Assembly: GCA_030549335.1 (NCBI GenBank) | Contig: JAUKPH010000017.1 | Coordinates: 7,525,501-7,589,500 of the forward strand | Direction of reading: 5' to 3' | DNA length: 64,000 bases | From: Pontederia crassipes | Lineage: Eukaryota; Streptophyta; Magnoliopsida; Commelinales; Pontederiaceae | In this document: in pieces, positions 1 through 64,000 of the stretch | Layout of the letters: every line of letters begins with the position of its first letter | How positions within the stretch are numbered: the first letter of the stretch is position 1 | Made by a program: the position numbers and the translations under genes | Notes under the pieces: generated by a model | The model's input: the letters and a program-made list of their open reading frames with translations, nothing else | What the model was told of the DNA's origin: nothing | The model's database searches: none

Positions 1-34
1 AATCTCTCATGAAATCATCTTATGACACCTCAGG

Positions 35-147
35 ACATGAAGGACAATGGCTGGTACGATTCACACGCGTTCTCCGTCAGTGACAGAGACCGAGTTGCGG
101 AGGAGGATCCAAGTGCAGATATAGTAGCAGGAAGATTACCAGATTAA
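35..147 (+). CDS. Possible terminal exon of a gene entering from the left
   Basis: After a possible splice acceptor (cctcag, 29-34) a frame runs to a TAA at 145-147. It reads about 37 residues, DMKDNGWYDSHAF followed by an acidic stretch and ending IVAGRLPD. The composition (W, Y, H, balanced D/E/R) looks like real protein rather than chance AT-rich translation. The DNA after the stop is AT-rich and is where the tandem duplication begins. I do not recognise the family. It could also be a relic carried by a transposon. The upstream exons, if any, lie outside the window. Confidence 0.3.
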
Positions 148-2513
148 AAATTAGGATAACATAACAAGATTTAACTCCAAGATATAATTGCGAGAGGTGT
201 GGGGTTCAAGTTTTCTTTCTTTTTTTTTTTCTTTGGTTAAAGTGTTTGATTGTGGGGGCAAGTGAATAACATAGATCTTAATCATATTGAATTCATTTCT
301 GAGGAGAAAGTGTTCTACGACTCCCTTAAGCTATGAAAGTTGGCAAAATTTTCACTTATTTTCTTTTTTAAAAAGGGAAATTATCATTGCATTAGGTAAG
401 GTGACACAGACTGTTCGTATACAAAAGATCGAGAATTCCCGGAGATGGAGTATCGTCTATCAAAAGATGTTAACATGTCGATTGCCATTATGAATAATGT
501 GTTTACATACAAAATTCGATAAGGGAGCACATAAAGCCCATATGTCATTGATTGCTGCTATGTATGCACCACAAACAGGGGGAGATGTGGTTGATAATAG
601 CAATGGCAGTGGAGTGGTAAGCGGTTCCTCTTCGTTTAAGTAAGATCTCGAATTTAAATTCTTATGAATATAAAATATTTTTATTGGAAACCTCATCTAC
701 CATTATCTTTTACACGACACGGAGTAGCCCTAACCAGATTAGTTAAATTCTTATGGTGGACCGGCTTCCAATTTGTAGACATTATGCTTTGTAGTGTTGC
801 ACAAATTAGATCGTCAGCACTGCTTTTCAGACACTGAAGATTGGTCACAAAAAATAAAAAAAGAAACTGAATCAATCTCCAAAATGAGATTTTCAATACC
901 CAGCTGACTGCAATGGAGAAGACCCTGAGGATGCCCTAGACCTCAGCTCCCAATTTCTTCTCGTTACCTATTTAACAAATCTGTGCCATTCACACTAATT
1001 GTGTCTTCAGTGACCACAACAGTGTTTTTGGTTTATTGTTATTCCTTACCTGCACTGTTATCTTTAGTTAAAAAGTTAAGACTGGCAGCTTTGCATCCTG
1101 GATTCCTTGTGTTCAATCTCTGTCGCAACTATTTCGTTGTCGATTCGGCTCACATATTTTTTTTTATGGCTTTTAATGGAAGTGAGTTTTTGGTGATGAG
1201 CTGGGATCATGAACCCTTTGTAGTAAGTAATGCATCAGTCCACTTTCATGTTAACGGAGTTGGTAAAGAGTTCAAGACTTTCAATGGGATTATCTTTAGA
1301 AGTTTGTCAAATGGGAGTTTAAGCCTACAGTTCAGTTTACAAATGTAAAAAGGGTACGCTAAATTAAAGATGCTACGGTGGTGACATATGAAGATACCGA
1401 TTTAATTTAGCGTTTCTTGACATTGTCCTTTATTTTTTTTTCTTTTATAATTTCTTCAGGTTTCTTCCTGATGGTAGTCCCATAGTATCTCATATATTGT
1501 TCTAAAATGAAGATGGTCCATTAATTATGATAATCACAGATTCACATTTATTTTAGCTCAAGTTAGTGCTGAAATTGTCTTCCGAGTACTAGGAAACTAA
1601 TCTTGCACAAATTCTAAATTTTAAGTGCACCTTGAACTATACAATCACTTATTGGTCGGTTACATGATATGAAGATTTTAGTTCTTAATGGGCCGTTTGG
1701 TAACGGGAAACTATAATTCCATCAAGTTTTCGGTGAATAGTTGAATTGACATATTAGTTCGGAATGTGTTTGAATGTTTGAAATTTGATGATGAGGAATA
1801 AGATAGGTGATGTGATAGAAAAAAGTAGATGTGATGGATTAATTTTAGTGTGTGATTAAATAAAAAATATGAGTGATAAATATAGATTATAATTTTTTTA
1901 AAAAATTTAAATACATAATATTTATGGTAAAAATTATATAAAAAAACATTTCTTAAAGAATATATTATTTAACTATAAAAATCAATTTTTTAATAATTTA
2001 TATTTAATGAAATACTAAAAATTTATAATGAATAATAAATGATATTATATTAATAATTTATTATTTATATTTTATATATAATAAATAAATTAACTTATAT
2101 AAGTAAGTTAGAAAAGAAAATGATAAAAGAAAAAAAAAGTTTGAAAAGAAGAAAGAAAACATCAACTAAAAAAAGTAAAAAAAATCATAAAGGAGCTACG
2201 GTTCCATAAAAAAAGTAGAACCGAAGCATGAGAACCATTCTCATGATCAAATAATCCGTGATTCTCATCTCGAGTTCTTGATTCGCTTCTAATATCACAT
2301 CATTTGATAGAATCGATTGTAATATTTATAATTTTTTTACTCTCGTGCTATGTGCGCTACTACTATTTCTTCTCATTAGTTCTTGAAAACTCGAGCAATC
2401 CATAATTGTTTGAAACTTGGTGTCTACAATACAATCCGAGCTAAAAGTTCAAGTAATTTCAAAATATTATATGTATGGAAATCAATGAATGTGTCGCGCA
2501 TTTTACAAGCAAT
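141..2513. repeat. Tandem segmental duplication, copy 1
   Basis: Three blocks recur in the same order in the next copy: 141-245 matches 2515-2612, 783-1385 matches 3352-4107, and 1386-2513 matches 9161-10262. The part 246-782 has no clear partner and holds a SINE. Block 2 contains a frame of 121 codons (983-1348) that I do not accept as a gene. Block 3 (from about 1690) is very AT-rich and starts with a gggccgtttggt motif typical of MITE ends. The copies have drifted by many substitutions and small indels, so the duplication is not recent. Confidence 0.8.
611..775 (+). mobile_element. tRNA-derived SINE, diverged copy
   Basis: The head (ggagtggtaagcggttcctc, then taagatctcgaatttaaatt) resembles pol III box A and box B of a tRNA-like promoter. 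The tail, with agattagttaaattcttatggtgg cut here into its motif gattag...atggtggaccg, matches the 3' part of the copies at 52731, 61391 and 63605. It is absent from the second copy of the surrounding duplication. Box B is degenerate, so it is probably inactive. Confidence 0.5.
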
Positions 2514-4107
2514 TTTAAAAATTAGGATAACATAACAAGATTCAACTCCAAGATATAATTGAGAGAGGTGTCGGGTTCAAGTTTTCTTTCTTTTTTTTTG
2601 GGTTAAAGTGTTTGATTATTCATTTAGTAAATACCACGTAGTCAGTAACGGAATCAGACTTCAAATTCAGAGGGGCCAACTATATATACTTCAATATATA
2701 TCTTCATATTTTTACTCATATCTAATACATACTATATAGGCATGTCAAAAATTGCAACGTGCTTATAATATCTGATGTCAGTGGCTTGTGTTCAAATGTT
2801 AAATACCTCATTTTTATGGCAAGTGCATTTTTTTGTGTTCTTTATGGCTGCTCGGTTTGCCGGACAAACATGCTTTCGGTCATGACATCGAGCTGCCATT
2901 GTCAGACCCCGGTAACGGGAACACAAATATAATAATTATCAGTTAATTTGATTTTAAATCAAAATTTTGGTTAATTAATTGTAATCGACTAATCGATTTC
3001 AATTAATAATTTTTGTTATCCGTTAATCAAACTGAAATTGAATTGAATAATTCGATTCGATTAATCTTTAAAAATTTGATCGGTTAACCAACTATTACGA
3101 TGAAACCGTACTCAGCCTTAACTGTGATAATCGTGCTCAGTCCTAACATGCATGCCACTTTTTGAGTTGCATCCTTTCTGTTAGCTGTTATTAGTGTTTC
3201 AGTCATGCCACTTTTTGAAATTTATCAGTATTTTCAGGAGGGCTACCTTCCTTCCCCAAGAAGATTGATTTTGAAGGCTGGCGAGTCATGTGCCTTTTTG
3301 TCAAATGTGAAACCAAGTACATCAAGTAACATTATGTGCATTGATGTTAATGCATATTATTGTGCATTGTAGTGCCACGCGAATTGGATCATAAGCACCG
3401 CTTTTTAGACACCGAAGCTGGTAAAAAAAAAAAGAAACTAAAATCAATCTCCAAAATGAGATTTTCAATACGCAGCTGACCGCAATGGAGAAGACCTTGA
3501 GGATGCTCTAGACCTCAGCTCCGAATTTCTTCTTGTTACCTATTTAACAAATCTGTGCCATTCACACTAATTATATCAACAGTGACCACAACAATGTTTT
3601 TTGGTTTATTGATATTCCTTACTGGCATATTTGCATTTTGGATTCTTTGTGTTCAATCTCTGTCGCAACTATTTGGTTGCCGATTCAGTTCATATTTTTT
3701 TTATGGCTTTTAATGGAAGTAAGTTTCTGGTGATGAGCTGGGATCATGAACGCTTTGTGGACCTACATACATCTTAGGGGGGCCCCCTTAAGTTTTTAAA
3801 ATTTTATTAATTACATATATAAATATATAAATTTTCTAGTTAAAATTAATGGTGACGAGCTTCACAAAAGTCAGGGGTTCGACCCCCCTATCTTTTTTTC
3901 CTCTGGTCCGTCCCTGCTTTGCAGTAAGTAATGCATCACTCCACTTTCATGTTAATGGAGTTGGTAAAGAGTTCAAGACTTTCCATGGGATTATCTTTAG
4001 AAGTTTGTCTATATCTGATTATTGTTCCCATGGGAGTTTAAGCCTACAGTTCAGTTTACAAATGTAAAAGGGGTACGCTAAATTAAAGATGCTACGGTGG
4101 TGATATA
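2514..4107. repeat. Tandem segmental duplication, copy 2, left part
   Basis: This is the left part of the second copy. It begins with the same aaaattaggataac sequence as copy 1. The stretch 2613-3351 has no counterpart in copy 1. It contains short remnants that look transposon-derived, including an A/T-rich segment with repeated ttaatcgatt-like motifs (about 2930-3110). The copy stops at 4107, where a Helitron is inserted, and resumes at 9161. Confidence 0.8.
3761..3915. mobile_element. Short insertion of about 155 bp with an imperfect target duplication
   Basis: Copy 1 reads straight through ccctttgtagtaagtaatgc near 1216. Copy 2 has extra DNA between gctttgtg (3753-3760) and gctttgca (3916-3923). 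The near-duplicate 8-mers look like an 8-bp target duplication, as made by hAT elements. The insert contains ggggggccccc near its left end and ggtccgtccctg at its right end. It has no coding capacity. The family is uncertain. Confidence 0.5.
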
Positions 4108-4225
4108 TCTATATTATATTAAAGAGAGAATACTTTCAAGAAGAGAATGACATTTGACATCAATGTGAATTGACAAGTGTCCTATGAAATTAATCTATAT
4201 CTATATCTGTATATTATTAAAAAGA

Positions 4226-4443
4226 TAGTTTTAAACGAGAGAATAACATTTGGAATATTGAAAAGTGTCGTTATATTTATAACTAATTACAATATTAATT
4301 ATATATGAATATTATTTATACACTTATTTATGAATAGTTTTAAATGAGAGAATAACATCTGAAATATTGAAAAGTGTCGTTAAATTTATAACTAATTATA
4401 ATATTAATTATATATGAATATTATTTATACAATTATTTATGAA
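4226..4443. repeat. Two tandem units of about 109 bp inside the Helitron
   Basis: The sequence tagttttaaa...gagagaataacat starts at 4226 and again at 4335, and both units continue with gaaaagtgtcgtta and tatatgaatattatttata. The units are closely similar. Confidence 0.8.
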
Positions 4444-7400
4444 AATAAATTATTTGACATGAATATTATTTATACACTTATTATATAGTTGTTTGATGTA
4501 ATATATTTAAATATATCAATTATAATGACTAAACATTTCTATATCCATACAACTAGAACTAAACATTTCTATATTTAAATAAATTCCTATATCAATTATA
4601 TTTAAACATATATTTAAATCGTATAATTTTATTGTGTGTACGGTTAAGAACTAAACATTTCTATATCCATACAATTAGAAATAAACGTAGAAATTAAGGT
4701 CAATTATAGATAAAAAAATTAAGATACAATATATTTAAACAATAAGAGGACATATAAACAATAAGAAATAAACATAAAAATTAAGGTAAATTATATATAA
4801 AAATTTATTGTCCAATATAGCGTGCATAAGCTTAAAACTGCACCAATTTTGTTAACAATTGATCGTGCGACAATTCATACAACTGCTCTTCTAGACATCT
4901 AAATAAATACATGATGGAACATTACGAATATTTGTATCGCTGAAATTCAGTACGAGGCCAAAATCTCACCAGAAGCATAAGTATTTCTTAATTATGATTT
5001 CTTTTATTTTTTAGCGGTTGTTATTTTTAATATCTATATCTATACTATATTAAAAAGAGAGTACTTTCAATGAGAGAATGACATTTGACACTTTGTTATG
5101 AAGACATGCATCCTTTAGAATTTAGAACTAATTGAAATATATATAAACATTACAATTAATTAAAACTTAATATGTTATTATAAAATTTGAGTGGACGGTT
5201 ATTTATTAGGCAAAATATTTTCAGACAACTAATTTTACATGCTTAAAAAATATTTTTGTGTAGTATCATTATAATTAAAAAAAGCATAAATTTTTATCTG
5301 TTACATAGTTTATGGAAGGTGAAACATTTTAGGATAATATTATGTCAATAATTTATTTTTTAAATTTAAATAAAATTTATATATTGATTGACAGTTAATT
5401 ACTTAATTACACATAAAAGTTATTTATCTATACTACATTAAAAAGTAAAATAGTTTGTAGGACATATTTGCCACATATTAACTTACAAATTATACTTAGA
5501 CATGATTTAATTGGAGTAGTGGATACCCAAAATCGTTAGACATAAATTATATTTATTTTTCATTTACAATTATATAATATAAAATAGATATGATTTTATT
5601 ATCTATATAAATTTATAATAATTATAGATTTTTACTATTTATTTAGGTAGCATGTTTTGTGAGGAATATCTATACAGTAATATCATAATCATAAAATTAA
5701 AAGTACTTTGAAAGAGGAATACTAAATTAATGTGATAATCAGTTTTTATACTTTTAATATTACTATTTCAAATTTCATTATTTCAAGAATAACGAAATAA
5801 AATTAGAATACTAATTCATCACAATAATTTTAATAATATGTTAAGTAGTAATTGCATCTTAGATGGTTTTATTTAGTAACTACCTCCTCAATCGTGTAAT
5901 GCCTCCTCCTTATAAATACCAGCAAAAAAATAGATGTCCCTCCACATTCTCTCTCTCTCTCTTATTTTTTTGCATGTTTTTCATAATTTATATAAGTTGT
6001 TTCTTAATTTTTATCTTTATCAATTAAGTAGTTATTATGTATGTATTTATTAGAAATGAGAAAGGTTAGGATTTACCTAACTAATTAGATTTTTATCTCA
6101 CTGATATATATTCATATTTTCGAAGTTTTATGTTGATTATATGCCTTAATTAACTCTTATATTTTATTGTTTATTTTTTCAACAGGTTAGATCCCACCAT
6201 TCGGATAGTAAATAATCTTCACATTCTTTATTTTTTGTGTGATTTTTTAAGTCAGTTTTGCTTCCAAATTATTATACTACCATTGCTTTATTTTTTTAAT
6301 TACCATACTTAATGCATGGGGGTTGCCTTGATCGATTCAAATTATTCTAAATTAATATATTATCGTTGCTTAGTTTTGACCATTTTAATTTTCTAGGCCT
6401 TTTACACAGTTGAATAATTAATTAATTAGCTAGAGAAAATTCATTTTTTTTTATTTTATCACAGTTGAAACTTATTTACAACTTATCATTCACTATTGAT
6501 GTTTTTCCTTAAGGTACTGACAAATTTCATATTTTTTGATGCCAAACATGACATCTTAAGTTATCAATACTATTTTTTTTAAAAAAAATATTATAATTTA
6601 GTTCAGGTTTAGAAATAAAATTATTATGATTTACTGAACTATATTTCAAATTTCACACATCTTTGAAGAATCTATCTATACTTACTTTTAATGAGAATAT
6701 GACATTTGGCACATTTATGAAGCGCCACATGTCCTGTAATTAACATGTCATATTTTAATTCAAATATTTATCAACATGTCCGTACAATATTAATTTGTAG
6801 TTAGTTTTTCTTAAATGATTAATTGTTAGAGTTAGTGAGTTACAAGATATAATAACTATATAATTTTATTAATTTAGTGGATACAATTATCTATAACCAT
6901 CTAATAGAAAAAATGATAATGATTAACAAATTCTGTAATTTTATAATTACTTTATCATAAATTTTTAATTGATTATTAGTTACCAATTTGAGTGGTTAAT
7001 TACTAACCGTTGTCCTCTAACAATATATAATTAATTAAAAAATTTATCATAAACATTTGAATTGATGATTAGTTAATAATCTAAACTTAGTAACCGCTCA
7101 ATTTCTCACATTATAAATGCCAAGGAAAAAATCAAGTCATGTCCTCGGTGTGTTGCCTTTTATTTTCATGAGATTATGTCTTTTGATAGTTCTTCTTTTA
7201 TTATTGATATTGCTAAAGGTGGCTTATTTTGATATATATAGTTGTGGGTTTTTTTTTGCCCTTTTCCATACAATTAATCAACATGTCTATGTTATTTATC
7301 CTTATTTTGTCATCCTTTCCCGTGCACTCCCTAATAAATATTGCATTTATCTATATGTGTAACATATAGCAACAAACAAATTATAGGAAGAGAAAAATAC

Positions 7401-8990
7401 GTCTGCAACCGGAAACTAATGAGATGAATATGTATGATTTTTTTAAAAAAATGTGTGGATTTGTGCTTGCCTATAAATTATGTTGCTCCCACATTCTCTA
7501 ATTAATTTCTTTTTTATTGAACAAATTATCATTTTATCATAATTTATAGATGAATAGATTAACTAATATGCATATTAAAATTAATTCCGTTATAATAGTG
7601 GTTATTATGCATTCAGTTACGACTTCCGATATCTTTTCCTTTAGTTAAACTTTCGTAACTATATGTAATTTAAACTAATTAGATAAATAATTGCTGATAA
7701 GATTCTATAAGAGTCATTTGATATATATATGTAACATGATTTTTATTTCTTAAAATTTAATCCCATTCAAATAATAATATTTTTTAATAATATTAATAAA
7801 ATGTATTTTTAGTCTACTTAATGTATTTCATTTGATATTCATTTGTTTGCCATATTTGTTACTGTGTGTATATATAAAATATTATAGCATAGCATAGCAA
7901 CAAGTTTTATGATATTTGTGTAATTTTTATTTTCTTACTATTTAGATCTTTTGTTAATTATTCTTAGTAACATTTTTCTTAGGCGGTTTCGTTATCATTA
8001 TCTTTTCTTAGATTTTTTATACCTCAAAATGTTCTTTCATAACTTAGCTATAATTTGATTATTATTATTTTTTTCCGTAATGCATAATAAGTTAGAAAAT
8101 AAAAAAATGCATGCATGAGTCATATAATGGATGCATATTTGCCCATGTTCTTTTATTCGTTTTAATAAGTATTTTTATATAAACATATCAATATAATTTA
8201 GATTGAGGACAACAACTCAAGCAACAAGATATTAAAATCTTCAGAATCAAATATATGTAGTATAAGATGCATGGAAAATGTAATACATATTATATATAAT
8301 TATGTATATTTTACAATTTTAGTTTAAATGTACTTATAATCACATTAATTTGTAGAAGATTTTGTGAGTAAGCATAATGAAGAAATAGAAGACCAAATTA
8401 TAGGTTACCAATACAATATTTTTTAGTAATTTTAGCTTACATAATATATAAAAAAAGAATATTAAAAAAAGACGTCATGTCTTCTTATCCAAAAGGAGAA
8501 AAACATATTATCTTATCCATAAGAAATATTAATCTAAAAAATAGTTATAATTGTGATATATATCATCTTTAGTATAATTTCTAACTTATAATTCTATGCA
8601 GACAAAGGTAAAAATAATTAGAAAAATTATATAATTGTCTATTTGAACGTTGAAATATATTAGTTATAAAAATATTACATTTAGTGGCATGTAGAATTTC
8701 ATTATAGAAAAAATATGTATAAAATTGTTTACCTTTATATTATTCACAATTTTTATTTCTTTTCTTTTTATGTCGCCATTGTCCGATAAGTGATGCCAAC
8801 CATCAACTCATGTTGCGTTCTTTTTTTTTTTCCTTACTATATTTATTTCAAGCCATTCTATCAATTTTCTAAATCCCTTTAAAGAGAGCAAACAACAACA
8901 GTTAACTACATACAACATTAAAAATAAAATAGTATTGAAGGACATTATAATATTTCAACGATAACAAAAAGAAAGATAACTAAAAGTTAA

Positions 8991-8994
<4 letters not shown>

Positions 8995-9031
<37 letters not shown>
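8995..9031. repeat. (TA)n microsatellite
   Basis: An uninterrupted TA dinucleotide run of about 18 units near the 3' end of the Helitron. Confidence 0.95.
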
Positions 9032-9033
<2 letters not shown>

Positions 9034-9160
9034 AATGTTCATTTATTTTTTTAACAACTTTTTAAAGTACAAATGCAAAATTAAATTATTTTTTTTATTT
9101 TACAATACAAAATTCATTTTTGCATCGTTCTAGCCGCGCATCGCGTGGGATATATACTAG

Positions 9161-10262
9161 TGAAATGTGAAAGATACCGATTTAATTTAGCGTTTCTTGA
9201 CATTGTCCTTTATTTTTTTTCTTCTATAATTTCTTCAGTTTTCTTCCTGAAGGTAGTCCCATATCTCATATATTGTTCTAAAATGAAAATGGTCCATTAA
9301 TTATGATAATCACAGATTCACATTTATTTTAGCTCAAGTTAGTGCTGAAATTGTCTTCCGAATACCAGGAAACTAATCTTGCACAAATTCTAACCTTGAA
9401 CTATACAATCACCTATTGGTCGGTGACATGGTACGAAGATTTTCTCTCAATGGGCCGTTTGGCGATAGAAAATTAGAATTTCATCAAGTTCTCGATGAAT
9501 AATTAAATTGACAGATTAATTTGAGATGTGTTTGGATGTTTGAAATTTGATGACGAAGAATAAAGTAGGTGATAGTGATAGAAAAAAAGTAAATGTAATG
9601 AATTAATTTTAGTTGATGATTAAATAAAAAATATGAGTGATAAATATAGATTATAAAATTTTTAAAAAATTTAAAATACATAATATTTATGGTAAAAATT
9701 TATATAAAAATTTTGCTTAAAAATATATTATTTAGCTATAAAAAATCAATTTTTTAATAATTTATATTTAATGAAATATTAAAAATTTATAATGAATAAT
9801 AAATAATATTATATTAATCCTTTATTATTTATATTTTATATATAATAAATAAATTAACTTATATAAGTAAGATTACAAAAGAAAATGATAAAAGAAAAAA
9901 AATTGAAAAAAAGAAAGAAAAAATGTCAACTAAAAAAAGTAAAAAAAAATTATAAAAGAGAGCTCGAGTTCCATAAAAAAGTGGAACCGGAGCATGCAAA
10001 TTATTATCACGATTAAATAATCCATGATTCTCATCTCGAGTTCTTGATATCATTTGATAGAACCGATTTTAATATTTATAATTTCTTTTAATCTCGTACT
10101 ACGTGGGCTACTCCTATTTCTTCTAATTAGTTCTTGAAAACTCGAGCAATCCATAATTGTTTGAAACTTGGTCTCTACAATCCGAGCTAAAAGTTCAAGT
10201 AATTTCAAAATATTATATGTATGGAAATCAATGAATGTGTCGTGCATTTTACAAGCAATTTT
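9161..10262. repeat. Tandem segmental duplication, copy 2, right part
   Basis: The sequence resumes with tgaaatgtgaaagataccg and runs parallel to 1386-2513 up to acaagcaattttaa. After that the copies no longer match. It carries the same MITE-like gggccgtttgg motif (about 9450) as copy 1. Frames seen on the minus strand here are A/T-rich chance frames. Confidence 0.8.
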
Positions 10263-10432
10263 AATCGTACTTTTTAATTTTTTTATATATTTCTTTGTTT
10301 GTAATTTAGAGAATTATTCATGATAGATAATAATTATAATTATCCTTTTAAACTTTTACAATTTTTTGGTCATTATTAATTTATATAATTTATTATCATA
10401 TAAAACTATTTCTAGCATCATTAATGTTCCTG

Positions 10433-11175
10433 TAGGCTGTGTTTGGCACCCAGGACTTGGGCGAGAACTTCTCCAAGTTCTGAAATTTTTTGCCAAATGA
10501 TCAATGTGACGAGAACTTAGACACATGACCAATGTTCTCCATTTCGAATAACAAAAAGTTCTTGCTTTTGGCGAGAACAACTTTTTTTTTTTGTTATTTG
10601 TTGGCATCTCTTTTTTTTTGCTTTTTTGTTTTCAATTCTTTATTCTATTTTAATTACCAAAATATTTCTAATTAATATTTAATATTAATATTATTAAGTA
10701 AACTTTTTTTATATTCACTTAAATAATAATCAATTATAACATTTTATTTTAAATATATTATCATTTTTCTTATAAAATAAATTTTTTAACTTAATATAAT
10801 ATTAATAATATATGAAATAATAAATTATTATATTATTATTTTTCATAAATTATAAATTATAATATAAATATAAATATTTTTTGTAAATTATAAATTACAA
10901 TATTAATATGTATATATATTTGTAAATTATCATTTTAACTAAATAAAGATATAATATTTTAATTTATTATACTTTTATATTTTATAAAATAATATTATAT
11001 TCTTAGTTCTTATTTTTCATCCAAATATTTATTAAAACTTATCTATCAAATTAACTTTTCAAATTCTCATCATTATATTTTTCATCCAAACATCTAATCT
11101 AAACTTTTCTATCAAATTGATTAGTTCTCGCGAACCAACGGGAACAAAAAAAATTTGTTTTCAAACATAATCGTA
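10433..11175. mobile_element. MITE-like element with weak terminal inverted repeats
   Basis: The left end reads ggctgtgtttggcacc. The right end, read on the other strand, is gattatgtttgaaaac. These are imperfect inverted repeats of the sort found on hAT- or PIF-type MITEs. The gagaactt/agttctc motif is repeated inside. There is no coding capacity, and I could not fix the target duplication. Confidence 0.4.
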
Positions 11176-12560
11176 AAGTATTAGTAAAAGAATATTAAAA
11201 TAAATAAAACTATATGTAAAAGCACTTGACACGTGTGATATGAAAAAAATGTGTTACACGATTATCAAAGCTAAAAAATTGGCATATTTCAATCATTCAT
11301 CACTCTCGTGTTTTTTAAAGCAACCTTTGACCAATCATTTACTATGCAAGATTGCCAATGTATTTCCATATAAACTCATTTTGAGGCTAAAGTTGACAGA
11401 TAAATGCATAATATTTAGATAAAAATTAATGATAATAATTTTCAAAATCACATCAAAATATACTGATAAATATTCAAAATGACTAATAATGCCAATAATC
11501 AGTAAATCAAATTTGAACATTACCATAATTGTTATACGGTACTAACTATTTGATTCTTGGATCATATTTTAATCATATTTTTTTTAAAAAAATATTTAAG
11601 TCTTATGGTCCACAAATGAAATAGTAAAAAAATTATTAGCAATGTATATTAAAAAAACTAATTACAATAAGCTTTATTGCTCTTACCAGTTTTTTTCTAT
11701 CATATTTTAATATATCACATCTTTATCTTTATTTTACAAATATTTGTATGACTTGGAAAAAATAAATAAAAAAACAACACAAAAGGCCAAAAGGTGTATG
11801 AAACAAAAATGCATAGAAAAATATGTATTAGCATACCACTTGCAACCAATTATATTATTATAACCAGTTTAGGTATATTTTAATTTATTATAATATCTTC
11901 ATTTTTGAAGCAATAACATGATTTAACATTGAAAACATATTAAAGTAGGCGAGATCCCATTAAATTCATTTGTTAAACATAAGGGTGAAAGTTAATGAGA
12001 TGGGATGGGGAGATCCATTTTTTCGGATCATTAGTTATTTTTCGGATCCGTTTTCTAAATTAAAACACTCTAAAATAATTTAAAAAAAATCACCATTTAG
12101 GCGTCAATATTTTCAAACAACTTTTTTGGAGTCGTATTTCAGTATAATAATATTATAAAAAAGTATATAATAAATTTAAATATAAACATATTCAGTTTCA
12201 TAACTAAATATAATATATAGCGCTATAAATTTAAAACCATCAAACTAGAGCTCTTAAAAAAATATGAACTTGTATGAAAAAAATATTATACCAATAATAG
12301 AAAGATTAAAGACTTATGAATTAGTTATATAAATAAAAATCTATAAATGAGATTTATATATACTCACGATTTCATTCTGTTAAAAAAAATAATTCGGTTT
12401 TTAAATTTATTTTTTTTTAGTTTGATTTTTTTTTAAAGTCGAGTATGGGTTGGTTTGATACTTCTTACTTTTCTTATTAAACATTGAACTTTTTGCGGAT
12501 TTTCCATAAAAAAATGTTAAATTGGAATTAGCAATTTCCAAGTCATCGGATAAACACTTG
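11176..12560. other. AT-rich intergenic DNA without recognisable gene
   Basis: Long A/T runs and stop codons in all frames. The part 11980-12480 contains ggtgaaagt...ttcgga-type sequence, loosely like that at 55880-56520, so both may be pieces of the same dispersed repeat. I see no gene. Confidence 0.5.
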
Positions 12561-12767
12561 AATTATTATTGTTATTATTAATTTCTGGGGAAGTGAATCA
12601 ACGAACGGAAAAGAGAAGGCGGTGGCGCCGCCGGCCAATGCGCGTTGCCGCGTCTTGTTGGCGTGTACGGGATCGGGGGGATTTGGATTCGATCCTTCGA
12701 CGAGGCGCAGGAGGACCGGTGGAGTCGAGTAACCAACAACGAAGTTTCCTCGAATGCTCCCCCGACC
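12561..12767. other. GC-rich island upstream of the PP2C gene
   Basis: A sharp local rise in GC (ggcggtggcgccgccggcc, then a CG-rich run to about 12740) in otherwise AT-rich DNA, some 500-650 bp upstream of the PP2C start codon. It could be a distal promoter element, a remnant exon or a fragment of a transposon. It has no convincing coding frame. Confidence 0.35.

Positions 12768-12852
<85 letters not shown>
12768..12852. repeat. (AAT)n microsatellite
   Basis: About 28 uninterrupted trinucleotide units. Just after it, ctaatagtttaatcttctta occurs twice (near 12859 and 12925), a short tandem duplication of about 65 bp. Confidence 0.95.
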
Positions 12853-13088
12853 CAGAAGCTAATAGTTTAATCTTCTTAATAATACTAATAATAAATAAAT
12901 AAATAAACAAACAAACAACAGAAACTAATAGTTTAATCTTCTTAAGAGACATCAAACAAATTAGAATCGAATCTAATCGAAAATCGCAACAAACCGATAG
13001 ATAACTACAAAATAAATAAATAATTAATATATATATATATATTAAAAGTAGATAGAGATTGAATAAGTAAACCGCTAGATTAGAGCGG

Positions 13089-13097
13089 TATATATAT
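13089..13097 (+). promoter_or_regulatory. Candidate TATA box of the PP2C gene
   Basis: TATATATAT lies in gcggtatatatattataat, about 150 bp before the ATG. That would leave a 5' UTR of roughly 100-120 bp. The surroundings are AT-rich, so this is a plausible reading only. Confidence 0.3.
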
Positions 13098-13243
13098 TAT
13101 AATTTGTTTTATATGTAGATATAAAGAAATGAGTGGAAATTGGTCAATCGCAGACGTCGTGCAGAGAGATTTTGGAGAGGTTTCGTGGTGATCGAATGAT
13201 TAGAAGACGGAGCTAGTCATCGCGACGACGACGACGCCCCTCC

Positions 13244-16200
13244 ATGGATAAGCATCAGCCCTTCGCCGCCGCATCCACCTCCAGTTCCAATTCCGGCGCC
13301 GGCGGCAAGAAGAAGTCGGGCATTCTTAGCATCATCAAGGTACGCGTTTTGGCCATCTTGCCCTTTCTCTTCCGATCTCTGTAATCGAATTCCGTTGGTT
13401 TGGGCCGTGATGGGCAGAATCAATGGGAGTCCCCAAGATTTTATCGAGCTCTTAGGTTAAAATGGTTTCTGATTGATTCTTTGATATCGGTTTCTGATTG
13501 ATCTCATGCGCCCGTTTCTTTTTCTTGTACTATTCTTTTCCAGCGATTACTAGGTGCAAGTTAGGGAAACTATGGGCTATGCTTTGAATTTCGGAAATTG
13601 GGGAAGAAACATATATTGGGATTGTCATTAGTCTAAATAACCTTCTCAAAGGAAAGTTTTGTGCATACACGCGCCGTAGAGGCTCTCGTACCTAAGAAAA
13701 AAATATGCTTGGTCAGAGGGAGAAAACATAGACATATTTTATTTATTTTGTTATGTTATCTAATCCATATGAAAGCGAAGGTGTGGAAAATCACTTCCAA
13801 TCATTTAACAATTTGGATGTGCATCTGTCTAAGACTATTTATCATATTATTGGAGTACTGTGTGAGTTCTTAGTTTGCTAATAGGCATAGCCAATCCTCC
13901 ATCTATTATGTGAATGCATTCAAAATAAAAACAAAAGAAATGAAAAAAAATGTTCTCAGTTATACAGCTAATTCCTTCTTTAAGGAAATAGCATTCCCTT
14001 GTCCTTGTTTATTCTTCAGTTCAAAACTTCACGATAAGACAAAGATAAAAACTTGGATTTGATGAACTAATTCTTAAAAACATGTTTGTACAATGTGTAA
14101 GACAGTTCTTATGATACACTAATACTTTTTGCACATTGGTTCACCTTCTTGTATGTGGAAGAATTTATGTTGTAGACGCGGTTGAGGTAATCATTAATAT
14201 CTTATGAGAATAACTGTTAGCAACTAAATTACTTGCACAGGAGTTATAGAATTCCATAGTTTCTTCTAGATCTTGTTATAGCATACATGAATAAGTTCTG
14301 TGCTCATCTAAAGCTATGCAAAAATTTATAAATAAGTTAAGAATTTCTAATGATTGTCATTTCTGATCCTTCTTGCTACCGTTATCTAAGAGAATTTTGT
14401 TCACCAAGCAAGCAAATTAGGTTATGCCTTGAAGATACTCAGCTAAATTTTAAGAATATATTTAACTTTTTAAGGATGTGGATAACTCATGTTTCCAAAC
14501 TGTAAACAATAACAGGTGTGCTTTTGATTTGCATGAGCTGATGCCAATCAGCATGAATACATTTTCCATGATATGCTAGCAGGGCCACTGGTATTAACAT
14601 TCATCTGAAGCTTCATGCACGGATGTTGCGTACATGATGTATTGTATAAACAATCTCATGGTTGATCCAAGAAAGTTAATCAAAATTCTATATTGAAGCA
14701 TTTCTTGAACAAATCATTTGTATATGGAATAGTTGGGTTCAAATTAAGCACTCAGGAAAAGGATAAACCCATACTCATTTTCTAAAATACACTCTATGCA
14801 GAATCTTTAAGACTGCACAAGATCTTTGTTTTTTTTTTGAGAAACAATATAGATTGTTTAACAGTGGAACTTCTCTTATACTGAGTACCCACCTGATCTT
14901 TTCTTATATTTTCTTCCTATTATTTTGAATGAACTATGTTGTCTGTCATTCTTTACAGGGTATTTGTTTCAACAAGTCTTGTTGGGATACTGGAAAAGGT
15001 CGGTGCAAATTGTCAAGTAACAGAATAAAACATGGATTCCATTTGGTTGAAGGAAAATCAGGCCATGACATGGAGGACTACCATGTGGCAGAATATAGAT
15101 ATGACAACAATCATGAGCTTGGTCTGTTTGGTATATTTGATGGTCATTTGGGAGATAGTGTGCCAAATTACCTTAAAGCTAACCTTTTCAACAATATTCT
15201 TCGGCAAGTAAGTTTCTAATATATTTCTCCCGTTGTCATTGTTCTTGCCGTTGATATCGAATTCCATTCTCTACATTTTTCTTTATATACTCTTTGCAAA
15301 AGAAGTTTAATCCAGTATTCCATTGTTATCTTCCTTTTTCATAGAGAATTGTTATCTTACTTAGGCTTTGAAGAAAATACTTCTGTTTGATGGTTCATTT
15401 ATTTTTTCATTGGGTATTTAGGAATCATGTTTACTTTTTCATGTAACAAAATATTGACCGTCGGGTGGGTCTCAACCAAAAAAAAAAAATTGACCCTGTT
15501 TGTTGGATGTTTAATTTGTGCAAAAAGATGTCATTTCTTTTTTCTAGATGATCATTTCAATCATGTTTCTGAATTTATGTCAGCCTTTATTCTGGACTGA
15601 TACTCAAGCAGCCATTAAGATCGCTTACAGCTCCACAAATAAGTATATCCTTGAGAATTCAAAACAACTTGGCCCTGGTGGTTCAACAGCAGTTACAGCA
15701 ATTATTGTCGATGGCAAAGACCTGTGGATAGCTAATGTAGGAGATTCCAGAGCAGTGCTGTGTGAAAGAGATGCTGCGAACCAACTCACTGTTGACCATG
15801 AACCTGGTGGCAACGAGAGAAATAGGATTGAAAAACAAGGTGGTTTTGTGACTACTTTTCCTGGTAAGTCTCCTTAATGTTGTAAATTTTTATTGGAATG
15901 AAAGGTTGAAATATAACTCCGCCTATATTTTATAGCCGGTCCCAAACCCGGATAAAGGAGGAGGGTTGTGTTAGGCCCCGACAGCCAACATAAAATCATG
16001 TCGAATCTTATGAACATGGATCAACGAATAAGAGCGGAATGGCGTCGTATGATCCATGTAGCCGACCCCACCTAGTGGGATAAGGCTTTGTTGTTATTTG
16101 TTGTTGAAAGGTTGAAATATAAGTTTATTTTCTAACTTCTTGGCATGATTAGGGGATGTTCCTCGTGTTAATGGACAACTTGCTGTTGCAAGGGCTTTTG

Positions 16201-16644
16201 GTGATCAGAGTCTGAAGGCACATTTAAGTTCTGAACCTGATATAAGGCATGTGCCTTTGGACCCAACCATGAAGTTTATTATACTTGCAAGTGATGGACT
16301 GTGGAAGGTTAGTACATTAATAGAGATAACGATTCCTTCTCATCTGGCTTTGTAGGTTTTGCTATTTGCACAAAGTTCTAAACCTGATGTAAAGTCATAT
16401 AGGCAGTTCATACTCTACAAAGATTCTTTCATGTACTTTTGTAGAAGATTCTACTTATAATTTGATCAACAAAAAATGATTACAACTTGTTTTTCATTGT
16501 CAGGTGATGAAAAACCAGGAAGCTGTTGATCTTGTGAAATCCATTAAGGATCCCCAGGCTGCAGCGAAGCTATTGACGACGGAGGCCTTGGCAAGGAAGA
16601 GCAAGGATGATATTTCATGCATCGTTATTCGTTTCAGATGGTGA
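13244..16644 (+). CDS. Protein phosphatase 2C (PPM family), five exons, 306 aa
   Basis: A Mg/Mn-dependent Ser/Thr phosphatase that probably acts in the cytosol or nucleus. The exons are 13244-13339, 14959-15207, 15584-15863, 16153-16307 and 16504-16644, with GT-AG introns and consistent phase. Exon 1 encodes a short Ser/Ala/Gly-rich lead ending KKKSGILSIIK. Family motifs are present in order: MEDYHV (70-75), DGHLG (93-97, metal-binding Asp), GGSTAVTA (147-154), NVGDSRAVL (166-174), LAVARAFGD (218-226), DGLWK (256-260) and SKDDISCIVIRF (293-304, metal-binding Asp pair). All expected catalytic residues are there, and the length is normal for small plant PP2Cs of the WIN2/PIA1-like group. Exon 3 could start upstream at 15548 instead, but NILRQ joined directly to PLFWTD fits the family. 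Intron 1 is long (1.6 kb), and intron 3 carries a SINE. Confidence 0.93.
15917..16104 (+). mobile_element. Au-type SINE in intron 3 of the PP2C gene
   Basis: The 188-bp insert is flanked by an exact 18-bp target duplication, TGAAAGGTTGAAATATAA, at 15899-15916 and 16105-16122. It ends with cctagtgggataaggctttg and a short TTG-rich tail, the 3' end known from Au SINEs. A 5'-truncated relative lies at 31981-32045 in reverse orientation. It is in the same orientation as the gene and does not touch the splice sites. Confidence 0.88.
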
Positions 16645-17892
16645 AATCTTTCATGACACAAACTTCGCGTCTATATACATCTGGACTGATAGATTTGCCA
16701 ATTGGCTGCACGAAGTTGATGTGTTGACGCGTGCAATCCAGAATCTGGGATAGCTTAGGGAGAAACATAGAGATTGGGCATTTAAGGGGTTTTCTTGCAC
16801 ATTTTGTGTACACTTTCCTCTTACGTACATAATATAGTTTGGAATGGTTGTAACAACAGATTTTGCTTGCCAGTTGAAATAAGAAGTTTTATGACCTTAA
16901 CTTTTGTTGCTATGAATGAGTGCATGAATTTGTTCAACGTGGGTTCCAACGACAGATTCTTGAAGATCTAACTTTTGTATAGTTCTTTTAAAAATTAGGG
17001 GAACAAGAACCATGGGTCATCAAACTTGTGCGAAATCATTATCTACGTACTATATTTTGGTTATCCACATCATCATCAATTACTCTTTTTATTTATATTT
17101 AGTTTTGAAATAATTATTTTTATTATTTATTTTATTAATATATAAAGTATATTATCTATCATATTTGAACTAGTTAAAAATAATGACGATGAGGGAGTAA
17201 TTGTAAAACTATCTTTTCATGAATTTTGTACGAACTTTTCTATCATTTGGACCATAATTTTTTTTTCAATTAGGGTTGCACACGAGTTAGGTCTAGCTAG
17301 GCTTTCACTTAAATAAGTGAAACATGTTGCAAAACCCTAAACCTATAATAAGTCATGAATATAAATTTAGTTTGATTTGTTTGATTAACTTTTAACGTAT
17401 AGCCTAACTTATTAGTCTATTAAGTCAAACATATTTTTTGATAATATATTAAATTACATATGATAAATCTTATTTATTAAAGAAACAATAGATATGAACT
17501 AAATGAAAGAGACATTACTAATATATTTCTTCTAGCACCACTTCCAAGATATCGACGATTGACTATCGAAAAAAATGTTAATAAGATGATAATATAGCCT
17601 TTATTCTAATGCCAAATTGGGCTCTAGTTGGTCGGATCCGATCGAATCGGTGTCCGAGATTAAAATGGTCCGTGGATTAATTAAAATTTGAAGAAGGATT
17701 TGATCCGTTTTAATTCGATCAAAATCTGGGTTCAACCATCCGACTCGACAAGCATCATCCGATCGAGTCAAGTTCTAAAATGAAAAAAAATGAAACATAA
17801 AAAAATACAAAAATATTTAGACATATTATATATATATATATAATATGGATTATATATATATACTTAAAATTTATACTTAAATGTCCTCTTAT

Positions 17893-17923
<31 letters not shown>

Positions 17924-19854
17924 TCAATTTTTTTATTTATAACTACTTCACAAGTTTTTTTATAATCTACTGAAGATACTTCTTTTAACCCATTAGAGAT
18001 TTCTTTGTCCAAGGTTAATTCAAAAATAGGATAAAAGAGGATAACGATATTACTACTAACACTAGTCGAATAACCTAAGTCCCAACCTTACTAATAAGTA
18101 GTAACCAATCTTGGTTGATGTCTAGAACTATTGCTCATGCTCAAGATTTCTTTTAATCTTTCACCTTTGGCAGGTCTTTGTATGCTCATGCACTTCAAAA
18201 GATAATGCCATAATCAGTTATGCACTTTATTGAATCATAAACATCTTTCATGTCTTGCCTTGGAGTTGGTGCTATTAGCAGCTTTTTTTTCTACCATATT
18301 TGATTGAAATTTTATGTGCAACCAATAGGTCAGATCATAAGTACATTTCCTTTTTGCCTATTGCTTAAAACGCTTTTTTATTAAGCGCAAATTACCTATT
18401 TTTTGCACATTTTTTTGCAAACCATTATTTACGTAGTAAGTTGATACCGATAAAAAAAAAACTTTTCTTAAGACACCAGAACACGAAAACCATTATATTT
18501 AATTTTTAAATGATTTGTACAAGTTGAATTAAGGAGAAAATATGTCTGAATATTTGAGATAATATATAATAACATTATATGCATAATTATATATATATAT
18601 ATATATTATAATATTACATTTTCAATTTCTTACATTCTTCTGGAACAAATCAGTTAAGCTTTTATGAAATAGCTACTTTTGAAATTCATATATAGATAAA
18701 ATGAAAGTGTTTCTTATTTTCTTCGTCATCAAATTTTTATTTAATTATGATAAATTATTTGAAAAATTCAATCATAATCGTTGAATGAAAATGTGATAAG
18801 TAAAAGATAGAGAATAATATGAGATATGAAATATCAAAATTAAACCCATAATTATATATAATTCATATATATACTCATTTTTTCATTGTCAATACTCAAA
18901 GAATACCTTATTTCTACCCTCGGCTGAATTATTGGCAAAAAATAGTAATGTTGGTATGTTGACGATATTCTGTTAATATGTGATTTAATTTAGAAGAGTC
19001 AACGGAAGTTTAGGGAAAAAGGAATCTACAGGGAAAACTAAAATCAATGACATGGATAAAGCTGAGATACTTTCTTGACATATTAAAATTCTCAGGCCAA
19101 GTTTAGTTAATATGCATATTTAAAATCAACTAATTACTGTAATCAAATTTAATTAGCACAATTGTTTGACAAAATTATGTTCAAAATTGACGAAACTAAT
19201 AGTTCTAGAAAAAAAAAATTTGACGCCATTTGAAGTCTTGTTATTTCCATGATTCGTATTTAATTTAGTATTATCCTCGTATCAAATATCAATAAGAAGT
19301 AAATATAATGTAATGAAATACGAACTAACCCTCACTAAGCTCCTAGCTGAAATCACCATAATAATTAGCATGATAAACAAATAGATAAGAAGCATCAAGG
19401 GATGAGGAAATGAACAATTCATGCATCATCCATCATTCACTGCTACATGATACTTCTACCATTCTGTGTGTTGAGCAAACAACCTTCACAGACATTTAAA
19501 TCTGTATATAACATTCACGTACATAAGACAAGTAGAGGCTGTTTTCTTCCACCCCCGAGGGCGTTACAACAACGGGCAAAAGTTGTAAAAGCTTGATCTG
19601 TTATCACATCTGACGTAGAAGAAAATTTTGCTCGAATGAAATCCTCAACAACAGTAATTCAAAAGTCATATAGCATACGATAAATGCAAGTTGCACAGCT
19701 TGCAGAAAGTTTAGTACACACGTTGCCAGTTAAGTGCGAATTATTACACCAGAAATAGTTGTACAGCTTGCAGAAAGCTATAACTCCAAGTACACAAAAT
19801 AGTGCAGATCAAACAATGTCACAAAGTTGGGTCCTACGCCAAGCCAGACATTGA
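16645..19854. other. Intergenic DNA between the PP2C and CWC21 genes
   Basis: The first 250 bp are probably the PP2C 3' UTR. The rest is AT-rich with no coding frame that I trust. From about 17260 to 17770 there is sequence with ttcgatcaaaatctgggtt-like motifs that looks like a worn dispersed repeat. Short TA and CA runs lie at 17827-17845 and 17894-17924. The last few hundred bases (from about 19400) are probably the end of the CWC21 3' UTR. Confidence 0.5.
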
Positions 19855-19855
19855 A

Positions 19856-20138
19856 CTGCAAAAGAAAAGAACAAAAGCTGGTTATAGTTTAGTTCACAAA
19901 TAGAAATACCAGAAAACATAGCAACCAAAGAAGTCGCACAATTTATGTATATTAAGGCTTAGCCAAGTGAGTTTAGTCATTATTAAATGGACGGAATTAT
20001 AAATTAAGAAGTGTGATAAAAATTATACACAAAGTATGTGAGCAACGCATTGTTCTATAGACGTCAAAGGAATCAGCAGACACAAGTCTGCATTAACAAT
20101 GTCACATCCACCAAGTATAGTGAACAGAAAATACTTAC
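19856..20138 (-). other. Intron in the 3' UTR of the CWC21-like gene
   Basis: On the minus strand the donor is GTAAGT starting at 20138 and the acceptor is a T-rich tract ending TGCAG, just before 19855. Both are strong plant splice sites. The donor is 48 nt downstream of the stop codon at 20187-20189. Confidence 0.6.
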
Positions 20139-20186
20139 CATCTGAATAGACCTCACTTGTCATCATCGCCTATTGTGTCCCGTATC

Positions 20187-22707
20187 TTAGTCACGATGGC
20201 GCCGACTTGTGTCTCTAGAGTCACGGTGCCGACTGCCTTCGCTCCTGCGATGCTCAAACCTTTCATGCCTCTCATGCTGTGGAGACTCTTCATATCTTCT
20301 CTTACTGTCTTCATAGCTATTGTCAACCCTACTCCTCTTTTGATTTCGGCTATCATCTTCATGCCTCATTGCATTTCTGTCACCTCTGTCTCTCTCACTG
20401 TATTCCCTCTTTCTAGTTTCATGATCTCCTACAACAGCATACCTCTGTTCATCTGTAGCCCTCTTTCGCCCTCCATGTTCATCTTCATGTATCATTCCCC
20501 TGCTATCCCTGCCTCCTTTTGCATAGTCTTCCCTCCTTTGAGCTCTGGGATCTCCATCATTCCGATTGCTCCTGCTCCCGGTGGTCTCTTTCCATCTTTC
20601 ACCTTCAGCAGTACCTCTAGTCTTTATATGCTGCACTTGAGAAACAATATCAGCCTCAGCTTTGCTCTTTTTTGAATCATATATATTGTGGCTCTCTTGC
20701 CTTGTTGAGGCACTGGAGTGCTCTTTCTTAACATTGACAACATCTTTTTCACGAATTTTCCTTCTATCGTCTTCACTATCATCTGATGATGCCGAGTCAG
20801 AATAATGTTTTCTGCTTGTTCTATACTTCAGCTCATTGTTGTCATCCTTCTTTTGAATGTCATTCCTAGAATCAATCGTTTTGTGAATCTTGCTAGAACC
20901 ACTAGGCTTCTCAAGTCCTCTTCCTTTCTTTTCATCATCAGTTTCTGAGTCAGAATATTCAGAATTATATTTCTGACTTTGTGCTCCTTGCTTTTCAATC
21001 AGTTCCTTCTTGTGTTCGGCATCAACAGAGTTCAAATTTGTGACAGATCTTGTTTCCTTATTGACATGTTGAACAATGTTTCTTCTAGCCTCACCACCAG
21101 AATCACTCTCTGATTCTGAGTAGTCTGATTCATCATGCTTGTTATTTCTTCCGTGTGTCCTAGACACGTCAAAGCTCTTATGACTTCCCCTGATGGCTCT
21201 CCTCTTTCTGTCCCCTTCAGAATCTGAATCATTCCTCCCACGTTTTGCAATATGCTTAGGTCTCTGTTCTCTACTGTCATCGGCAGAACCAGTATCTGAA
21301 CTGATATAATCAGATACCTCCTTTCCAGTGGATTTTCCTTGTTTTATAGACACATTAATCATCCTCTTGTCAGTGTTTTTAATGCCATTACTTTTCTTGT
21401 TTCTAGCAACTTCAGAATCTGAATCTGAACCTGAATAGTGCGCATGTTTTTTCTGTTTGACATGGTCAACTCTTTCTCTTCTGGAGCTATCACTAGAATA
21501 ACTTTCAGAACCATCATACTGTGATTCCTTGCTTTTACTGTTTTTCTTACTCTTGTTGCTGCTCCTTGTGTCATTCTTCTTATAGTTGGCACCTTCAGAA
21601 TCTGAATCAGTATCATACCTCTTTGGTTTTGTGACATGCTCAACTTTCCCTCGTTTTATGTTGTCATTGAGCTTATCTGACTTTGAGGAATCTAATACAT
21701 CACTTCTTATTTCAATCCCACGTTTTATAGACACATCAGTCTTGTTATTTGTGATCTCTCTCTTCTTGTGCTTTGTATCTTCAGAATCTGAATCAATGTC
21801 ACGCCTCTTGTGTTTCTTCACATGCTTCGATTTCTCTTCGGTAGCTCTATGTTCAGAATCACTATCTGAATCATAATAATCTGATTCTTTGTACTTCTCA
21901 CTTTTCCTTTGCCTTTGAGATTTAACACCCATGTTTTTCTTGTTTTCATGAATTTCCCGTTTCTGGTGGTTGGCATAATCAGAATCTGAATCAGAATCAT
22001 GTCTAATGTGTTTTCTTGCACGCCTAGGCAACTCCTTTTTATCACTGTCACCTGAACCACTATCAGAATCAGAGTAATCAGATCTTTTGCCTTTAATGTT
22101 TTTTCCATGCTTAGGAATATCAATCAAGCTCTTTTTGTGGTCTCTCGTGCCAGAAGAATCTTCAAGCTCATCTTTGCGGGTGCTACTTCCATGCTTGTCA
22201 GTTCTTCCTTCAGCATGCTTACCAATCTTGTTATCCCCAGAATCCTTCTGCTTCAGGATTTTATCGTCTTTCAGCTGGTTAAATTCATATCTCCTTTCTT
22301 CTTCATTACTCCTATTACCTATGAATCTCCTCTTATCGGAATCTTCTCGTTGATCATGTCTAACACGTCGCTGATCACCACTATCCAGAGCTGCTCTAAA
22401 AATTTCTAACTGTTTCTCCTTCAATGCAGCACTTCGATGAGATTGGCTATCTGCAAATCTAAAGAAACAATAAAGAATTAATACACTTGGATAACAAGTC
22501 TGCCCATCATTTAACCCCTAAAAAATAATAAAGAAAACAAGAAAGAAACATATGAGTCATGACCAACCTTACAGGAATTAAAACCCCTTTGAAAATTCAT
22601 AGAGCTCTAGTCAAAGACACACAAGGCAAGGCAAGGCAAGAATGAATTAGTTTGGTTCTTTTTGTTTTGTCTTTTTGGACCCTACACTTGTGCATTCATC
22701 ATTCTCC

Positions 22708-22769
<62 letters not shown>

Positions 22770-23622
22770 CTGATATTGCTGCTCTGCAGTTGGAATATGT
22801 TTCTTTGGATATAATAATGTTCTTTATGTGGGAACTTGTATGAAGATGTTAATATGGATATGGCTTTTGATTTTCACAGTTAAAGAGGGGAATCACTTCA
22901 TATGTATTCTGCTAAAATTAGAAGTATAATCACAAAAACGATCAATGACAGAACATGTAGTAATATTGGAATATGTCGATGATATTCTTATATAGCAGGT
23001 GATTGAGGAGGACTTGGATCTGCTGATGTATTTTATCGACATCAAAATTCTAAGGTCAGGTACATGAATCTTCTTTCACAGAGGAAATACGAATAAGGTT
23101 CACGGAATGATACCGATCCAAACCATAAGTTACGATTGTAACAGAGGTCCTGGTACCAAAACGAACAGCAATTATAGGGGAAAACAGCGCATAACACATC
23201 AGAAATTTATATCTTTTTCTGCAAAAGACGAAAAAAATACGGGGGTGTCAAAACCTCTTGTTCGGGAGGGGTGGGCGGCCCCTACTGACACCAGCTTCCT
23301 CGGCGGCGATGGCAGCAGCCGACTCTGCCTCGAAATCCTTCCGAGCCTGCTGGAGTTTCTCGGCCATCTCGGATTCAGTGTAGCCCTGATCCTCGAGCTT
23401 CTCCTGGAGGAGCACGAGGCGAAGCTCGATCTCTCTCTTGCGGCTGTGTTCGAGGATCTCCTTGTTGGGCTTCCGGATGGGGGCGTCAGGTTTGGTACCG
23501 TCGCCGGCGCTGTAGTCGGTCTGTGCTGGTGCCGATCGGGGCTTGACGAAGAACTTGTTGGTCTGAATATAACCATTGGTGCCCGACCCTCGAGGGGTCT
23601 GCAGCCCGATCCCGTTGTACAT
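20187..23622 (-). CDS. CWC21: CWC21/SRRM2-like spliceosome protein, RS-rich, about 866 aa
   Basis: A spliceosome-associated nuclear protein of the CWC21 (yeast) / SRRM2 (animal) family, which contacts Prp8 and Snu114 in activated spliceosomes. Exon 1 (23622-23286) begins [18 protein letters not shown], the family's N-terminal signature, followed by a cwf21 helix pair at about residues 53-98 ([17 protein letters not shown] and on). Exon 2 (22450-20187) continues DSQSH or [18 protein letters not shown] and then a long low-complexity tail. In the tail, basic H/K/R blocks alternate with DSDSDS-type blocks roughly every 40-50 residues, and it ends in RS/RD/RE-rich sequence. A GT at 23291 is an alternative donor that would shorten exon 1 by six bases. 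Most of the protein is predicted to be disordered. The 835-bp intron contains a TA microsatellite. Confidence 0.88.
22712..22767. repeat. (TA)n microsatellite in the CWC21 intron
   Basis: About 27 uninterrupted TA units in the only intron of the coding region. Confidence 0.95.
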
Positions 23623-24039
23623 CGCAAGGCGAATTCAAAGAGACGGGACGAAGGGAATGGCGACGGATAGAAACCCTAGAAATCGAAAGGGGAAGAAGAC
23701 GAAGGCGACGAAATAAAAAGGGATATGGAAAGGAAGATTAATAAGATGATTAAAATTAGCAAATTAGGAAATAGTGAAAGTAAATAATTGAGTTAATGAA
23801 AAAACCAAATTAATTTCAAATTTAGGATGTTTTTAAAAAGAGAAACAAAAATATTTGTAACAACGTTTTTTTTTTTTGAAATTACCCGATTATACATTGT
23901 AACAAAAATTTCATAAAATACATCGGCCAATCTCTGGTATTCACGTTACATTCGTTTGCTTTATTTTTTTTTCTTTTTTCGCTTAACTTTATGTATGCAT
24001 TATTTTTTCAATGTTCATTTTTAAAATTAAGATGCCCCA
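23623..24039. other. 5' flank of the CWC21-like gene
   Basis: The first 80 bases before the start codon are purine-rich on the plus strand and probably include the 5' UTR. Beyond 23740 the DNA is AT-rich. I see no clear TATA box and no other gene. Confidence 0.4.
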
Positions 24040-24668
24040 CTAATTAACTCAAAATTTGAATGGATGGGGTATACTATTGAGAAATAAGATTAGTTAAATT
24101 ATGTTTGGATATATTTTTATTTTAGTTAAGATGGATAAGTTGAAATAGTTAAACTCTTATTTTTTATTTTATCGAATTGGTGCAACGAGAAAAATAAATA
24201 ATTTTATATCAAATTAACTAGGACATATTATCAAATTAAATTATTTCTTTTGTTACCAAATTAAATTATTTTTTTTGTTCCCTCTCTCTCATTGATAAAT
24301 TATTTTATTACTCATATAAATATATTAATAAACTTTTACTATAATTATTCGTTTATAAATAATTGCCTCTCTTTTTTTACTTTTTAAATTAGATAAATAA
24401 AATAGTTCAAAAAAATAAAGAATATAATAAAAATAGAAAAAATTGGCAAAATAAAAATAAATTAAATGATAACGGAATAAATATTTATTACTCATTATAT
24501 ATTATAAATAGTTTAGATATAATAAAGGGTAAAAATATTTTTTTAGTAAATAAAACTGTCATTTTTCAAATTATCTTTTGTTTAAAACTTATTTTCAATG
24601 ACACATTAACTCTATCACCTCATCTCTTACTACATCTCTCCATTAGTTAATTGTTAAACAAACCTTAA
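24040..24668. mobile_element. MITE-like element, PIF/Harbinger type
   Basis: The interior (gaatggatgggg, then ttaaattatgtttgg) matches the element at 28023-28725. The right end, aaacaaaccttaa, is the inverse of that element's left end, ttaaggtctgttc. This gives a shared TTAAGGTYTGTT terminal repeat, as expected of PIF/Harbinger MITEs with TTA/TAA target sites. It has no coding capacity. Confidence 0.5.
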
Positions 24669-25153
24669 AGAGCATATTTGGTTAAGCTTATAACTTAGTT
24701 TAAATGACTTATAAACGATTTTAAAACTTTTTATTTTTTGCTTAAGTTATTAATTGATATTAACTTTATTTTTCGCTTCTATTTTAAATTTTTTCTTTAC
24801 GTTAATGCCCTTTTGTCCTCTATTTATATTTTGTTATATTATTTCTATTATCATAACCATTTTTCAGGTTAATTTTTAATTAACTCATTCCTAAATTAGA
24901 TCATAATTAAAGTGAAGTATTAATTAATAGAATAATATTTAAGTTTTTTATTTATTAATTAAAATATATAACACTTAATTAAATGCATTTTTATATTATC
25001 TATGCAATCATTTAAAGTAAGTAATAATTAAATACCATAATTTTATAAATCAATTTATGATCGTGGCCTCTTTAGAAAAGCAAAGTTGTGATTTTAATTC
25101 TCATTTTCATCCAAAAAATTGCTATATAACTTATTCACATTACATCATTATAT

Positions 25154-25402
25154 CTTTTTATCAAAATATCAAATTAAAACTTATATAATTAATTAATTCT
25201 TATTAGTTCTTAATAACAATAAAGAATTTAAGTTCTTGCACATGAGTGTTACCAGTTCATTTGGCAAGTGGTTAAGTGTTCTTTTTATCAAAATATCAAA
25301 TTAAAACTTATATAATTAATTAATTCTTATTAGTTCTTAATAACAATAAAGAATTTAAGTTCTTGCACATGAGTGTTACCAGTTCATTTGGCAAGTAGTT
25401 AA
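25154..25402. repeat. Recent 127-bp tandem duplication
   Basis: The unit starting ctttttatcaaaatatcaaa at 25154 is repeated from 25281. The copies look almost identical (gtggttaag against gtagttaag near the ends), so the event is recent. Confidence 0.9.
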
Positions 25403-25869
25403 GAATTTAACTTATATACTATCATTACAATATTTGATATATTTTCTTTAAAATTTATTTTGTTCAAAATATATTCAATTTTAATAAATGGTAGTTATTT
25501 GTACTTAGCCTATATTCATAGATATACTTAACCCATATTCATAGAATGGAAGGAGAAATATGAGAGAGCTAGAAATCTTAAGAAGAACTAATGATTTTGA
25601 CAAATGTAAATGTTCATCCCAACATCTATGTATATGATCTACTTACAAGAGACAACCAGATTTAAGCGCTATTAGAATGTTAGAAGTAAGAGAGGAGAAC
25701 CCAAATTGTTGTTATGGAGCACTAATGATTCCATAACTCTAAATTTTCATCTCAACATCTATTTATATGATCTACTTGAATTAGTATTGATTCATTCATC
25801 CACAATCCATGGAAACATTGTAAAAGAACTTTACGTCAAGTTGGAGATTGATAGAGATTAATCAACCCT

Positions 25870-26095
25870 TGGTATCTTCAAGCTCGTTTTTTTATGAGTG
25901 ATGCTTCCAACTTTCAGTTCTTTGCTTCTCCTTCAATGCAGGACTTCCATGAGTTTGACCATCTGTAAATCTTAAGAAAATAACAAAGAAACACATGGTT
26001 CAATACCAAGTTTAAAGGAAGTATAATTTATTTGAAAATTGAAGTAGAGTGAATGCTGGTCAAAGACACTGCCCGATACAAAGCAAGATTGAACA
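25870..26095 (-). pseudogene. Decayed partial duplicate of the CWC21-like gene
   Basis: Two segments match the gene collinearly. Bases 25873-25930 (atcttcaagctc...cttcca...tcagttctt) match 22158-22210. Bases 25919-26095 (ttctccttcaatgcag, then aatct.aagaaa, gaaaatt and gtcaaagacac) match 22411-22650, which includes the start of exon 2 and adjoining intron. About 200 bp of exon 2 between the segments are missing. Because intron sequence is included, this is a DNA-level duplication and not a processed copy. It is not expected to make protein. Confidence 0.6.
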
Positions 26096-26879
26096 AGGGA
26101 GTTCCACGAAAAATATTTAGGTAGGAAGAGCAGGCATACTATTTGAATTTCGAAAAATTTTGATGTTGCTTTATATGCTTCAACTTCTCTAGAAGGCTTG
26201 TGATTTTTTGAAGGGCAGAAGAACAATATTACCATATTCAAAAGATCTAGTTCAACACGAACTGTACTAACAAAAAAATTGTAAGTCCATTGGAGAGTCA
26301 AGCTGAGAGCAGGCTTCCTTCTGCAAAGAACCAATTAAAGCATATCATTAACTTCTGACAAAGGGATTCTACTCCATCCAAATGTCGAGGTGGCGAGGAA
26401 CATGCAAGTCAGCCCCATTGTAGGCATAACTTTCAACTGCTCAGAAGAGCTATCTAGGTGGACAAGCTCATAGAGACTCGGATAACAACATTGCAGGTCC
26501 TATTAAGATAGTGGACGGTTTCCAAAATGACATGTGAGAGTGCCTAGCAAGGTCGCCCAGGATTGGATGGAGATGTCAGTTAGGTAACTGGATTAGATAT
26601 TGACAATCTCGTGGATGATGTAGTGGGGGACTTTGAGAGACAAAGTTGATGCTTGTAATTTGTGGTAGATGTCATTCTTTGTAAACATTTTTAAATTTGT
26701 GTCTAGTTATATTACTTGATAGCTAGTACAATGGATGGGAAGGGGATAACAACATGATTGCTACATTCATTTAAGGAGCAGTATTGCAGGAAGAAAGAAA
26801 CTGATGGTGTCAACTATTGAGCTGACTATTCCCCTCTAAGCACACTAGAAAGTGTTATTGCCTCTCTTTCATATTGTCA
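26096..26879. other. Intergenic DNA, possibly the degraded 5' part of a LINE
   Basis: Sequence of medium GC with no intact frame. Given the endonuclease relic that follows, the stretch from about 26400 may be decayed LINE ORF1, but no motif is clear enough to say so. Confidence 0.3.
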
Positions 26880-28022
26880 AATGACTACAAGGAGAAGAGG
26901 TTGTTTTTCTATGGGATAGCGAGCCCTCAGAGGATGAAGTAGATGCACACTCCCATTCTTTATTAAATGTGCTTCAATGTTGGAATTGTAAGGTGACAGC
27001 CACATCACACACAGTAAAGGATCCTATTCTAAAAGAACAACCAGGCATAATAATAATTGTTGAGCCACACGTTAGAGACACAAGGGCAGACAGAGTTAGT
27101 GGAAGGTTAGAGGCTTCACCACCTAGAGTGGAGGAAAGAGGATTCTCAGGAGGAATACAAATTACATTGGCTGGAGATTCTCGAAAAGCACAAGAGGGCA
27201 ATGTTTTAAAATGGAGCTCAGTGCCTAGCTCAGTTTGACTAGAGGTTTTCATAGTTCTTCTCATGCTTTTAGAGAACCTATAGTCAAACTGAGCTTTGTT
27301 TCCATGCAATCCCTATGCTTTCTGAGACTCCCCCTTGCCTCAACTTTCTAATGACTTTTTTATACACCCATGTGTCTCTAATATGTGGCTCAACAATGAT
27401 TATTATGTCTAGATGCGCTTTTAACATAGATTCCTTTATTGTATTGCGACAATGGAGGACAATGTTTTGAAATGGGACTACCGAAGTCCTCCCTAGATTA
27501 AACCCTAATTACCATCACCCTCCACCTTTGGATACTAGCCTAGTTGCTAGTGATCAGAGAAGACAAAGACCATTATGATTCATGGCAATCTGGCAAATGC
27601 ACTAGAATTCCTTGAAATTTTCCATGAGGTCCCCCGTTGAGAGAAATCCAAAGGATTGTGTGAATCAGGCATAATAAGTTCCTTATAGCTAGCTAGAAGT
27701 TGAGCTAAAAGGAGAAATAGATCAAGTGTTAAATGAGGAGGAAGCGATGTCATTTCAGAGATCATGTTGTAATTGGGTACAGTTTGGCAATAGAAATGCC
27801 TAATACTTCCATACCACCGCCATCATTATGAGACAACGGATATCAATGGAAGACCTAAAAGATGAGAGGAGACAGTGGATTGAAGATCAAGTGGAACTTC
27901 AGAAGCTGTCTGGAGACCACTTTTCCATACTAGTTTTAATTGAGCAAAACCAAGTGACCGTACAACTTCCTCGTTCTTTTCGTCAGCTTGATGAGTAGAA
28001 AATGAGAGCAATGGAAGCCACA
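26880..28022 (+). mobile_element. L1-type LINE relic (endonuclease and pre-RT segments)
   Basis: Bases 26960-27170 read LQCWNCKVTATSH, then EQPGIIIIVEP and RVEERGFSGGI. This corresponds to the start of plant L1-type ORF2 endonucleases (WNCRG, a VEP motif with the catalytic Glu, GFSGGIW). Around 27771-27900 another frame reads WVQFGNRNA, a stop, then YFHTTAIIMRQR and LKDERRQWIED, the segment just before the reverse transcriptase domain. The parts between are worn, with stops and frameshifts, and the RT domain itself is lost. It cannot be active. Confidence 0.7.
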
Positions 28023-28725
28023 CTTAAGGTCTGTTCAGATTGAGGGATAAGAAGGGGGGTGGGGTGGGATACGATGAATGAAATTAATTAAACTATATTT
28101 GGTTATATTTTTTATTTAAGTTAAGAGGAGTGGGTGAAATAGATAAGCCCTTTAAACATCATATTTTTCATTCCACAAAATTGATAGAACGAGGAGTAGA
28201 TTATTTTATACCAAATTAACTTCTTTCTTTTTTTATTACCGAATGAAATTATTTCTCTTCTTACCAAATTAAACCACATCTCTCACACACACACACGATG
28301 ATTCATTGATATATTATCTTTTTCTAATGTGAATACATATTTGTCTATCATTTTTTTTTATTTTAAAGGGTAAAAATGACTTTTAGTAAATAAAACTTCC
28401 ATCCCTCATACCATCACTATTCAACCAGGTCGGGACGTAAAATTCGAATTCGGTCCTGCGGGTCTCAAAGAAATGAGACCATGTCCAGGCCCAATTATCC
28501 TTCGGGTTGGGAAAATTTTGAAAAATTCAGACCGTTGCGGGCGAGGGCGACTAGGTCATCTCGGCCCATGCTCATTCCTAATTAGCAATTATAAATGACT
28601 TTTATACAAATAAAACATTCATTACCTCACTCCATATCTTATATAATTTATTATCCAAACATATACTTTCTAATGACACACCACACTTCACCACCCCATC
28701 ACTCACCACGCCACCCCACCCCATC
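28023..28725. mobile_element. MITE-like element with a foreign segment inside
   Basis: Related to the element at 24040-24668: it begins ttaaggtctgttc and shares ttaaactatatttgg, ggtgaaatagataag and taccaaattaac. A GC-richer block at about 28425-28585 (accaggtcgggacg ... ctcggcccatgct) has no counterpart in the other copy and looks like a separate insertion. Confidence 0.45.
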
Positions 28726-28758
28726 CCTCGTGAAGAGGACGTTAGACGAACTCTATAT

Positions 28759-31700
28759 TGTTGTTTCACTCAATTCTGACACACTCTCACCCATGATTCT
28801 ACAATGATTTTGCAAAATTCTTACACTCAAACTGTTTGTGTTTGAATAAACAAGAGAGTAGAACACATGAGAAAAGAATGAGGCAACACAACTTTCTGAC
28901 ATTTCATTACAATGGTTAAAATAACTGACCACTAACTCTAACTGACTCAAAATCTAACTGACCACTAATAAAAGATAGTAACTACTGCTTCTAAGACAAA
29001 GCTTTAACAAATAATAAAATAAAACTGAACACACGTAAATATGTAACAACATGTTCTAATACATCATCTAACATTTCTCCTCCTTAGATTAGAGACCTGG
29101 ACATATTCCAATTTCATGATTCAACTAACTAAACTGACGAACAACAAGAGGCTTAGTGAAGACATCAACCATTTGATCACTTGTTTTGCAATATTTCGGT
29201 GCCACCTCTTTTTCCTTTTGTGCCTCACACAAATAATAAAACCTCAGCTTAAAATGTTGTCTTTCCATGAAAAATTAGATTCTAAGCAATCACAATTGCA
29301 TCTTGATTGTCCACATACAACACAGTTGGACCATTCTCTTGCAATCCCAAATCATATAATATCTTCCTAAGACATATTGCATGCTTTGCAGCTTCATTTG
29401 CAGCAACAAATTCAGTTTCAACTGTTGATAGTGCCACAATATCTTGCTTGTTTGAGCTCCACGAGAAGCAACCCGATCCAAGTGAAAAATAGAAACCTAT
29501 TGTGCTTTTCATGTCTTCCACTGAACTACCCCAATCATATCCACAAAGCCAACTAACTTCATCTCAGAGACTGCTTTAAACTTTACACCATAACTCTGAG
29601 TCCCTTTAAGGTACATCAACACCCTTTTTGCTGCAGTAAGATGTTCCTCAACTGCATAATTAAGAAATCTTGATAGAATGCTTACTGCATACTGAATGTC
29701 AGGTCTAGTGGCTATTAGATACATTAGATACATTAAACAACCTATTATCCTTCTGTATTCAAACTCATGCTCAAATTCTTGCACATTGCTCTTGCTTAAC
29801 TTCTCTTTCTGATTAATAGGAGTAGTGACTGCCTTGCATTCTTCCATTTTAAATCTTTTTAGGATCTCTCCGGTGTACTTCCTTTGACAAATAAATATTT
29901 CGCCATCTTTCTGATGAATCTCTGTGCCTAGAAAGTAAGACATTTTTCTCAAATCTATCATTTCAAATTGCTTCATGAGTCCTGCCTTCAACTTCAATAT
30001 CTCACTCTCCCCCTCTCCTGTAACCAGCAAATCATCAACATAAATAGACACCACTACTAAACCACGTTCACGTTGTTTGTAGTATAAAGTGACTTCACTT
30101 AAACTCTTCTGAAACCAAGCTGACTAAGATAATAATCAATTTTGTTGTACCAAGCGCTAGGAGCTTGCTTCAGCCCATACAGGGATTTCTTCAATTTATA
30201 AACTTTATCTTTTCATCCTTTGACTTCAAATCCTTCTAGTTGAGCTACATAAATGTCTTCAGATAGATCACCATTTAGAAAAACTTATTTCACATCTAGG
30301 TGATAGATGATCCACTTTTTTTTAGCAGCAAGCAATCTGATGGTGTCCATGCGAGTAACAGGAGTAAAAGTATCTGAGTATTCCACTCCACTAACTTGAG
30401 CTATCCCTTCACAATTAATATGGCTTTATACTTGTTCATTGTGCCATCGGGGTTCAATTTTGTCTTCAAAACCCATTTGACACCTATAGTCTTCTTGTGA
30501 TCAGGTTTAGGCACAAGTTGCCATGTGTTATTCTTGTTGATCTTGCTCAATTCTTCTCTCATTGCAGATATCCGCTCAACATTTTCTTTTGCTTCCTCCA
30601 CAGATCCTAGTTTTAACAAAGCCACATTGCATCTAGCATAGACATATGATAGTGATCTGGTACCTCGCACAAGTAAATGATCTACTAGTTCATCTTCAGT
30701 CAAATCAAACTCATGCAAATTTGCTTTAGCCACAATGCTTTTGCTGTCAACCTTTTTCTCTTCACATGGTATACTATACCATCTCTTATCTTCACAAAAG
30801 ATTACATCTCTACTCACAATAATCTTCTGTGAATTTGGAAGTACACTCTGTAGGCTTTAGACTGAGGACTATACCCCACAAAAATAGCAGCTTCACCTCT
30901 ATGATCAAGTTTATCTCTATTAATTGAATAAGTCAAGTAATAGCATAAACAACAAAAAATTTCAGTCCATTAACCTTTGGTTTGAAGCCATACCATGCCA
31001 CAAATGATGTTTTCTTGTTGAGAGCCATAGTTGGTAGCCTATTCAACGAAGACAACAATATTCACTGCCTCTACCCAGAAACTTTGGATAGTTGCTTGCC
31101 TTAGAGCATACATCTTGCCATCTCCACAATACTTCGATTTTTTCTTTCACTTGCCCCATTCTGCTGTGGAGTATAAGGAACTGTGAACTAATGCTTTATG
31201 CCTGAGTTTTCACATATGATTTTGAATCCTTTTGAGATATATTCACCACCTTTATCAGTTCTTATTATCTTGATTTTGCAGTTTGCTTCATTCTCCACCT
31301 CCTGTTTGAACCTTAGAAATACTTCATGACACTTCATATTTTTGTTTAAGGAAGTAGACCTAACAAAACCTTGTGCAATCATTAGTAAAGGTTACGAAGT
31401 ACTTGCTTTTATTCAAAGACTCTTAAGGCAGGTCCACAAACATTTGAGTGCACAAGTTGCAGTTTCTCCTTTGCCCTCCATGTTATTTTCTGGAATGATT
31501 TCTTTACTAGCTTTCCTCGCAAGCATGCTTCACAATCAGAGACTTCACTACCCAACTGAGGCAAGTCTTCAACTAAGCTGTTCTTTTGCATAAAATGCAG
31601 CCCCTTGTAGTCAAAATGCCGTAGCCTCTTGTGCCTTAACTCCTCCTGACTTTGCACACATGTCATAGTCATGGTTTCTTCACTTGCAGGATCAAACACA

Positions 31701-32383
31701 AATGTTTTATTTTGCATAGGAATTCTGAAGAGAAGTTTTCCCTCTTCATCAGCAATAGCACACTCATTCCTTTCAAATATAATCTTCATACCTTTTTTAA
31801 CTAGTTGTCCCACACTTAGAAGTCCCACACTTAAAAGATTCAGATCTATCTTGAGAACATAATAGACATCTGACATCAACTTCACTCCTCCAGTGCCTTC
31901 AAGTAACACATTTCCTCTTCCTTCAACTTTAAGAAGTCACCACTGTTAATCCTCACTCTGGTATTGAATGATCTATCAATACAACAACAACAAAGCCTTA
32001 TCCCACTAGGTGGGTTCGGCTACATGGATCATACGACGCCATTCCGATCTATCAATATCAGTGAAAATTGTCGCATTTCCAGACATATGATTGGAACTTC
32101 CATTGTCTACAAGACATCCATCATGTGAGACCCGAGACACAAAACCCGAAGCAACAAACAATTGCTCTACTTCACCTATAGCAGTGAGCCTCTCCTTGTT
32201 GAGAACTCTTTCCTTTGCAGATCCTCTCCACATGTCACATCTTCTCATACTTCCTGCACTTCACATTTGGTCTTCTTCAATACCTAAAGAAAGGATGACC
32301 CTTCTTTCCTACTTGCAGGCTTTGTCACTTCCCTTCTTTTCTTGTGCATCAATTGCACCAGAATTGGTCTGTTGACCAAATCT
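28759..32383 (-). mobile_element. Ty1/copia LTR retrotransposon fossil, broken
   Basis: The element reads right to left. A left-hand LTR (about 28759-29073) begins TGTTAG on the minus strand, and a purine tract (29074-29086) adjoins it. The family's parts follow in copia order: RNase H (about 29282-29521), reverse transcriptase (about 29509-30820), integrase and its zinc-binding front part (about 31188-31909), and the protease/gag end (about 32040-32380). The copy is broken in at least five places. The second LTR is missing, so age by LTR comparison is impossible. It looks moderately old. A SINE fragment sits inside it, and the gag end is cut off where another LTR element starts. Confidence 0.9.
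31981..32045 (-). mobile_element. 5'-truncated Au-type SINE inside the copia fossil
   Basis: Sixty-five bases that begin with a CAA-repeat tail and contain the 3' end of the SINE seen at 15917-16104 (ccactaggtggg, tacatggatcatacgacg) in reverse orientation. It is flanked by an exact 11-bp target duplication, GATCTATCAAT, at 31970-31980 and 32046-32056. Confidence 0.85.
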
Positions 32384-33689
32384 GTAACACCCCCAAAATC
32401 AATCTTCCTGCCACGTAGGTAGTCAGATTGACCAAGAGGACACTATACTGTCTACTGCTTCCTTGACTTTGACCAGTCAATAAATGATTCACGTGACAAT
32501 AAAAAATAGAGAATTAAATAAAAGAAAGGATTTGCGAAAGAAATCATTGGAAAATCAAAGATGTCAACATTTAATGAAATCATTCAAGAAAAAAAGAAGT
32601 TCATATAATTCAAATAATCCGAGCAAATGGTCACATGTGCGATATCAAAAGAGAGAGAGTCACAATATTTCTAGAATACAAGAACTCATAATTCAAATAA
32701 AGAAACAAAAGAGCGAAAAACTTTTGGGTTTGGCAAATCATGTGCGGCTATCCTTGAGTTCTGCGTTATCCATCTCCTTCCTAGGCAGAGTTCTCACATG
32801 CAAAATCCCAATATAAGGGTATAGAATACCCGTAGCGAATTGTCCAGTACATATAGATACATAACCGATAAAATGAAAATATGATTAGGATTAACAATAG
32901 TGGATAAGGATCAATACAACACTTGCATTTTAACAATGGTCTCAATACTTTGATCACAGTGGGCCATAGACAATATTTATCCATGACTATGCTTTGTTCA
33001 TTACTATATCAACACCTTGCTCTATACTTTACTCAACTATGCATTATCATGCTTTGCTTTATTCTGTGTATTGCTATGTCTTTATCATTACTATAAAGTC
33101 CTTGAAGTTTATTATCCTATGCGAGCTTGACTTCATTAGGTTGGAAAGATAGAGGTGCCTTTATGCATCTGTGTAGTCAGGATGCCCGTGAAAGGGAAGG
33201 TGTATGCTAAGGCATACCTTTATCGGAATACAGGTGGAAAATGGCCTACACCCTAGGAACAATGGTCGTTGCGGACCCGTAGGTTCACTATCTCCTCAGC
33301 TAAGCTACTTGTCCCTCTGGCACTATACCTTGTAATTCATATGTTGCCCCTGTGGGGGAAGAGTGTGTCAATACGTCACCCTTATTCGGAGCATAGGTGG
33401 GAGAGGGTCTGTGGTCCAAGAGCAGTGGTGATTAAGACCAGTAGGTGCACTATCTCCTCAGTGCAGCTACCTGCCCCTCTCTATACCGTACCTTGATTTC
33501 TGCTCTGTACTCTGGGCGGCACATAACTATTCCATTATTTCATCTTTACTTTACTTATCTTTTTTTATCATATGTGGAGTTTGGAATCATCATTCATAAA
33601 AGGGATAAAGTCAGATCCCTTTTCTATGGATGAAAGATCTGTTACTTGCTTTGCTATATTGGACATGGCCTCAGGTGGGCCAGTCGAGG
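32384..33689. mobile_element. LTR fragment of a Ty3/gypsy element (Tekay-like), fossil
   Basis: It starts abruptly with tgtaacaccccc, a common start of long chromovirus LTRs, exactly where the copia fossil is interrupted. No coding part is visible. It holds two degenerate tandem units (next entry). The right end is not resolved. Family assignment rests on the terminal motif alone. Confidence 0.45.
33180..33500. repeat. Two degenerate tandem units of about 165 bp
   Basis: Both units contain an aggtgg motif, then a segment ending gtaggttcactatctcctca or gtaggtgcactatctcctca, and then cagctac..g.ccctct. They lie within the LTR fragment. Confidence 0.65.
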
Positions 33690-36600
33690 TTTGGGCCTAA
33701 CTAAGTGTGTTTGGACCACAAGAGTATTTTCATCTTTTATCTCAGTATCCAAAATCCCTCCTCTGGACTGGTCGATCGATTCCTGATGGACTGAGGAAGG
33801 GGGCGAACAAAAAAAAGGGCACGAGGAAGGGGGCTGCTGACCTTTTGGACTCCCAAAGGTGCTTGGATGTTTGTGTGCTTGTGGTGCTTGGAGGTGCTTG
33901 AGACCTGGGCGGCATGCTACATTGCAGAAGAATAATTTCAGAGCTTTTTGGTGTTTGTTCGAGAGAAACTGCGGAGCAACTCAGCGCGTGTACTTTACAG
34001 CAATTCAGAAATCATCGGAGGCTATGAATGCTTTCTTCTAATCATTGTTTGGATGCTCTTTACCCATACATTTTATGTTTAGTTAATTCTGTAATAGAGA
34101 TTATTAATCTTTTCGAGAAAACTGCATGAACTTGATTAATATAGTTATTTCAGTTTCTTTTGATTGTGATTGTTATGCTTAATGTTTTTTGTTGAGATTA
34201 TTATATTATGATATAAGACTACAAATCAGATCTGAGGTGGTTAGTTTTAGGATTTAATAATTTTCAGCGAATCGATTCTTAACTTAAAGTTGAAGCAATC
34301 ATAACACAAAACTAGTAACTCATCGTTTGTGATAGATTTTGTGTGGTCTATCAGTTTTTACCCAGCGAGAATAATTGTTAGTTTAGGAATTATAACTTAA
34401 TGCATCTTAATATCTTTCTTAATTGAAGATTAACTCATTTTTTGTAATCTTAGATTCTGCGAGAATTAAGATAGTTTGATTTACTCAGCATAGAGATAAA
34501 TAAGTTATCATAATCCATTTGAAGAAATGAATATATTCATCATCGTTATAATTCAATCTTCATAATTGTTCATGTCAGTTAATCATCATTATTAATCATC
34601 CAGAATCCTTAGGCTCAACATCAATTTATTTTACTTTTTATTATTTAATTTTTTACACATTTATTTTCTGTTTTGATATCACAACACCATTTTCTTCTTC
34701 TAGTAGGTTACTGAAATAGATTAGATTTAACTAGTTCCTCGTGGGTTCGACACTCTACTCTTTATTTTATTACTTGATACAACAAGTGCACTTGCTAGCG
34801 AATTTATTTGTTACAAATTCTACGTATCAAGTTTTTGGTATCATTGACGGAGAACTATATTCATAACTCTTATTTTATCTTGTTTAAACTACTTTGAGAA
34901 TTTTTATTTTTTGTTTTGCTACACTTTTCATCTTAGTGTTGTGTAAGCTTTTCAGGTAATATCTTTTGTACCCAACCAGATTAGACAACTCAACGACGAA
35001 GAACGAAATGGCAACAAATTAACAAGTTGAGAAAAACAACCCTGCTATCCAGCAAGATGGGATTCAAATCGAGGCATCATCGTCAAGACAAAGAATAAAA
35101 AAGAAGCCTCAACAAGTGAAGAATGAACATATTTTTCGAGATCCATCCGCTACACTCACAGAATTATTAGATTCTTTAACGAAAAAGCTCTCCACACAAA
35201 ATTATCAAATAAAAAATTTGGAGAGACAAATTCAAAACATGAGACAGCACAACAAGAAGTCAGATGAGGATGTGGCATCAATTCTTAAATTTAAATCATC
35301 AACTTCTAACTTCGTAGAGATGATTGGTCAATTTGTCACAACAATTGAAAGAAAATTAACAATGCAAGACCAACACATCCAGAATTTGGAGTCTCAATTA
35401 TCCAAAATTTATAAGCAAATTGAAGTTGACAATTCACTTTGACTATTCGACAACGAACTCAAGTTCGAGACTTTTGAATCAAAATTTCATGCATTGAGAA
35501 TGAAGTTGAAAATTGAGTTCTTTAATTTATGAACATCCAAAGCACATCGAAGAGAATTCGAAGGTCATCTTATGCCCGTGCCATTTTCAATATCCATGGC
35601 ACCCAGAAGAAAATTTTTCAATAAGGACAGTGATGACTCAATGGCGTGTGAAGAAGACAAGTAAATACATCATGAAAGATGGGAAGGTTCAAAGGAGGGA
35701 GACGCCTTTGGAAGTTCTTGTCACTCCTACATTGTTGTCTCTAGATCCGCCATCGTCGAAAGAGAAGAGTAAATCACCCATAGTTGGCTGCAAATCACCC
35801 AACATCTTCTCCGTGCAATCTGTAAAATCTTTGAAGGAGAAAAGTACTTCACCAACACCAACACGATTCTATCCAACTACAATAGTCCAGTGGCGACCGA
35901 AGAATCATCTGACGATTCATGCTCCTCAGCAGTGTACCTCTCAAATTTCACATCAAAAAGCTGTTGTACATGAAGAATCGCCACAGCCTAATGACAACAT
36001 CAAGTCGAAAACGTAGGCGTCATCCAACATAGCATGTGCTGAGCCTCACCGCTACGAGTATTCACGATCACAATCAAATCCGGTGAGATCGTTCCATATC
36101 TACTTATATTGTTCTTATTGATAATTTCTAAGTAGTCTCAACATATGCCATATCAAAGTCGAGCTGACTTTAAACTTAGAACTATTTTTTTCAACCCTTA
36201 AACTTATAGTTTAGATCTTTTGTGTAATTTAGTCTAGATTAATTTAGTTCATGTTATACTAGTTAGTTTTATTATCTTAGTTGCTTAGTCTCTTTAGTTT
36301 CCTTCTGTCATTTTTATTATTATTTTATTTTATTTATTTTTTATAACAGGTCTTTGCATGTCACAATCTGAATTTTATTAAAATTTTAAATTTTTAGTTC
36401 TCACGGGCCATTATTTTCATGTCACGGGTGTTATTTAGATATAATGGATTGTTACTATGGTATCACGACCCATATTTCATTTCATCACCCAAAATTTCAT
36501 TGAGTCATTAATTTCATGGGTCTTCTTGGTCGTTTCACGCACTTCACAATGGGTGATTTCACATTTTAGAAAGCTCACGGGTCCTAACCTTGACATCATG

Positions 36601-38400
36601 ACATGTAACATCATGCATAACACCTTGCATATTTGTTTCACGAGCCATAATTTCTCTGTAATGAATCTCACAATGGCCAGTCTTTTGAAGTCTTGATTTT
36701 CACGGGACGTTAAAATTGTTTCATGGGGCTCACAGTAGTTTTGTCGAGTTTCACAAACTTTTTCATGGGTCGTTATATGACACTCATGGGTCTTACAGTA
36801 AGGGTAGACTCTCACCTTACGATTTCACGAGCCGTTAGAACCTTATCACGGCCCATAAGTGATTTCACTAATTCTTACACCCTGCATTATTACTCGAGTC
36901 ATGATCTTGCATGATTTTCCTGAGATGTTACATAGATTTCATGGGCCGTAAGGACTATTTCACGGGTCTCCAGTGGGTTACTAATGGAACTATTCAGCTT
37001 TACGGGTCGTAAGCGGAGATTAACGACTATCACAGTGTTTAACAATCCATACATCTCAGTTTTCACGAGTCGTAACCCATGCATCATGACCCGTTAAGAT
37101 CATAGTGTGCCCCTACGTCAAATTCATCTGACCCGTTAGACTTTTATATTACGACCCTAACACCAAAGACATAATATCATGACCCGTTAAGTTCATGTAA
37201 CGGCCCTTATTTTTATTAATCTCTCATGTTTAGTCTTTGTAGGTCTATTACCCGCTGCTCACCATCGGCGACATCGATTTAATGAAGAAGACAAATTTTT
37301 TTCCGAGTCGTGAGTTCCATATCACGACCCATGTTTTGCCAAAGTCTCAACCCACAGCAACTGCCAAGGGCGTCAACGTCTTCTCATGACCCATGAGCAT
37401 CTATCGAAGACCCCGCACGAGCTATGATGACCGTGATTGTCCGCGCCTAATATTCATCGCCACTGCAAGGGTTGTGTTTTTCCGATCATGACTCGTTATA
37501 TCGCACAGAAGGGTCGTGACCCCTCCATAATGATCTGTTAAATTACGCAAAAGGCCCATGAACTATTCAATACGACCAGATAATATTGCCCACATGCCAT
37601 TATCTACTCTTCAGGTTGTTTTCATTTCCTTTTCTACGTTTCTATTTTCATTATCATATATATGCTCCTACGGGTTTGATTTCCAACATTGGGGATGGTG
37701 TTGAGTTCAAGCTTGGGGGAGTTTGCAATATATATCATTCCATCTTTTTACATTGCATTGCAAGCACACATTTTCTTAATATTTGAGTCGCATATTTGCT
37801 TGCATTTAATATTAAAAAAATCATTAGAAAAAAATGTTTTTCATAATTGAAAATTGCATCTCATTTTCTCATGTCTCAGTATTTACTTATTTTTCAAGAA
37901 TTATTCAAAGACATCTTGTTAATTAACAAAATTTGAAGTATTATTATTTTATCATTTATCACCTTCGTGTTGAGAAATTGGTTTGAAGAAAGTTGCTTAG
38001 TGAAACTATGAATGCTTGATGACAAGTCCTTTTCATACTCAAATTTTTATTTTATTATATATGTTACATTGATAATAATTATATCTCTATTGAACATTCA
38101 AGTGTAGTTGAGCTTACTAATAAATAAGTACATATAAAATTGTCATCATATACAAAAGAGGGTTAGTGGAGCCCCAAAAAGTATGAGGAGGTACAAAAAG
38201 GTGTAATCTGGAATCTTGGTGCGTTCAGGTAATTAGATCCGTAGAGGATTTTTGCCTGACGACCTAAGGGCAACAATTCTGGAATCCGTCGGTCGAAAGT
38301 CCGTTACATGAATCACCTTGCACAATATGGAGAAACGCATGAGTACCAAAATCAATGAAAAAGAAAGAAAAACGAATGATGATGAAAAGTTTTTAAGCAA
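33690..38400 (+). mobile_element. Ty3/gypsy fossil, Athila/Tat-like, without polymerase
   Basis: Near 34740-34860 there is a leader resembling the Athila/Tat primer-binding region (gtgggttcgacac ... cttgctagcg ... caagtttttgg, with a worn primer site). At about 37705 the motif ttcaagcttggggga is the usual purine tract of this group. Bases 35116-36016 encode a coiled-coil-rich stretch, perhaps gag-derived. No reverse transcriptase, integrase or protease is recognisable, so it is either a non-autonomous derivative or a heavily decayed copy. Its LTR borders are not resolved. Confidence 0.55.
36380..37580. repeat. Dispersed short motif field, cacgggtcgt / acgacccgtg
   Basis: Within 1.2 kb the motif (c)acggg(t/c)c(g/a)t or its reverse complement occurs well over twenty times at irregular spacing (for example near 36420, 36468, 36770, 36830, 36958, 37000, 37087, 37180). 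It is not a strict tandem repeat, and it lies in the non-coding part of the gypsy-like fossil. Confidence 0.6.
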
Positions 38401-38539
38401 AGAAATATAAAAGTAATAAATGAATAAAAGCTCATGTTATACTAGTATATTCAACATTGATATTTTATTTTCAATATTATTTTCTTATTTTTCAAAGTTG
38501 AATTTGGAGGAGTTTAAAATGAAATTCAGTTATGTATGG

Positions 38540-41100
38540 TGTCACGGAGGTATTCCACAAATATCATTTATATGTAATTATGCATCTAATTAACATATTA
38601 AGTTATTATAGATGTCTATATAGTCATGACTTCATGTAGCAATTAAGTTTTGGATTAAAGCATGATGATAATTAAATTATCGATAAGCGTTATAAAGAAA
38701 TTATATAAGTTTACTAGGAATAGATTAATATTTTTTAAATATTATAATAAATATGTTTAACTATGATTAACTAAGGTTAATTAGAAGTTTAATACTAATT
38801 TTAACAAAATAATATGATTGGACCTTTATTTCAACCAATAGAATTTCAAGAAGCTGAAGCAAGCAGCTCACTAGCAACTTAGAAAATGATTTTTTCAAAC
38901 CGTCATATGATGTACTAAAAATCTGAAAAAAATACATAAATTAAATAATCTGATCTTCGGATAGCAGAAAAAGTTTCAAGTCAAGATCCCTACTGGAACG
39001 GCCAGAAGAACATGTTGATTGTTTAAGGTGAATCCCTAGATCCAAAAATTGATCTTCCAGTTCATGAGATCATAAATTCATGTTTCTTTCTCCATAAATT
39101 CTGAAATTTTACATGTTCCATCCATTTGAAGATAGCTTTCCATGACCTCTGAAATATCTGAAAATGAACTTTTATATAGGAAGTTATGAATCTACTTTCA
39201 AGGGTCGCTCACTCTGTCTTGGGTTAGAGATAAATCCGTCTTGTCAATTAGGGTATGATTAGGGTAAATAGAATTATAGTTTGATATTTAGATAGGTTAA
39301 ATTATATTTCACAATGGTTCGGTGAGAAGTGGAATCATTCAATGTAGACCTGTATACATGGAGAAATGAATTTTGCGTTTTGTAGGGCCTCTTCTGTCAG
39401 GTTTCAAGACATAGACAGAACATGACATGAATTGATTAATTTTTTTATAAGGGTACAAGGAGTTAAATTATATAATTTTTATGCTTAAACGCTATTGAAG
39501 TCTAGATTCTAGGAAAATTAGTATCTCATCAAATAGATAAATATTGTTAAAGATATAAATTAATCATTGAGTGATACACAGTGTGCGAGAGTACAAATGT
39601 TATGTCAGATTGCCTTGAATTTTATGGCTTAATCACTTGGAATTAATTAATGATATTTGGGTTTGAAAACCTTAGTAAGTCTAGTTTCTAATTTATCTAG
39701 AATCATAAGATTTAAACTTAGGATTAAGAAGTTGTGAATTATTTATTGATATACACTCAGTCTAGAATCCTGAGAGAGCACCTAGTTAAGCTATGGAAGA
39801 TTGAGAAGTTCCAAGTGTGAAGTAACATATGAATATAAACACTTGAAATTGCACTTTAGTATTAGAAGAGATTATATGTATTTTAAAGTGAACAAGTGTG
39901 CATGCATGCATATTGTTATTATTAGTAATTGGAAAGTGAAATAGCATTATTACTTATAGGAGACTATCAAGTTACAAGTGAAATGAGGAAAATCTAGACC
40001 TCATTTGAAAAAGATAAAGTATAAGATGAGTGGGTAAATTTACAACATAGCAAAATGATATATGTTACTTCTTTTATTTATGATATTATTTCAAGTAAAG
40101 ATTATTATTAGTATTGTTATTGAAATATACATTGAGTTAAGAAAGATATTTATGATATGTTTCCAAGATTTCATATGAGATGGTGTATTCTTTTGCATCA
40201 AAATATTTTCAGGGAACAATGCTTGTGAACTTAAAATAAGTTTACTTGATATTGATATATGATGGTGATAGAACTCCATGTATACGTTGACCATATTGAA
40301 TGAAAAAGGTCTTTGAGACCGCATTCGATATACATAACGCCTTTGGGACGTATATCGAGTGTCTTTGCCTTTTGGGACTGCTCTGTGTGCACGTATTGAT
40401 CCATGATATGCTCTGCGTATCTGAGAATCATGATTGGGTGACACACAATTATGAAGAGATGCGTATTGACCCATGATTTGCTTTGCGTATCCGATATTCA
40501 TGATTGTGAAGCTCTGCTTAACTGTATGACACACAATCATGGAAGGATACGTATTGACCCATGATTTGCTTTGCGTATTTAAGAATTCATGATTGTAAAA
40601 CTCTGCTTAACTATATGATACACGATCATGGAGGGATACGTATTGACCCATGATGAGTATGTGAGATGACACACGTGTGGAGTTTAATTATGAAAATAAT
40701 ATTATCTTGAATTACTTTGAATTATGTGAAAGTTCATATGATTTGACAATTTATGTTAATATGTGATGTTTTAATGTTTTATCATATAAAAAATGTGGTT
40801 ATTTAACGTCATATGCACTCATATCGTTCCCCTATGTTGTACTTTTATTTCACTCACTGAGCAAATGATTATTGTTCACAGTATTCATTTTAAAATTTTC
40901 AAATACTCCTAATTTCTCGAGTTGAGTCGACTCAGGACTTGTTTTGCTGTATAGAGGTCGAGCCGCTAGAGCACTTTTATTTCTCCCTTCACTTTTGTTT
41001 TTGGAAGCATGCATGTAATAAATAGTCCTAAATGTTGTAATTAAGTTTGTAAGAAATTTTTTTATAAGGTTGTAAAAACTTGATTATGTGGGGTGTTATA
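38540..41100 (+). mobile_element. Long LTR, probably a solo or truncated gypsy LTR (fossil)
   Basis: It runs from tgtcacggagg (38540) to ggggtgttata (about 41100), terminal motifs seen in long Tekay/Del-type LTRs. There is no coding sequence. The DNA after 41100 has a different character and is repeated with it in the array. I could not find matching target duplications, so the borders are approximate. Confidence 0.5.
40461..40640. repeat. 88-89-bp tandem units inside the LTR
   Basis: The sequence cgtattgacccatgat starts near 40462, 40550 and 40639, giving two complete units and the start of a third. Each includes ctctgcttaact and a catgattgt/acaatcatg inverted pair. Confidence 0.85.
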
Positions 41101-41176
41101 TGTGAAATGGGTGGTGAAACAATATTGACAACATGTGAATGTGATGTTCTATAGCTTTTATTTAAACTTTGATTAG

Positions 41177-41217
<41 letters not shown>

Positions 41218-42825
41218 ATCTTTTGTATCTATTGACAAATAAAAAAAGAAAATAAGGGAGGGAGGTTTTGTTGATTCTATTTTTTTAGAATTGCTAAACA
41301 TAATTAAGGGATGCAATAATTGGGATTAGAATTTAGTCACGGAGTTGGATGTAACATATGGCATAGCAGATAAGAATACGTATTGACACGTGATTTGCTT
41401 TGCGTATTTAAGAATCCATGATTGTAAAACTCTGCTTAACTATATGACACACAATCATGGAGGAATACGTATTGACCCATGATGAGTATGTGAGATGACA
41501 CACTTGTGGAGTTTAATTATGAAAATAATATTATCTTGAATTACTTTGACTTATGTGAAAGTTCATATGATTTGACAATTTATGTTAATATGTGATGTTT
41601 TAATATTTTATCATATGGAAAATGTGGTTATTTAACGTCATATGCACTCATATCGTTCCCCTATATTGTACTTTTATTCCACTCACTGAGCAAATGATTA
41701 TTGTTCACAGTATTCATTTTAAAATTTTCAAATACTCTTAAGTTCTCGAGTTGAGTCAACTCGGAGCTTGTTTTACTGTATAGAGGTCGAGCCACTGGAG
41801 CACTTTTATTTCTCTCTTCACTTTTATTTTTGGAAGCATGCATGTAATAAATAGTCCTAAATGTTGTAATTAAGTTTGTAAGAAATTTTTTTATAAGGTT
41901 GTAAAAACTTGATTATGTGGGGTGTTATATGTGAAATGGGTGGTGAAACAATATTGACAACATGTGAATGTGATGTTCTATAGCTTTTATTTAAACTTTG
42001 ATTAGTATATATATATATATGTGTGTGTGTGTATGCATCTTTTGTATCTATTGACAAATAAAAAAAGAAAATAAGGGAGGGAGGTTTTGTCGATTCTATT
42101 TTTTTAGAATTGCTAAACATAATTAAGGAATGCAATAATTAGGATTAGAATTTAGTCACGGAGTTGGATGTAACATATGGCATAGCAGATAAGAATACGT
42201 ATTGACACATGATTTGCTTTGCGTATTTAAGAATCCATGATTGTAAAACTCTGCTTAACTATATGACACACAATCATGGAGGAATACGTATTGACCCACG
42301 ATGAGTATGTGAGATGACACACGCGTGGAGTTTAATTATGAAAATAATATTATCTTGAATTACTTTGACTTATGTGAAAGTTCATATGATTTGATAATTT
42401 ATGTTAATATGTGATGTTTTAATATTTTATCATATGGAAAATGTGGTTATTTAACGTCATATGCACTCATATCGTTCCCCTATGTTGTACTTTTATTCCA
42501 CTCACTGAGCAAATGATTATTGTTCACAGTATTCATTTTAAAATTTTCAAATACTCTTAAGTTCTCGAGTTGAGTCAACTCGGAGCTTGTTTTACTGTAT
42601 AGAGGTCGAGCCACTGGAGCATTTTTATTTCTCTCTTCACTTTTATTTTTGGAAGCATGCATGTAATAAATAGTCCTAAATGTTGTAATTAAGTTTGTAA
42701 GAAATTTTTTTTATAAGGTTGTAAAAACTTGATTATGTGGGGTGTTATATGTGAAATGGGTGGTGAAACAATATTGACAACATGTGAATGTGATGTTCTA
42801 TAGCTTTTATTTAAACTTTGATTAG

Positions 42826-42887
<62 letters not shown>

Positions 42888-44491
42888 CATCTTTTGTATC
42901 TATTGACAAATAAAAAAGAAAATAAGGGAGGGAGGTTTTGTCGATTCTATTTTTTTAGAATTGCTAAACATAATTAAGGGATGCAATAATTGGGATTAGA
43001 ATTTAGTCACGGAGTTGGATGTAACATATGACATAGCAGATAAGAATACGTATTGACCCATGATTTGCTTCGTGTATTTAAGAATCCATGATTGTAAAAC
43101 TCTGCTTAACTATATGACACAATCATGGAGGAATACGTATTGACCCATGATGAGTATGTGAGATGACACACGTGTGGAGTTTAATTATGAAAATAATATT
43201 ATCTTGAATTACTTTGAATTATGTGAAAGTTCATATGATTTGACAATTTATGTTAATATGTGATGTTTTAATGTTTTATCATATGGAAAATGAGGTTATT
43301 TAACGTCATATGCACTCATATTGTTCCCTTATGTTGTACTTTTATTCCACTCACTGAGCAAATGATTATTGTTCACAGTATTCATTTTAAAATTTTCAAA
43401 TACTCTTAAGTTCTCGAGTTGAGTCAACTCGGAGCTTGTTTTACTGTATAGAGGTCGAGCCACTGGAGCACTTTTATTTCTCTCTTCACCTTTATTTTTG
43501 GAAGCATGCATGTAATAAATAGTCCTAAATGTTGTAATTAAGTTTGTAAGAAATTTTTTTTATAAGGTTGTAAAAACTTGATTATGTGGGGTGTTATATG
43601 TGAAATGGGTGGTGAAACAATATTGACAACATGTGAATGTGATGTTCTATAGCTTTTATTTAAACTTTGATTAGTATATATATGTGTGTGTGTATATATA
43701 TGCATCTTTTGTATCTATTGACAAATAAAAAAAGAAAATAAGGGAGGGAGGTTTTGTCGATTCTATTTTTTTAGAATTGCTAAACATAATTAAGGAATGC
43801 AATAATTAGGATTAGAATTTAGTCACGGAGTTGGATGTAACATATGGCATAGCAGATAAGAATACGTATTGACACATGATTTGCTTTGCGTATTTAAGAA
43901 TCCATGATTGTAAAACTCTGCTTAACTATATGACACACAATCATGGAGGAATACGTATTGACCCACGATGAGTATGTGAGATGACACACGCGTGGAGTTT
44001 AATTATGAAAATAATATTATCTTGAATTACTTTGACTTATGTGAAAGTTCATATGATTTGATAATTTATGTTAATATGTGATGTTTTAATATTTTATCAT
44101 ATGGAAAATGTGGTTATTTAACGTCATATGCACTCATATCGTTCCCCTATGTTGTACTTTTATTCCACTCACTGAGCAAATGATTATTGTTCACAGTATT
44201 CATTTTAAAATTTTCAAATACTCTTAAGTTCTCGAGTTGAGTCAACTCGAAGCTTGTTTTACTGTATAGAGGTCGAGCCACTGGAGCACTTTTATTTCTC
44301 TCTTCACTTTTATTTTTGGAAGCATGCATGTAATAAATAGTCCTAAATGTTGTAATTAAGTTTGTAAGAAATTTTTTTTATAAGGTTGTAAAAACTTGAT
44401 TATGTGGGGTGTTATATGTGAAATGGGTGGTGAAACAATATTGACAACATGTGAATGTGATGTTCTATAGCTTTTATTTAAACTTTGATTA

Positions 44492-44578
<87 letters not shown>

Positions 44579-45549
44579 CATCTTTTGTATCTATTGACAA
44601 ATAAAAAAGAAAATAAGGGAGGGAGGTTTTGTCGATTCTATTTTTTTAGAATTGCTAAACATAATTAAGGGATGCAATAATTGGGATTAGAATTTAGTCA
44701 CGGAGTTGGATGTAACATATGACATAGCAGATAAGAATACGTATTGACCCATGATTTGCTTCGTGTATTTAAGAATCCATGATTGTAAAACTCTGCTTAA
44801 CTATATGACACAATCATGGAGGAATACGTATTGACCCATGATGAGTATGTGAGATGACACACGTGTGGAGTTTAATTATGAAAATAATATTATCTTGAAT
44901 TACTTTGAATTATGTGAAAGTTCATATGATTTGACAATTTATGTTAATATGTGATGTTTTAATGTTTTATCATATGGAAAATGAGGTTATTTAACGTCAT
45001 ATGCACTCATATTGTTCCCTTATGTTGTACTTTTATTCCACTCACTGAGCAAATGATTATTGTTCACAGTATTCATTTTAAAATTTTCAAATACTCTTAA
45101 GTTCTCGAGTTGAGTCAACTCGGAGCTTGTTTTACTGTATAGAGGTCGAGCCACTGGAGCACTTTTATTTCTCTCTTCACCTTTATTTTTGGAAGCATGC
45201 ATGTAATAAATAGTCCTAAATGTTGTAATTAAGTTTGTAAGAAATTTTTTTTATAAGGTTGTAAAAACTTGATTATGTGGGGTGTTATATGTGAAATGGG
45301 TGGTGAAACAATATTGACAACATGTGAATGTGATGTTCTATAGCTTTTATTTAAACTTTGATTAGTATATATATGTGTGTGTGTATATATATGCATCTTT
45401 TGTATCTATTGACAAATAAAAAAAGAAAATAAGGGAGGGAGGTTTTGTCGATTCTATTTTTTTAGAATTGCTAAACATAATTAAGGGATGCAATAATTGA
45501 GATTAGAATTTAGTCACAGAGTTGGATGTGACATATGGCATAGCAGATA
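40549..45549. repeat. Six-unit tandem array of about 830 bp per unit, made of LTR end plus flanking DNA
   Basis: Units start at 40549, 41378, 42197, 43048, 43864 and 44739 (acgtattgac...) and the last ends at about 45549. Each unit holds the final 550 bp of the LTR, the ggggtgttata end, and about 275 bp of flanking sequence with a TA/TG microsatellite. Units 3 and 5 share variants (cacacgcgtgg, cccacgatgag), and units 4 and 6 share others (gcttcgtgtat, ttgttccctt). The pair 3-4 was therefore duplicated as a block. A 60-codon minus-strand frame recurs in units 2-6 and is not a gene. Confidence 0.95.
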
Positions 45550-45875
45550 TGTGGCAACAAAGGCACATGAGGTTAGAATAAGACATCTAGAAAACCATAT
45601 ATATTTGAAAATATTTATGTTACATTTTGGAAATATTTTTTGTTACATTGAGAAGCCCAAAGGCATGGCAAACAAACAAATATAGATTTGAATATGAGAT
45701 CATTAAATTTATGAGACTCATTGTGGATGCTTAATTTTTTTATTTGAATTCATAGATGCAAATATGAACACCCTCAAAGGAGATTCCATATAAAAATAAT
45801 GATGTAATGAAATAAATGAATCGATAAATGGATATACTCATATACATAATACATTATTCACATCACAAGGGTTTC

Positions 45876-46279
45876 TCAAACCATCATCATGGTTCTGAAC
45901 TCTTCAAAACTCAGCACTCCATCCCCCGTTGAGGTTGAACCTATCATGGCACGACAGTCCTCGATTGGCCTCGACGGCTACCCTTCGATGCCTCCAGCTG
46001 GCTCAGCATCCGCTTCAGGCTCCTCGGTGATGCAGTTGCCTTCTTCGTTGACGCCCACGTACATCTCGAACACCACCCCAGGTCCCTGCTCCTCTCCCCC
46101 TCCTCCGCCAACCTCATGAACTCCTCCAAGTCCTGCAGCCCATCCCCGTTGGCGTCCACCGTCTCCAACAGCGCCACGGCGTCCATGGGGGACAACTCCT
46201 CGCCCATGCGGATCTCCATGCACTGCATCAGCTCATCAGCCGATATCTTTCCATATATAATTTTGTCACCGGGGGACAA
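45876..46279 (-). pseudogene. Broken calmodulin-like (CML) EF-hand gene
   Basis: The minus strand reads KISADELMQCM, then ELSPMDAVALLETVDANGDG and LEEFMRLAEEGE: part of EF-hand 1 and a good EF-hand 2 (DANGDG). Farther on SLKRMLSQL and GDGVLSFEEFRTMMMV, followed by a stop at 45878-45876, match EF-hands 3-4 of plant CML proteins (CML19/25-like length and order). The segments lie in different frames, with at least two or three frameshifts between them (for example around VFEMYV..NEEG and CRAMIG). The N-terminal part, including the first Ca-binding loop, is missing. The lack of introns is normal for CML genes, so it does not show retrocopying. Confidence 0.75.
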
Positions 46280-46928
46280 AATCTAATCGATGTTTATGTT
46301 CCAAGTTAAGACATTTTTCCTTTTCAAATTAAAATGGCCAATCAATATTCACATATGAATACTCTAATGCAACATCTAAAGAACCATCTTAACAATAAGA
46401 AAATAACTAGCAAAACAACAATAATAGAAGAAACACAGTCTGCTTTAATCCAACATCTAAGGAACCATCAAAACAATTAGAAAATAACTAGCAGAACAAC
46501 AAAAGTGATAATAGAAGAAAAATAGTCTATAATTGGTTAAACATTATACCATGATCAATTGTCCAAAATTATCATACAACACATAATTCTGAAACAAATA
46601 TCTTTTTAGAGGATTTTGTGCCTAATGCATCAAAATAGGTTGGAGTGATAACATCTAGAATTCAAAGATAACATTTTTCCAACAATTAGTAGCCCCTTAA
46701 AACTAATGTCAAAGATAACATCCAAAGCTCACAACTTCTTCATCAACAAAAAAAGTAGGGAAAGCCTCTTGTTCAACCATCAAGCTTGGAGGGATCCCTT
46801 GAGCAACATGAATAGGTCATCAAAGGAAACATATATTTCCCTGTAAATAAAAGTAAGGAAAGTAGTGTTAGTACCAACACTAGAACAAAAGGCAACTGTG
46901 AGCAAATTGTGAATAAAAATATGGGTTA
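46280..46928. other. AT-rich intergenic DNA
   Basis: Contains a short direct repeat: caacatctaa.gaaccatc and aataactagca...aacaac occur near 46371 and 46450, about 80 bp apart. I see no gene. Confidence 0.5.
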
Positions 46929-47115
46929 TTTCCTCAAACCATCCCTAAAAGTATCACGATTTTTCAGATCTAACCTCAAATTACGAACTTCATTTTTTGG
47001 GTCCTTAAACTATTATGATTTTTCTAATTTGATCATTCCGTCCAATTCTGTCAACTTCTCGGTTATCTTTGATTTTTTTGCATTTGTGAAAAGTCAAAAA
47101 TATCCCTAAGAAAAA

Positions 47116-48367
47116 AATCTCCGTCACCCTGCGCACATGCCGGCTTTCGACCCCCCTCTACTCTCTATCTCTGCGCACACGCCGACGTAGGGAGAGAAGA
47201 GGGGGGAATGGGGTTGTCCCACCCCCCCCCCCCCATCTTCCTCCGACAGCCCCTTGACCTCGTCTCTCCGGACGAAGGTCGATGGGTTGCGACCCCCCTC
47301 TCAACCATCGTCACACCGGATGAAGGTTGAGGCCCCCTCCTCTCCTTGTATCGTCGTGTGTGCAGGGAGAGAGAGAGAGGAGAGGGGGGGGGGGGTCGCC
47401 CCCCTCGACCTTCATCTCATCGGACAAAGGTCGAGGGGGTGACCCCCCTCTCTCCTCCCGCTGCGTCGGTGTGTTCGCAGGGAGAGAGAGAGGAGCCCCC
47501 CTGACCCTTGTTCGACGAGATGAAGGTTGAGAGGAGGGACCCCTCTCCTTTTCTTGTGCCTCGTCGGTCCGGACGAAGGTCTGGGGGGCGACCCCCCCCC
47601 CCCCCCCCCCCCCACCTTCATCTCACCGGACAAAGGTCGAGGAGGGGCGAGAGAAAGAAGAGAGGGGGGGGGGGGGTCGCCCCTCCCTCTCGACCTTCGT
47701 CCGGTGAGACAAAAGTGGGGGGGTGGGCAACCTCCGACCTTCATCTCTCTGGATGAAGGTCGATGAGGGTGGCCCCTTCCTCTCGACCTTCGTCTCGTCG
47801 GGCGAAGGTTGGGGGGAGAGAGGAGAGGGGGTCCCCCTCTCGACCTTCGTCCGGTGAGATGAAGGTCATGGGGAGGGGGGCAACCTCCGACCTTCGTCTC
47901 ATCAGATGAAGATCGATGGGGGGCGGCCCCCACCTCTCAACCTTTGTCTCGTTGGACGAAGGTCGATGGGGGTGACCCTCCTCTCCTCTCCCTACGCTCG
48001 TGTGTGCGTAGGGAGAGAGAGAGCCCCCTCTCGACCTTCGTTCGAGAGGGGGGGGGGGACGACCCCCCCTCTCCACCCCATTTCCTCTCCCTACGCCGGT
48101 GTGTACGTAGGGAGAGAGAGATGAGAGGGAGGGGGTCCCCCCCTCTCGACCTTCGTCCGACAAGACGAAGGTCGAGGGGGGGGGGCGACCTCCGACCTTC
48201 ATCTTGCCGGATGAAGGTCGATGGGGGGCGACACCCTCCCTCTCCTCTCCTTGCGTTGACGTGTGTGCAAGGAGAGAGAGAGAGGAGAGGGGGGTCGCAT
48301 CGGATGAAGGTCGAGAGGGGGTATCGCCCACCCTCGACCTTCGTCCGGCTCCCCCCTCTCCTATCCC
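47116..48367. repeat. GC-rich palindromic minisatellite, left block
   Basis: Degenerate units each contain cgaccttcgtccg and its reverse complement cggacgaaggtcg, joined by C- or G-runs, and alternate with ctccctgcgcacacgccg / gtgtgcgtagggagagag segments. Long homopolymers include C at 47222-47234 and 47592-47613, and G at 47384-47395 and 47664-47676. Open frames of up to 230 codons on both strands result from the low-complexity sequence and are not genes. Confidence 0.85.
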
Positions 48368-48896
48368 CACTACAAGAAATAAGGGAATTACAGACGGTTT
48401 GGACCGTCTGTAATTTTTCGAAAACCGTTGCAAATGATGATTTGCGATGGATTTTTCGACGAAACCGATACGTCGGAATCAATTTTTGACGGTTGAGAAA
48501 AAATCGCCGTAAGTTTAGATGAAAGTTCAGCGGTCGCGACCGCCACTACTTTCGGCGGTCGTCAAAATCGTCGATACTTTTGATAGTGACGACCGCCGAA
48601 ACTTTTGACAGTCGTCGACCGCCGAAACCGTCGCAAAGAATTTTTTTAATATAAAAAATTAGCCCGGCGGCCAGCCGCCAGACCGGCCGTAGGCGGCCGG
48701 ATCGGCCGCTGGAGATCGGATCCGGCCACCTCCGACCGCTCGCAGCCGGATTCGGACCGTGGGGAGAGGGTCGTCCGGGAGAGAGAGACGGTTGCTGACA
48801 GGAGAGGTCATCGTCCGGAGGGAGATGGTCGCTGGCAACATAGGAGAGGGAGAGAGAGAGGAGAGAGGTAAAGAAATAGAAAATGAAAGAGAGTGG

Positions 48897-48898
<2 letters not shown>

Positions 48899-48973
<75 letters not shown>
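48899..48973. repeat. (AAT)n microsatellite inside the CACTA element
   Basis: About 24 uninterrupted ATA/AAT units. On the forward strand they translate as polyasparagine, which is not a real protein. Confidence 0.95.
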
Positions 48974-48975
<2 letters not shown>

Positions 48976-49019
48976 GTAGCGGGAAAGCGGAAAAACGAAA
49001 AAAAAGTAGCGGGAGAGTG

Positions 49020-49800
49020 ATTTTTAATTACCGACGACTATGACCGTTGGAAACTAAGCAAATATTAATAATATATATATATATATATGAATATGATATT
49101 TAATTATTTTAAAGGTTACCGACGATCGAGACCGTCAAAAATTATTTAATTATAATAATCAAATACTACATACATATATATAATATTTATTTTTTAGGTT
49201 ACCGACTGTTCAAACCATCCAAAATTCTGACAGTCTGGATTGTCGCTAATTAGATTAATAAAATATTTTTATATTATATTATTTTTTTCATTTACCGATG
49301 GTTAGAACCTTCAGAACTGACGGAAATTGCGACGGTTTGAACTATCGCTAATTATATTAATAAAATACTCCTTATATTATATTATTTTTCATTTACCAAC
49401 GGCCCGGACCGTCGGAATTTGCGATGGTTCGATATTCGTCGAAACTTTCGACGTTCCTAATCATCAAAAAATAAAATAATAAAATATATAATTTATTATT
49501 TTTCATTTATCGACGGTCCGAACCGTCGAAAATTGTGACGGTTGAATATTCGTCGAAACTTTCGACGTTTCTAATCATTGAAAAATAAAATAATAATATA
49601 ACCTTCATTTACCGACGGTCCCGTCAGAAATTGCGACGGTTGGATATCCGTGAAAACTTTTGACGTTTCTAATCGTCAAAAAATAAAATAATAATACAAT
49701 AAATTACATAATTTATTATTTTTATTTTCGATAATTGTGATCATCGAAAATATCAACGGGTCACTATCCGTCGTAAATTACGACAAATTTCTATCCATCG
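49020..49800. repeat. Subterminal repeats of the CACTA element
   Basis: A unit of roughly 100 bp, t(t)accgacggtc..gaccgtcg.aaatt...gcgacggtt, recurs about seven times with substitutions and is separated by AT-rich ttattttt stretches. In CACTA elements, subterminal repeats of this kind are transposase binding sites. Confidence 0.75.
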
Positions 49801-49824
49801 AAAAATCATAATTTTCTTGTAGTG

Positions 49825-50164
49825 CCCTGCACCGGCGTGTGCGTAAGGGGAGAGAGAGGACTCTTGACCTTCGTCCGACGGGACGAAGGTCGAGAGGGTG
49901 GGTGTGGGGGTGGGAGGGGGGCATCTCCTCTCCCTGCACCGGCGTGTGCGCAAGGAGAGAGATGAGAGAGGGGCGACCTCTGACCTTCGTCTTGCCGGAT
50001 GAAGGTCGATGGGGGGTGACCCCCCCCTCCTCCTCCTCCTCCTCCTCCTCCTCCTCCTCCCTGCACCGACGTGTGCATAGGTAGAGAGAAAGATTTTTTG
50101 GTGAACCCCCTCCCCCCTCCCCATCCTCCTCCTCCTTCCTGCACCGACGTGTGCGTAGGTAGAG
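49825..50164. repeat. GC-rich palindromic minisatellite, right block
   Basis: It continues the left block after the CACTA element: ctgcaccggcgtgtgcg, gaccttcgtc..gacgaaggtc, and a (CTC)n run at 50027-50059. Two units with gtgtgc(a/g)taggtagagagaaagattttt lie at about 50073-50100 and 50150-50177. Confidence 0.8.
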
Positions 50165-50343
50165 AGAAAGATTTTTTCGCATAGGGATATTTTTTACTTT
50201 CACAAATGCGAAAAATCAAAGATAATTGAAAAGTTGACGGAATGATTAAATTGGAAAAATCGTGATAGTTTAAGGACCTAAAAAATGAAAGTTTGGAGTT
50301 AGATTCGAAAAATCATGATAGTTTAGGGATGGTTTAAAGAAAG

Positions 50344-52730
50344 AATTCAAAAGATATTTATCTTTGATTTTTTTTGAAAAAAACTTAGTTTGCTACTTTT
50401 GCCCAAACCTAGTTTAATTGAAACCTACTTTTTTCCTTAATAGCGTGCAACTTTGAGTACGTAGCCATACTACACCGATCGATCTGTATAAAGTAAAATG
50501 ACTGATTGCATGATCCTCAACTCAGGTAGCTAAAAAAGAACAAATGACTTTAAACTCCAACAAGGAAATTGCAAATAGCAAAAGAGCAGCATTAAAGTAT
50601 TTGACAATTGAATAAGGCCAAAATCACAATAAGAAAATAAACTAGTCAGTCAGCTGGCAAAAGCAGACGCTGAGGTAGAAATCATGTCCAAGTCATTAGT
50701 CATCTGAGGATGTGGATCATCACGGGTAGTGGCGCAGTGCATCCGCTGATTCCGCTCAACCAAAGCAAATAGCAAGCGGCAAAGAAACAAGACAAAGACT
50801 GCGATCCTCGTCGTGTAATGGAAAACTATACAAAAAAAATTGTGATACATCACGTTTCGAAATTTGCATTTACATCACGTTTCTAGACACCAGGACAGTA
50901 CTACTTAAAAGATGTGCAACATCCCCCCACTAAACCCTAATGTAAAAAGTTTATGTGACGCACATTTTTGAAAAGTGCCTTACTAAATGTAATTAAAAAA
51001 AAATACTAACGAGTGTTTTGATACATCACGTGGGATTTTTCAACACTTCATACGACTATGAATATATTTATAAATGTAAAACGTGACAGTGTTTACTTTT
51101 TTTTTCTAATCCTCGATATTTTGAAAACGGAACTCACGCTCATGCTAAAGAAGCGTACGGTCTCAGTTCATTATTGAATTTAACTAATTCGATTAGTTGT
51201 CACATACCTAGCATTAATTAGTAGATGAAGCTTTAATAAAAATTTTATTCATTCATAAAAATTCAAATTCAAAATATGCTTAAATGAAAAAGAACTACTT
51301 ACCACTTGACTCGGCCGTTGTTGTTGATGTGATAGTATTTCCTTTGTTCGCAACGTGGTAAACAACAAATTACACAGGACGGACCTCATAGCTCGTTTAC
51401 ACCTTAAATATATCATTACCACATTAAGAATTTTTTTTAATCCATTCAAAACTATTCCAAAAAAAAAAAGCTCTCCTCAAACACTCAAAAGTACCTTTTA
51501 TGGCACATAAAAAAATACTACGTAAAAGGATAATCCGAAGCTTGTAATGTCATTCTTTAAAAATGACTTATACTTCTATTTAACGGCTCATTTAATTAAT
51601 TTGATAAGTTTGAGTACTAATAAATAATTTACTAATTGAAATTTATTTTAAAAATAAGTGATTATTTATTTGGATAAATTATTGAAATCAATAGTTACTA
51701 ATTATTAATTATAATTAAATTAAGTATCTTATTTTTTAGAAAAAAATGTTTATTTTTTTTACTTATAAGTATTTTTTATATCTTTATTAGTCACATTTTA
51801 AATTTATCAAATACGAAAATAGTTTCAAAAACTATTTATAAGTTATTGACATGCTTAACCAAATAAAAGTTAAGATCATGAGCTTTTTAATAATGAGTGA
51901 CAAAAGGGATCCTATTTTTTCGCTCAAACAGTAGTAAATAAATACACTGATCGGTCAAGATGGCACCCAACAGACCTATGAATGACTTTAGGAACCATTT
52001 TGTGTTAGATATTTTATATAAACAATAATTCTTTTACTTAAAATTATCGTGGCCACCAAATTATCATATTTCATTTAATAAATTAATTATTGAAAAGTTT
52101 TTAATTATCAACTCTCTAATAATCTAAATAGAACCCGTGAGAAGTATCAATTACTATTTGTTCGAGATATATTTTTGCAAAATTATCGTTTAATTAAGAT
52201 TTCAAAATTCTGCCAAGTTTTGCTGCCCAAGCCATAATTTATGTCGATTATATAAATTTTTATATTTATAGGATGGATGATACGTTAACTAAGTTTTCAA
52301 ACCTAATTAGAATCACCTTAGTTGCTAACAATGTGTACATCGATATCTTGAAACGGTAAAGTGAATATACTGCAGACAAATATATAGTACATGCACTTCA
52401 GCATAATCTCAACCATTCATTTTACTTAAAGGTTGTGATCTTATCTTATTTTTAACACTATCCTGAATTCTTCCAAAAAAACAATGTTATAATACTCGGT
52501 CAGTGATAGATTTGAATTTATCAACGGGTCATACTATAGTGATTAGACCAGACCAGATAATATAAAATAATAAAAGAAATAAATATATTATTATAATATT
52601 ATTAATATATAATATCTTATTTTAAAAATATATAATATAATAAAAGTTAAAATAATTTAGATTAAGTGATATAATAAAATAAGTAGATGAAGTCAATAAT
52701 CAATTATTAAGCGCATTGATCATAAATTGA
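50344..52730. other. Gene-poor intergenic DNA
   Basis: No coding frame that I trust. The sequence acatcacgtttc occurs twice at 50848-50883. From 51580 to 51900 there is an AT-rich block beginning and ending with tgacttataa/ttataagtta-like motifs that resembles 24680-24720, probably another worn MITE. Confidence 0.45.
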
Positions 52731-52895
52731 AAGGTCGATCCACCATCGAGCCTAATTAATTCGGTAAGGTCATCTTGAGTTGCGTGTCTGACAATAGCAC
52801 GAGAGATTTCCAACAAAAAATTTTTGTATTCAGAGAAATTCGAATTCAAAATCTATACTTGAATAAGGAGGAGCCGCTATCACTCATCCCAATTG
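52731..52895 (-). mobile_element. tRNA-derived SINE, minus-strand copy
   Basis: On the minus strand it reads gtgatagcggctcctcc (box A region), then gaattcgaatttctctgaat (box B region) and finally ggctcgatggtggatcgacc. This is the same order and 3' motif as the copies at 61391 and 63605. Confidence 0.6.
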
Positions 52896-53356
52896 TCGTT
52901 GGTTATTCACAATTTTTTTATTGAACAGATTTTGGATCAATCCAAAAATGATGGAGCCCACCTGCAATGGTTGCAGGAACAAAGAAAACCCAAGTTAGTG
53001 CAGTTTTTCGACTGGGCAATAATTCAGCTGCTCCTGCAGGATACTAGAGAAAAGGAGTAACCATGGGATTATTATAACTTTATCCTACAATATCAATTTT
53101 CTTTCCAAAAAAAACAAGAGACAAATGATTAAAAGGAAGTGTTGAAACAAATATAGTGAAGGGTGAGACACTGATAGCATCAGTCAAGAAAATTAACTAA
53201 AACAAAACTCCGATATATGGCCATCTCTATATATAGTATAGTGGAGCTCTGGTGAGGCCAATCTGATCGGAGAGGAAGGGAAAAAGTCTAAGGCAATCAA
53301 TTCTTTTGGGAGAGGGAAGAAGACTCAACGGCGTTTGGAGTGACAGAAGAGCTCAT

Positions 53357-53650
53357 GTGTCTCTTAGGCGGTGTTTGATTACAAGTTATTTGATGGATTA
53401 CGTAAGTATTTCACAGATTACAACAACAATAACAAAATTATCTATTGAATATAATAAAAAAGTACAAAGGATAAAATTATCATATTTTAAAAAGTTAATC
53501 TCGTGAATAGTAAAAAAATGAGAGTTAACGTATTTTTTATATCACGTAGAATAGAAGCAATCTGACGCAGATTTAAAAAATTAACTTATCTACTGAATTA
53601 TATATTATAATCTCATGCGAACCTAACCTCCAACCAAACGAGACCTTAAA
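53357..53650. mobile_element. Short MITE-like element
   Basis: The left end is ttaggcggtgtttgattaca. The right end, on the other strand, is ttaaggtctcgtttggttgg. They form an imperfect inverted repeat starting TTA, as in PIF/Harbinger-type MITEs. It is non-coding. Confidence 0.5.
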
Positions 53651-53840
53651 GAACAGGTAAAATATCAACCGATTAATTAAAATGAATAGTTGAGATTACA
53701 TCGTTGGTTAGGTAATGAGCTTAATTAATTAATATTTAGTTTAATTATACACTTTGCCATGTTAATGAAAAGAAAAGAAATCATCGTAAGTTCATCGTAG
53801 TAATTCGGAATAGTACTCTTGTACTACGTGACCAACAAAC

Positions 53841-54005
53841 ATTGGGTGTAGTGATAAATGATTATTCCTCGCTTAAGCAAAGTATCTAAGTTCGAATTTT
53901 CATGAACTACAAAAAAATTTTATTGAGAATCTCATTTATGATTGTCAGACATACAATATGAGGTGACATAACCAAAGTAGTTTGACTTAACGATGAGTCA
54001 ATTTT
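53841..54005 (+). mobile_element. tRNA-derived SINE, diverged copy
   Basis: The head is gggtgtagtgataaatgatt and the box B region is tctaagttcgaattttcatgaa, followed by an A-rich stretch and gattgtcagacatac. The gattgtcagac part also occurs in the copy at 52731-52895. The 3' part is worn. Confidence 0.5.
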
Positions 54006-54248
54006 TAATTTATGGATAATACATTTTTTTAGCGTCTTATGAATTGAGTCATTTTGTAGATAATACTTCCTAGACACCGAAGACCGACTATCCAAAGGAG
54101 AAACTAATGCTACATGGCAATGCATGCGCGTCTCTTAGCTAATGCAGATCGAAATGGCTACAAGCTTTACCTCCCCGTGACAGCACATTCAACGTATATG
54201 CTACATCTATGACCTTAGTATTTAATTTATCGATCGGCCCCGTTATTA

Positions 54249-54249
54249 T

Positions 54250-54302
<53 letters not shown>
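54249..54302. repeat. (TA)n microsatellite
   Basis: About 25 TA units following a short (TTA)n run. Confidence 0.95.
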
Positions 54303-54307
<5 letters not shown>

Positions 54308-57188
54308 GTTTATCGATCGATATGTTATTATATATTCTAACTTTTAGAATGCACAGTTCTGGTCTTCCAGATCAAGTACCACATTTAAAAGGGAATTCAT
54401 TTTGATTCGAGGATAAAATTTGACAATTATTAATATATAGTCAAGGGTGTTTGATTCGAGACCTACTCATTCTTCCATGATATCTAATTAAGTCATACTA
54501 CTAATATAATTAATCACATTATTAACCCTCTCCGGCAAAGGGAATCTCTTCACGTTTCGCTCCTGACGAGATCTCTGCATGCCATTAAATTCATTCATTA
54601 ATTAATGTATTCTCATATAAACTTTTTTTGTTTTCTTTGTGGTTTAAAGCATTCATGTAGCCACACACACATTAAAGTTAAAACTTAAATTAAAATTCTT
54701 CACATGCTTAAATATTTTGAACCGCATTTGTTATTCATATGAATGAGTTCAACTTGTACGTGATCGAGTTAAACTCTGAAAAAAAAATGTATTTTAATAT
54801 TAAGAAAAAAAATGTTACTATATAGTAGGAAGATCAATGAATTAACATGCATCAGAAACCTCGTTAATTTTGTTTGGAAATGAATTATGAGGATCAAAAT
54901 GAACTGCAGTAAAATAAACCAAGCTGTCATATATAATTATTAATTACATTGATTGACCACCTTAATTAATAGTTACTAATTGATAGCTATGAGCTGTGCC
55001 TCTAAGAACATTGTTATTGTCGCCACGCATAAGTCTCATGCATACTGTTATAAATTTTTCTCGCCTATACAATTACAATTAATTACTGAAGTTAATTAAT
55101 CAACTAAGCATTGTTTAATTAGATGCCAATTTACACGCATAACTCGAGAGCAGCGTCTCATTAGCCAGTTGACATTAATTTCTCAATGTGAATAGAACTG
55201 TAACGATTAATGGAGACTGAATGTTATTGGAGGCCAAATCCACAAAAATATTACACCTTGTTATATATATAAAAAAGAATAATTATTTCAAAAATCTATC
55301 TAGCTAGTCAACAATAGTTTGATTAATATCACTTATCCACGACATTTTCTCGTATTTACTGATGTGCCAATTGGTACGGATGTTGCAGTAAAAGTTAATG
55401 GCTCTAGCATTAATAACGCAACACATGTAGGTAAACATTTTAGTCACATTGCCAATAGTATCGCATTACGAAGGGTCTCCACCGACGTTTAATTAATTAA
55501 CAAGTGTGAAGTTTCAGCTCGTTACATTAATTACTTTGCACAATTCCTCGTTGTGTAGTTATTATATAGTTGAGTTGTATATAAACAATAATTTATATTT
55601 TTTCTCATGGTTACACTTTTGTACACGTTAGTGCATGGCCACGTACACTTAATTCCCATCTTTCGGTATATGGGAAGGAACAGCTAACAGCTTCATATAC
55701 GTGTGATATTGTTAATTATCTGCATGCACAGCAGTAAACACGTAAGTTTTTGTACTAGCATGCATGGGTACGTATTTTGTTAACTTTTAGCCTAATAAAT
55801 GATAATTAATCCTCTTAATAATTAAAATTTTAAAATAACCTTACAAGTTGATAAATTTATTATGTATGTCATTGTGAGATGGTTAAGGGATAGGGGTGAA
55901 AGTCGGGTCAGGTGATTTTTTCGACGAAAAAAATTGACCTCCAAATTTCGGATGAATTTTCGACGCATAAAAGCTCACCTCATTTTTTTGAAAAAAATTT
56001 TGATCTAGGCGGTCTCGGTTTTTCAGTTGGGACCTATTTTAAAATAATATTTTTTTAAAAATATTATAAACATTAAATATATCACGTAAATATTTTAAAA
56101 AATAAAACTTAACTCTAAGTTTAACTATTTAATGTAAATAAATCAAATAACATAATATTACATTATAATTGAAAATATTCTAGTTAACTTTGTCCAAACT
56201 TTCTAAAAATAAATTAATAACTTAATCATATTCAAGTTCAAATGTGTGAGAATAAGTAAATAATATACCTAATCTAATAAATATGAATAAGAGAAAAGTA
56301 AACTTATAAAATATTATTCAAAATTTGAAGTAATAATCTAATTATAATAATTGTGAAAAAATATTTAATTTGAGTCAAGTCCCTCCGATTTCTTTTAGTA
56401 AGGAGCCTTAATGTAAACAGGTGATTTTATTTATTTCGAAAGACCGACCTAATTTTTAGTTGGAATCCATATTTTAGATTTTTTTTCGGATTGATTTTTT
56501 CGATTTGGTTAGGTATTTTCTGTTGATAGGGTCTTACTTCCATAATAGGGGGGATATATATCCTCCTGATTTAGGATGATATAGCGTTAATATAATAACA
56601 TGTTAGCAATTAAACCAATTGAGCAACAGGAGTACATTAATTTGGAAATAACAAATGAAACAATGGACCTAGAGGCCGTGCAGTCGGGTATTCTGATAGC
56701 TAGGTAGACTGATACAATTGATAGGAGATTAACAAGTCTGTGAGCTCAGTTAGTTAGATTGACTAGTACTACATCAAAATAAACCTTAACCAGTCAAGTC
56801 CTCCTACCCTTATATATTTTCATTGTTTTTGTTAATTTTCATTCTGACTATATATGAAGTGTTATAATAATCCTAGGCACGTCAATAATATATATATATA
56901 TATATAGTGAAATATTATTCTTGCCTTGAAAACCATTCCAATTAATCTGTCTATTGGAGCGCTATATTATTCGATCTGGTCCTCGAAATTAATCAGAACG
57001 TACCAAAAAGATGTGCAAAAGTGCATGCTGCCGCATATATCGATCTGTATATAAAGCATAGATCATAATGTTAAGCATGCTCCAGGTAATATATATGTGA
57101 TTGCAGTTGCGTGGACGGATACATGCAATGCATGTTAGAAGCATCTCTGACCCTACATCTAGTACTTCAAACTCTGGACTCGATCCCC
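54303..57188. other. Gene-poor DNA upstream of the SPL gene
   Basis: AT-rich. The part 55880-56540 carries ggtgaaagtcgggtcagg and repeated ttcgga..ttttcgac motifs and looks like a worn dispersed element. I see no other gene. The last kilobase is presumably SPL promoter, but I cannot assign specific sites beyond those listed. Confidence 0.45.
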
Positions 57189-57230
57189 TTATATAATATA
57201 ACATGGCATTCATATGAGCGAGTGAGTGAG

Positions 57231-57262
<32 letters not shown>
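57189..57262 (+). promoter_or_regulatory. Candidate SPL core promoter: TATA box and GA tract
   Basis: TTATATAATATAA (57189-57201) lies about 210 bp before the ATG. A (GA)n tract (57237-57262) follows it. GA tracts near plant transcription starts bind BBR/BPC proteins in known developmental genes. Whether this one does is inference. Confidence 0.4.
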
Positions 57263-57263
<1 letters not shown>

Positions 57264-57405
57264 TCAAACTGATAACAAGGTATGACTAGTACATATAGAG
57301 TGTGTTGCTTCATATACACTTAATTTGTCAATCTTCTTAGACTTCGGGGATTCTTTTATACACAGTACAGGTCAATTAATTTGAGAGTACTTGTTCTAGC
57401 TGGGG

Positions 57406-59050
57406 ATGGAGTGGAATGCCAGAACTCCCTCCTTGTGGGACTGGGACAGTGCGCTGCCATGCGATGCTGAGGAGTACAAGCCACCAGGCGGCAGCGGCGG
57501 CGGCGGCGGCGATTGCAGCTGGGCTGCCGCTTCGACTTCCAGCTCCACCGGTTCTTCTTTTATAGTTCCGGACGTGGCAGAGGTACCATCGCCAGTGTTA
57601 GAGTTCGAGGAGTATCACAAAGGCGCCAGCGGATTAATCTTTCATGATGTGGAGCACTCATCTCCGGCAACCGTGGCCGGAGAGACGAGGTCACCGCCGA
57701 TCTGTCTGAAGCTTGGCAAAAGGACTTACTTCGAGGACGCCTCGCAGGCGGACCAGTCGGCTGTAGTAGTACTGTCGAAGAAGCCTAGAGGAAACGATCA
57801 GAGCTTGCAGCAGCAGCAGCAGCAGGCGATCTACTGCCAGGTTGAAGGATGCGACGTCGACCTCAGCGGAGCCAAGGAGTACTACCGGAAGCACAGGGTC
57901 TGTGAAGACCACACCAAGTGCCCCCGAGTAATCGTTGCCGGCCAGGAGCGCCGATTCTGTCAGCAATGCAGCAGGTGGACGACACTTTGAACGTTCTCGA
58001 TCGATCTCATTAATAGCTGTGCGGTTGTCTGCGTCACTTAACTGTTGTTTTTTTTTTCTTTTCCGTTCTTGTTCATGACGTGCTTGCAGGTTTCATGAGC
58101 TGTTCGAGTTTGATCAGAAGAAGAGAAGCTGCCGTAAGCGTTTGTCTGATCACAATGCGCGACGCCGCAAACCTCAGCCCGACATGATCTCATTCTGTTC
58201 ATCAATCTTTTCGTTGTCGACTTATGGTACGACTTGTCTGTCTGTGCTGCACGCATCAAACATTGCTGAGTGCATGCTAGTTAATTAATGTTCGATGTTT
58301 CTACTCAAGCAAAACGATTTGAGAACACGCATGCTGTTCTGATAATTGCGTGGGTAATCAATTAATTAATGCAGACGATGATGATGGTGACGATGCTGCA
58401 CATCAGATTAGCTTTCAGCGGGACAAAATCAGCACTCCTAATGGCAACATAACGAGGACTGGTGCAAGACCATCTGCATGGGGATTTCTGTATGGTTCAA
58501 AGCTCCCACAAACAAGAAGTTGGCCATTGCTGACAAATGCAGGTGAAGGACATGAATGGTCGACTGTTTGGACTGCTGTTAATAATGAAGTAATGAGGAT
58601 CCGACCGCTCAAAGGAAGCAGCACTGCAGGAATGCTGAACCAAAGTACGAAACTTTTCTTTATATCAATTATTTAGGATTCATTATTCTTCACTAAAAAC
58701 AAGAACTGAAAATATATTTCCCATTTTTTAATTGAACAGTGATTTTAAATTAACTGTTTTCTCCAGTTTCCTCGGCAGTTGCATCAGTTTCCAACTTTAA
58801 AGGAGGTCTGGATCAGCTTCCTGGTGCTTTCTCTCTCATGTCATCAAATCCTCCTAAGCCTTCATCTGATCCTGGAGAAATATCGACATCTTCCCTCTAC
58901 TTCTCAGATTGCACCAGCACACTGATTAACCCTATCCTTCATGAGTGCAAGGGGCTCTACTTCAGCCAGCCATTACTGGCAAAACCATGGACCATCACAG
59001 TCTCTTCCGCCGCAAATTACAGTGCTCTTCTTTCAGATGCACGACTTTAA
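57406..59050 (+). CDS. SPL: SQUAMOSA promoter-binding-like (SPL) transcription factor, 419 aa
   Basis: A nuclear DNA-binding regulator of the plant-specific SBP-box family, which binds GTAC cores and controls phase change, flowering and organ size. The exons are 57406-57974, 58090-58226, 58375-58644 and 58767-59050. All introns are short GT-AG introns with consistent phase. The start [15 protein letters not shown] matches the family's usual N-terminus. The SBP domain spans about 142-220: zinc 1 is C144, C149, C166, H169, and zinc 2 is C185, C188, H192, C204. The nuclear signal is KRSCRKRL...RRRK. The intron inside the SBP box, after QQCSR, is at the conserved family position. A six-glutamine run precedes the domain. 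The last exon carries a diverged miR156 site. The overall length and exon plan suggest the SPL2/10/16/18-like, miR156-type class, but the subgroup is not certain. Confidence 0.95.
58824..58843 (+). promoter_or_regulatory. Diverged miR156/157 recognition site in SPL exon 4
   Basis: GTGCTTTCTCTCTCATGTCA aligns with the standard SPL site and encodes AFSLMS where the family has ALSLLS (residues 346-351). Against the widely conserved miR156 sequence, mismatches fall opposite miRNA positions 6, 7 and 14, with a G-U pair at 15. Position 14 is mismatched in standard sites too. The homologous position is clear, but pairing in the seed is weakened. Confidence 0.75.
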
Positions 59051-59526
59051 CAGCAGCATGCAGCCGCCTGCAAGAGTACCAACTGCATGAAGCAGTGCTG
59101 CACGAATCAGCTGGCCTCCTTCGTTCTAGGCAGATGCATCCATGTTGGCGATCAAAAGGTGACAGATATGTGCAAACTAAAAGCAATTCCTGCACAGCTG
59201 CGCGCTCAGTTAGGGAACCAGAAACTTTTGTTATGATTTCTAACAATTAATTTTATGCTTCGGTAACTTGAACATTTCTGTTTTCTGTCTGTAGTTATTA
59301 ATTGGCTGAGTAAGGGAAAAAAATGGATGGATATCGATAAACTTTTGCATGTTATATATGCAGCTATTCGGTGCATTTCCTGAAGCATTAATTATTAATC
59401 TTTGCCAGTTGGAATAGACTTCCAGTGTTAAGTTAACTTCATACTGTTGTACATATATGCTAATGCTGTGGGGTATATGCAAGTGAGTTATGTTAATTGC
59501 ATATAAGTGCAGTTATCACTTATCAC
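59051..59526. other. 3' UTR and downstream region of the SPL gene
   Basis: No further coding sequence. Chance frames here do not continue the SPL protein. The first 200-350 bp are likely 3' UTR. Confidence 0.5.
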
Positions 59527-59959
59527 TAGAGATGAAATTTCGGGTGAACCTCAAGGCACGCTGCCCTCGTCCAAAACTCGTGCTGGCCCGACCCGACACA
59601 GACACGACCCGCGCATGAGAAAACAGGCCGTGTTGTGTCATTTCATGTCGGGTCACTACGGGCACGACACGACTCAGGTACGGTGAACACAAATCCGACA
59701 CGACACAGTCCGTTTTGGTATGGATTATTTTTTCACGTACCGACACAAACAGTGCATGGCGCATAAACACGGACCGTGCTCAAATCATCCTGTTGTTTTG
59801 ACTTGACAATACGAACACGGACGAATCACGAACGCGTTAAAAGAATACAACATGTGCCGTGTTTAAAATAATAAAGATGGTTCAAACCCCATTCACCCCT
59901 TATAAAACTCAGCCGAACCACCTTCCCCTTCTTCACACTTCACTCTCATTCTTTTTCCC

Positions 59960-60022
<63 letters not shown>

Positions 60023-60130
60023 CCTCTGTCTCTCTCCTCTCCTCTCCTCTCATCTACTTCCTCAAATGGATACATCCCTCCCTTTCTCTCTCAATCTCAT
60101 CTTCTCTCATTGAATAATTAGGATAACATT
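59527..60130 (+). mobile_element. hAT-like transposon 5' end with promoter-like segment
   Basis: It begins tagagatgaaatttcgggt, the kind of terminus seen in plant hAT elements, followed by dense cgacacgac / cgtgtcg motifs (59560-59870), which are typical hAT subterminal repeats. Then come cttataaaactc (a TATA-like box, about 59900), a CT-rich stretch and a TA microsatellite. A short frame starting at 60066 ends quickly. The 3' end and transposase are not found, so this is a truncated copy. Confidence 0.55.
59963..60013. repeat. (TA)n microsatellite
   Basis: About 25 TA units inside the leader-like part of the hAT remnant. Confidence 0.95.
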
Positions 60131-60568
60131 CTCACAAAAGTCGTTCTTAGATTCATTTCGAGTGATGATGTCTTTGCTCTTGAAATTGGTAGAAATAGCG
60201 ATTGTTGTGAGTATGCTATCATGATTACTCAATGAGAGTTTGAAAATCTTAATTCCTACATTCATGATTCATTATAGAATCTTATAACTTGATTTGATGC
60301 ATATACTCGAAAATAAGATTAGAAATTTATCTTATAACTTAGCTGAACTATCTATACTAGTATACTACTAATATTATAGTCTTATACTAATTTATTTACT
60401 TAATAATTATGAATTAATGACCTAATGGCTAATGGCTAATGTATATAAATTTTTAACTATATAATAATAATTATTAAAGTAGTAACTAATGACTGAAGTC
60501 ATATATTATAGATTATAGAATAAAACTAATTATATTATATAAAAAGTAAATTAAAAAATAGAAAGTTT
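60131..60568. other. AT-rich DNA between the hAT remnant and the duplication
   Basis: No coding frame that I trust. From about 60340 the sequence is dominated by ta/tta-rich permutations (ataactta, ttactaat) that carry on into the duplication. Confidence 0.4.
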
Positions 60569-61390
60569 GAACTTTAAAAGACACCTTTGATTTTAACTTT
60601 AGTATGAATTTAAAGTTTGAACTTTAAAGGATACCTTTTGATTTGATTCTAGCTTACTAATTAATTAGTTATAACTTAGTATAATAGTAAATTACTATAT
60701 AAGTTATAACTAAGTTATAAGATAGTTAAGTACTAATTTACTTAGTATAACTTCGTTTAGTTATAACTTAGTATATACTATATAGTAACTTGGTTATAAG
60801 ATAGTTAAATATTAATTTACTTAGTATAACCTATTTATAATTTAGTATATAGTAAATTAGTACTTAACTACCTATATTATAGTAGTATACTACTAATATA
60901 TATTTATTAAATACTTACCAATTAATTTTATGTATAAGATTATAACTTATAACTTATTAGTTATTACTCAATTATCCATTTTACAAATTTATTTACTTAA
61001 TAATTATGAATTCCTGACTTGATGTTTTTGAAAATTTAACTATATAATTATTATATAATAATAATTAAAGTAGTCACTACTCACTAAATCATATATTATA
61101 CAATAATTAATAATAGTAATTATATTACATAATAATTTAATAATTAAATTAAAAATTGTAAAAGTTCAAATTGAAAGGAATTTTTTTTTAAAAAAAGGGT
61201 CATCCGACTCGTCTCGACATTTATAACCTATAAAAGGTGAGGATAGACTCTTCATTCTTGGGGTGAGCGCATGTCCAATTGGTGGTCGAGGAGCTTCCAT
61301 CGTTAGTCTTTTGAATTGTGGATATATGTTTTCCTTTGTACCTGTTTGAATTTTCGACCATGACTACTACTAAGCAACGTCAACCAGATT

Positions 61391-61555
61391 GGGGTGGAGT
61401 GGATAGTAGCTCTTTCGCCGGTTAAATAAAGGTCTCGAGTTCAAACTTTATGAATGTAAAAAATTCCCACTCAGAGCCTCACCCGTCATAACCAACGCGT
61501 GCTGCCCGAGGCAATATTAGATTAGTCGAACTCGATGGTGGGCCGAGACTCTAAG
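61391..61555 (+). mobile_element. tRNA-derived SINE in duplication copy 1
   Basis: ggggtggagtggatagtagc (box A region) and ggtctcgagttcaaactt (box B region) lead into a body ending gtcgaactcgatggtggg. It belongs to the same family as the copies at 611, 52731 and 53841. Confidence 0.65.
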
Positions 61556-61860
61556 AGCCTTTAGCGTCATGCGGGTTGGACGGACACATCAACTCATTAT
61601 TTCGAGGAATCATTTCTTCGGACAGAAGAAGATTCTGTACCACTGAGTTAATAGCCCGTCGACGTCGCTTCCCTAACACTGAGGTGGCAACCGAAGAAAA
61701 AAAGTTCAATAGCAATCCCTTGTGAGTTATTTGGATACTACTTTTATCTATTTAATATCAATTCTATCACGGCCCCTATTTAAATCGTGATTTAAATTGA
61801 AATTCGCGACTCATTACAGACGATCACATAAAATCGAGAGAGATTGCGGAAACGTGGTGC

Positions 61861-61862
<2 letters not shown>

Positions 61863-61912
<50 letters not shown>
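61863..61912. repeat. (TA)n microsatellite
   Basis: About 24 TA units following gtggtgctatg. The second duplication copy reaches gtggtgctatata at the window end, so it may carry the same tract beyond the window. Confidence 0.95.
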
Positions 61913-61913
<1 letters not shown>

Positions 61914-62731
61914 CATAAGAATAAAAAAAATATCAGTAAACAAATTACACAACAAGTAATGATCATTTCAGAACAAACCAACTTCCTTAAGTGTTACATT
62001 TCCCAAAATAAATTTGTCTTCTTACAAGTTACAAAATAACATGTATATATTACACATAACAAAGTCTCTCGATATTCTAACACAAGGACATGAGAGTACC
62101 TACACCCCTCATTACCTTCACATCAAAAGAGTTAAACTCTATTACGGTTATGAGCTCCCACGATCCAAGAAACTATAGTGATATGAAAAATATTAGAAAC
62201 AACATTGTGAACAAAAATAGCTCAGTAAATTGATAACTCATAATCTATGTGTTACCATCTGATGAATTTGGAGAGACAAAGAAAGATATGAAATAACCAT
62301 AACATCCCAATAAGTGATTTCATATATTTGAAAATAGTATATACAATTTCCTAATTAAAATCGTCACACTCCTGTTACAATCAATAACACTCAAATCATA
62401 TCAAGTATGTGTATACATATGTAACACTCTTATATGAATGCACGGATCACCAACTGACCGGTGGTCGGTAGATGGACTCTAGAAATAGCTCCCATCGTGA
62501 TTAGCAATGTAGCACTTAACTCCATTCTACCAAATGCCTTTCGGAGAACATATCATATAGCGATAGGTGAACTCTAGAGGTGGTCCCTACGGATTCTAGA
62601 AGTGGCCCCATCATGTCTACTCATGATGTGACACTTAGCTCCGCATAGTACTTAGCTCCAGCCTATCTCATCCCATTATTAGGAAATAAAATGATGGATT
62701 GGACTCTAAAAGTGGCTCTATCGTGATTTTA

Positions 62732-64000
62732 ACTTTAAAAGACACCTTTGATTTTAAGTTTAGTATGAATTTAAAGTTTGAACTTTAAAGGATACCTTTT
62801 GATTTGATTCTAGCTCTAGTACTAATTAATTAGTTATAACTTAGTATATAGTAAATTACTATATAAGTTATAAGATAGTTAAGTATTAATTTACTTAGTA
62901 TAACTTCGTGTAGTTATAACTTAGTATTTACTATATAGTAACTTGGTTATAAGATAGTTAAATATTAATTTACTTAGTATAACCTAGTTATAACTTAGTA
63001 TATAGTAAATTAGTACTTAACTACATATATTATAGTAGTATACTACTAATATATATTTAGTAAATACTTACCAATTAATTTTATGTATAAGGTTATAACT
63101 TATAACTTATAAGTTATTACTCAATTATCCATTTTACAAATTTATTTACTTAATAATTATGAATTCATGATTTAATGTTTTTGAACATTTAACTATATAA
63201 TTATTATATAATAATAATTAAAGTAGTCACTACTCACTAAATCATATATTATATATAATTAATAATACTAATTATATTACATAATAATACTAATTATATT
63301 ACATAATAATTTAATAATTAAATTAAAAATTGTAAAAGTTCAAATTGAAAGGCAAAATTTTTTTAAAAAAAGGGCCATCTGACCTGTCTCGACATGACCC
63401 GTTTTTCCATATTTACTTATCACCTATAAAAGGTGATGATAGACTCTTCATTCTTGGGGTGAGCGCATGTCCAATTGGTGGTCGAGGATCTGCCATCATT
63501 AGTCTTTTGAATTGTGGATATGTATTTTCCTTTGTACCTATTTGAAAATTTGACCATGACTAGCTACTAAGCAACGTCAAAAAGATCAATAGTACTAACC
63601 AAATTGGGGTGGAGTGGATAGTAGCTCCTCACCGCTTAAATAAAGGTCTCGAGTTCAAACTTTGTGAATGTAAAAAATTTCCACTCAGAGCCTCACTCGT
63701 CATAACCAACGCGTGCTGCCCGGGGCAACATCAGATTAGTCGAACTCGATGGTGGACCGAGACTCTAACAACCTTTAGCGTCATGCGGGTTAGACGATCG
63801 ACGTCACTTCCCTAATATTGAGAACCGAAGAAAAAAAGTTCAATAGCAATCCCTTATGAGTTATTTGGATACTACTTTTATCTATTTAATATCAATTCTA
63901 TCATGACCCTTATTTAAATCGTGATTTAAATCGAAGTTCGCGACTCATAACGGACGATCACATAAAATCGAGAGAGATTGCGGAAACGTGGTGCTATATA
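62732..64000. repeat. Direct duplication of about 2.16 kb, copy 2 (runs off the window)
   Basis: It matches 60569-61865 in order, including the SINE (63605-63768) and the LTR-like start (tatcatgaccc, 63899). It is joined to copy 1 right after tatcgtgatttt. The window ends inside this copy. Confidence 0.9.
63605..63768 (+). mobile_element. tRNA-derived SINE in duplication copy 2
   Basis: A close match to 61391-61555, including ggtctcgagttcaaacttt and ctcgatggtggaccgagac. It was copied by the duplication and is not an independent insertion. Confidence 0.65.

What the first reader, a model, noticed from the sequence alone, without database searches (positions are those of the whole stretch)
58824..58843. 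SPL gene with a miR156 site weakened in the seed region
The gene belongs to the class normally silenced by miR156, and the site's homologous position is unmistakable (AFSLMS in place of ALSLLS). However, two adjacent bases opposite miRNA positions 6-7 no longer pair, and a G-U pair has appeared at 15. Two amino-acid changes come with it. Such mismatches usually weaken cleavage strongly in plants, so this SPL may have partly escaped age-dependent control, or a matching miR156/157/529 variant may exist.
Basis: partly seen in the sequence, partly recalled or inferred. Interest (0 to 1): 0.75.

Follow-up and report, generated by a model that had tools for sequence, protein, structure and literature searches.

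The report
SPL gene pair losing miR156 control
This plant gene is an SPL-type developmental regulator whose built-in off-switch site for the small RNA miR156 has decayed, and its nearest sister gene in the same genome has decayed even further, so this small branch has probably slipped out of the usual age-dependent silencing; such losses are already known in other plants.

Summary
In detail: 58824-58843 reads GTGCTTTCTCTCTCATGTCA, in frame in the last exon of a four-exon SPL gene, with non-pairing bases opposite miR156 positions 6-7 and a G-U at 15. The window's own genome (1.13 Gb) was searchable. The miR156, 157, 529 and 535 loci found there do not repair the pairing, and 13 loci resembling a compensating miRNA form no miRNA-type hairpin; these searches were capped, so a missed locus is possible. 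The nearest paralog (L088, contig C19) has a worse site (VLSLVS, score 8.5) and shares the change opposite miRNA position 7, so decay probably began before the two genes split (dS about 0.7) and is not a sequencing slip. The next relatives (L012, L015, L019, L040) keep the site (score 0-2). The SBP domain is under strong purifying selection (dN/dS 0.03), although the window gene's last ~40 residues look out of frame with relatives. Best reading: an SPL2/10/11-like pair that escaped most or all miR156 control by point substitution after duplication. Cleavage and expression were not testable. Losses of miR156 sites in single SPLs are published; this is a new member of a known kind.

The parts
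57406..57974 (+). SPL exon 1 (start codon to donor), carries most of the SBP domain
   Evidence: gene model; same exon length (569) in L088; SBP PF03110 at aa 144-217
58090..58226 (+). SPL exon 2, end of the SBP domain
   Evidence: 137 nt in both window gene and L088
58375..58644 (+). SPL exon 3
   Evidence: 270 nt; 273 nt counterpart in L088
58767..59050 (+). SPL exon 4 to stop; last ~40 codons look out of frame relative to L088 and L012-type paralogs
   Evidence: frame comparison by eye
58824..58843 (+). decayed miR156 site, encodes AFSLMS; expected cut, if any, between 58833 and 58834
   Evidence: cut position by the rule of opposite miRNA positions 10/11

Best explanation
An SPL gene of the miR156-regulated SPL2/10/11-like clade (clade name recalled) duplicated in an ancestor of this plant. 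In the lineage leading to the window gene and L088 the miR156 site decayed by point substitution: a change opposite miRNA position 7 is shared by both, position 6 is changed in both (A here, G in L088), and each then changed further. Argonaute loaded with this genome's miR156 should pair too poorly in the core to cut the mRNA efficiently, so the gene should be expressed largely independently of the age-dependent miR156 decline. The SBP domain remains conserved, so it is probably a working transcription factor. Shown: sequence, pairing, sister gene, clade, purifying selection. Inferred: loss of cleavage, age-independent expression, biological role.
For: Score 5.5 vs miR156a and 4.5 vs the C19 miR156, against 0-2 for the 26 other sites scored. 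L088 scores 8.5 and 7.5. WIN+L088 are sisters (support 94 nt and 99 aa; 100 in the 38-sequence aa tree), nested with L012/L015/L019/L040, which keep the site. WIN and L088 share 15 of 20 site bases at flank identity 0.66, whereas 76 of 91 pairs among 14 canonical loci have equal or lower flank identity and all 76 keep 18-20 (14 of the 26 loci were used and all were found through the site, so this is biased). SBP dN/dS 0.029, 4 non-synonymous and 22 synonymous differences. No compensating miRNA found. PMC7049721 passages: at most 1 core mismatch and 0 adjacent core mismatches in all 8 columns; 2 or more consecutive 5' mismatches abolished miR160 targeting in an assay it cites. Elsewhere in 57150-59479 (unspliced) no stretch scores below 8.5 with the five miRNAs tried.
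Against: With the C19 miR156 the duplex keeps 76-77% of the perfect energy and scores 4.5, within the score limit of 7 of the 8 columns of PMC7049721 and above the energy cut-off of all 8; those rules are also set to keep only at least 85% of valid duplexes. So weak regulation is possible. The site is still somewhat more alike between WIN and L088 (0.75) than its flanks (0.66), and WIN keeps 17 of 20 canonical bases. No expression, small-RNA or degradome data, and no orthologs from named species. The C-terminal tail looks out of frame with relatives and C-terminal dN/dS is 0.60, a value that includes that tail.
Confidence: 0.75

Rival explanations
1. Residual, weakened regulation: miR156 (above all the C19 form, perfect to canonical sites) still represses the gene partly, by slow cleavage or translational inhibition. 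This overlaps with the best explanation at its weak end.
For: Score 4.5 and 76-77% of perfect duplex energy with the C19 miR156; pairing at positions 1-5 and 8-20 is intact apart from one G-U. Score and energy pass limits in most columns of PMC7049721.
Against: Two adjacent core mismatches (one search rules); the sister gene has lost pairing at position 10 too; 17 of the 18 miR156 loci read from the family search encode the weaker-pairing form.
Confidence: 0.3
2. Relaxed constraint in a redundant, degenerating copy: the site decays because the gene is on its way to becoming a pseudogene.
For: C-terminal dN/dS 0.60 and a tail that looks out of frame with relatives; canonical paralogs could cover the function.
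Against: Open reading frame of 419 codons, GT-AG introns, SBP dN/dS 0.029 with only 4 non-synonymous differences over both lineages; L088 keeps the tail frame that resembles L012.
Confidence: 0.2
3. A compensating miR156/157/529/535 variant still silences the gene.
For: An exact complement of 19 bases of the site exists at C5:30182313. Two of 13 candidate places (L095 0.56, L098 0.58) pair with a neighbouring arm slightly better than 95% of background positions.
Against: All 13 stay within the background range (ratios 0.30-0.58; background 95% point 0.53, maximum 0.63 of 330) and below 21 known-type miRNA loci (0.74-0.91); the miR156, 157, 529 and 535 loci found have known-type mature sequences. 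Searches were capped: 59 of 41485 first-look candidates were scored, and places with 2 mismatches were only partly listed.
Confidence: 0.04

Closest known systems
miR156-targeted SPL2/10/11-type genes (here L012, L015, L019, L040; clade name recalled)
   Same: Same clade by SBP domain, same position of the site in the coding region, shared SSDPGE downstream
   Different: Those keep GTGCTCTCTCTCTTCTGTCA (one has GCGC at the start), score 0-2; this gene scores 4.5-5.5
Rice IPA1/OsSPL14 ipa1 allele (PMC4811884, passages seen)
   Same: Point change in the miR156 site that frees an SPL from cleavage and repression
   Different: A recent allele of one gene; here seen in two paralogs with dS about 0.7, in another SPL clade, with several changes
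Maize ZmSPL1 and ZmSPL17 (PMC6726161, passages) and SPLs that lost loci among coconut and 14 other species (PMC12389045, passages)
   Same: SPLs of targeted groups without miR156 regulation while duplicates or relatives keep it
   Different: PMC12389045 ascribes losses to gene-structure variations; here the site is still alignable and decayed by substitutions

Membership tests
SPL/SBP-box transcription factor | SBP domain | tested here: met
   PF03110 E 2.8e-31, 108.1 bits over a cut-off of 27; 7 distinct PDB sequences matched, all named as SPL proteins
SPL/SBP-box transcription factor | Open reading frame under purifying selection | tested here: met
   419 codons, 4 exons; SBP dN/dS 0.029, whole gene 0.38 against L088; the tail is the exception
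miR156-regulated SPL clade | Groups with genes carrying the site | tested here: met
   Nested with L012/L015/L019/L040 at support 99
miR156-regulated SPL clade | Site pairing to miR156 within accepted limits | tested here: not met
   Two adjacent core mismatches, scores 5.5 and 4.5, against the core-mismatch limits; the 4.5 alone would pass the score limit in 7 of 8 columns
miR156-regulated SPL clade | mRNA cut opposite positions 10/11 | not testable with these tools
   No degradome or RACE data held

The most novel reading that the evidence does not exclude
A two-gene SPL branch escaped miR156 by substitutions before its own duplication while the encoded hydrophobic hexapeptide (AFSLMS, VLSLVS) kept its pattern, giving this plant an age-independent SPL arm beside its normal age-dependent one; the nucleotide site and the peptide it encodes would then be under separate selection.
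Probability: 0.35. Interest if true: 0.5.

Novelty: new member of a known kind. Interest (0 to 1): 0.35.

Why it matters
miR156 sites are among the most constant regulatory sites in plants. A natural pair of SPLs in which the site has decayed step by step, next to paralogs that keep it, offers a within-genome test of what age control does for SPL genes, and of whether the ALSLLS peptide matters apart from the RNA site.

Tried and rejected
Species comparison: I found no plant collection among the tools apart from the window's own genome, so orthologs were not compared; in-genome paralogs were used instead. Rfam on the window: 0 matches. Literature for the exact site or AFSLMS: 0 papers for 5 strings. 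One search translated exon 1 one base out of frame and was not used. A compensating miRNA: the exact complement at C5:30182313 looked paired in one fold, but the pairing shifted with the length folded and used a T-rich stretch, no inverted repeat has it as an arm, and it failed the arm test; rejected. Of 13 listed non-window places with at most 1 mismatch to the search pattern and ending in ATGTCA, 13 were tested (11, 2); places with 2 mismatches were listed only in part and not tested, and no separate search for MIR535 loci was made. L030 first looked like an SPL site but is the C19 MIR156 precursor; L034/L035 are MIR157-type precursors. A ~94% homeolog of the window gene: none found by protein or DNA, and the neighbour at 20187-22424 has none either, so the partner region may simply be unassembled; no weight was put on this. 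The site-versus-flank comparison is biased because canonical genes were found through the site. The tree is fairer, since genes without a site were added from the PF03110 search, but it held 38 of 49 sequences given (11 were not parsed by my exon rule), and 9 first-exon matches, mostly homeologs of fetched ones, were not fetched.

Full report
What is there. The window is G000:C17:7525501-7589500 of a 1.13 Gb, 43-contig genome, a plant by its gene content. At 57406-59050 (+) lies a four-exon gene (569, 137, 270 and 284 nt) encoding 419 aa, with an SBP domain at aa 144-217 (PF03110, E 2.8e-31). In exon 4, 58824-58843 reads GTGCTTTCTCTCTCATGTCA and encodes AFSLMS; it is the only window match within 3 mismatches of the canonical site, with 0.01 expected by chance.

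Pairing in its own genome. An Rfam MIR156 search (59 of 41485 first-look candidates scored, so a lower bound; 13 places above the curated cut-off) followed by reading 19 loci gave 17 loci with mature TGACAGAAGAGAGTGAGCAC, one (C19, L066) with TGACAGAAGAGAGAGAGCAC and one MIR535 (L067). Two further MIR157-type loci (L034, L035), which that search did not return, have good hairpins, and canonical miR529 sequences occur as facing arms at four places (hairpins not folded). Scored by the usual plant scheme (recalled: mismatch 1, G-U 0.5, doubled at positions 2-13), the window site gets 5.5 with miR156a (mismatches 6, 7, 14; wobble 15) and 4.5 with the C19 form; the 26 canonical-type sites get 0-2. 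Twenty-one of those 26 are letter-identical, four are ATGCTCCCTCTCTTCTGTCA and one is GCGCTCTCTCTCTTCTGTCA; one of the 26 (L021) is a fragment in which no SBP exon was found. miR157, miR529 and miR535 pair worse with the window site (scores 7.5, 10.0 and 9.0; the miR529 form ending in CCT was not scored). Elsewhere in 57150-59479, scanned unspliced so that exon junctions were not covered, nothing scores below 8.5 with any of the five miRNAs.

No compensating miRNA found. The whole-genome pattern search found 383 forward and 348 reverse places within 2 mismatches of a degenerate site (148 and 141 for the reversed control); places with 0-1 mismatch were listed, those with 2 only in part. All 13 listed non-window places with 0-1 mismatch that end in ATGTCA were tested for a foldback: duplex ratios 0.30-0.58, against 0.74-0.91 for 21 known-type miRNA loci; 330 background positions gave a 95% point of 0.53 and a maximum of 0.63, so two of the 13 (0.56, 0.58) lie in the upper tail of the background. 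The exact complement at C5:30182313 is not in an SPL and has no stable hairpin.

The sister gene. PF03110 searched over the genome (113 exon matches) led to a gene at C19 (L081, L088). Its 446-aa model has the same exon plan (569, 137 and 273 nt, then the last exon), and its site reads GAGTTCTCTCCCTCGTGTCA (VLSLVS), mismatched at 6, 7, 10, 14 and 19 with a wobble at 17: score 8.5, or 7.5 with the C19 miR156. The two genes share the change opposite position 7; position 6 is changed in both, to different bases. They are sisters with support 94 (nt) and 99 (aa) (23 sequences) and 100 in the 38-sequence tree, inside a clade (99) whose other members L012, L015, L019 and L040 keep the site. Their dS is 0.71 and dN/dS 0.38 overall, 0.029 in the SBP domain (4 non-synonymous, 22 synonymous differences), 0.37 N-terminal and 0.60 C-terminal (pairwise counting). 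The change is therefore probably old and is not a sequencing slip. The shared change could in principle have arisen twice.

How it most likely works. Degradome-derived rules in PMC7049721 (passages) allow at most one core mismatch and no adjacent core mismatches in all 8 columns of the table seen, and that paper cites an assay in which two or more consecutive 5' mismatches abolished miR160 targeting. The window site has two adjacent core mismatches. In rice a single natural point change in the IPA1/OsSPL14 site perturbs cleavage and repression (PMC4811884, passages). So the window gene most likely escapes most miR156 control, and L088 nearly all. Weak residual repression through the C19 miR156 cannot be excluded: that duplex keeps 76-77% of the perfect energy and scores 4.5, which passes the score limit in 7 of the 8 columns and the energy limit in all 8, and the rules keep only at least 85% of valid duplexes. 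My odds for escape and for weak residual repression therefore overlap. All amino-acid changes in the hexapeptide are hydrophobic for hydrophobic, so the peptide pattern may be kept for its own sake; this is inference. In IPA1, deletions of 12 and 21 bp there did not harm activity, which speaks against a strong peptide role.

Results that go the other way. The window gene's last ~40 residues look out of frame with L088 and L012-type genes, whose tails resemble another frame of the same DNA (by eye). This may mark relaxed constraint or an assembly error. The site-versus-flank test (14 of 26 canonical loci) is biased by how those genes were found, and in it the site is still slightly more alike between the two sisters (15 of 20) than the flanks (0.66). 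Neither the gene nor a neighbour has a ~94% homeolog, while 12 of 14 SBP-gene pairs compared are 92-98% identical (the other two 75% and 86%), so no third copy could be checked.

Known or new. [quoted passage not shown] On the other side, PMC3727082 (part 1 of 3 read) reports the 20-mer fully conserved in the genes it studied, and PMC6517846 (passages) that all members of the targeted clade keep the site in six Oryza species. The exact site string and AFSLMS occur in no held paper (that library lacks most subscription journals). I file it as a new member of a known kind.

Noticed in passing
window about 58930-59150: The last ~40 codons of the window SPL look out of frame relative to L088/L012-type paralogs; a tail resembling theirs is readable in another frame of the same DNA.
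   Followed up: partly
L021 (G000:C11:62756500-62761500), around 2979-3713: A partial SPL copy with a perfect miR156 site in which no SBP exon was found: possible pseudogene whose RNA could still bind miR156.
   Followed up: partly
L034 (C3:14322411) and L035 (C4:34225629): MIR157-type precursors, mature TTGACAGAAGATAGAGAGCAC, with strong hairpins, not returned by the capped Rfam MIR156 search.
   Followed up: yes
G000:C7:67795674, C8:7184041, C11:66413496, C12:3906604: Four MIR529-like loci with facing arms about 90 bases apart.
   Followed up: no
G000 contig pairs C1/C2, C5/C6, C7/C8, C9/C10, C13/C14, C17/C18 (and one pair C7/C11): 12 of 14 SBP-gene pairs compared are 92-98% identical, as in a recent polyploid; the window gene, its neighbour and the C19 sister showed no such partner.
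   Followed up: partly
window 29509-31909 (-): ORFs that look like copia-type retrotransposon polyprotein pieces (label recalled, not searched).
   Followed up: no
L087 (G000:C5:25184600-25185100): Fragment resembling an L019-like SPL first exon, 85% identical over 337 bases, probably a truncated copy.
   Followed up: no
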